Of a DNA stretch of 33,477 bases, positions 1 through 33,477 are shown piece after piece (position 1 is the first letter of the stretch; each line of letters opens with the position of its first letter). The position numbers were made by a program, and so were the translations under genes. The notes beneath the pieces were generated by a model. It was not told the origin of the DNA, ran no database searches, and worked only from the letters and a program-made list of their open reading frames with translations. Origin of the DNA: a virus; IMG/VR virus record IMGVR_UViG_3300000117_000119, positions 1 through 33,477 of that record; one strand, 5' to 3'.

Positions 1-1
1 T

Positions 2-79
2 ATAGACCAAGTAAGGATTTTTAACCGAGCATTAGAAGGCGATGAAGTTTTTAAACTTTATGCCGAAGTGATAAATTAA
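2..79 (+). CDS. 3' end of an unidentified protein (partial)
   Basis: An open frame enters from the left edge and stops at TAA 77-79, giving 25 residues that end in LYAEVIN. It is too short to assign. It lies 5 bases before a small membrane protein gene on the same strand, so it is probably the previous gene of the same operon. No stop interrupts it and its codons resemble those of its neighbours. Confidence 0.5.
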   Translation: MDQVRIFNRALEGDEVFKLYAEVIN

Positions 80-84
80 ATGAT

Positions 85-240
85 ATGGATGATGGAATGA
101 AAATACTTGGATTGTATTCAGCAAACCTATTTGCATTGGCATTTAGTGTTAGTGAGGTAAATGAGGTATTGCAAATGATTGTAATGGCAGCAACTCTGAC
201 CTTTACAGTAATACAAATATATAAAACATTAAAGAAATGA
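85..240 (+). CDS. small membrane protein, holin-like
   Basis: This 51-residue protein carries an N-terminal hydrophobic stretch (LGLYSANLFALAF), a short polar turn (SEVNEV), a second hydrophobic stretch (MIVMAATLTFTVIQI) and a basic tail (YKTLKK). That hairpin layout is typical of small class II holins and of tiny membrane proteins in flavophage lysis regions. ATG 97 in the same frame is an alternative start. Its stop overlaps the start of the next gene (ATGA), so the two are probably translationally coupled. The holin role is inferred from size, topology and the adjacent peptidase; no family was recognised directly. Confidence 0.55.
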   Translation: MDDGMKILGLYSANLFALAFSVSEVNEVLQMIVMAATLTFTVIQIYKTLKK

Positions 241-632
241 AGATGCCTTCTAACGGAGTTGCTAAAGATATAAGACACTTTGCAGGAAGTCTGCTAGTGT
301 TCTTCTTGGTTGTTTTGATATTATTATATCTATCTAAATATCAAATACCAAATGAAAACGCACAGATAGTAAATACCTTAATAGGTATGATTGCGGCAAG
401 TATCGCTATGGTTATAGCTTCTATCACTGGTAGAAATCCTGATGATTTAGATGCTGCTAAGAAAAAAATAAGTAATTTAGAGATGAAAATCGAAATGCTT
501 GTACAATCAAAAGATATGTTGGAGAATATGCTTATCAAGGTTCAGGATGACACTATAGATAGATTATTAATCAGCAAGTCTATTGACCATGATACTTGCA
601 AAAAATGTAATTGTAAAAAAGATGGAGCTTAA
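237..632 (+). CDS. membrane protein with coiled coil, lysis-associated
   Basis: This 131-residue protein has two predicted membrane segments, about residues 17-33 (LLVFFLVVLILLYL) and 44-64 (VNTLIGMIAASIAMVIASI). A charged heptad-like region follows at about 70-105, and the C-terminus is cysteine-rich (CKKCNC). The second segment resembles phage membrane proteins found beside endolysins. It could be a holin or antiholin, or the inner-membrane part of a spanin, since membrane anchor plus periplasmic coiled coil is the i-spanin design. It overlaps the holin-like gene before it and the peptidase gene after it. Function is inferred from topology and position. Confidence 0.5.
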   Translation: MKMPSNGVAKDIRHFAGSLLVFFLVVLILLYLSKYQIPNENAQIVNTLIGMIAASIAMVIASITGRNPDDLDAAKKKISNLEMKIEMLVQSKDMLENMLIKVQDDTIDRLLISKSIDHDTCKKCNCKKDGA

Positions 633-981
633 ATATTTTAAACATGAAGAATTTGCCTCCCCAGATGTACCTCACTCTGGTGATTATATGGATGATGATT
701 TTCTTGCAATGCTCGACCACGCACGTCACATTGCAGGGATTCCCTTTAAAATCAACTCAGGGTATAGAACTATCGAACATAACGAAAAAGTTGGGGGAAA
801 ACAAAATTCAAGCCATATTGTGGGAAAAGCAGTTGATATCGCAATACAGGGTTCGAGAGAAAGATGGATTATCCTTGAAGCCCTCATACACGCAGGATTC
901 ACTAGATTTGGCATTGCCAATACCTTCATCCATGTGGATTCCGATGACTACAAAGATGCAAATGTCGTTTGGACATATTAG
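622..981 (+). CDS. M15-family peptidoglycan peptidase (endolysin)
   Basis: This 119-residue protein fits the M15 D,D-carboxypeptidase-like fold (Peptidase_M15_3 type) used by phage endolysins to cut peptide cross-links in peptidoglycan. The zinc ligands are visible: SGYRT at 46-50, H65 and D72 in HIVGKAVDI, and H104 with D106 in FIHVD. Length suits a single-domain endolysin with no cell-wall binding domain. ATG 622 was chosen because the open frame upstream lies inside the preceding gene, whereas residues from MELKYFKHEEF onward match the family start. No signal peptide is visible, so export would need the holin-like proteins nearby. Confidence 0.9.
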   Translation: MELKYFKHEEFASPDVPHSGDYMDDDFLAMLDHARHIAGIPFKINSGYRTIEHNEKVGGKQNSSHIVGKAVDIAIQGSRERWIILEALIHAGFTRFGIANTFIHVDSDDYKDANVVWTY

Positions 982-1007
982 TAGAACAGTAGGTAACACT
1001 TTAATAA

Positions 1008-1211
1008 ATGAGTGAAGTAAAAGTTAAGGCTAATGGTCTTAGGAATGAATTGAAGGAGATACGCAAAAGTATCGACAAACTAACAAACGCAATGATTGAA
1101 ATACACATTGCACAAACAAACAAACAAAATGAAATGCATAATAATGATTATTCTTGCTGCAACGATTCTGAGTTGTGCAAGTGCAAGAGAAAAGAATCTG
1201 ACAAGGTTTAG
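1008..1211 (+). CDS. small coiled-coil protein overlapping a lipoprotein gene
   Basis: This 67-residue hydrophilic protein has a heptad-like N-terminal half (ELKEIRKSIDKLTNAMIEI) and a cysteine-rich tail (CCNDSELCKCK). No membrane segment or signal peptide is visible. Its last third (1129-1211) is read in another frame as the start of a lipoprotein gene. Such out-of-frame overlap is typical of Rz/Rz1 spanin pairs, but an i-spanin should have an N-terminal membrane anchor and this protein lacks one. It may cooperate with the membrane protein encoded upstream. It follows the endolysin by 26 bases. Confidence 0.5.
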   Translation: MSEVKVKANGLRNELKEIRKSIDKLTNAMIEIHIAQTNKQNEMHNNDYSCCNDSELCKCKRKESDKV

Positions 1212-1299
1212 AGAAATAACTAAAGATGTCTGCATAGATAACCCACAAGAGGTTAAATTAGCTCAGATACTATATAACGAAATTGTAAATGTCAGGTAA
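1129..1299 (+). CDS. small lipoprotein, o-spanin candidate (Rz1-like)
   Basis: Read from ATG 1129, this 56-residue protein starts with MK, a hydrophobic stretch (IIMIILAATIL) and a lipobox-like SC followed by ASA, so lipidation would fall on C16. The mature part is about 41 residues. That is the expected design of an outer-membrane o-spanin, which joins an inner-membrane partner to disrupt the outer membrane at lysis. An in-frame upstream start at 1096 would put charged residues before the signal and is less likely. The gene is nested out of frame in the preceding one, and its 3' end overlaps the start of the 3-TM holin by 11 bases. Confidence 0.6.
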   Translation: MKCIIMIILAATILSCASAREKNLTRFREITKDVCIDNPQEVKLAQILYNEIVNVR

Positions 1300-1705
1300 A
1301 AAGAAATTTAAAGATACAGCAGTAGGTTCTTTCCTACTTAAAAAAATACCTAAAGTCGTAGGAGCAATAGCACAAGACACCCCTGTAGGTAACGTCATAG
1401 AAGCTATTATAGGGGGTTCTGACATGAGCAGTGAGGATAAAGAAATAGCTTTAGAGAAGCTACGCTTAGAGAGAGCCGAAATGGATGGTGTTACTCGTAG
1501 ATGGGTAGCTGATGCAAGGTCTGGAGCTTGGTTAGCAAGTAACGTAAGACCATTAACTCTTGTTTTCTTAACTGTAAGTTATGTGGCAGGGTGGTACATG
1601 GGATATCCTTTAGATTCAATAACAGGGTTGCTTACTATAGTTATCGGAGGATACTTTGGCTCAAGAGGTGTAGAGAAGGTATTTGGCAACAATAAACACA
1701 AGTAA
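1289..1705 (+). CDS. holin of the 3-TM (GTA-holin, DUF3154-like) family
   Basis: This 138-residue protein matches the holin family with three membrane segments also used in gene-transfer-agent release. Diagnostic features are RWVADARSGAWLASNVRPLT at about 71-90, then hydrophobic segments VFLTVSYVAGWYM and TGLLTIVIGGYFGSRG. The N-terminal half is amphipathic and charged, as in the family. It would form inner-membrane lesions that start lysis. It is the last large gene of the lysis module and its stop overlaps the next ATG. With the two membrane proteins upstream, the phage has more holin candidates than it needs, so some may be antiholins or spanin parts. Confidence 0.85.
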   Translation: MSGKKKFKDTAVGSFLLKKIPKVVGAIAQDTPVGNVIEAIIGGSDMSSEDKEIALEKLRLERAEMDGVTRRWVADARSGAWLASNVRPLTLVFLTVSYVAGWYMGYPLDSITGLLTIVIGGYFGSRGVEKVFGNNKHK

Positions 1706-1839
1706 TGGCAAAACAACAAATAGCTTCTTACTATAAGAAACCAAAGGTTAACAGAAAGGGCATTCATGCTAAGTCTAAAACGAGTAGTTTAAAATCTTCT
1801 AAGCTGTACAAGAAAAAGTACAAGGGTCAAGGAAAATAA
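1705..1839 (+). CDS. small basic protein, conserved in flavophages
   Basis: This 44-residue protein is very rich in lysine, with core motifs KKPKVNRKGIHAKSKTS and YKKKYKGQGK. From memory, similar tiny basic proteins ending in YRGQG or YKGQG are common in flavobacterial phages; their function is unknown. The charge suggests binding to nucleic acid or ribosomes. Its ATG overlaps the holin stop (TAATGG), and a non-coding stretch of about 200 bases with a terminator follows, so it closes the operon. Confidence 0.7.
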   Translation: MAKQQIASYYKKPKVNRKGIHAKSKTSSLKSSKLYKKKYKGQGK

Positions 1840-1851
1840 TTACCTTTTATA

Positions 1852-1882
1852 ATTGCCTTATAAGTTTAATGGTGTATATTTG
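1852..1882 (+). promoter_or_regulatory. Bacteroidota-type promoter candidate
   Basis: ATTG at 1852-1855 and TATATTTG at 1875-1882 are separated by 19 bases; the -7 box fits TAnnTTTG exactly. Only a short transcript ending at the 1956-1989 terminator would result. Confidence 0.45.
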
Positions 1883-1884
1883 TG

Positions 1885-1912
1885 TGAATTCAATAGTTCT
1901 ATGAATTTAATA
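1885..1912 (+). repeat. GAATTCAATA-type intergenic repeat, two copies
   Basis: TGAATTCAATA at 1885-1895 and TGAATTTAATA at 1902-1912 are direct near-repeats 17 bases apart. They lie just after a promoter -7 box. Related copies occur at 13449-13531 and around 15505-15551, always between genes and on the same strand. Confidence 0.5.
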
Positions 1913-1989
1913 GGGCTTTGGGTTTATTTCTTTGTTTTAAATGTTATTTCCGTTTAAGTGGCTTGGTTTTATACTGAGCCACTTTTTTT
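1889..1989 (+). ncRNA. possible short transcript, with an 18-codon hydrophobic ORF
   Basis: A promoter-like site ends at 1882 and an intrinsic terminator ends at 1989, so transcription would give an RNA of about 100 bases. It could be a small RNA or the mRNA of an 18-residue peptide (ATG 1901 to TAA 1955-1957; MNLIGLWVYFFVLNVISV). The peptide is strongly hydrophobic, like type I toxins or membrane micropeptides. There is no experimental support, and the -33 element is weak. Confidence 0.3.
1956..1989 (+). terminator. intrinsic terminator after the lysis module
   Basis: AAGTGGCT (1956-1963) pairs with AGCCACTT (1977-1984) and runs into a T tract to 1989. The T tract also supplies the TTTG of the next promoter. 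Confidence 0.8.
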
Positions 1990-2018
1990 GGCAGTTAGAT
2001 GTTTTATTTGTAGATTTG
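1987..2018 (+). promoter_or_regulatory. promoter for the early/replication genes
   Basis: TTTG 1987-1990, spacer of 20, TAGATTTG 2011-2018. The spacer begins GCAGTTAGA, part of a motif shared with sites at 11407 and 11901. The expected start of transcription is about 2025, giving a short A/T-rich leader before ATG 2042. Confidence 0.7.
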
Positions 2019-2041
2019 ACAAAACTATAAAATAATATTAT

Positions 2042-2434
2042 ATGGACAGAGAAAAATTGTCAAAACTTTACAAGAAGTACGACCTTAGTTCTGATGATGT
2101 ATTTAAGCATCAGCACTACATGATTATCACTAGAGCAGGTATCGATAAGATTCAAGCTATTGAGAAAATCAAGATTGACTATGACGTTATTCAGTGTAGA
2201 CCTGAATTTGCTGTAGTCAAAGCTAACGCTTCAAAAGATGGAGCATTTATTCAAACATTTGGTTCTGCACTCAAGGGAACTACCCATAAAGATGGGAACT
2301 GCAACACATGGTATGTCATGGAGATGGCAGAGAAAAGAGCTATGAGTAGAGCTGTACTAAAGATTTCAGGCTTCTATGAGCTTGGTGTATTTGGTGAGGA
2401 TGAATCAGATGATTTCAAAAGAAAGTTAATTTAA
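2042..2434 (+). CDS. conserved phage protein, possible annealing/recombination factor
   Basis: This 130-residue protein is the first gene of the replication block. It has a block ITRAGIDKIQAIEKIKIDYDVI near the N-terminus and AEKRAMSRAVLKISGFYELG near the C-terminus. The AEKRAxxRAVLKL-like motif recurs in phage proteins placed beside single-strand-binding proteins and exonucleases, some of which I suspect are Rad52/Erf-like annealing proteins. Here it lies directly upstream of an SSB-like gene, and a RecE-like exonuclease is encoded at 7581. The annealing role is inference; a structure prediction would decide it. The leader has no Shine-Dalgarno. Confidence 0.5.
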   Translation: MDREKLSKLYKKYDLSSDDVFKHQHYMIITRAGIDKIQAIEKIKIDYDVIQCRPEFAVVKANASKDGAFIQTFGSALKGTTHKDGNCNTWYVMEMAEKRAMSRAVLKISGFYELGVFGEDESDDFKRKLI

Positions 2435-2446
2435 TTATTTATTATT

Positions 2447-2731
2447 ATGAATGAGAGTAAAGAAAAAAAGTATGTAGGCTTCGGAAAAGAAGTCGGTAAC
2501 TATGGGATGATTAGTATCTCAATTCCTGAGAGCAAGGTCAAGGATTTTTGGCGTGAGTACAAAGGAGAACGATACCTTAATCTGAATGTAGGGTCTTTAA
2601 GAGAAAAGACTCAGTATGGTCAAACCCATACAATCTGGCTTGATGAATTTAAGCCCAAAGAAGGAGCGGGGAACTCCAATAACAATGAGCCTAAAAAGGA
2701 CTTTGTTAAAGCGGATGGGCTACCATTCTAA
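2447..2731 (+). CDS. SSB-like protein with acidic C-terminal tip
   Basis: This 94-residue protein has a beta-rich body (YGMISISIPESKVKDFW, YLNLNVGSLREKT, HTIWLDEF) that could be an OB fold. A disordered linker rich in Gly, Asn, Glu and Lys follows, and the end is ADGLPF. An acidic-hydrophobic tip ending in PF is the hallmark of bacterial and phage single-strand-binding proteins, which use it to recruit replication and repair partners. It is shorter than E. coli SSB. It lies 12 bases after the possible annealing protein, in a replication operon. I am fairly sure of the SSB-like design, less so of the exact family. Confidence 0.65.
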   Translation: MNESKEKKYVGFGKEVGNYGMISISIPESKVKDFWREYKGERYLNLNVGSLREKTQYGQTHTIWLDEFKPKEGAGNSNNNEPKKDFVKADGLPF

Positions 2732-2746
2732 AAGTAATTTAACATG

Positions 2747-2773
2747 GGGGGTGGGGATTTTTTCTTTACCCCC
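2747..2773 (+). terminator. G/C-rich hairpin, possible attenuator
   Basis: GGGGGT (2747-2752) pairs with ACCCCC (2768-2773) around a loop of 15 bases, followed by TATTTTATTT. The tail is U-rich but interrupted, so read-through into the next gene 17 bases later is likely. Confidence 0.4.
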
Positions 2774-2790
2774 TATTTTATTTAATAACA

Positions 2791-3090
2791 ATGAAAGGAA
2801 AAACTAAGTTTATAAACATCAATGTAGCTTACATGAATAAGTCTTTAAGCGTAACTGAATCAGCTTTATTATCATTAATCAAAGGATTAAGTAAAAGTAG
2901 GGGTTATTGCTTCGCTTCAAATAAGGCGATTTGCGACACTTTAAATCTATCAGATAGGACTTTGTATCGATTGTTAGATAAACTCGAAACAAGGGGCTTT
3001 ATAATGCGTGAGACGAAGTCTATTGGAATTGGCAAGGAAAGAAAGATAAGGTTATCTCCATCTGCCAACATGACAGACACTTATATATAA
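2791..3090 (+). CDS. winged helix-turn-helix protein
   Basis: This 99-residue protein has a DNA-binding domain of the HTH_36/replication-initiator type. The segments are LSVTESALLSLIKGLSKS (helix 1), NKAICDTLNLSDRTLYRLLDKLETRGFI (helices 2-3) and a basic wing (RETKSIGIGKERKIRL). ATG 2791 was taken because the domain begins within 20 residues. It lies directly upstream of an A/T-rich repeat and the primase-helicase gene, so it may act as origin recogniser or local regulator. Those roles are inferred; the fold assignment is fairly secure. Confidence 0.7.
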   Translation: MKGKTKFININVAYMNKSLSVTESALLSLIKGLSKSRGYCFASNKAICDTLNLSDRTLYRLLDKLETRGFIMRETKSIGIGKERKIRLSPSANMTDTYI

Positions 3091-3132
3091 AGTAATATAC
3101 TTAAAAATAAATAATATATATAAAGTAATATA
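3082..3132 (+). repeat. 18-bp direct repeat, possible origin or operator
   Basis: The 18-mer TATATATAAAGTAATATA occurs exactly at 3082-3099 and 3115-3132, 33 bases apart (about three helical turns). A third, partial A/T tract runs to 3148. It lies between the winged-helix gene (overlapping its stop) and the primase-helicase start. Iteron-like origin, operator, or a chance product of A/T richness are all possible. Confidence 0.4.
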
Positions 3133-3148
3133 ATTAAATATATATATA

Positions 3149-4873
3149 ATGCAAACGGAAATACAAGATTTAGGAATAGAATTAAAAGGTAATTCCTCTC
3201 AGCAAAAGGTAAAATGCCCTAATTGTTATAAGATTGGCAAAGAAAATTACAAAGATACTTGCCTATCAGTAAACGTAGAATTAGGAGTATATAATTGCCA
3301 TAAGTGTGGTTGGAGTGGGAAAGTAAAGCAAGAACAATTATCAATGGAAATGGGAGTAACAAAAACATATAAGAAACCAGAAAAAAAGAATCTAAAGAAA
3401 CTCACTGCTGTAGGTAAAAAGTTTCTCAATAAACGAGGAATAACGGATGAAGTTATTGCCAATAATAAAATAGTATCTTCAAGTGATAATAAAAGTATTG
3501 TATTTCCATATTTGATTGATGGCAAAATAATTAACTATAAAACCAGAAATACAGATGGCAAATTCTTTACGCAATCCAAAGATGCAGAGCCAATAATTTA
3601 TAACTATGATAAATGTAGGAATAGTGAAAATATCGTAATATGTGAAGGTGAATTAGATTCATTGTCATGGGAGGTTGCAGGGATACCATACCATACATCT
3701 GTTAACATGGGAGCTCCTAATATTGGAGATAAAAATATAGATAAGAAATTAGAATGCATTACTAATTGCTATGAGGTGTTCGAACAAGCTACTAGAGTGT
3801 TTATTGCCACTGATGAAGATGACAATGGTAGAAATCTACAGAAAGAACTCGTAAGGAGGTTTGGTGTAGAGAAATGTTTATTAGTCGATTTAAGCCCCTT
3901 TAAGGATGCTAATGAGGTTTTACTTGCCGAAGGTGTAGAAAGTCTCAGAGAACGTCTTAAAAACGCTGAGAACCCTAAAGTTGAAGGTATATTTTCTGTA
4001 GCTGATGTACAAGAGAGTATGTTGGATGGTTATCACAATGGTCAAGAGAGAGGTACTACAACCTACATTCCCGCTGTAGATAGTGCATGGACATGGAGGA
4101 ATGGTGAGGTTAATATTTGGACAGGATACCAAAACGAAGGAAAGTCTATGTTTTTGAATCAACTATCTTGTATTAAGGCTATAAAAGATGGTTGGAAGTT
4201 TGGAGTATTCAGTCCAGAGAATATGCCAATGAATGATTTCTTCAATGATATTATAGAGATGTATATTGGTAAATCCTCAGACCCTTATCATGGAGCGAGT
4301 CAAATGAAATTAGATGAATATAAAAAAGCTATGGAATTCTGTAAGAAACACTTCTTCCTAATATATCCTCAAAAGAATTTTACACTAGAAAATATATTCC
4401 ATAGGGCAAAATACCTTGTTAAAACAAAAGGCATAAGAAGTTTAATAATCGACCCCTACAATACTATTCAGCATAAAATGGCTAGAGGTGAAAGGGAGGA
4501 TTTATATATATCAAGGTTTATGAGTGAGCTAAAAAGATTTGCCTTAGATTATAACATTTCAATACACCTTGTTGCTCACCAAGTAACTCCAAGTAAAAAT
4601 GATGATGGCAGATATTACAAGCCAGATGTAAACAGAATTAAGGGTGGAGGTACATTTGCCGATAAGGCAGATAATGTAATGTTTATCTGGAGACCAGACA
4701 GAGCCTTAGAATTTAGTGATACTAAGGTTATATTTGGTAGTCAGAAAATTAAGAAGCAGAAATTAGTAGGAATTCCTCAAGAGGTTCATGGTATTGATTT
4801 TAACATAAAGTCCCAAAGATATTACTTTAATAATGAGACCCCATTTACACAGATAGATGCAGAAAGAAGTTAA
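3149..4873 (+). CDS. bifunctional DNA primase-helicase (T7 gp4-like)
   Basis: This 574-residue protein has the full order of T7 gp4: a zinc ribbon (C23, C26, C50, C53), a TOPRIM primase domain with EGELD at 166-170 and DEDDNGR at 222-228, and a hexameric RecA-like helicase. The helicase shows Walker A GYQNEGKS at 326-333, Walker B SLIIDPYN at 431-438 and the HLVAHQ motif at about 473-478. It would prime and unwind DNA at the phage fork. Length matches T7 gp4. Its stop overlaps the resolvase start by 17 bases. No DNA polymerase gene is present in the window; it may lie outside or the host enzyme may be used. Confidence 0.95.
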   Translation: MQTEIQDLGIELKGNSSQQKVKCPNCYKIGKENYKDTCLSVNVELGVYNCHKCGWSGKVKQEQLSMEMGVTKTYKKPEKKNLKKLTAVGKKFLNKRGITDEVIANNKIVSSSDNKSIVFPYLIDGKIINYKTRNTDGKFFTQSKDAEPIIYNYDKCRNSENIVICEGELDSLSWEVAGIPYHTSVNMGAPNIGDKNIDKKLECITNCYEVFEQATRVFIATDEDDNGRNLQKELVRRFGVEKCLLVDLSPFKDANEVLLAEGVESLRERLKNAENPKVEGIFSVADVQESMLDGYHNGQERGTTTYIPAVDSAWTWRNGEVNIWTGYQNEGKSMFLNQLSCIKAIKDGWKFGVFSPENMPMNDFFNDIIEMYIGKSSDPYHGASQMKLDEYKKAMEFCKKHFFLIYPQKNFTLENIFHRAKYLVKTKGIRSLIIDPYNTIQHKMARGEREDLYISRFMSELKRFALDYNISIHLVAHQVTPSKNDDGRYYKPDVNRIKGGGTFADKADNVMFIWRPDRALEFSDTKVIFGSQKIKKQKLVGIPQEVHGIDFNIKSQRYYFNNETPFTQIDAERS

Positions 4874-5240
4874 AGTTACTTTACCCACTTATTCATATAG
4901 TGGCAAAAAGAAATTGTATTTGAATTTAAACCAATATAGGAATTGGCATTACAATGTAAATGCTAAGTTAAAACGTAATTATAGCTTGGTAATTCAAGAC
5001 AAGTTAGACTTTGAATTCGAAGGGGAAGTTACAATACATTATGACTACTATGCTCCTGACAAAAGGGTAAGGGATTTAATGAATGTAGTTAGTGTTGTAG
5101 ATAAATACTTTCAAGATATTATGGTGGTCAGAGGATGTATATTAGCAGATGACACTAGTATTGTGAAAAACTTATCGGCAAGTTATGTGGGAATAGACAA
5201 AGGTAATTCAAGGATAGAGGCAACAATTAAATCAGCTTAA
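4857..5240 (+). CDS. RusA-like Holliday junction resolvase
   Basis: This 127-residue protein resembles the RusA endonuclease family, which cuts four-way junctions during recombination or before packaging. Characteristic features are the N-terminal beta strand, an asparagine-rich stretch (LNLNQYRNWHY), the core YYAPDKRVRDLMNVVSVVDKYF at about 68-89 and a downstream DD pair (ADDTSIV). The acidic D in RDLMN and the later DD are the expected metal ligands. Length matches RusA (about 120 residues). It overlaps the primase-helicase gene, which supports a replication-recombination operon. Confidence 0.85.
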   Translation: MQKEVKVTLPTYSYSGKKKLYLNLNQYRNWHYNVNAKLKRNYSLVIQDKLDFEFEGEVTIHYDYYAPDKRVRDLMNVVSVVDKYFQDIMVVRGCILADDTSIVKNLSASYVGIDKGNSRIEATIKSA

Positions 5241-5241
5241 T

Positions 5242-5403
5242 ATGTATGTACAGTTATTCCCAATATATGGGGTTATGGTAGGGGTCAATTACTGGAACAC
5301 CAGTCTTGATACCGATGAAGATGTAGAGGAAGTAGAACACCTTGTGCAGTTTATGTTTTTTATAATAGGTATATCATTTCACTTTTGGAAGGAAAAAGAT
5401 TAA
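5242..5403 (+). CDS. small membrane protein of unknown function
   Basis: This 53-residue protein begins MYVQLFPIYGVMVGV, has a central acidic stretch (DTDEDVEEVEH) and ends with a hydrophobic segment (LVQFMFFIIGISFHFW) and a charged tail. Two membrane-facing segments around an acidic loop are likely. No family was recognised. It starts one base after the resolvase stop and overlaps the sigma-factor start by 19 bases. ATG 5246 gives a different frame and is rejected. Confidence 0.5.
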   Translation: MYVQLFPIYGVMVGVNYWNTSLDTDEDVEEVEHLVQFMFFIIGISFHFWKEKD

Positions 5404-5921
5404 TAGACGTTCTTGCCGATAAACATAAGGATTGGCACAATATGGCAAAATCATTTGGATGTAATGATGAAGATGCCCATGAACTTGTACAGGAGATGTA
5501 CATACGGATAACCAAGTATGTGGAGGATAAGGATAAGATAATGTACAACGAGAAGGAGGTTAATACCTACTATATTTATGTTACTTTGAGAAACCTATAT
5601 TTATCTGGGTTTCATTTAAACATGAAGAAAAAACACCTTCCGATTAATGACTCAATAGATTTTGAGTACATAACTATTGATATAGACAAAGAAAGCTCGT
5701 TTAATAATTTAGTAGACAAGATTGATAGCCTAGTATCTTCATGGTACTGGTATGATAAGAAAATATGGGATATACATTTTTATAACAAAATGAGCATGAG
5801 GCAGATTGCCAAAGCTACAAAAATTAGTTTAAGTTCAATATTTAACACACTTAGTAATGGTAAAGAAGAAATCAGGGAAAAAACAATTGAAGACTACAAA
5901 GAGTACTCCAAAATCAAGTAA
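5385..5921 (+). CDS. phage RNA polymerase sigma factor (sigma-70/ECF-like)
   Basis: This 178-residue protein has a sigma region 2-like N-terminus (DEDAHELVQEMYIRITKY, then YYIYVTLRNLYLSG) and a region 4-like helix-turn-helix near the C-terminus (MSMRQIAKATKISLSSIFNTL). It would bind host core RNA polymerase and direct it to phage promoters. The only start that keeps the conserved N-terminus is TTG 5385; the first ATG would remove about 19 residues. Its start overlaps the preceding membrane-protein gene, and its 3' end overlaps the next gene by 65 bases. Several promoter-like sites in the window share an unusual spacer motif that this factor might read (inference). Confidence 0.75.
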   Translation: MEGKRLIDVLADKHKDWHNMAKSFGCNDEDAHELVQEMYIRITKYVEDKDKIMYNEKEVNTYYIYVTLRNLYLSGFHLNMKKKHLPINDSIDFEYITIDIDKESSFNNLVDKIDSLVSSWYWYDKKIWDIHFYNKMSMRQIAKATKISLSSIFNTLSNGKEEIREKTIEDYKEYSKIK

Positions 5922-6273
5922 AGGACTTGGTGATACTGTAGAAAAGGTATTGAAGGCTACTGGGATAGATAAGGTGGCAAAATTTGTTCTCGGTGAGGAC
6001 TGTGGATGTGAGGAAAGAAAGAAGATGCTAAACCACTTATTTCCCTATCAGAAACCTGAATGTCTAACAGAAGATGAATTCAATTATTTAGATGAATTTA
6101 TTAAGGAAGGAAAGAATGAAGTCCCTCCAGAGATTCAACAAAAATTAGTTGATATATATAATAGGGTATTTAAAGACAGGGCTGATATAACGACTTGTAG
6201 CACTTGTTTTAAGAATAACATATATAACAAACTCAAAAGAGTTCATCAAGAATATATTAAAGATGGTATCTGA
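5857..6273 (+). CDS. conserved flavophage protein with cysteine pairs
   Basis: This 138-residue protein starts with a basic, serine/lysine-rich tail (KKKSGKKQLKTTKSTPKSS). A helix follows (GLGDTVEKVLKATGIDKVAKFV), then GEDCGCEERKKMLNHLFPY and a CSTC pair near residue 117. The four cysteines could bind zinc. I recall the GEDCGCxERK block from other flavophage proteins of unknown function. ATG 5857 lies inside the sigma-factor gene; the 65-base overlap is long but no later start keeps the basic tail. Location suggests a role in transcription or DNA metabolism (inference). Confidence 0.6.
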   Translation: MVKKKSGKKQLKTTKSTPKSSKGLGDTVEKVLKATGIDKVAKFVLGEDCGCEERKKMLNHLFPYQKPECLTEDEFNYLDEFIKEGKNEVPPEIQQKLVDIYNRVFKDRADITTCSTCFKNNIYNKLKRVHQEYIKDGI

Positions 6274-6721
6274 ATCAAGATGGAAATACTCTTTTTCGGA
6301 GGGCAGGAAAGCTGAAGATAAATTCAGTACTTTAATGAATGAAAGAGGACATTCCTGCATTAAGTCTAGTAAGAGTGACGATATAAGGAAGCATATTGAT
6401 TTCTATGTTAATGGTATTCCAGTAGATGTTAAAGGTAATAGGCATTTAGATACTATATGGGTAGAGCTTACTAACGTCAGGGGAGATAATGGATGGTTAA
6501 AAGGAGAATCTAAATACATTGTATTTGATGTAGTAGAATTAAAATCATTCTGTTTCTTCGAAAGGGAAAGTTTATTGAAATACACTATGTCTTTTACAGA
6601 ATTAGCTTTAAATAAGACAGAGTATAAAAAACTTTATACAAGAAAAGATAGACAAGACGTAATTGTAAAATACAAGTATAGTGATATAGAACATTTAGTT
6701 GTTCAATGTATAAAATATTAA
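6263..6721 (+). CDS. PD-(D/E)XK nuclease-like protein
   Basis: This 152-residue protein has a likely restriction-endonuclease-like core: GRKAEDKFSTLMNERGH (helix with the first acidic residue), DDIRKHIDFYVNG, then VDVKG at about 54-58, followed by a conserved WVELTNVRGDNGW block. The spacing HIDFYVNG...VDVKG fits the D-X(n)-(D/E)XK active site. It may be an endonuclease acting on host or phage DNA, or on recombination intermediates; the substrate is unknown. Its start overlaps the previous gene by 11 bases. Confidence 0.65.
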   Translation: MVSESRWKYSFSEGRKAEDKFSTLMNERGHSCIKSSKSDDIRKHIDFYVNGIPVDVKGNRHLDTIWVELTNVRGDNGWLKGESKYIVFDVVELKSFCFFERESLLKYTMSFTELALNKTEYKKLYTRKDRQDVIVKYKYSDIEHLVVQCIKY

Positions 6722-6731
6722 ATAACAATAT

Positions 6732-7004
6732 ATGAGTGATAGTATTTCGAGTTACTGGAGTAGAGATGATACAAGTGGTAAGCCAATAAAAACAAAAAGG
6801 CTGATGGATATCCAAGACCCCATAGTTGAATCTGTAAAGAATTTGCTTACAGTGAGAAGCAAAGTTGGTATTGCCAAGTATAAAACAACACTCTACGATA
6901 ATAATATTGATACAATTCAATGGTTGCAACATCTACAGGAGGAACTCTTAGATGGTGCTTGTTACATAGAACGACTTAAAAAAGACTTACATGAAAGAGA
7001 GTAG
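6732..7004 (+). CDS. MazG-like all-alpha NTP pyrophosphohydrolase candidate
   Basis: This 90-residue protein carries RSKVGIAKYKTTLYDN and, near the C-terminus, LQHLQEELLDGACYIERL. The EExxD-like EELLD helix is the metal-binding signature of MazG and dUTPase-type all-alpha pyrophosphohydrolases, and the GIxKY(K/G)xTL block is common in small phage members. Such enzymes hydrolyse (d)NTPs and may alter nucleotide pools or alarmone levels during infection. It is shorter than full MazG. It lies 10 bases after the nuclease-like gene. Confidence 0.6.
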   Translation: MSDSISSYWSRDDTSGKPIKTKRLMDIQDPIVESVKNLLTVRSKVGIAKYKTTLYDNNIDTIQWLQHLQEELLDGACYIERLKKDLHERE

Positions 7005-7014
7005 TCTATTAAAG

Positions 7015-7104
7015 ATGAAGAAGGAAATTAAGGAATTACAGCAGTTTTGTATGTTGTTATCCTACAGATTAGAAAAACTAGAACCTAACAATAAAAAAGA
7101 ATAA
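7015..7104 (+). CDS. 29-residue microprotein
   Basis: ATG 7015 opens a short basic ORF (MKKEIKELQQFCMLLSYRLE...) that would form one amphipathic helix. It sits between two accepted genes with 10 and 2 bases of spacing, which favours it being real. No family was recognised. It could also be a leader peptide for the next gene. Confidence 0.4.
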   Translation: MKKEIKELQQFCMLLSYRLEKLEPNNKKE

Positions 7105-7106
7105 TT

Positions 7107-7265
7107 ATGCCACTAAACATGAAACCTAAGAAGTACGAAGAAAAGACTGACTTTAACAGACGATGCATGAATAATGCTAAGATGATTCAAGAATTCCCAG
7201 ATAGAGAACAACGGTTTGCAGTTTGCCAAACTTACTGGAAAGGGAATTTCGACCCTAAACAATAA
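7107..7265 (+). CDS. small conserved phage protein (FPDxxQRxAVC motif)
   Basis: This 52-residue protein contains FNRRCMNNAKMIQEFPDREQRFAVC in two pieces: RRCMNNAKM, and FPDREQRFAVC followed by QTYW. From memory, the pattern (R)CM...F P D x x QRxAVC is seen in small phage proteins and in the N-terminal or linker parts of some capsid-related proteins; its function is unknown. The paired cysteines may be structural. It starts after ATTATG and ends just before a promoter. Confidence 0.55.
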   Translation: MPLNMKPKKYEEKTDFNRRCMNNAKMIQEFPDREQRFAVCQTYWKGNFDPKQ

Positions 7266-7277
7266 AATGTTAAAGTT

Positions 7278-7309
7278 TTTGTTGTTTGATAAATTTTTGT
7301 ATAGTTTTG
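7278..7309 (+). promoter_or_regulatory. promoter candidate
   Basis: TTTG 7278-7281, spacer of 20, TAGTTTTG 7302-7309 (exact TAnnTTTG). Just upstream, 7268-7283 carries TGTTAAAGTTTTTGTT, near-identical to a 15-mer upstream of other promoters at 11386 and 13573. It precedes ATG 7326. Confidence 0.65.
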
Positions 7310-7325
7310 TTCAAAACGAAATAAC

Positions 7326-7499
7326 ATGAAGATTTTATACAACTTCCCCAAGTTATTACTTATATTCCTACTTCTGGCATTTTTCTATGTGCTTGAAGCT
7401 ATTGTTTATGTAGTTTATTATTCAGTTGAATCTCCACTTAATTTTGTAGGGAGTCAGATAGAAAAGATAATTAGGAAACTTTTAAAATATGTAAGGTAA
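7326..7499 (+). CDS. small membrane protein
   Basis: This 57-residue protein has one long hydrophobic stretch (LLLIFLLLAFFYVLEAIVYVVYY) and a basic C-terminal helix (QIEKIIRKLLKYVR), suggesting an inner-membrane protein with its tail in the cytoplasm. No family was recognised. It is the first gene after the promoter at 7278 and its stop overlaps the next start (TAATGG). A role in host takeover or superinfection exclusion is possible but unsupported. Confidence 0.5.
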   Translation: MKILYNFPKLLLIFLLLAFFYVLEAIVYVVYYSVESPLNFVGSQIEKIIRKLLKYVR

Positions 7500-7633
7500 T
7501 GGGAAGGACTAAGGAACTTTTAGAATACGAGTGGTTCTTAGAATCACAGAGAGCAGAACTCCATTGGATGGAACAAGAATATGAACAATCAAAAAACGAT
7601 TATGCAAGAAAGTATAACTACCTTAGACAATAG
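7499..7633 (+). CDS. 44-residue charged microprotein
   Basis: This small hydrophilic protein (GRTKELLEYEWFLESQR..., ending KYNYLRQ) is likely a single helix rich in Glu, Tyr and Arg. Its start overlaps the preceding stop, and its 3' part overlaps the exonuclease gene by 53 bases in another frame. No family was recognised. The tight overlap suggests translational coupling but also means it could be a chance ORF. Confidence 0.4.
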   Translation: MGRTKELLEYEWFLESQRAELHWMEQEYEQSKNDYARKYNYLRQ

Positions 7634-8381
7634 GGTCTGGGATAAGAAAGAACTCCTTGACAAGATGATGGATGATGAATTCTATTATAACTATCTTGGG
7701 AGAAACGCACTATCGAGCAGTGCGATTAAAAAGATTTTAGATTCACCAAGAGCCTATGAGGATTCATTGTTCTCAGGGTCTAAGACTAATCCTGCATTTG
7801 AATTTGGATGGCTATTCCATACTGCTATACTTGAACCTCATGTTTATGAGAAACAAGTGTTTGTGGATGTAAAGAGTAGGAATACAAATATATTTAGAGA
7901 GGCTCTAAGTGAATATACTAGACCATTTACTTCTAAGGAGAAGTATGATGTAGAAAAACTAGCAGAATCATTCTATAATAATCCTAGAGCTGTTGATATG
8001 ATGCAACACACTCAGAAGGAAGTTCCTGCTATTGGAAATCTATTTGGTTTACCATTCAGGGGTAAGGCAGATATACTTGGAGATGGATACATTGTAGATT
8101 TAAAGACTACAGGAAATATAAATAAGTTTGAGTATTCTGCAAGGGAATATCTTTATAGATGCCAAGCTTTTATTTATTGTAAGTTATTCAATATAGAGAG
8201 AGAGGACTTTACTTTTATAGCTATAGATAAATCTACTGGCACTATAGGATTCTATGGGGTTAGTGAGAAGTCCTTTATGCAGGGTTCATACGATGTCCAA
8301 TATGCTGTAGACACCTACAAGGAATACTTCATAGAGAAAAACAAGGAAGTGTACGATTACGAATTGGAAGGGACTATATAA
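7581..8381 (+). CDS. RecE/YqaJ-like exonuclease (PD-(D/E)XK)
   Basis: This 266-residue protein shows the layout of the exodeoxyribonuclease VIII-like family: LSSSAIKKILDSPRAYE near residue 45, GWLFHTAILEP near 76, and the catalytic FRGKADIL...YIVDLKTT near 158-177, giving the acidic residue and the DxK pair. A later YRCQAFIY helix matches the family QxxxY motif. It would resect double-strand ends to leave single strands for annealing. With the SSB-like and possible annealing proteins at 2042-2731, it makes a plausible recombination set, though the genes are 5 kb apart. Confidence 0.85.
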   Translation: MNNQKTIMQESITTLDNRVWDKKELLDKMMDDEFYYNYLGRNALSSSAIKKILDSPRAYEDSLFSGSKTNPAFEFGWLFHTAILEPHVYEKQVFVDVKSRNTNIFREALSEYTRPFTSKEKYDVEKLAESFYNNPRAVDMMQHTQKEVPAIGNLFGLPFRGKADILGDGYIVDLKTTGNINKFEYSAREYLYRCQAFIYCKLFNIEREDFTFIAIDKSTGTIGFYGVSEKSFMQGSYDVQYAVDTYKEYFIEKNKEVYDYELEGTI

Positions 8382-8456
8382 ATGTTTGAAACGATAGCAA
8401 TTTTTTATATAACAGGAGTCGTTATTTTATTGGTGGCTCTGTTTTTAGGTAAGTAA
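8382..8456 (+). CDS. 24-residue membrane micropeptide
   Basis: ATG 8382 opens a short peptide made almost wholly of one membrane segment (IAIFYITGVVILLVALFLG) with a terminal lysine. It fills the gap between two genes exactly: its ATG follows the exonuclease stop and its TAA abuts the next ATG. The exact tiling supports translation. Function unknown. Confidence 0.4.
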   Translation: MFETIAIFYITGVVILLVALFLGK

Positions 8457-8645
8457 ATGTATTTAGATAAGCAAGAATGTTACGATGATATTTTACACTC
8501 CCTTCGATTGGGAGTTCTCCATGAAGCTGATTTAAGGCATCTCTTACAGTTTTATAGGGAGACAGAGAACTATGAATGTTGTCAAGGTGTTGTAGATGCT
8601 TACGTTGAATTTAAAAAGGAAATAAATGGAATTGAAACAAATTAG
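8457..8645 (+). CDS. small hypothetical protein
   Basis: This 62-residue acidic protein (DKQECYDDILHSLRLGVLHE..., then FYRETENYECCQGVVDAYVEF) looks fully helical, with a pattern reminiscent of small helical-hairpin phage proteins. I recognise no family. It starts directly at the preceding stop and overlaps the next gene by 20 bases, so it belongs to the same transcript as the DnaA-like protein. Confidence 0.5.
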   Translation: MYLDKQECYDDILHSLRLGVLHEADLRHLLQFYRETENYECCQGVVDAYVEFKKEINGIETN

Positions 8646-9027
8646 AGAAATAGTAGAGTCACATGTTAAAATAGACTTGAGTGATAAATCAAGAATACAG
8701 AAGTTTGTATATGCAAGAGCAATGTACTTTAAGCTATGTAGAGAATATACTTTATTTAGTTATAAAGATATAGGAGCTTCAATAAAAAAGAATCATGCTA
8801 CTGTTATTCATGGAGTGAAATTGTTTGATGATTGGATTTCGTTACACGAACAACCATGTATAAATAAGTACCACAAGATGGATGATGAAATTAGAGTCAA
8901 GTATGAGGTTAAGAATTATAAATTTAAAACCAGAGGATATTATAGGAGGAAATATTCTGTCATTTTAAAAGAACACAGGGATTTAGTCCATAAGCATCAG
9001 AACTTAAAGAAGCTATTGAATATTTGA
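8626..9027 (+). CDS. DnaA domain IV-like DNA-binding protein
   Basis: Residues about 20-65 of this 133-residue protein (RIQKFVYARAMYFKLCREYT, then SYKDIGASI, then KNHATVIHGVK) match the C-terminal DnaA domain that binds DnaA boxes; NHATVIHG corresponds to the DnaA signature (D/N)HxTVxHA. There is no AAA+ ATPase domain, so it is not an initiator itself. The remaining basic C-terminus (YRRKYSVILKEHRDLVHKHQ) probably helps bind DNA. It could regulate phage origin use, compete with host DnaA, or act as a repressor. It lies directly before the terminase genes. Confidence 0.7.
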   Translation: MELKQIREIVESHVKIDLSDKSRIQKFVYARAMYFKLCREYTLFSYKDIGASIKKNHATVIHGVKLFDDWISLHEQPCINKYHKMDDEIRVKYEVKNYKFKTRGYYRRKYSVILKEHRDLVHKHQNLKKLLNI

Positions 9028-9029
9028 AT

Positions 9030-9398
9030 ATGGAGGAAGCAAAGAGACCAATGAAAAGGAAGGTTGATGGCAGACGTAATAACGGTGCTATCAAAGGTGT
9101 CTCCAGAGGGCAAGGGAGACCTCGTAAGACTGCCGATAAAGATATAGCAGGTATGACCCTTAATGCGATGAAGAAAGCTTTTGGGAGTGAGGAAAAGGCT
9201 TGGATAGAGGTTGCCAAACTAGCAAAGGATGGTTCAGTTCAGCACATGAAGTGGCTATTGGAATATCGTTATGGTAGACCGAAAGAACAACAGAATATAA
9301 ATATAGACACTAAGGTTAATATTCCAGTGATAGACTTTAGTCAACCCAAAACAATAGATATAACATCAGAAGAAGATGGCGAGAGCAAAGAAGATTAG
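9030..9398 (+). CDS. terminase small subunit candidate
   Basis: This 122-residue basic protein lies two bases after the DnaA-like gene and upstream of terminase large subunit. It has a basic N-terminus with GRPRK, a helix-rich centre (LNAMKKAFGSEEKAWIEVAK, then HMKWLLEYRYGRP) and an acidic tail (ITSEEDGESKED). That resembles small terminase subunits, which bind the packaging site and feed DNA to the large subunit. ATG 9030 was chosen; a TTG six bases earlier overlaps the previous stop. The assignment rests on position, size and the GRPRK/YGRPKE blocks. Confidence 0.65.
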   Translation: MEEAKRPMKRKVDGRRNNGAIKGVSRGQGRPRKTADKDIAGMTLNAMKKAFGSEEKAWIEVAKLAKDGSVQHMKWLLEYRYGRPKEQQNINIDTKVNIPVIDFSQPKTIDITSEEDGESKED

Positions 9399-9519
9399 AG
9401 ACCCAAAGAAATTCCCAGTGGACTTCTGGAATTACTTAGTGAATCCAATACTAGGATATTATGTCCCTCCTACCCCTTCAAGTTTTAGAGGAAGTAGATT
9501 AAAAGATACTGATGGATAA
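9376..9519 (+). CDS. 47-residue small protein between the terminase genes
   Basis: This short basic protein (ARAKKIRDPKKFPVDFWNYL, then GYYVPPTPSSFRGSRLKD) is proline-rich at its end. It overlaps the small-terminase gene by 23 bases and the large-terminase gene by 8 bases, in frames distinct from each. The tight tiling suggests it is translated. No family was recognised; a packaging accessory role is possible. Confidence 0.45.
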   Translation: MARAKKIRDPKKFPVDFWNYLVNPILGYYVPPTPSSFRGSRLKDTDG

Positions 9520-10726
9520 AGTAAATCTAAACCCTAAGTATCAAAATCTATTTAAGTCTGATAGTAGGTATTTTGTTATGACTGGAGGCAGGGGTTCTGG
9601 GAAATCATTTGCCACTACAGTATTCTTAGTGTTGCTTACCTATGAGAAAAACAATAGGGTTTTATTTACTAGGTACACCATGAGTTCAGCGAGTATGAGT
9701 ATCATCCCTGAATTCATTGAGAAGCTAGAATTAATGGGAGTAATAAATGATTTTACTATTACTAAGTATGAAATCATAAACAATCTAACAGGGAGCTCTA
9801 TATATTTCTCAGGGATTAAAACTGCTAGTGGAGACCAGACTGCAAAGCTTAAATCTATCAGTGGGGTCAACACTTTTGTTTTAGACGAAGCAGAGGAACT
9901 TACCGATGAAGAAAGCTTTGATAAGATAGACTATTCTATTCGTGCCAAAGGTGTAAGGAATCGTTGCTTGTTAATCCTAAACCCTACTACAAGGGAGCAT
10001 TGGATATACCAAAGATTCTATCAGAACAGGGATATCCCAGATGGATTCAATGGGGAGAAGAATAATGTATCTTATATCCATACTACTTATTTAGATAATG
10101 CAGAACACCTAAGTGAATCCTTTGTGAATCAAGTGGAGGATATGAGGGTAAGAAGACCCGATAAATTCAAGCACCAGATAATGGGGGGTTGGCTACAGAA
10201 AGCTGAGGGTGTAATCTTCACTGACTGGCAGATTGGACAATTCAATGAGGATGTAGATTTAAAGGCATGGGGTATGGATTGGGGATTTTCTAGAGACGCT
10301 TCAGTCCTTGTAAAAGTAGCCATTGACAAACATAGGAAAATAATCTGGTTAAAGGAATATCTTTATAAAAAAGGATTGGTTACCTCTAATCTATATGATG
10401 AATGTATCAGACACGCAGGAAAGGAGCTAATCGTGTGCGACAACTCTGAGCCCCGCTTAATTGCCGAACTCTCAACCAGAGGCTTGAATCTAAGCCCTAC
10501 GATAAAAAAGAAAGGAAGTATCTTATCTGGTATTGCACTCATGCAAGACTATACTATAAACGTAGAAGGAGAGAACTTAGTCAAAGAGTTCAATAACTAT
10601 GCTTGGGCAGTAAATGGCATAAAACCATTAGAAAATGGCTACGACCACTGTGTCGATGCAAGTAGGTATGCAATTCAGTATATGCTTACTCGTTCAGTGC
10701 CTAAAGGAATGTATATTGTAAAATAA
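9512..10726 (+). CDS. terL: terminase large subunit
   Basis: This 404-residue protein is the packaging motor and headful or site nuclease. Walker A is GGRGSGKS at 25-32 and Walker B with catalytic Glu is VLDEAEE at 123-129. The RNase H-like nuclease domain shows GMDWGFSRDAS near 250, VCDNSEPRLI near 310 and HCVDASRYA near 385, placing the metal-binding acids. Length is typical. It would bind the portal and translocate DNA into proheads. Unusually, portal lies about 19 kb downstream rather than adjacent. A promoter starts one base after its stop. Confidence 0.95.
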   Translation: MDKVNLNPKYQNLFKSDSRYFVMTGGRGSGKSFATTVFLVLLTYEKNNRVLFTRYTMSSASMSIIPEFIEKLELMGVINDFTITKYEIINNLTGSSIYFSGIKTASGDQTAKLKSISGVNTFVLDEAEELTDEESFDKIDYSIRAKGVRNRCLLILNPTTREHWIYQRFYQNRDIPDGFNGEKNNVSYIHTTYLDNAEHLSESFVNQVEDMRVRRPDKFKHQIMGGWLQKAEGVIFTDWQIGQFNEDVDLKAWGMDWGFSRDASVLVKVAIDKHRKIIWLKEYLYKKGLVTSNLYDECIRHAGKELIVCDNSEPRLIAELSTRGLNLSPTIKKKGSILSGIALMQDYTINVEGENLVKEFNNYAWAVNGIKPLENGYDHCVDASRYAIQYMLTRSVPKGMYIVK

Positions 10727-10727
10727 A

Positions 10728-10759
10728 TTTGGTAGAGTCAAAAATAATATGTAGATTTG
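10728..10759 (+). promoter_or_regulatory. strong promoter candidate after terminase
   Basis: TTTG 10728-10731, spacer of 20, TAGATTTG 10752-10759 (exact box). The spacer begins GTAGAGTC, close to the GCAGTTGG of other sites. The only thing between it and a strong terminator is a stretch of about 65 bases without a gene. Confidence 0.65.
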
Positions 10760-10764
10760 ATTGT

Positions 10765-10829
10765 TTCATTGTAAATTTTTAGTTAATAATTGGTTTGAGA
10801 GCCACCTGTAAAAAGGTGGTTCTTTTTTT
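10765..10829 (+). ncRNA. candidate small RNA, antisense to a shared leader
   Basis: A promoter ending at 10759 and an intrinsic terminator ending at 10829 bracket about 65 bases with no usable ORF. The RNA would carry AATTTTTAGTTAATAATTG (10774-10792), which is the exact reverse complement of 13800-13818, the leader 7 bases before ATG 13825. By hand alignment 17 of 19 positions pair with the leader of the 14164 gene and 16 of 19 with that of the 13970 gene. The 3' terminator hairpin is of the kind found on trans-acting small RNAs. An alternative is a relic of an inverted leader. No experimental support. Confidence 0.35.
10798..10829 (+). terminator. intrinsic terminator
   Basis: AGAGCCACCT (10798-10807) pairs with AGGTGGTTCT (10814-10823) over 10 bp with a 6-base loop, followed by a T tract. 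Confidence 0.85.
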
Positions 10830-10833
10830 GCAT

Positions 10834-10860
10834 AAAAAAAGGGTAACATTTCTGCTACCC
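10834..10860 (-). terminator. intrinsic terminator of the minus-strand gene
   Basis: On the minus strand GGGTAGCA and TGTTACCC form a hairpin followed by a run of seven T. It ends the gene at 10871-11269 and lies back to back with the plus-strand terminator. Confidence 0.8.
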
Positions 10861-10870
10861 TTCTGTGGAT

Positions 10871-11269
10871 TTAATCATCCTTCGGCTTTCTCCATGTTGT
10901 GTATGGATACTTGCCCCTGCAATCCCAAGTGTCCCTTACAAGACCTTCGTCTAAACACACGAGGTGATTAGCAAGTTGAACTACATAGGTTTCATTCTGG
11001 CTGACTGGATATTGACCTAAACGATACCCTTTTATTTTAGCCTCCTTTTTGAAACCTCTTTTTTTGAGGAACTCCTGCCAAGTGGAATTGGCATTTGGCA
11101 TATCCCCACTTTCGAGGGAGTGTTCCCAGAGTTCACTTCTGACAGTCTGGTAGTCCTCTTTTGTAGCTATGGATAATGCCCTAATTACGCAGTCTCCCAC
11201 TCTGTCTTTTTTGTACTTCATCTGGAAGTATTTATGTCTACCTCCATCATCATAAATGTAATCATTCAT
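10871..11269 (-). CDS. papain/C39-like cysteine-peptidase-like phage protein
   Basis: This 132-residue protein is the only confident minus-strand gene. It has DRVGDCVIRALSIATKEDYQ near the N-terminus, which would place a cysteine at the start of a helix, and YVVQLANHLVCLDEGLVRDT near the C-terminus with a histidine and downstream Asp (DTWDCRG). This Cys-His-Asp order is known in a group of phage proteins that look like papain-fold peptidases. Activity is not shown for this group to my knowledge. ATG 11269 was chosen over an in-frame TTG nine bases upstream. It has its own promoter (11319-11350) and terminator, so it is a separate unit, perhaps expressed at another time. Confidence 0.6.
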   Translation of the reverse strand: MNDYIYDDGGRHKYFQMKYKKDRVGDCVIRALSIATKEDYQTVRSELWEHSLESGDMPNANSTWQEFLKKRGFKKEAKIKGYRLGQYPVSQNETYVVQLANHLVCLDEGLVRDTWDCRGKYPYTTWRKPKDD

Positions 11270-11318
11270 TTGTTTCAAATTTTAGTTAATCATTATGTCA
11301 ATGAACTTAATCACTGAT

Positions 11319-11350
11319 TCAATATACATTAGCCAGATGACACAACCAAA
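11319..11350 (-). promoter_or_regulatory. minus-strand promoter candidate
   Basis: Read on the minus strand: TTTG (11350-11347), spacer of 20, TATATTGA (11326-11319). The spacing is the same as on the plus strand. It drives the gene ending at 10871 and is divergent from the promoter at 11407. The -7 box deviates at two positions. Confidence 0.5.
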
Positions 11351-11406
11351 TTATTTCATGACTTTAACATAATTTTAACATAAAGTGTTAAAGTTTTGTT
11401 AGAAGA

Positions 11407-11437
11407 TTTGGCAGTTGGAAAAATAGTTGTATGTTTG
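11407..11437 (+). promoter_or_regulatory. promoter with GGCAGTTGG spacer motif
   Basis: TTTG 11407-11410, spacer of 19, TATGTTTG 11430-11437 (exact box). The -33 box and spacer read TTTGGCAGTTGGAAA, shared with the site at 11901. The 15-mer TGTTAAAGTTTTGTT at 11386-11400 lies just upstream and recurs at 13573-13587. Confidence 0.7.
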
Positions 11438-11611
11438 CATCAGCAATATTGCTAAATCATTTAATACTTAGAACAATTCGAAATATTTAATTTAGTTAAA
11501 AGTAATGGGGAAATTAACTTTAATGTTAAAGCTAACACCCTTGAGAAGAAACAACAGTTTGTTGGAGGTTTAATCGCCAAAAGAACAGTAAAAGGCTCAG
11601 AGAATATCGTA

Positions 11612-11836
11612 GTGATATTTCATGAGAATGGCATCGGAGCAAAATTACCAGTTAATAAAGTGGCAAGTAGCTTCTGTGGGTTTACAATCTTAGGAGATGT
11701 ATTGATTGAAATTAAGCACAAAGATTTAGTCAAACTAACAGATAAATATCTATGTAAGTTCTCAGCACTTCACTCTACTGTTGAGGATAATAAAACCAAT
11801 GTAGAGAGACTTCAGGATATTATTAATACAAATTAA
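11612..11836 (+). CDS. hypothetical protein, probable frameshifted N-terminus
   Basis: The callable start is GTG 11612 (74 residues), but the same frame is open and protein-like back to 11465 with no ATG, GTG or TTG. A leader-proximal ATG at 11505 is in another frame and stops after 22 codons; one extra G in the GGGG at 11507-11510 would join it to the main frame and yield a protein of about 110 residues starting MGEINFNVKANTLEKK. Within it, GLIAKRTVKGSENIVVIF and GFTILGDVLIEIK look beta-rich. The gene may be truly broken, translated by a shift, or affected by a base-call error. Function unknown. It is followed by a terminator. Confidence 0.5.
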   Translation: MIFHENGIGAKLPVNKVASSFCGFTILGDVLIEIKHKDLVKLTDKYLCKFSALHSTVEDNKTNVERLQDIINTN

Positions 11837-11861
11837 TTGCTTGTGTGTGTCTATTGTTAAA

Positions 11862-11891
11862 GGGGTGTCAGAGATGATGCCCTTTTTTTTT
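11862..11891 (+). terminator. intrinsic terminator
   Basis: GGGGTGTCA (11862-11870) pairs with TGATGCCC (11875-11882), loop GAGA, one bulged G, then nine T. Confidence 0.75.
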
Positions 11892-11900
11892 ATCATTTTA

Positions 11901-11931
11901 TTTGGCAGTTGGAAAATAATTACTATCTTGC
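11901..11931 (+). promoter_or_regulatory. promoter with GGCAGTTGG spacer motif
   Basis: TTTG 11901-11904, spacer of 19, TATCTTGC 11924-11931. The first 15 bases, TTTGGCAGTTGGAAA, are identical to the site at 11407. It precedes the Sm-like protein gene. Confidence 0.6.
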
Positions 11932-11961
11932 ACTCAGATTAACATTTAAAACTATATTATT

Positions 11962-12234
11962 ATGACTATTACATTAGAAGAAATTTTAGACAAAGTATCG
12001 AATGGCAAAGTATTCTCTGCCAAGTTCGTTAAGAAAGATGGTACTGAACGTACAATGAACTGTAGAACTGGTGTTGTAAAACACACTACAGGTAAAGGTT
12101 TATCCTTCAACCCTATCTCAGCTAAACTTATTCCAGTGTTCGACATGAATAAGAATGGCTACAGATTTATCAGCTTTGATAGATTGAACTGGATTAAGAT
12201 AGGTGGAAAGAAATACACTAACTTTAAAAAATAA
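11962..12234 (+). CDS. Sm-like/WYL_2-type SH3-barrel protein
   Basis: This 90-residue protein matches the small phage family with an Sm-like SH3 beta-barrel (WYL_2 type). The signature is FSAKFVKKDGTERTMNCRTG at about 19-38, followed by the strand FDMNKNGYRFISFD. The family is widespread in tailed phages; ligand binding or RNA interaction has been proposed but is not established. It has its own promoter 31 bases upstream and leads a run of five co-directional genes that ends at 13451. Confidence 0.75.
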   Translation: MTITLEEILDKVSNGKVFSAKFVKKDGTERTMNCRTGVVKHTTGKGLSFNPISAKLIPVFDMNKNGYRFISFDRLNWIKIGGKKYTNFKK

Positions 12235-12239
12235 TTAAG

Positions 12240-12419
12240 ATGGAAAACAATAAACTTATAGACAAAGTGGATGATGGATTTAATTATTTCTTAGATTACA
12301 GATTGGAAGAACTTAAATCAGATGACAAATATTATATAAAATCTTTTATAGATTATATAGAAAATTTAGAAATAAGGGTAGATAGATTAACAAAAGAACT
12401 TAAAAAGAAAAACAAGTAA
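12240..12419 (+). CDS. 59-residue coiled-coil protein
   Basis: This small, acidic then basic protein has an N-terminal part rich in Asp (IDKVDDGFNYFLDYRLEELK) and a C-terminal heptad helix (FIDYIENLEIRVDRLTKELKKK). It probably dimerises through the coiled coil. No family was recognised. It lies 5 bases after the Sm-like gene and 2 bases before the next, so it is co-transcribed. Confidence 0.5.
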   Translation: MENNKLIDKVDDGFNYFLDYRLEELKSDDKYYIKSFIDYIENLEIRVDRLTKELKKKNK

Positions 12420-12421
12420 TC

Positions 12422-12706
12422 ATGACAAAGAAATTCCAACAAGTAGTAGACTTTTACAATTCGACCACACCAGAACAATGGTGTTACTTTCTGAATATGA
12501 TTTCAGATAGGATTTCAATACCCACTCCCAAAATAGATAAAGATGGGAATAGCTATATCGATTGTGTTAATGTATCTGAGGAAGCTCCTGCTTGTCCCAA
12601 TGGAGCGATGATACAAATCAACACTGAGGACTTTGAGAATCATTCAAACCTACTCGAAGAAGAAACCAATCCTGTGGAGGAAATAAAAGAAATATGGACA
12701 TCATGA
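12422..12706 (+). CDS. hypothetical protein with acidic tail
   Basis: This 94-residue protein begins FQQVVDFYNSTTPEQWCYF and ends in a strongly acidic tail (NLLEEETNPVEEIKEIW). The centre holds VNVSEEAPACPNGAMIQINT. No family was recognised. The acidic surface could mimic DNA or bind a basic host protein, but nothing specific supports this. It overlaps the next gene by 13 bases. Confidence 0.45.
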   Translation: MTKKFQQVVDFYNSTTPEQWCYFLNMISDRISIPTPKIDKDGNSYIDCVNVSEEAPACPNGAMIQINTEDFENHSNLLEEETNPVEEIKEIWTS

Positions 12707-12909
12707 GTGTAGACCCAACAAACGATGTAGCAGGAGATATCTTTGAAGAAATAGTAGGAGATACCTTAGGTTCAATAGAGCACAACCTAACCCATATCAT
12801 AGATGAAAATCTAAACACCTCAGCAGTCAGAGGTGAATGGCACGAATGGTTCTGGGATAACCGAGAACAAATCAAGGGCGCTATAATGGATAAAATTAAA
12901 ATAGATTAA
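12694..12909 (+). CDS. small acidic protein
   Basis: This 71-residue protein is acidic (VAGDIFEEIVGDTLGSIEHN, then HEWFWDNREQIKGAIMDKIK). It is predicted to be helical, with an aromatic patch (WHEWFW). I recognise no family. Overlaps with both neighbours, 13 bases before and 1 base after, indicate coupled translation in the 11962-13451 operon. Confidence 0.45.
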   Translation: MDIMSVDPTNDVAGDIFEEIVGDTLGSIEHNLTHIIDENLNTSAVRGEWHEWFWDNREQIKGAIMDKIKID

Positions 12910-13451
12910 TGAGAGGCATAGACAAATTGTTTAGGTTTCATGAACTCAGTAGAGGGTCTCAGATAGAGGCTCTCTACAATGAAAGGGATGCCACAATAAA
13001 AGCAGGGTATCTTTATGCTGATGAATCTATCAACAGTTTATTTGAATTTGCCAAAATCTTAGGGACTAAGGTAACTGACTTCGATATCAATTTCTACGAT
13101 GCAACCGAAAAAAGTTACTGCAAATTTAAAAGCCAATGGAAATACAAAGATGTTGATTGGCATGAGATAATTCAAAACCTATCTAAGATAGATGGATTGT
13201 TCACTGGATACTTTGCAGATGTACACCTATTTAGAGAGCTCAGGGAGGCAGTTTATGAGGACAATGAACTCAACCCTAACAAAATCCTTAAAAGATGCTT
13301 TAATGAGTGGCTGAGAGCTTGTAGAGAGGAAGCAGACACTTATATAAGTGAAGACTATCTTAGAAGTAAATTTGAAGCAGGTGATTTCCTTTTTCTGGAG
13401 GATGGCACTTACTTCTCAAGAGGGGATAATCCACTTAGTTATTTAGTATAA
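12909..13451 (+). CDS. conserved phage hypothetical protein
   Basis: This 180-residue protein has blocks ILGTKVTDFDINFYDA near 50 and SYCKFKSQWKY near 69, then a helical region and a C-terminal AGDFLFLEDGTYF. The combination of a beta segment with SYxKF and a terminal (F)xxDGxxF strand resembles phage early proteins of unknown role that I have seen in other tailed phages; the link is weak. It is the last gene of its operon, and its stop codon is also the first base of a GAATTCAATA repeat array. Confidence 0.45.
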   Translation: MRGIDKLFRFHELSRGSQIEALYNERDATIKAGYLYADESINSLFEFAKILGTKVTDFDINFYDATEKSYCKFKSQWKYKDVDWHEIIQNLSKIDGLFTGYFADVHLFRELREAVYEDNELNPNKILKRCFNEWLRACREEADTYISEDYLRSKFEAGDFLFLEDGTYFSRGDNPLSYLV

Positions 13452-13531
13452 ATTCAATACCTTAAAATGTAAATTCAATAGGTGTAAATTCAATAGGTGT
13501 AAATTCAATACCCCCCAATGTGAATTCAATA
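13449..13531 (+). repeat. five copies of TRAATTCAATA
   Basis: Copies of T(A/G)AATTCAATA start at 13449, 13470, 13485, 13500 and 13521, so spacings are 21, 15, 15 and 21 bases, a symmetric pattern. Four begin TAA and the last begins TGA, giving stops in several frames. The array lies between the last codon of the 12909 gene and a terminator. Related copies occur at 1885-1912 and near 15505. A protein- or RNA-binding array is possible. Confidence 0.6.
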
Positions 13532-13556
13532 CCCCCTTTTTTTAGGGGGTTTTTTT
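13531..13556 (+). terminator. intrinsic terminator
   Basis: ACCCCCT (13531-13537) pairs with AGGGGGT (13544-13550) around a T-only loop, followed by a T tract to 13556. Confidence 0.8.
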
Positions 13557-13824
13557 GTGGCTTTTTGCCAAATGTTAAAGTTTTGTTAAAATTGGAAAAA
13601 TAGTTTTTTCCTTTACCCTTTTTTATACTTTTACGGGTGAATACGTTATTTGAAATATCGGCATTAAGTGAGTTTTTGAGCTATTTAGCGACCAAGACAG
13701 AATATGATTAGCGGGAATACATAAAGAAACAAGCGAAAATTTCACAACGAAAGGGTATGAAAGAACCGACTATTTGTAAGAAACTCACTTTTATAAAATC
13801 AATTATTAACTAAAAATTATTATT
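13557..13824 (+). other. 268-base leader with long-range pairing and a broken ORF
   Basis: No intact gene is seen. It contains the 15-mer TGTTAAAGTTTTGTT (13573-13587), then TTGGAAAAATAGTT (13592-13605), identical to part of the 11407 promoter, but without a good -7 box. AAGTGAGTTT (13666-13675) can pair perfectly with AAACTCACTT (13781-13790), closing a 105-base domain that holds small hairpins such as GCTATTTAGC (13680-13689). A GTG-started frame at 13637 reads 24 plausible codons (MNTLFEISALSEFLSYLA...) to a TAG at 13709, and a -1 shift there would extend it by about 24 more. It may be a structured RNA leader, a decayed gene, or both. Confidence 0.45.
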
Positions 13825-13941
13825 ATGCAAAACGGACTAAATCAAAATGAACATTTACTTAATTGTGAAATATGCAATTCACTAATGACAGAAGAAGAAC
13901 ACAAATATTGTGATATTTGCGGCGACTGCTTAGAAAATTAA
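13825..13941 (+). CDS. 38-residue zinc-ribbon-like microprotein
   Basis: This tiny protein has two CxxC pairs separated by about 14 residues (CEIC...CDIC, then GDC), the layout of a one-knuckle zinc ribbon. Similar minimal zinc proteins occur in phages and plasmids. It starts after ATTATTATG, and its leader holds the 19-base sequence complementary to the candidate RNA at 10765. It is the first gene of a cassette whose base use differs from the rest. Confidence 0.5.
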   Translation: MQNGLNQNEHLLNCEICNSLMTEEEHKYCDICGDCLEN

Positions 13942-13969
13942 AATCAACTATTAAATAAAATTTATTATT

Positions 13970-14137
13970 ATGGAAAAATTTACCAAAGAACAAAAAGAAA
14001 TTATTGCTTATTGCGTTTCTGTTATGGAATGCGATATTGAGCCTGATTCGAAAATGGCTGGTGATTTTAAAGCTATATTATTTAAATTCCAAAATCAAGG
14101 AATTTGGGGGCATATAGATACAAACTCATTCATTTAA
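13970..14137 (+). CDS. 55-residue hypothetical protein
   Basis: This small protein (EKFTKEQKEIIAYCVSVMEC, then MAGDFKAILFKFQNQGIWGH) is likely helical. I recognise no family. Its leader (CAACTATTAAATAAAATTT) is a near copy of those of the two neighbouring genes, which suggests common translational or RNA-based control. The strong A/T content fits the other cassette genes. Confidence 0.45.
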   Translation: MEKFTKEQKEIIAYCVSVMECDIEPDSKMAGDFKAILFKFQNQGIWGHIDTNSFI

Positions 14138-14163
14138 TCAACTATTAACTAAAATTTAAAACA

Positions 14164-14769
14164 ATGGAATTATTAACACAAAACACAAAATTGAAAAACA
14201 CATCTAAAACCATGAATAAAAGAGTATTCAATTTTGGAATAACTGCATACAAAAGCATGTCAGGGAAATTAATTTGTCCCTTTGCCAAAGATTGCGTAAA
14301 GTATTGTTATGCTCAAAAAGGTGCTTATTCATGGAGCAATGTAAAACCCGCTTTTGAGAAAAGATATGAATTAACCAAAACCGATAATTTCATTGATTTA
14401 ATGAATAGCGAAATTAAAAGGAAAAAAGTTGATTTTTTACGGATACATGATAGCGGAGATTTTTATTCTAAAGACTATATAAAAAAGTGGTTTACAATTG
14501 CCAATGATAACCCAAACGTAAAATTTTATGCATACACCAAAAGTTTTATTTTATTTCAGGGGTTAAACATTCCTGATAATTTAGATATAATATTTTCAGA
14601 AGGTGGAAAGCATGATAAATTGATTAACACTAAAATACACCGCCATGCCCGTATTTTTGACAATGAAAGCGACCTAATAAAAAACGGTTATGTTAACGCC
14701 AGTAAAAATGACCTAATGGCAACAAAGTTTTTTAATGAGTCTAATAAAGTTGGGCTAATCTTTCACTAA
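14164..14769 (+). CDS. Gp88-like cysteine-cluster protein
   Basis: This 201-residue protein resembles the phage family named after mycobacteriophage gene product 88. Signature blocks are FNFGITAYKS, a cysteine cluster CPFAKDCVKYCYAQKGAY near residue 38, NVKPAFEKRYELT, VDFLRIHDSGDFYS near 95 and KFYAYTKS near 120. The cluster (C-x5-C-x3-C) recalls metal- or Fe-S-binding domains, distantly like DUF5131 or radical SAM proteins, but the spacing differs from canonical CxxxCxxC. Biochemical role unknown. It has a leader nearly identical to those of the preceding two genes and is the largest gene of the cassette. Confidence 0.7.
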   Translation: MELLTQNTKLKNTSKTMNKRVFNFGITAYKSMSGKLICPFAKDCVKYCYAQKGAYSWSNVKPAFEKRYELTKTDNFIDLMNSEIKRKKVDFLRIHDSGDFYSKDYIKKWFTIANDNPNVKFYAYTKSFILFQGLNIPDNLDIIFSEGGKHDKLINTKIHRHARIFDNESDLIKNGYVNASKNDLMATKFFNESNKVGLIFH

Positions 14770-14785
14770 TTTAAAACCAATAAAA

Positions 14786-14992
14786 ATGTACTTACATAGA
14801 TTTACAATTCAACAAAAACCAAACGGTAGAATTATACCAACATTGTATTTTAAATTCTGCCGATATCCTAAAAAAACCAAACTGTATAAAAAGCTTTTAA
14901 CCATGTTAGACAATAACGAAATTGAAAGCTTTAAATATAGCGTATACAATACAGGAATTGAATACTATAAAACAATAACTAAAAAACAATAA
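14786..14992 (+). CDS. 68-residue hypothetical protein
   Basis: This basic, tyrosine- and lysine-rich protein has beta-like segments (MYLHRFTIQQKPNGRIIPTL, then FKYSVYNTGIEYYKTI). No family was recognised. It is A/T-rich and uses TAA like the rest of the cassette. It lies 16 bases after the Gp88-like gene and ends one base before the next start. Confidence 0.45.
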   Translation: MYLHRFTIQQKPNGRIIPTLYFKFCRYPKKTKLYKKLLTMLDNNEIESFKYSVYNTGIEYYKTITKKQ

Positions 14993-14993
14993 C

Positions 14994-15218
14994 ATGGAAT
15001 TCAGGAAAAAAATATCTTATTCATTGAGCAATGGAAAAACCATTACTACAATTAAAACGTTTAAAAATTTGCACCATTTTGATAATTACTATAATAAACT
15101 AATTAAATCGGGGTGCAACGTTTTAAGCATGGAAAGGGCAGTTGATATAATAGGCGATATCAACAAAGTAGCAATTCAGGACAAAGAATTTTATAATAAA
15201 TTAATCGGTAAATTTTAA
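14994..15218 (+). CDS. 74-residue hypothetical protein
   Basis: The protein (FRKKISYSLSNGKTITTIK, then FKNLHHFDNYYNKLIKSG) suggests a beta-hairpin followed by a helix, with a C-terminal IIGDINKVAIQDKEFY segment. I see no known motif. It lies tight between two similar small genes, which supports it being real. Confidence 0.45.
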   Translation: MEFRKKISYSLSNGKTITTIKTFKNLHHFDNYYNKLIKSGCNVLSMERAVDIIGDINKVAIQDKEFYNKLIGKF

Positions 15219-15222
15219 TCTC

Positions 15223-15432
15223 ATGGCAAATAAAACACAATTTGAATACAACAGAAAAAGCAAAAAGCAATTAAATAATACTATTAAACAAATTAAAATA
15301 ATAGACAATTTCCATGAACACAAAGGATATAAGAAAGACACTGTTTTGGATGTTTTATATATCAAAAATAATGGTTTTATAATTACTAAAAATTATTGTT
15401 GCTCCTTTGCTGAAATTGAAATAATAAATTAA
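15223..15432 (+). CDS. 69-residue hypothetical protein
   Basis: This basic protein has a lysine-rich N-terminal helix (NRKSKKQLNNTIKQIKI) and a hydrophobic C-terminal part (DTVLDVLYIKNNGFIITKNY) that contains a CC pair. No family was recognised. It is the last gene of the cassette and is followed 26 bases later by a terminator. Confidence 0.45.
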   Translation: MANKTQFEYNRKSKKQLNNTIKQIKIIDNFHEHKGYKKDTVLDVLYIKNNGFIITKNYCCSFAEIEIIN

Positions 15433-15458
15433 ACCTTAATACTAATTAATTAAATATT

Positions 15459-15483
15459 AACCCCTTTTAATAGGGGTTTTTTT
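15459..15483 (+). terminator. intrinsic terminator ending the cassette
   Basis: AACCCCT (15459-15465) pairs with AGGGGTT (15472-15478), loop TTTAAT, then a T tract. Confidence 0.8.
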
Positions 15484-15747
15484 ATACCCTATATTTAGGT
15501 AAATTATTGGAACTCAATAGTAAATAATTAAATTTAATGGATTTAATAGGCTTCCTTTAACCCCTCAGACGCAATTTAAGCCCCTTGAGAGACAATTTAA
15601 GCCACTCAAATTTACTTTTGATATATTGATATAGACTGGAAAAAAACAAGCCCTTAAAAAGGCTTATTTGAATAGCTCTCCCTGATATATTGTTATAAAA
15701 GTATATTAACCCACACTCTACACACACTACTATTTCCAACTGCCACC
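15484..15747 (+). other. 264-base non-coding stretch with repeats and a decayed intergenic element
   Basis: No convincing gene. It starts with TATATTTAGG (15490), like a -7 box, then AACTCAATAG (15511-15520) and ATGGATTTAATAGG (15537-15550). This parallels the element at 1875-1913, but the ORF stops after 7 codons (MDLIGFL). CAATTTAAGCC repeats at 15572-15582 and 15593-15603, 21 bases apart. A hairpin follows at 15648-15665. CCAACTGCC at 15736-15744 is the spacer motif GGCAGTTGG in reverse. Confidence 0.45.
15640..15665 (-). terminator. possible minus-strand terminator
   Basis: On the minus strand AAGCC and GGCTT form a hairpin followed by GTTTTTTT. The only upstream promoter-like match is the reversed GGCAGTTGG motif at 15736-15744, whose -7 box is poor, so any minus transcript here is speculative. 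Confidence 0.35.
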
Positions 15748-15779
15748 TTTGGATATTAGAAATATTATTTATATATTGC
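15748..15779 (+). promoter_or_regulatory. promoter candidate
   Basis: TTTG 15748-15751, spacer of 20, TATATTGC 15772-15779, close to the TATCTTGC box at 11924. It lies 11 bases before ATG 15791, so the transcript would have almost no leader. Confidence 0.5.
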
Positions 15780-15790
15780 AACGATATACT

Positions 15791-16042
15791 ATGGCACGAA
15801 AACGCAAACCACTCCCTAAAGAAATATTTAGAGCTGACCAATGGAAATGTATGAGTTGGTGTTTAGCTAATGGTATCAAGATATATTATGTGCCAAAGAA
15901 ATATCATGAAGAAGATTATCTAATCGAGATAGACCACTATACAGATAAAATACGCAGTACAGAGAGATACCCTGTAAAAGAGGCATCCCTTAAAATATGG
16001 GAGCTATATTGCTACTACTACGATAAGAATAATTCCAACTGA
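15791..16042 (+). CDS. 83-residue hypothetical protein
   Basis: This basic, aromatic protein (ARKRKPLPKEIFRADQWKC, then YYVPKKYHEEDYLIEIDHY) ends in YPVKEASLKIWELYCYYYDK. I do not recognise the family. ATG 15791 follows a promoter-like site directly; an upstream in-frame TTG would overlap the -33 box and is rejected. It stands alone between terminator-flanked stretches. Confidence 0.5.
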   Translation: MARKRKPLPKEIFRADQWKCMSWCLANGIKIYYVPKKYHEEDYLIEIDHYTDKIRSTERYPVKEASLKIWELYCYYYDKNNSN

Positions 16043-16202
16043 CTATATGGCGGATATATATATAAAGGTATTTTCTATCTTAATATATACAGTATTATAA
16101 TTTATATATTAAGTTAATATATCTAGTTATATATATATATAGTTATATATCTATATATACAGTTATGTAATATACATACTACTTTATATATTATTATGCC
16201 AA
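16043..16202 (+). other. extremely A/T-rich non-coding stretch
   Basis: This stretch of about 160 bases is almost pure A/T, with alternating TATATA and several copies of AGTTATATA (for example 16114-16122 and 16141-16149). No gene fits. It lies just upstream of the structural genes. It could be a melting region for an origin, a spacer before the late promoter, or a curved element. Nothing here identifies which. Confidence 0.4.
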
Positions 16203-16233
16203 TTAGGCAGATGGACAATCTAAGGTACACAAT
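16203..16233 (+). promoter_or_regulatory. possible late promoter of the structural genes
   Basis: TTAG 16203-16206, spacer of 19, TACACAAT 16226-16233. The spacer begins GCAGATGGA, close to the GCAGTTGGA of the 11407 and 11901 sites. The -7 box is weak for a host sigma factor, which would fit recognition by a phage factor (inference). It lies 23 bases before ATG 16257. Confidence 0.4.
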
Positions 16234-16256
16234 TCTATTAATCTATTACTATATAT

Positions 16257-16961
16257 ATGGGGAATACCACAATGCAAATTGAGTTAGACGTTCCAACTAC
16301 TTTATCAGATATTACTCTAGGGCAATATCAAAAATACATTAAGGTGGTTAATGAAAATGAAGGGCAGGATGCCGACAACTTCCTTAACAAGAAGCTTATT
16401 GAAATATTCTGCAATGTTGATTTAAATCAAGTAGAGGGGATTCCTTTGGTGGAGGCTGAGAAAGTGATAACTGTAGTCTCTAAAGCGTTTGAGGAAAAAC
16501 CTAAGTTAGTTCGTCATTTTAACCTTAGAGGTGTTGAGATGGGATTTATCCCTAAACTAGATGATATATCTCTTGGTGAGTATATAGATTTAGAAAACAC
16601 CATTTCGGATTGGCAAAAAATCCATGAGGCAATGAGTGTTTTGTACAGGGTTGTTAATTTCAAGTCGAAAGATAAATATACGATAGCTCCGTATAAACCT
16701 AATGAGGATATAAAGATGATGATGAAAGAGATGCCAATGGATGCAGTAATGAGTTCGATGGTTTTTTTTTACGATTTAGGGAAGGAGTTATCGAGGGCTA
16801 CCCTGAGTTATATGGAGGCGGAGGTGAAGAAGGGCAAGACCTCTCCCCTCAAGGAAACTTTGGAGCAAAGTGGGGTTGGTATCAATCAATTTACGGACTT
16901 GCTAAAGGAGATGTCCTCAAGTTTGACGAAGTTACCGAAGAATCACTTTACAAGTGTTTAA
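16257..16961 (+). CDS. tail assembly chaperone, short form
   Basis: This 234-residue protein resembles the flavophage tail assembly chaperone. Blocks are LSDITLGQYQKYIKV near the N-terminus, FIPKLDDISLGEYIDLENTI near 97 and VFFYDLGKELSRATLSYMEAE near 169. In siphoviruses the chaperone gene makes a short product G and a frameshifted G-T product that help assemble the tail around the tape measure. A run of nine T at 16762-16770 offers a slip site, and the -1 frame continues to 17032. Oddly, it lies about 6 kb before the tape measure, with several tail genes between, rather than adjacent. Confidence 0.75.
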   Translation: MGNTTMQIELDVPTTLSDITLGQYQKYIKVVNENEGQDADNFLNKKLIEIFCNVDLNQVEGIPLVEAEKVITVVSKAFEEKPKLVRHFNLRGVEMGFIPKLDDISLGEYIDLENTISDWQKIHEAMSVLYRVVNFKSKDKYTIAPYKPNEDIKMMMKEMPMDAVMSSMVFFYDLGKELSRATLSYMEAEVKKGKTSPLKETLEQSGVGINQFTDLLKEMSSSLTKLPKNHFTSV

Positions 16962-17032
16962 ACTTCTTGGTGTTCGAAAAGGAAAAGAATGAGCTAGAAG
17001 CTAGTCTAATAAAGAAAGCATACAAAAGATAA
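16706..17032 (+). CDS. tail assembly chaperone, -1 frame extension
   Basis: The -1 frame is open from 16706 to TAA 17030-17032 and, in its last 60 codons, reads a protein I recognise from flavophages: GNFGAKWGWYQSIYGLAKGD, then FDEVTEESLYKCLNFLVFEK and a KAYKR end. It has no start codon of its own. It would be made as the C-terminal part of a fusion of about 258 residues with the short form if ribosomes slip at 16762-16770. The stop abuts the next ATG. The coordinates give the open stretch; actual use begins at about 16769. Confidence 0.7.
   Translation, partial: GYKDDDERDANGCSNEFDGFFLRFREGVIEGYPELYGGGGEEGQDLSPQGNFGAKWGWYQSIYGLAKGDVLKFDEVTEESLYKCLNFLVFEKEKNELEASLIKKAYKR
16762..16770 (+). promoter_or_regulatory. 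putative -1 ribosomal slip site (T9)
   Basis: In the zero frame the codons are GTT TTT TTT TAC, so the heptamer T TTT TTT fits X XXY YYZ. It is the only canonical heptamer I found in the overlap of the two frames. After a -1 slip the next codon is TTA at 16769. Confidence 0.65.
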
Positions 17033-17524
17033 ATGAAAACTTACTACAATCTTATTGATAACATTTACAATTATCTAATTGGCAATAACAGCATCAAGAC
17101 TGTTACATTTGGTGATATCTTAGAGGTAGATTTATCTAAGCAAACCATCTTCCCACTTGCCCATGTTGGTGTAAACGATGTTACATTCAGCGACCATGTA
17201 ATGAATTTTAATATTAACGTAATTGTAATGGATATTGTCGATGAAAGTAAAGACGATAAACAAAATGTGGCGAAGCCTCACTTGGGGTTGGATAATAAGC
17301 AAGATATTCTTAATACGATGCTTACTGTGGTTAATGGACTCCAGAGTTCACTTCGCAGGGGAGGCATGGAGTCGAATAGCTATGAACTTAATGAATCGGC
17401 TACAGCTTCTCTTTTCGAGGATAGATTTGAGAATCTTCTTACAGGTTGGTCTATGGTTCTTAATATTGAAGTACCCAATTCAGATATGGCACTAATCGAT
17501 GCAAATGGTTCATCATGTCTGTAA
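17033..17524 (+). CDS. tail completion/terminator-like protein
   Basis: This 163-residue protein has the pattern of a conserved flavophage neck or tail-terminator protein: YYNLIDNIYNYLIGN, VTFGDILEVDLSKQTIFPLA near 25-44, a beta-strand with NFNINVIVMDI, then a loop and VVNGLQSSLRRG. Such proteins cap the tail tube and join it to the head. It starts at the chaperone stop and overlaps the next gene by 10 bases. Assignment rests on remembered similarity and position. Confidence 0.55.
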   Translation: MKTYYNLIDNIYNYLIGNNSIKTVTFGDILEVDLSKQTIFPLAHVGVNDVTFSDHVMNFNINVIVMDIVDESKDDKQNVAKPHLGLDNKQDILNTMLTVVNGLQSSLRRGGMESNSYELNESATASLFEDRFENLLTGWSMVLNIEVPNSDMALIDANGSSCL

Positions 17525-18114
17525 CTAGATTAAAATTACGAAACACAGAAAACTACATGGTTGGTTTTTCTAATCGTTTAGTAAAGCTTCTTAAAATAGA
17601 AATAGGGAGAAACAGGACAAGAAATTATAATGGTAAAACAGTAAGTGCTCCAATAGATAATACTGGAAGTTTAAAGGGTAGCCTTGAAGTCCATATGAGT
17701 AAATCAAGGATGAAGAAGTTTGCCGAAGGGGGGTCTTTTTCTTTAGGCATTAGAGGGAATAGTTATGGGGAAAAATTAGATGAAGGTGGGTTGGTCAATG
17801 CAGAAGTATCTAAAATAATAAAATGGATTAAGAGTAAACCTGTCAAGTTGAAAGATGCTAGAGGGAGATTTGTTACTGCTGATGACGCAGGTTACAGGAT
17901 AAATAAGTTAGCCAATAACATAGTCAGAAGATTGAATGGAAATACAGGTAGTGGGATAAAAGCAACTAATTTTATAGGGGACGCTATAGACTTTGCAATG
18001 CAACAAATAGCAACTATAGCTGACCCAGTAGAAGAAGATATATACCTCAACTTAGATGAAATAATGATAAGAGCAGGTTACACTAAAAAAGGAGACGATT
18101 ATATAATAGAATAA
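17515..18114 (+). CDS. HK97 gp10-like neck/tail component candidate
   Basis: This 199-residue protein is basic at the N-terminus and contains IGRNRTRNYNGKTVSAPIDN, then GSLKGSL and FSLGIRGNSYGEKLDEGG. The arrangement of a substituted loop followed by a YxxxLDxG turn is seen in gp10-like tail components, which link the connector to the tail tube. The end (EIMIRAGYTKKGDDYIIE) is helical then acidic. Its neighbours support a neck role. Confidence is moderate. Confidence 0.5.
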   Translation: MSVTRLKLRNTENYMVGFSNRLVKLLKIEIGRNRTRNYNGKTVSAPIDNTGSLKGSLEVHMSKSRMKKFAEGGSFSLGIRGNSYGEKLDEGGLVNAEVSKIIKWIKSKPVKLKDARGRFVTADDAGYRINKLANNIVRRLNGNTGSGIKATNFIGDAIDFAMQQIATIADPVEEDIYLNLDEIMIRAGYTKKGDDYIIE

Positions 18115-18116
18115 TT

Positions 18117-19367
18117 ATGGCAGGAGAAGTAGAAAAAATAAATGTAAGGAGTCCATATTATCTCACAGTAGATTCATCAGATGCACCACCAGATTATACA
18201 CCTCCCGCAACGCTTACCCAAACATTGGAATGTGGAGGGGAAGTGAACATAGGGGAAGATGTTGGCATTCGAATCTACGAGGTAGACATGACTGACAGAA
18301 GTGGCACTTTTACTATAAACTACACCATATACACCCCAGTCAAAATAACTACTCAGGTTACAGGAGAAGCTGCTGTAGATAGGGGTTATATAGGTGGGGA
18401 CACAAACAAGCAACAACTTCTGGATATAGGGGTTGCACCTTCTGACTTAACTGGTTTAACAAGTGGCGATTTTGCTCAAGGAGGTATTGCAATAAACAAA
18501 TCCACAGATGCTCAAGCTACCCTTACAATAACCGTAGATGCTCCCCTAAAAACAGACAATTATAAAATAATAATGGCTTGTCCTGCTAAAACAGTGGTAA
18601 CCCAACCCACTGTACCTGCTCCACCATCAGTCAATGATAATTGTCTTGTTACTGGTTCAGAGGCACTTTATATGAAATTCTACAAAACATCACCATGTGG
18701 AGCTGTAAGGTCAGCAGATGGGAATGAACAGATGGATATATTCATAAATGGCACTAAAACCGATACTTTATCTGTAAGTGAATTAGGGTGGAGTTCTACA
18801 ACCGATGATGTTTATGTTGTATTTTCTGAACAGACAGGTCATAAGTGGGCAGGAACAAACATCACTCCCGCCATAACATCTGATGCTACTCTCATAGAAG
18901 GAAGTTTCGCCTCAAGACCTCCCTTTAATACTGTGGGGTTTAGATTTATATCGCCCAATGCAACAGGTGCTTTTCCAGAAGTCGTAACCACCGTAATAAT
19001 TGGAATAACAGCTTTATTCAAAAATCCAGACACAGGAAATCTTGAGTGGGCAGACCCTATTAAATACGCTTCTTTTAATGATTATTGCCATACACCTGAC
19101 CCCTTTTTCACAAGTGAAACACCAGTAAGGTTGGCAGAAACTTATTGTGGTCGTAGTTGGTTTTCTTCTAACGCTGCTACCAACCCAACAACAACAGGTA
19201 GGGTTTACGGATTCCATTATAGCCCTGCGTATTTGGCAGCCGCACAATTTTCAGACAGAAACAAAGTAATCCAAGAATTACCTATAACAAGCCACATTCT
19301 AAATAATACGATAGATGGACTTAAAATATATGGAACTTCGTTAATAAAATACCAAACGAGATTTTAA
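18117..19367 (+). CDS. virion structural protein, beta-rich
   Basis: This 416-residue protein is rich in Thr, Pro, Asn and aromatic residues. It starts INVRSPYYLTV, a motif I associate with flavophage tail or baseplate proteins, followed by several repeated beta segments (TLTQTLECGGEVNIGEDVGI) and a cysteine-containing second half (CHTPDP, YCGRSWFSS). It probably forms a beta-sandwich virion part, such as a tail or baseplate protein. There is no catalytic motif. It lies three bases after the gp10-like gene and 18 bases before the next structural gene. Confidence 0.5.
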   Translation: MAGEVEKINVRSPYYLTVDSSDAPPDYTPPATLTQTLECGGEVNIGEDVGIRIYEVDMTDRSGTFTINYTIYTPVKITTQVTGEAAVDRGYIGGDTNKQQLLDIGVAPSDLTGLTSGDFAQGGIAINKSTDAQATLTITVDAPLKTDNYKIIMACPAKTVVTQPTVPAPPSVNDNCLVTGSEALYMKFYKTSPCGAVRSADGNEQMDIFINGTKTDTLSVSELGWSSTTDDVYVVFSEQTGHKWAGTNITPAITSDATLIEGSFASRPPFNTVGFRFISPNATGAFPEVVTTVIIGITALFKNPDTGNLEWADPIKYASFNDYCHTPDPFFTSETPVRLAETYCGRSWFSSNAATNPTTTGRVYGFHYSPAYLAAAQFSDRNKVIQELPITSHILNNTIDGLKIYGTSLIKYQTRF

Positions 19368-19385
19368 AATGAAAAATAAAATCAG

Positions 19386-20474
19386 ATGGCAACAATAACA
19401 CAAGCAGAATTAAAACTATACATATACACAGGTTCTAAAGGACAGAGACCTGCAACCCCTCAATATACACTTGTTAAAGATAAGTTGTCAAGCGAAGATA
19501 TAATTGTGTTTGAGATAGCAGAATTAGTTAAAGACTATGTGGATGTTAGCTTCACAGGAGACTATAACAATATAGTACAAAATGCTTGGGTTGATGCTGT
19601 GATAACGAGAACTTTTGACAATGATACCACAGACATAATAGATAAAACCATGATTGCTTTTCTTGGTTATGGAGAGTTTGAGGATGGTATAAATCCTGCT
19701 CTATCAACAGGTTATTTAACATCTAATGAAACGATATTCGTTTTAGAGGGAGAACCTTCCAATGTGCCATTCTATCAATCCACACAGCAGACAAGCATAA
19801 ATAAAGTAGAATACTACAAGGGAACTACATTATTAGCATCAAGAATAATAAATAGCAATGTGGCTGCTATAACAGTAGATAGCTCAAGTATAAAAGCATC
19901 TTCTGGAGATATAAGAGCGGATGCAACTGAAAAGAGGACTTTTAATTCATCTAAATTTACAACTCAAGACCCAATACCTCAGCAAACGACAAAAATAAAT
20001 ACAACGAGAATTGATGGTACGGTTGAATCAAGATTTGTAAGGGCGGTTTCAGAGTGTAAGAGAACCCCATACAGAGTATCTTTTATTAATAAGTTTGGGG
20101 TAATTCAAGACCTATATTTCTTTAAACGTAGAGATGATTCTTTTGAAGTCGAAAGGGAAGACTTTAAACGCTCTATTTTAGATATTGGCACTTCCTCTGT
20201 TTCCTATAACGCTTATAAGGGGTCAAGACAAGCTTTAGATATAAGCGGTAAGGAGAAATTAGTAATGAACACTGGATACGTTACAGAAGACCATAACGAA
20301 GTTATAAAGCAGCTCATGGTAACAGAACACTGTTGGGTTCATCAAGACTCAACCCTTACTCCCCTAAAACCGACAACCACATCTTTCCAAGAGAAAAAAG
20401 AGGTGAATGAAAAGCTAATTAACTTTACTGTAGAATTTGAAGTTGCCAACAACTATATCCAAGACATTAGATGA
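19386..20474 (+). CDS. virion/tail protein conserved in flavophages
   Basis: This 362-residue protein has an N-terminal beta-rich part (TQAELKLYIYTGSKGQRPA) and a conserved core near residue 210-250: VRAVSECKRTPYRVSFINKF, followed by GVIQDLYFFKRRDDSF. The FVNKFGxxQDLxFFK block is familiar from flavophage tail proteins of unknown exact position. A baseplate or tail-tip role is likely. Its stop overlaps the start of the next gene (ATGA), indicating coupling. Confidence 0.6.
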   Translation: MATITQAELKLYIYTGSKGQRPATPQYTLVKDKLSSEDIIVFEIAELVKDYVDVSFTGDYNNIVQNAWVDAVITRTFDNDTTDIIDKTMIAFLGYGEFEDGINPALSTGYLTSNETIFVLEGEPSNVPFYQSTQQTSINKVEYYKGTTLLASRIINSNVAAITVDSSSIKASSGDIRADATEKRTFNSSKFTTQDPIPQQTTKINTTRIDGTVESRFVRAVSECKRTPYRVSFINKFGVIQDLYFFKRRDDSFEVEREDFKRSILDIGTSSVSYNAYKGSRQALDISGKEKLVMNTGYVTEDHNEVIKQLMVTEHCWVHQDSTLTPLKPTTTSFQEKKEVNEKLINFTVEFEVANNYIQDIR

Positions 20475-22744
20475 TAGATATTCAGTTGTATATTGACCAG
20501 AATGATATTAGTGATGCCACAAGGAGCTATAGCAAGGTGGACTTGTTTAAAGACGAATATATAACCTTAATATCCTCTATACAAGACATACGAGACTTCG
20601 CTAAGATATTTGCCGATTACTCAAGGACATTTAAGATTCCTGCTAACGATACTAACAACAAGCTATTCAAACACTTTTATAATCCAGATATTATTGGATT
20701 TAATGGCTCCACTAAAAAATTAGCTAAGATATACATGAATCATATGCCCTTTAGAGAGGGGTATATATACCTTCAGTCTACAGAGATGAAGAACAATAAA
20801 GCATCAAGCTATACTGTTCTTTTTTATGGGGGGCTAATTAAGCTAAGGGAAGCTATGAAGGAAGAAAAGCTAACTGCTTTAGTAGCAAGTTTAGACTCGA
20901 ATATACAAGACTTTACTTATGATGCAGCTACTGTAAAGACAGGATTTACAACTGGACTCCACAGCAACGCTATAATATATCCCCTTATAACATCGGAAAA
21001 AAGACTATATTATGATTCTGCTTCAACAGCACCCAATTATGATGGCAATCTTTATTCAGGAAGTACAGACGCTACAAGAGGGTTAAAATACACCGACTTA
21101 AAACCTGCTATTAAGGTTACTAAGGTTTTAGAAGCAATAGAATCTAAGTATGGAATATCTTTTACGGGATTTTTCGACACATCTCCAATAAGTAATTTAT
21201 ACTTATGGCTATCTAGAAAGAGTGGCGAAATAATAAATTACAACCTATCAAAAGAGTTAGGTAGTTCTAAGAAAATATCTGGTTTAGTAACTTCTGGCTC
21301 TAATGCTAATCTAGCTATAGTAGATGATACATTTTCATTTACACAAGAGTCTATCCTTTCTGGCAATACAACCATAAGGAGATTCGGAAGTCAATTAACT
21401 GTAACCATAACATCTGGTACTTATGATTTGTTAATGTTGAGGTGTATTGATGATATAACTGGAGCTGTTATTTCGGAAAAAACAATATCAGGAGTTCACC
21501 AGAGTTTATCATTACTTGCTAATCCTAACTACCAACTATCAAATGAGAAAACAGTAGAGGGAAGAACGTATAAATTAAGATGGGAGGTTGAAACTTTAGG
21601 TGGTGCGGTAACATTTAGTGCTCAAGTGGGGCTGTTTACGTTTGTTCCAAATGGGAGTGTAGAAACCCTTACCTATAATGCTTTTGGAGCTTTAAACAAT
21701 ACAAGCTCTACATCTCCAGAGCAAGATTTAGTCAATCACTTTCCAGATATGAAGGTTACTGATTTTATATCTGGACTATTTAAGATGTTTAATCTAACAG
21801 CTTATGTTAAGGAGCCATTAGCATCAACCCCAGTGATAGAAGTACAAACTTTAGACGATTACTATGCTGATGCGGTAAATAATATGACAGGGGGTACTAT
21901 AGACCTTGTTGATTTTGTTGATGTTGAATCTCATGAAATTGAAGTGGCAAGACCATTTTCATCTGTTTCTTTTGAGTATCAAGAAACGGATACTATACTG
22001 ATGGAAACCCATGAAACAAAATATAACAAAGTGTTTGGAAACACAACGTATAGCTCTCCTAAACATTATGATGATTTAGGGGTTGAGTATAAAGTCGAAA
22101 TTCCGTTTTCCCACATGAAATATGAAAGACTATTTGATGTAGGGGCTGCTGCGACTTCTGAAAACTCAAACTTAACTTATATCCAGTGCGGATATGCAGC
22201 AGGGGGTGAATTTAGTCATGAGGATGCCACAACTGAAAAAACAACACCTACAGGTAATTATAAACCACAAGATATAAAACCATTACTGTTTTACGGAATT
22301 AACCAGACTATAACAGGAGGTAAAAACATAAACTGGATTTCAGGTACAGAGTCTGCCTTAACAACATATTGGAGACCATCGAATTCAAGTGAGGAAGGAA
22401 CATCAACAGTACCCCCTGCAAATAGTTTGAATTTTGATACTGAATTTGACGAATGGCAATTAAAAATATACAGAGATACCGATGCAAGTTTAGTGTCTAC
22501 AGAAAATTCATTATTCTCTAAGTTTTATATAAAATATATCTCAGGAGCTTACAATCAGAATAAAAGAATATTTAAGTATAAATGTTTCCTCCCTGCTAAA
22601 ATACTAACGAGATATAAATTAAATGACCAGATTAAGATACAAGATAGGGTGTTCCGTATTAATTCTATAAAGACAAACCTTAACACTGGAGCAACAGAGC
22701 TTGAGTTACTTAATTTAATAACAGGACTTGATACTATAATATGA
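20471..22744 (+). CDS. large tail/baseplate protein
   Basis: This 757-residue protein is the largest in the window. Its N-terminus carries the conserved block FKDEYITLISSIQDIRDFAK, then IFADYSRTFKIPAND and FKHFYNPDIIGFNG, known from flavophage tail proteins. The middle is beta-rich with FMFNLTAYVKEP-like segments (GLFKMFNLTAYVKEP), and the end contains FRINSIKTNLNTGATELEL, which resembles distal tail or baseplate hubs. It likely sits at the tail tip and may help cell entry. It has no recognised enzymatic motif. The stop overlaps the next small gene. Confidence 0.65.
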   Translation: MIDIQLYIDQNDISDATRSYSKVDLFKDEYITLISSIQDIRDFAKIFADYSRTFKIPANDTNNKLFKHFYNPDIIGFNGSTKKLAKIYMNHMPFREGYIYLQSTEMKNNKASSYTVLFYGGLIKLREAMKEEKLTALVASLDSNIQDFTYDAATVKTGFTTGLHSNAIIYPLITSEKRLYYDSASTAPNYDGNLYSGSTDATRGLKYTDLKPAIKVTKVLEAIESKYGISFTGFFDTSPISNLYLWLSRKSGEIINYNLSKELGSSKKISGLVTSGSNANLAIVDDTFSFTQESILSGNTTIRRFGSQLTVTITSGTYDLLMLRCIDDITGAVISEKTISGVHQSLSLLANPNYQLSNEKTVEGRTYKLRWEVETLGGAVTFSAQVGLFTFVPNGSVETLTYNAFGALNNTSSTSPEQDLVNHFPDMKVTDFISGLFKMFNLTAYVKEPLASTPVIEVQTLDDYYADAVNNMTGGTIDLVDFVDVESHEIEVARPFSSVSFEYQETDTILMETHETKYNKVFGNTTYSSPKHYDDLGVEYKVEIPFSHMKYERLFDVGAAATSENSNLTYIQCGYAAGGEFSHEDATTEKTTPTGNYKPQDIKPLLFYGINQTITGGKNINWISGTESALTTYWRPSNSSEEGTSTVPPANSLNFDTEFDEWQLKIYRDTDASLVSTENSLFSKFYIKYISGAYNQNKRIFKYKCFLPAKILTRYKLNDQIKIQDRVFRINSIKTNLNTGATELELLNLITGLDTII

Positions 22745-22887
22745 TAAAGAACATTATAGATTTACTAAACATAGATGATTGGTACGGAGTATCAGAGAAT
22801 GTGGATATCGCCAAAGGTAAGTATAAGGCTGTAGGAAATTGGAATGGAGTGAAGAAACAATTAAAGAGACAATACTATGGCAAGTAA
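22741..22887 (+). CDS. 48-residue protein before tape measure
   Basis: This small basic protein (IKNIIDLLNIDDWYGVSENV, ending KKQLKRQYYGK) overlaps the preceding stop (ATGA) and the tape-measure start by 11 bases. It is probably translated by coupling. Its place directly before the tape measure is where a second chaperone often lies, but it is very short and lacks a known motif. Function unknown. Confidence 0.45.
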   Translation: MIKNIIDLLNIDDWYGVSENVDIAKGKYKAVGNWNGVKKQLKRQYYGK

Positions 22888-24592
22888 GAAGATATTAGTT
22901 GACATTCAGGTAAGGGATTTAAACGCATCCAAAACTATAAACAAGACTACTAAAGCTGTAGATGGTTTAGCTAAATCCACAGAACAATTAGCAGGAAGAA
23001 CCTCAAAGAATAAGGCTGAGTCTGGACTGAATAACGCCCTCTTAATGGAGACTGGGAGGTTAGCCTCTGATGCCTCTTTTGGGTTTCAGGGTATGGCTAA
23101 TAACTTAGGTCAAGTAGTTAGTTTACTACAGATATCTTCTAGAAATTCAGGGAGCTTCGTTAATGCTCTGAGGGATTTAGGTAAAAGTCTTATGGGTGTT
23201 GGCGGTGTTATGGTTGGTATCCAATTATTAATATCTTTCTTGCCTCAAATAGAAAGGTTACTAAAAAAATCAAAAGAGGAAGCATCTGAATTTGCAGGTG
23301 CTTTTGATAATTTAAGTGAATCTGTTGGTAATACAGCAGGAGATTTTGAAATATATATAAAAACATTACAATCCTCCACAAAGAGTTCTGAGGAAAAAGC
23401 GGATGCTATATTTAATCTAAACAAGGAATTTCCTGATTATATTGTAAATTTAAATAATGCAGGAATATCTCTGGATGACGTATCAAATAAAACTGATGAT
23501 GCAGTAACAGCCACCAACAACTATAGACAAAGTATATTAGATTTAGCAGTAGCTCAAGCAGCACAAGATAAAATCAGAGAAATACAATCAGAAAGGATAG
23601 AGATTCTTCAAAAAAGAGATGAAAAAGCAAGGGAATTAGGCTTTGAAAACGCTACAATAGCATTGCGAGAATTTAAAAAAATAGAGGAAGATAGAGCCGC
23701 AGGAATTATTGCCTTGTCAGGCACAGTAGCCTCAACATTAGATGAAGAAGTAATTAACCCCTCTAAAGCTATATTTGAGTTTGGACAAGCAAGACTCACA
23801 CAGATAGAAGAACAAACCAATGCTCTACTCAAATTTGTTGATATTCAGAGGCAAGAAACCAAAGAGAGAAAGAAGAATATAAAAGTAAGAGAGGAACAAA
23901 GAAAGTATGAAATGCTCGAAATAGACAATTTCGATGCACAAATAAGGTCTATTCGTGAATTAGGAAGAATAAGAGAATTCTTTTTCAATAGAAATTTAGA
24001 TTTTATAACCAGTGAGAGTACCCATAAACTTTCGGCAATAAAATTAGAAGAAAATATTGCATTATCGTCTATCGAAGCTCTTGGATTAGCTGAAGGAATA
24101 ACTCAACAAGCAAGATTGGAGGTAACTGAGTTTTTTGCTAAAGAAAGAACTAGAGCCGAGAAGGAAGCTCTTTTTGAATTGGGAGATGCTATTGTACAAG
24201 CAGCAGGAGAATCCTCAACTGTAGGTAAAGCAGTAGCATTAACTATGGCAACTATCAACACATATCAAGGGATTACTAAAGCCTTATCTGAGATTGCACC
24301 TCCATTTAGTTATGTTGTAGCGGCTACGACAGCTTTAAAAGGATTTGCTGCGGTGAAAAACATACTTGGAGCTAAGTTGCCTTACGGAAGTGAACCATCA
24401 TCTTCAGGAACATCTTCAAGTGGAGTGGGGGTTCAAGCACCTAGCTTCAATGTAGTGGGAGCTTCAGAAACATCTCAATTAGGGATGGCTTTAGCTAGAA
24501 CACAAGGAGACCAAAAAGTTGAATTAGTCTGGGACGACTTAAATAGATTTAACACAACAGAAAGAACCACAGTAGACATTGCATCATTTTAA
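22877..24592 (+). CDS. tail tape measure protein
   Basis: This 571-residue protein is largely helical and charged, with a hydrophobic segment near residue 100-125 (GKSLMGVGGVMVGIQLLISFLPQI) and a C-terminal Gly/Ser-rich stretch (GSEPSSSGTSSSGVGV). That mix is typical of tape measures, which set tail length and help inject DNA. At roughly 1.5 angstrom per residue it would give a tail of about 85 nm. It is short for a siphovirus but acceptable. The C-terminal helix-to-beta change (ALTMATINTYQGITKALSEI, then KGFAAVKNILGA) is common in flavophage tape measures. Its start overlaps the small upstream gene. Confidence 0.8.
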   Translation: MASKKILVDIQVRDLNASKTINKTTKAVDGLAKSTEQLAGRTSKNKAESGLNNALLMETGRLASDASFGFQGMANNLGQVVSLLQISSRNSGSFVNALRDLGKSLMGVGGVMVGIQLLISFLPQIERLLKKSKEEASEFAGAFDNLSESVGNTAGDFEIYIKTLQSSTKSSEEKADAIFNLNKEFPDYIVNLNNAGISLDDVSNKTDDAVTATNNYRQSILDLAVAQAAQDKIREIQSERIEILQKRDEKARELGFENATIALREFKKIEEDRAAGIIALSGTVASTLDEEVINPSKAIFEFGQARLTQIEEQTNALLKFVDIQRQETKERKKNIKVREEQRKYEMLEIDNFDAQIRSIRELGRIREFFFNRNLDFITSESTHKLSAIKLEENIALSSIEALGLAEGITQQARLEVTEFFAKERTRAEKEALFELGDAIVQAAGESSTVGKAVALTMATINTYQGITKALSEIAPPFSYVVAATTALKGFAAVKNILGAKLPYGSEPSSSGTSSSGVGVQAPSFNVVGASETSQLGMALARTQGDQKVELVWDDLNRFNTTERTTVDIASF

Positions 24593-24603
24593 AATAATAA
24601 ATT

Positions 24604-26112
24604 ATGAGAATTATAGAATTACTAATTGACGAAGATGCCCTTCTATCGGGAATAGAGGCAATATCTATTGTAGACAAACCTGCTATAGAAGAAAACTTCA
24701 TTGCCCTAAACGAACATGAAAAGGTTGAACTTGCCAAAGTAGATGATGAAAAGAGAATCCTCATGGGGGCAGCTTTAATCCCTAATAAGAATATATATCG
24801 TTCTGATGGGGAGGATGAATATTATATATACTTCTCTGATGATACGGTAAGAAAAGCTAGTGAATTGTTTCTAATGAATGGCAATCAAAACAAATCTACC
24901 CTTGAACATGAAGCTGAACTCAATGGACTCACTGTAGTAGAGAGTTGGATTATAGAGGATGAAACCTATGATAAGAGTAGGAAGTATGGGCTTGATATGC
25001 CAGTAGGTACTTGGATGGTGTCTATGAAAGTCAACAATGATGAAGTGTGGGAGAAATACGTTAAGACAGGTTTGGTGAAAGGATTTTCTATAGAGGGTTA
25101 CTTTACTGATAAACTTGAGATGGCAAACATAGAGCCATCATTAAATGAGAATGAAGCTACAGAAATACTGTTTGAGGTTCAAGACTATATTGAATCTAAG
25201 AAGTATAAAATGGAGACTTATAATGACTATCCTGACTCTGTAGTTAACAACGCTAAAAACGTATTAGAATACGTTGACAAGAACGGTTGGGGTTCCTGCG
25301 GAACTGCTGTAGGAAAACGCAGAGCCTCTCAGTTAGCCTCTAGGAGCAACCTAACGGTCTCTACGATAAAAAGGATGTACTCCTTCCTCTCTAGACATAA
25401 AGGCGATTTAGACGCATCTAAGAGCTATTCTGATGGATGTGGCAAGTTAATGTACGATGCATGGGGTGGATTATCTGGACTTTCTTGGAGTAGAAGTAAA
25501 CTGAAAGGTCTTGGAGAAATAGAAATGGCATCTGTAGTTATAGATGATGATTATGCTGTTATCGATGATAGATTAGCGTTCTCTACAAAAGAAATGGCAC
25601 TAAAAGGTGCTAAGGATTTAGGATGCGAAGGTTACCATGAACATGAATTTGATGGTAAGACTTGGTATATGCCATGTGAGAAACACTCACTCGCAGAGGT
25701 TGACGATAAAGGTAATGTTAAAAGTAGTCCTAAAGCCCCTAAGTCTGGCACTCCTAATAAGAACCCTAAAGGTGAGGGTACTGCAAAAGGAGATGCTTCT
25801 GGTAAAACAGGAGCTAAAGTCTCTGCTAAGGACAGAGCGTCACTTAAAAAGAAATCTGATGAATTTAATAAGAAATATAAAAGTAAATTGGGATATGGTG
25901 TTAGCGTTGGTGTTCTCGCTTCTGTTTTTCAGCGTGGTCTTGGAGCTTTTAATACATCTAGCAGTCCTCAAGTTAAGTCAGCTAGTCAGTGGGCTTTTGC
26001 TCGTGTTAATGCCTATCTCTATCTAGTAAAAAACGGTAGACCTCAAAATGCAAAGTACACTACAGATTATGACTTACTCCCTAACAAGCATCCAAAATCA
26101 AGTAAATCATGA
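24604..26112 (+). CDS. XkdF-like prohead protease with two extra domains
   Basis: Residues about 1-180 of this 502-residue protein match the XkdF family of prohead proteases: IEAISIVDKPAIEENFIALN, GAALIPNKNIYRSDGEDEYYIY, STLEHEAELNGLTVVESWI and TGLVKGFSIEGYF. A second domain follows at about 205-305 (NGWGSCGTAVGKRRASQLA, SFLSRHKGDLDAS, YDAWGGLSGLSWSRSKL). The third, at about 410-495, has VFQRGLGAFNTSSSPQVK and WAFARVNAYLYLVK, ending DYDLLP. These extra modules are known as separate or fused conserved phage domains of unclear role. The protease is expected to mature the prohead together with the scaffold. A basic, Gly-rich linker lies between domains two and three. Confidence 0.75.
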   Translation: MRIIELLIDEDALLSGIEAISIVDKPAIEENFIALNEHEKVELAKVDDEKRILMGAALIPNKNIYRSDGEDEYYIYFSDDTVRKASELFLMNGNQNKSTLEHEAELNGLTVVESWIIEDETYDKSRKYGLDMPVGTWMVSMKVNNDEVWEKYVKTGLVKGFSIEGYFTDKLEMANIEPSLNENEATEILFEVQDYIESKKYKMETYNDYPDSVVNNAKNVLEYVDKNGWGSCGTAVGKRRASQLASRSNLTVSTIKRMYSFLSRHKGDLDASKSYSDGCGKLMYDAWGGLSGLSWSRSKLKGLGEIEMASVVIDDDYAVIDDRLAFSTKEMALKGAKDLGCEGYHEHEFDGKTWYMPCEKHSLAEVDDKGNVKSSPKAPKSGTPNKNPKGEGTAKGDASGKTGAKVSAKDRASLKKKSDEFNKKYKSKLGYGVSVGVLASVFQRGLGAFNTSSSPQVKSASQWAFARVNAYLYLVKNGRPQNAKYTTDYDLLPNKHPKSSKS

Positions 26113-26483
26113 TAAAGAAAAGAAAGCAGCCTACTCCTAGCAGGACATCACCAAATAGCGGTGGGAGGGCTTGTCTATGTGCCGATGGTAAAAGTTATTC
26201 TATAGATTGCTGCGATGGTTCTATGCAGGCTCAAGGAATTGGTAATATAACACTAACCCACACTACATACTATTATAAGCTACAGAAATGCGGTCATAGT
26301 TCCCATAAAGAGATTTATATAGTTGATACTGAATTGACTATTGATGATGTTTACTACTTTAATTTCAGCAATACAAATCATAGTGGATGTTACACGGTAA
26401 CCCATGCGAGAACCTCAGCAGAACATAAAGTTAATTCGGTTGTTTCATATAGCGACTGTGCTGCTTGTATATCTGCTAATTAG
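26109..26483 (+). CDS. cysteine-rich small virion-associated protein
   Basis: This 124-residue protein begins with a basic tail and the block GRACLCADGKSYSIDCCDGS, then a beta-rich part with NTNHSGCYTVTHAR and a final CAACISAN. About eight cysteines suggest disulfides or a metal site. From memory, related GRACLCADG proteins are present in flavophage structural clusters, with unknown role. It starts on the protease stop (ATGA) and is followed by 55 bases without a gene. Confidence 0.55.
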   Translation: MIKKRKQPTPSRTSPNSGGRACLCADGKSYSIDCCDGSMQAQGIGNITLTHTTYYYKLQKCGHSSHKEIYIVDTELTIDDVYYFNFSNTNHSGCYTVTHARTSAEHKVNSVVSYSDCAACISAN

Positions 26484-26538
26484 TCAAAAATCTAACACTA
26501 TATAAAAGGTATATTACTTTATTATAAATTATAAAAAG

Positions 26539-27063
26539 ATGGAGAGTATAAAAGCAACTACTATTTTAAACGACATTATGCAGAAGTTGTCTTTACTCAC
26601 TAAAGAAGAAGAACTTTCAACAGGCGTGCTTTCAGAAGAAGTCCAAGAGGAAGTTGTAGAAGCACAAAGTGAGGAAAGCGTTTCTGAGAACATCGAGGAA
26701 CCCTCCACAGAACTTAATGAAGAAGCTGCTGAGCAAGTCGAGTCTTTAGAAGAAGAAGTGGAAGAAGGAGAAACAGAACTAATGGAAGGATATGTAACTG
26801 AAGAAGATTTCAAGTCTACTATCTCTGCTATGAAAGCTGAATTAGATTCATTGAAAGAAGCTGTAAAAGGTGAACTTCAAGAGTACAAAAGTCAAAAGGA
26901 AGATTTATCTAAGCAACTAGAGAAACTTTCTGCTGAACCTGCTGCTGAACCAATTAAACACAGTCCAGAATCAAATTCGGAGCAACCTAATTTAAGGGTC
27001 AGTAACCCTAATAGACCTATGACTACTTTAGATAGAGTTATGGAAAAAATAAATAATAACTAA
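26539..27063 (+). CDS. scaffold protein
   Basis: This 174-residue protein is strongly acidic in its first half (runs of Glu), has a coiled-coil region near 95-130 (SAMKAELDSLKEAVKGELQE) and a short basic, structured C-terminus (RPMTTLDRVMEKINNN). That is the classical scaffold layout, in which the C-terminal part binds the capsid protein. It lies between the protease and decoration/capsid genes, as expected. It may be cleaved by the protease encoded upstream during maturation. Confidence 0.75.
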   Translation: MESIKATTILNDIMQKLSLLTKEEELSTGVLSEEVQEEVVEAQSEESVSENIEEPSTELNEEAAEQVESLEEEVEEGETELMEGYVTEEDFKSTISAMKAELDSLKEAVKGELQEYKSQKEDLSKQLEKLSAEPAAEPIKHSPESNSEQPNLRVSNPNRPMTTLDRVMEKINNN

Positions 27064-27073
27064 ATAATTAAAA

Positions 27074-27490
27074 ATGGCAACAATAACAACTTCAAATGAT
27101 GTATTAAGAGCAAGGTCAAAGCAAGAAACTTTGACTACCTCTAGTGCTGTAAGTGCTAATCAAGCAGGTACAGAATTCAACATTGCAACTGATGCTTTAG
27201 TAATTACACTTCCTTTAATTGATTCAAACAATTTAGGGATGGAATTCACTTTTAGAAACACAGGTGCAGACGGAAACAATATTATCACTCTTTCTCCAAA
27301 CGCTTTAGATGGTGTAAATGGAAGTATCGCTAACGCTGCTGCTGATTCAGTTGCAAGTGGTACTGTAAATAAAGACTGGATAAACACAAAAGCAACTGCT
27401 AACAAAGGAGATTTTGTTACACTAAAAGCTGTAGCTGAAACTGCTTGGTATGTTACAGGTGGTGTAGGTATCTGGGCTTCTGAATCATAA
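27074..27490 (+). CDS. capsid decoration-like protein
   Basis: This 138-residue protein is rich in Ala, Thr, Asn and Gly. It begins MATITTSNDVLRARSKQETL and ends GDFVTLKAVAETAWYVTGGV, a pattern frequent in small head decoration or head-fibre-base proteins. It is beta-rich with no charge clusters. It lies 10 bases after the scaffold and 26 bases before the major capsid gene. Decoration role is inferred from size, composition and place. Confidence 0.55.
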   Translation: MATITTSNDVLRARSKQETLTTSSAVSANQAGTEFNIATDALVITLPLIDSNNLGMEFTFRNTGADGNNIITLSPNALDGVNGSIANAAADSVASGTVNKDWINTKATANKGDFVTLKAVAETAWYVTGGVGIWASES

Positions 27491-27516
27491 TAATAAACAA
27501 ATAAAAAGATAATAAA

Positions 27517-28443
27517 ATGGCAACAACAACTTCAATAACTACTACTTATGCAGGTGAGTTCGCAGGGAAATATATTTCTGCTGCCCTTCTTAGTGGTACT
27601 ACGTTAGCTAATGATTTAATTACTATTAAACCTAATATCAAGTTTAAAGAGGTAATGAAGAAAGTAGCAACTAACGACATCGTTAAAAACGCTTCGTGTG
27701 ACTTTGACCCAACGTCAACTGTAACCTTGACAGAGAAAATCCTTCAACCAGAAGAATTTCAAGTTAACCTACAACTTTGTAAGAAAGACTTCATCTCTGA
27801 CTGGGAAGCTGTATCTATGGGGTACTCAGCTTACTCTAGTCTACCTTCAAGCTTCGCTGACTTTTTAATTGGTCATGTAGGGGCTAAAGTAGCACAGAAA
27901 CTAGAAAATAATATCTGGGGTGGTACTAACGCAAATGCAGGTGAATTTGATGGGTTTAAAACAACTCTATTGGCTGATGCTGATGTAACTGATGTAGGTG
28001 GAGGTGCTGCGGTAACTGCCTCTAACGTAATTGCAAAAATCGGTCTTGTAGTGGATGCTATCCCTACAGCAGTCTATGGTTCTGATGACTTGTTCATCTA
28101 TGTGGCTCCCAATGTATATAGAGCTTATGTAAGAGCTTTGGGCGGATTTGCTTCCAACGTAGGAGCAGCAGGTACAGATGCTAAAGGTACACAATGGTTC
28201 AACGGAGGTGCTTTAACCTTTGATGGTATCAATATCGTATTGGCTTCTGGACTAGCTTCTGACACAATGGTAGCTGCCGAAAAAAGCAACTTGTTCTTTG
28301 GAACTGGATTGCTATCTGACAAAAACGAAGTCAAAGTTATCGACATGGCTGACATCGATGGTTCTCAAAACGTAAGAGTAGTTATGAGATTTACAGCAGG
28401 AATCCAACACGCTATTGGTTCTGATATTGTTCTTTACTCTTAA
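27517..28443 (+). CDS. major capsid protein (HK97-type)
   Basis: This 308-residue protein is expected to be the main head protein. It has an E-loop/P-domain style composition with CDFDPTSTVTLTEKILQPEE near 60-80, GAKVAQKLENNIWGG near 120 and a long Ala/Gly/Thr-rich body. It ends with a VRVVMRFTAGIQHAIGSDIV strand typical of the HK97-fold A domain in flavophages. It lacks a long delta domain, consistent with a separate scaffold gene. A strong terminator follows directly, as often seen after capsid genes. Confidence 0.85.
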   Translation: MATTTSITTTYAGEFAGKYISAALLSGTTLANDLITIKPNIKFKEVMKKVATNDIVKNASCDFDPTSTVTLTEKILQPEEFQVNLQLCKKDFISDWEAVSMGYSAYSSLPSSFADFLIGHVGAKVAQKLENNIWGGTNANAGEFDGFKTTLLADADVTDVGGGAAVTASNVIAKIGLVVDAIPTAVYGSDDLFIYVAPNVYRAYVRALGGFASNVGAAGTDAKGTQWFNGGALTFDGINIVLASGLASDTMVAAEKSNLFFGTGLLSDKNEVKVIDMADIDGSQNVRVVMRFTAGIQHAIGSDIVLYS

Positions 28444-28464
28444 TAGATAATTAACCGAAATAAG

Positions 28465-28499
28465 GGGTAGGTAAGCTAAGAGCCTATCTACCCTTTTTT
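28465..28499 (+). terminator. strong intrinsic terminator after the capsid gene
   Basis: GGGTAGGTAAGCT (28465-28477) pairs with AGCCTATCTACCC (28481-28493) over 13 positions (one A-C mismatch, one G-T), loop AAG, then six T. Confidence 0.85.
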
Positions 28500-28515
28500 C
28501 ATAAAACTAAAAACT

Positions 28516-29079
28516 ATGGCTTGTGACTTAACAGGAGGAAGAAAAAAACCATGTAAAGATGCTGTAGGTGGTATAAGTAAAATCTATTTTGTTGATTTCG
28601 GAGATTTAGGGACAGTAACTACTGGCTCAAACGATGAAATAACAGATTTAACTGGAACCTTTACTTATTATATCTATGATGTCAGGAACAATTCTTCTTT
28701 AGAAACAAATATTATTACGTCTACTGAAAATGGCACAACTTACTTTGAGCAAGTCTTGAATGTAACACTACATAAACTAACGAAAGAGGACAACAAGGAA
28801 CTTAAGCTAATGGCTTTTGGCAGACCTCATGTTTTTGTAGAGACTCAAGATGGTCAGGGTGGATTGAGTGTTATGTGTGTAGGACTAGAGCATGGAGCTG
28901 AAGTAACAGGAGGAACTGCTGTAACAGGAACTGCAATGGGGGATATGCAAGGTTATACCTTGACCCTTACTGCTACCGAAACAACAATGCCTAACTTTGT
29001 TACTGCACCAACTGCTGCAAGTCCATTCGCAGGATTATCTTCAGCAGGTGAAACTGCAGGTGCTCAGAGACAACCTTAA
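28516..29079 (+). CDS. major tail tube protein
   Basis: This 187-residue protein starts MACDLTGGRKKPCKDAVGGI, a hallmark of a flavophage major tail protein. The body has YFVDFGDLGTVT, NNSSLETNIITSTENGTTYF and FEQVLNVTLHKLTKED. The C-terminal third (GYTLTLTATETTMPNF) is beta-rich. Many copies would stack as the tail tube. It lies between terminators, so its level may be set separately from the capsid. No Ig-like extension is present. Confidence 0.8.
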   Translation: MACDLTGGRKKPCKDAVGGISKIYFVDFGDLGTVTTGSNDEITDLTGTFTYYIYDVRNNSSLETNIITSTENGTTYFEQVLNVTLHKLTKEDNKELKLMAFGRPHVFVETQDGQGGLSVMCVGLEHGAEVTGGTAVTGTAMGDMQGYTLTLTATETTMPNFVTAPTAASPFAGLSSAGETAGAQRQP

Positions 29080-29101
29080 TACTTTCTTTGATAATGATGA
29101 A

Positions 29102-29126
29102 AGGGGGCTTTATGCCCTCTTTTTTT
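29102..29126 (+). terminator. intrinsic terminator after the tail tube gene
   Basis: AGGGGGC (29102-29108) pairs with GCCCTCT (29114-29120), one G-T pair, loop TTTAT, then seven T. Confidence 0.8.
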
Positions 29127-29154
29127 GTGCTATAAAAACAATTTATTACCTTTA
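29124..29154 (+). promoter_or_regulatory. promoter candidate fused to the terminator
   Basis: TTTG 29124-29127 lies inside the T tract of the terminator, followed by a spacer of 19 and TACCTTTA (29147-29154). It precedes the gene at 29167, so the transcript would have almost no leader. Confidence 0.45.
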
Positions 29155-29166
29155 GATTACTTTAGT

Positions 29167-29502
29167 ATGGAGGTTTTAACAACATCAACAAACAATCAAA
29201 GTTTAAAAATAATACCAAGAGCTGATGCAAGTTCTCCAACTTTATCTCTAACAGATAAATCTACAAGAACTACATCGACAGTGTCTGTTTCAAAGTCCAC
29301 CTCAGACGATTACATGGTGCTTACAGGGGCTTTCTCTCTCAAGGAGGGTAATCAGTATGGCTTTAGGGTCAAAGATGGCTCTACGGAGATATATAGAGGT
29401 CTTATCTTTTGTACTGACCAGTCTAATCTCGATAAATACTTTATTAATAATGGAGAATACACTGAGGAAACAAGTTATGATAATGACTATGTAATTATAT
29501 AA
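29167..29502 (+). CDS. small conserved virion-associated protein
   Basis: This 111-residue protein begins MEVLTTSTNNQSLKIIPR and is beta-rich (TLSLTDKSTRTTSTVSV, then GAFSLKEGNQYGFRVKD, EIYRGLIFCT). I recall the N-terminal block from proteins beside portal genes in flavophages. ATG 29167 was chosen over an upstream TTG inside the terminator. It ends on the first base of the portal start (TAATG). A head-tail joining or tail role is possible. Confidence 0.55.
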   Translation: MEVLTTSTNNQSLKIIPRADASSPTLSLTDKSTRTTSTVSVSKSTSDDYMVLTGAFSLKEGNQYGFRVKDGSTEIYRGLIFCTDQSNLDKYFINNGEYTEETSYDNDYVII

Positions 29503-30758
29503 TGAGTAAAAATAAAACACTTAAAGTGGCACGAAAAAGAACAAGCAATCCGATACCTAGCAAACCACAGCAGTTTGTCCATGTATTGGGATTATCTTCT
29601 TACACCAAACCAGAGATTAATGAGTCTACTCGTTATGATTGGGTAGAATATGGTGAAGATAATGATTACTTCAGTTACCTTATTGATAGGTATAATGGCT
29701 CTCCAACCAATAACGCATCGATAAATGGCATTGCCGAGATGATATATGGTCGAGGTCTTGATGCGACTGATAGCGAAGAAAATTCTAAGTCATACGATGA
29801 AATGAAGCAGTTGTTCAAGAAGGACTGCATGAAGAAGGTGTGTTATGATTATAAGATGATGGGTCAAGCTGCTGTTCAAGTTATATATACTAAGGATAGA
29901 AGTAGGATTGCCCAAGTTGAGCATATACCAGTAGAGACCCTAAGAGCTGAGAAAGCTGATTCTAATGGAGAAATAAAAGCTTATTACTACTCTCCAGATT
30001 GGTCAGAAGTAAGACCTAAAGATACTCCCAAAAGAATATCTTCGTTTGGAATGAGTAAAGATGCTATTGAGATACTGTATATCAGACCCTACAGAGCAGG
30101 ATTTTATTATTATTCTCCTGTAGATTATCAAGGGGGTCTCCAGTACGCAGAGCTTGAGGAAGAAATTGCAAACTACCATATCAATAACATTCAGAATGGT
30201 CTAGCTCCATCAATGTTAATTAACTTCAATAATGGTGTCCCTGACAAGGAGCAGAGGGATGATATTGAAAGAGCAATCTACAATAAGTTTAGCGGAAGCT
30301 CTAATGCAGGGAAGTTTATACTAGCCTTTAACGATAGTAAAGAATTAGCTGCTACAATAGAACCTGTACAACTTACGGATGCCCATCAACAATATCAATT
30401 CTTATCTGATGAATCCATGAAGAAGGTTATGGTATCCCATAGGATTGTATCTCCAATGCTTGTTGGTATTAAGGATAATACTGGACTTGGCAATAATGCG
30501 GAGGAACTCCAAACAGCTTCACTGCTTATGGACAATACTGTTATAAGACCTATGCAGGTTACGATATTAGACGAATTAGAGAGGATATTAGAATACAATG
30601 AAATTAACCTAGACATATACTTCAAAACACTACAGCCTTTAGAATTTACCGATTTAACTAATGCTATAACTGATTCAGAGATAGAGAAAGAAACTGGTAT
30701 AAAAAAAGATTCTAGTGATGTTGTAGAGGATGATGTTGATACCCAAATTGAAGAATAA
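29502..30758 (+). CDS. portal protein
   Basis: This 418-residue protein fits a compact portal. The order is an N-terminal basic region, YDWVEYGEDNDYFSYLIDRY near 42, MIYGRGLDA, then VQVIYTKDRSRIAQVEHIPV, the crown/stem-like helix EEEIANYHINNIQNGLAPSM, and SHRIVSPMLVGIKDNTGLGN near 305. The last part (LQTASLLMDNTVIRPMQVTI) matches the usual late helices of portals. The dodecamer would form the DNA gate and bind terminase. It overlaps its neighbours by one base on each side. Placement after the tail genes is unusual. Confidence 0.85.
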   Translation: MSKNKTLKVARKRTSNPIPSKPQQFVHVLGLSSYTKPEINESTRYDWVEYGEDNDYFSYLIDRYNGSPTNNASINGIAEMIYGRGLDATDSEENSKSYDEMKQLFKKDCMKKVCYDYKMMGQAAVQVIYTKDRSRIAQVEHIPVETLRAEKADSNGEIKAYYYSPDWSEVRPKDTPKRISSFGMSKDAIEILYIRPYRAGFYYYSPVDYQGGLQYAELEEEIANYHINNIQNGLAPSMLINFNNGVPDKEQRDDIERAIYNKFSGSSNAGKFILAFNDSKELAATIEPVQLTDAHQQYQFLSDESMKKVMVSHRIVSPMLVGIKDNTGLGNNAEELQTASLLMDNTVIRPMQVTILDELERILEYNEINLDIYFKTLQPLEFTDLTNAITDSEIEKETGIKKDSSDVVEDDVDTQIEE

Positions 30759-31270
30759 TGGCAACAGCTTTATTTATAAAACGAGAGGATTTAGTAAAGA
30801 ACACTGCTCTAAGTGGAAATGTTGATACTGATAAATTCATACAATTCATCAAACTCGCTCAGGAGATTCATGTGAGGAATTATCTTGGTAGTGATTTATA
30901 CAATAAAATAAGCACTGATATTTTAGGCACTGGAGGTGCATCCTTAACAGGTGATTATTTAGCATTGGTTAATGACTACATTCAGCCTATGTTGATTCAC
31001 TTTGCTATGGCGGAGTATTTGCCATTTGCAGCTTATAGCGTGTCCAATGGAGGTGTTTACAAGCATACAAGTGAAAATAGCCAGTTGGCTGAAAAATCGG
31101 AAATAGATTTATTGATTGCCAAAGAAAGGGATTATGCTGAATACTATACTAATAGATTTATTGAGTACATGAGCTTTAACGCTTCATCCAAATTCCCTGA
31201 GTATTATAGTAATAATAACGAGGATGTTTATCCCGATAAAGACGCATTATTCAACGGATGGCAACTGTAA
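30758..31270 (+). CDS. head-tail connector protein
   Basis: This 170-residue protein (LFIKREDLVKNTALSGNVD, then DKFIQFIKLAQEIHVRNYLG, and FAAYSVSNGGVYKHTSEN) matches a flavophage connector-like family resembling DUF6712 and gp6-type adaptors. The N-terminal helices would bind portal and the loop around NGG/HTSEN would face the tail. It overlaps the portal stop. Together with the 17033 and 17515 proteins it would build the neck. Confidence 0.65.
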   Translation: MATALFIKREDLVKNTALSGNVDTDKFIQFIKLAQEIHVRNYLGSDLYNKISTDILGTGGASLTGDYLALVNDYIQPMLIHFAMAEYLPFAAYSVSNGGVYKHTSENSQLAEKSEIDLLIAKERDYAEYYTNRFIEYMSFNASSKFPEYYSNNNEDVYPDKDALFNGWQL

Positions 31271-31356
31271 AAAAGAAGAAGAAAAAGAAAAAAAGCTACA
31301 AGCCTAAAAAGGAAAACGAAATCAAGTTGAATTGTTACCTTAATAAAGATAAATAA
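31258..31356 (+). CDS. 32-residue lysine-rich microprotein
   Basis: This tiny, very basic protein (ATVKKKKKKKKSYKPKKENE...) starts inside the connector gene by 13 bases and ends where the next gene starts (TAATG). The lysine run suggests nucleic acid binding, but A-rich DNA can also give it by chance. The exact tiling favours translation. Confidence 0.35.
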   Translation: MATVKKKKKKKKSYKPKKENEIKLNCYLNKDK

Positions 31357-31520
31357 TGAATTTTGGTTTGATATATCAGGTTTCTTGGTTTGGAGAAGTA
31401 GAAGATGATTCATGGGGGAAGGCATATCCTTTTTTAATTCAAGGTAGAGCATTTCTATCAAGTATAGGAAAGATATTTGTAGACACTATAAAGAAGACAG
31501 TAGATAAAATAATAATATAA
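31356..31520 (+). CDS. 54-residue hypothetical protein
   Basis: This small protein (NFGLIYQVSWFGEVEDDSWG, then FLIQGRAFLSSIGKIF) has aromatic and acidic patches and ends hydrophobic (VDTIKKTVDKIII). It may associate with the membrane or the virion. No family was recognised. Its start overlaps the previous stop, and its stop lies three bases before the fibre gene. Confidence 0.4.
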   Translation: MNFGLIYQVSWFGEVEDDSWGKAYPFLIQGRAFLSSIGKIFVDTIKKTVDKIII

Positions 31521-31523
31521 AAA

Positions 31524-32507
31524 ATGGCTAAACAAACAATAAATATAGGGACTGTCGCTAATGATGGTACAGGGGATACAGTCAGAGATGCCTTTGATAA
31601 GGTTAATGATAATTTCACCGAGCTATATACAGATGATGCAGGAGATGTTAATTCTATAACAGCTACAGCTCCAATCGCAAGAGATTCTGCCACAGGAGCG
31701 GTAACAATCTCTTTAAATGACGCAGGGGTTACACTTGCTAAAATGCAAAACGTAGCTGCTAACAGTCTTTTAGTTCGTGATGCCAATAGTTCAGGTGTTC
31801 TTACAGAAAAAGCATTAGCAAATACACAAATATTAATTGGAGATGGCACAGGTATGACTGCTGCTGCTCTAAGTGGAGATGTAACTATGAATAACGCAGG
31901 AGTTACTTCATTATCAGCAACATCTGTCGACACAGCAAACATTGTAGCTAACGCAGCTACAGCAGCTAAAATTGCCTTACTTGATGATTCTACAGCAGCA
32001 ACAAACGCCCACATATTAATTGGTGATGGCACTGACTTTTCAAATGTAGCTATCTCTGGTGATGTAACTATAGCAAATACTGGAGCGGTTACAATCGCTG
32101 CCCAAGCAGTAGAAAACTCAATGATTGCCGACAATGCAGTTGACCATGATGAATTAGCTAACAGATATACTGTTACCGAAACGGTTACCAATACAACTGG
32201 AGCCACCACTATAAACTGGGGTAATGCTTCTGTATTTAAAATGAACGCAAGTTTAACTGGCGGAATAGAATTCGACTTCACGGGGTTTAAGACAGGTCAA
32301 GTAATAAGTATCTATAATTTGACAGGTAGCCAGACAGTTACCTTAGATAGTGATGCAGGAACAAGCGAAACATTTAACAAAGTAGGTGGTGTGGATTACG
32401 CAGGTGGTTCAACAAATCTATTGCAAGTAGAATGTGTAGACGATTCAGCAAATGCAGTATTTAATTATTCAGTGGCAGCTTATGTTTCTGATGCAACACC
32501 AAGTTAA
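31524..32507 (+). CDS. tail fibre protein with internal repeats
   Basis: This 327-residue protein starts with TINIGTVANDGTGDTVRDAF and NDNFTELY, the usual N-terminal attachment segment of phage fibres. Two repeats of about 60 residues share ILIGDGT, then SGDVT and VT at about 104 and 164 (TQILIGDGTGMTAAALSGDV; AHILIGDGTDFSNVAISGDV). The C-terminal half is a beta-rich domain (VISIYNLTGSQTVTLDSDAG) that probably trimerises or binds the receptor. Low-complexity repeats make it a site for recombination and host-range change. Confidence 0.75.
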   Translation: MAKQTINIGTVANDGTGDTVRDAFDKVNDNFTELYTDDAGDVNSITATAPIARDSATGAVTISLNDAGVTLAKMQNVAANSLLVRDANSSGVLTEKALANTQILIGDGTGMTAAALSGDVTMNNAGVTSLSATSVDTANIVANAATAAKIALLDDSTAATNAHILIGDGTDFSNVAISGDVTIANTGAVTIAAQAVENSMIADNAVDHDELANRYTVTETVTNTTGATTINWGNASVFKMNASLTGGIEFDFTGFKTGQVISIYNLTGSQTVTLDSDAGTSETFNKVGGVDYAGGSTNLLQVECVDDSANAVFNYSVAAYVSDATPS

Positions 32508-32509
32508 AA

Positions 32510-33061
32510 ATGAAAGCAAGACAAATAGATGGTAATATAGTAACATACAAAACACTTCCTTCAACATGGAGTGGTTCTAACGGTCATATCATGAATTTTA
32601 GATATGCCTCAAAAGAGGTGTTAGAAGCTGAAGGCTTTTATGATGTTGTCATAGCTTCTTATGACCCTTTAACACAAGATAAGGGTGGTATCGCTTGGGA
32701 TGACAAAAAAAAGATATTCACTAATACTGTAACAGATAAAGATTTTAATGTTGAGCAGGATATATTAGATGAAGATGGAAAGCCAACAGGTGAAAAAGAA
32801 AAGGTTTATAAGATAGCTGACATCAAAGCAAGTAAAATCTCAGAGATTAAAGCTAAAGCAGGTAATTTATTAGAGCCAACAGATTGGCAAGTTATAAGAA
32901 AAGCAGAAAGGGATATAGATATTGATACAGACGTTGCAACAGAAAGAGCAGGAATACTTACAGAAGCCGATAGATTAGAAGCCGAAGTAAATGCTAAGAA
33001 GTCTTACAAGACTGCATTGCAATACAAAGTACAGTTTTTCCCATCTGATGAAATAGAATAA
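32510..33061 (+). CDS. fibre-associated protein, possible fibre chaperone
   Basis: This 183-residue protein (ARQIDGNIVTYKTLPSTWSG near the start) has a charged, helical C-terminal part with LLEPTDWQVIRKAERDIDID and AGILTEADRLEAEV. The LLxxTDWxxxRxxE block is common in proteins that follow tail-fibre genes, some of which act as assembly chaperones. It starts two bases after the fibre stop. Function is inferred from place and this motif. Confidence 0.55.
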   Translation: MKARQIDGNIVTYKTLPSTWSGSNGHIMNFRYASKEVLEAEGFYDVVIASYDPLTQDKGGIAWDDKKKIFTNTVTDKDFNVEQDILDEDGKPTGEKEKVYKIADIKASKISEIKAKAGNLLEPTDWQVIRKAERDIDIDTDVATERAGILTEADRLEAEVNAKKSYKTALQYKVQFFPSDEIE

Positions 33062-33062
33062 T

Positions 33063-33477
33063 ATGGCTTTTAACAAAAGACTAATAAATACAGGTGGTGC
33101 AGCAGCGGCTTGTAGTACTGATTCCACAGACCCATTTGGTGATTCAAGCGGTGTGTTATTGTATTCTATGGACTACGATGCTTCTGATGCAAGTGGTACT
33201 GCTGATGGCACGCCTACTGACGTTACCTTCGGAGTAGATGGGCAAATTAATTGGGGTGCAAGGTTTAATGGAACAAGTAGTTTTATTAACACTAATTATA
33301 CTTTAACTACCGACACTACATTTTCGTTTTCTTGGTGGATGAATGCAGATTCCCCTACACAAAACCATTATATTATGAATGATGGAAACGGAACAGGACA
33401 CGATGGTAGTTTTGCAATATATCATAATACATCTGGTCAATTAGGGATGTGGATAGGTGCAAACGGAAGTGGGTATG
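33063..33477 (+). CDS. LamG-like fibre/adhesin, truncated by window edge
   Basis: The first 138 residues of a protein that runs off the right edge. After a short lead (AFNKRLINTGGAAAACSTDS) it has LLYSMDYDASDASGTADG, then WGARFNGTSSFINTNY and FSFSWWMNADS. This is the classic LamG/concanavalin-A-like lectin pattern, in which FNGxxSxIxxxN precedes FSxSxWxx. It probably recognises carbohydrate on the host surface. Length and C-terminal parts cannot be judged. It follows the possible fibre chaperone by one base. Confidence 0.7.
   Translation, partial: MAFNKRLINTGGAAAACSTDSTDPFGDSSGVLLYSMDYDASDASGTADGTPTDVTFGVDGQINWGARFNGTSSFINTNYTLTTDTTFSFSWWMNADSPTQNHYIMNDGNGTGHDGSFAIYHNTSGQLGMWIGANGSGY

Follow-up and report, generated by a model that had tools for sequence, protein, structure and literature searches.

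The window, that is, the whole stretch of DNA analysed here, comprises the 33,477 bases of a virus record. Among the TerLs of the annotated phage collection, the one of the Nonlabens phage P12024L is the closest (52% identical), and a search for prophage relatives in bacterial genomes yielded only TerLs with 39-41% identity, in Bacteroidales. Directly behind the terL stop codon lies a predicted promoter, which was found in pattern scans and consists of TTTGG at 10728 and TAGATTTG at 10752-10759 with a spacing of the Bacteroidota type. It is followed by around 32 mostly unpaired bases and an intrinsic terminator with an 11-bp stem and a T-run ending near 10829; the stem is kept in relatives with a few compensatory changes. 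The predicted RNA folds into an unpaired 5' part and one hairpin and contains no sizeable plus-strand ORF according to the ORF list of the window. A search of the window against Rfam gave no family match at the gathering score, and BLAST of the unit against cultured phages returned short, chance-like matches only. The initial annotation had described 10728-10829 as a promoter, an RNA of about 65 nt and a strong terminator without an ORF, and this anatomy is borne out. Judged from the sequence, the locus forms a predicted transcription unit of its own, with promoter and terminator, and probably represents a small-RNA gene belonging to a family of marine Bacteroidota phages. The features of the window that are relevant here are as follows:

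9512 to 10726, plus strand: terL, terminase large subunit (tblastn to annotated TerLs; ORF), with the small-RNA unit behind it
10728 to 10759, plus strand: predicted Bacteroidota-type promoter TTTGG...TAGATTTG (pattern scans; kept in relatives)
10765 to 10829, plus strand: predicted small RNA of about 65 nt, 5' end placed from the promoter (fold z = -4.1)
10774 to 10796, plus strand: putative antisense segment complementary to cassette leaders (duplex matches; tile ranking)
10797 to 10829, plus strand: intrinsic terminator ending the small RNA and any readthrough from terL (stem 10797-10824, T-run)
10871 to 11269, minus strand: gene matching phrog_3754 (function not assigned)
11277 to 11295, minus strand: possible target, leader of the minus-strand gene with ATG 11269 (top 0.25% of tiles)
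13796 to 13818, plus strand: best predicted target site, leader of the 38-aa ORF at 13825 (23-nt duplex, one G-U)
13825 to 13941, plus strand: 38-aa cassette ORF (weak zinc-ribbon-like match, below the cut-off)
13941 to 13963, plus strand: weaker leader copy before ORF 13970 (pairing unremarkable)
13970 to 14137, plus strand: 55-aa cassette ORF without a family (ORF list; family searches)
14136 to 14157, plus strand: second strong predicted target site, leader of the GP88 gene at 14164 (near-match; tile rank)
14164 to 14769, plus strand: GP88-family gene (PF17338, E 6.5e-39)

A second hairpin with a T-run is located at 10840-10862 on the minus strand and ends the minus-strand gene that runs down to 10871; two convergent terminators therefore lie back to back. 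Further downstream, a small gene encoding a WYL_2 domain (Sm-like fold, PF10902) is found at 11962-12234 with a promoter-like site just upstream, and this gene family is present in 51 related loci.

The starting point of the analysis was the claim that 10774-10792 is the exact reverse complement of 13800-13818. Indeed, CAATTATTAACTAAAAATT occurs exactly at 10774-10792 on the minus strand and at 13800-13818 on the plus strand, and the predicted duplex extends to 23 nt (10774-10796 with 13796-13818) with one G-U pair. It is located just 5' of the ATG at 13825 and would cover positions -29 to -7, the ribosome-binding region of this phage gene. Near-matches to CAATTATTAACTAAAAATT are present at 14139 (17/19), 13945 (16/19) and 11277 on the minus strand (16/19), and five sites with at most three mismatches compare with 0.14 expected in dinucleotide shuffles. 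Targets were ranked by the duplex energy of 6,678 tiles from both strands of the window, without preselection of leaders. The top three tiles all lie at the leaders of 13825 or 14164; the leader of 11269 on the minus strand, whose similarity had already been noted, falls within the top 0.25%. The leaders of 14164 and 13970 had both been proposed as diverged copies that could pair; this is supported by the interaction prediction for 14164, whereas the leader of 13970 pairs weakly (top 6-10% of the tiles), which makes it doubtful as a third target. The RNA locus is separate from its candidate targets, which are 0.5 and 3 kb away, as expected for a trans-encoded RNA.

From five TerL scans of viral contigs, 232 loci were obtained in which the TerL end could be used; many of these loci overlap or share a contig. 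A unit of promoter, short RNA and terminator is found within 1.5 kb behind terL in 160 of the 232 loci, representing 70 distinct sequences. When the unit is defined strictly, with the promoter at most 75 nt from the stop codon and the terminator 18-100 nt further on, 42 out of 109 distinct terL ends carry it, and TTCAT is found in 34 of these 42. The strict unit is seen at 3 of 900 ends of other genes and in 0 of 327 shuffled sequences. The sequences of the terminator stems vary between groups, but two motifs of the unpaired part stay: among 44 dissimilar RNAs, 31 have TTTCAT, the best-kept one (5.6 expected), and 18 have GTTAAT (2.7 expected). TTCAT lies 5' of GTTAA in 18 of 19 RNAs, and the successive RNA motifs UUUCAU and GUUAA are complementary to ATGAAA and TTAAC. 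The minus-strand ORF starting from the antisense ATG is not conserved; it differs between groups and often has 3-22 codons. Since this ORF varies while the unit persists, it is the plus-strand RNA, and not a minus-strand gene, that is conserved.

In three relatives (L003, whose TerL is 100% identical to that of the window, L004 and L009), the unit is retained although an extra gene lies between it and terL. A gene starting with MKILNLYACLGGNRYKW is located directly behind terL in L003, L004, L009 and L063, and in the first three the small-RNA unit comes after it; judged by eye from its start, this gene appears methylase-like. P12024L has no such unit; its next genes lie directly behind terL, and no TTAACTAAA-type cassette is found there. 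A pattern scan outside the terL context revealed similar units of promoter, UUUUCAU..UUUUAGUUAAU and terminator in L136 (5239-5330), L146 (around 10236, minus strand) and L085 (around 14761, minus strand), which are not behind terL as far as seen. The best pairing sites of these three candidates in the examined DNA are mostly not leaders, and they were therefore not counted as support.

The leaders themselves show a common pattern across the relatives. TTAACTAAA is enriched before ORFs (39 of 87 occurrences versus 6 of 43 for the reversed word), and these leaders are located on the plus strand, mostly 1-3.4 kb downstream of terL and ahead of apparently unrelated small genes. The variable cassette with enriched complementary starts lies 1.5-4.2 kb downstream. 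AACTAA is present in 25.6% of the cassette translation starts versus 3.5% of the genes upstream of terL, and ATGAAA begins 28% of the cassette genes versus 13% of the upstream genes; both are complements of the two kept RNA motifs. Genes of the cassette thus appear to share a translation-start module without a Shine-Dalgarno (SD) sequence, TTAACTAAAA..ATG. Just before the accessory cassette, at 13450-13540 of the window, an array of direct AATTCAATA repeats is found, which are around 15-21 bp apart and have one orientation. Of 35 representative loci, 31 have such an array of 3-5 repeats, in most cases 0.8-2.8 kb downstream of terL; it may represent an iteron-like origin or a protein-binding array.

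Co-variation was assessed by comparing the complementarity of the RNAs to their own cassette leaders with that to the cassette leaders of other phages, using one representative per RNA group and removing row and column means. Without the window, the 34 groups show a diagonal excess of +1.22 (permutation p = 0.0008), which is equalled by 1 of 919 dinucleotide-shuffled RNA sets. The controls are not significant (mid-gene stretches, -0.07; opposite leader strand, -0.58; leaders upstream of terL, +0.40, p = 0.12). The complementarity thus co-varies as in trans-encoded sRNAs, with a median p of 0.002 for 15 TerL clusters at 90% identity and, more weakly, a median p of about 0.03 with a wide range for 8 clusters at 85% identity. 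In L242, for example, the leaders read AACTAAATTAAAACACTA and the RNA complement AACTAAATTAAAACAATA; in L290, ACTAACT is found in both the leader and the RNA complement, where the window has TTAACT; and in L258 and L373, the pairing runs through the ATG. Several groups (L010, L007, L264 and L040) show no excess on their own cassette. The pairing in most relatives comprises 11-19 nt and is shorter or weaker than in the window, and in many of them the leaders are not the best site of the contig by energy. A first energy test with all leaders gave a weak signal (mean z -0.97 versus +0.19 for internal controls), a fixed-register test, in which the antisense start codon is aligned to the ATG, gave p of about 0.04-0.05, and the ratio of G-U-compatible to incompatible differences, considered as a sign of pairing, is 1.5, by estimate about the level of base composition and therefore uninformative. 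The tests were developed with the very data that had first revealed the pattern, and the restriction to cassette leaders was chosen after seeing where the leaders lie; the signal across relatives is moderate. The initial annotation had named co-variation in related phages as a test that could refute its proposal, and the antisense segment does co-vary with the downstream cassette leaders. A single dedicated phage target was also considered and rejected: when gene families were clustered and their leaders ranked, no family was consistently on top.

The best explanation for these observations, to which we give about an even chance, is a trans-acting antisense RNA that represses the translation of cassette genes sharing the SD-less leader. 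A housekeeping-type promoter behind terL would produce an RNA of around 65 nt, consisting of an unstructured 5' half and the terminator hairpin. The 5' half would be antisense to the start module of the variable cassette genes around 3 kb away, and its pairing in the infected cell, with or without a chaperone, from around -29 to -7 relative to the start codon would keep the 30S subunit off the cassette mRNAs, thereby lowering or timing the expression of the cassette genes as a group. Translation initiation in Flavobacterium relies on the structure of the mRNA and on adenines at -3, -6 and -12/-13 (PMC6847099), and Shine-Dalgarno sequences are not recognised by the ribosomes of Bacteroidia (PMC9976891). 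An RNA bound at -29 to -7 would cover much of this adenine-dependent initiation region, which argues for antisense repression; as the RNA is complementary to the translation starts of accessory genes, it probably turns these genes down. More tentatively, it might act as a master anti-leader RNA against the shared SD-less module; any cassette gene entering with this module would then come under one switch, similar host starts would perhaps be hit and differing core phage starts would be spared.

The UUUCAU motif goes beyond the initial annotation and could also fit host translation starts. The unit may encode a real antisense RNA that is directed mainly against host mRNAs and interferes with translation in the host, whereas core phage genes are spared by their different starts. 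The RNA carries the antisense of a typical Bacteroidota start (an A-rich leader and AUGAAA), UUUCAU is the best-kept motif (31/44), and ATGAAA starts 26-43% of the genes in three sampled Bacteroidota genomes. On the starts of these three genomes, the excess over shuffled RNAs is +0.5 to +1.3, which exceeds that on phage genes upstream of terL (+0.45); the mid-gene control gives 0.1-0.3. However, the own cassette leaders fit best (+1.7) and co-vary, and bacterial genomes contain few near-exact sites (0-5 per genome). Host mRNAs are thus considered rather unlikely as the main targets. In the late-gene control of phage lambda, the same anatomy of promoter, leader and terminator is found, and the unit could be an attenuator at which a phage or host factor gives readthrough, with the motifs as its binding site. 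The location of the next genes on the plus strand in most relatives speaks for this; however, a loose pattern places another promoter-like site within 160 nt downstream of 65 of the 70 units, and the unit of the window is followed by a minus-strand gene with its own terminator, which makes attenuation less likely. As it also leaves the co-variation with the leaders unexplained, it is regarded as improbable.

An end-of-operon terminator is expected behind terL, and this terminator alone might be functional, with the promoter and the complementarity arising by chance in AT-rich DNA. This is very unlikely given the frequency of the strict unit (42/109 versus 3/900 and 0/327) and the five complementary sites versus 0.14 expected; moreover, shuffled RNAs do not co-vary. 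The initial annotation had itself offered a relic of an inverted, duplicated leader as an alternative, and the segment could likewise be the real leader of a minus-strand mini-gene, since the minus strand does read leader, then ATG. The minus-strand ORFs differ, however, often with 3-22 codons, while in many diverged phages the segment lies between the plus-strand promoter and terminator, and the two antisense motifs persist. This reading was rejected as hardly credible. Neither a relic nor a bare terminator explains the conserved promoter and motifs.

If the antisense reading is correct, the small RNA behind terL, which looks like a new RNA family, would represent a family of regulatory RNAs from uncultured marine Bacteroidota phages that is absent from Rfam; literature searches of open-licence papers, judged by title or abstract, listed none that describes an RNA of this kind from phages of Bacteroidota. 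It would be a simple means of controlling a changing set of accessory genes together, with the leader as the address label and the RNA as its reader. Furthermore, it would be a natural antisense block of initiation in bacteria that do not use Shine-Dalgarno sequences, making it testable which part of the leader a non-SD ribosome needs. Owing to the co-variation, the targets in many phages can be predicted from their sequences.

The sar RNA of phage P22 is cis-encoded opposite its target. The same applies to OOP of lambda, whereas the RNA and its predicted targets in the window are separate loci: no conserved minus-strand gene is found at the unit, and the targets lie elsewhere. Trans-encoded sRNAs of Bacteroides have Bacteroidota promoters and an intrinsic terminator at the 3' end. 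The predicted RNA resembles them in both elements (compare PMC7366714, PMC10994844), but the Bacteroides sRNAs are chromosomal, and no Rfam family matches the window. Like c4, sar and OOP, phage-encoded antisense RNAs whose targets are phage genes as well (PMC12197685), the RNA would be directed against genes of the phage itself. c4 of P1 and P7 is similar in that it blocks translation by pairing around the ribosome-binding site; however, c4 pairs through loops of its structure and acts on ant (PMC12197685). The predicted RNA of the window, in contrast, has its own promoter and terminator and an antisense 5' half that is largely unpaired in the minimum free energy structure, and would act on several unrelated candidate targets 3 kb away.
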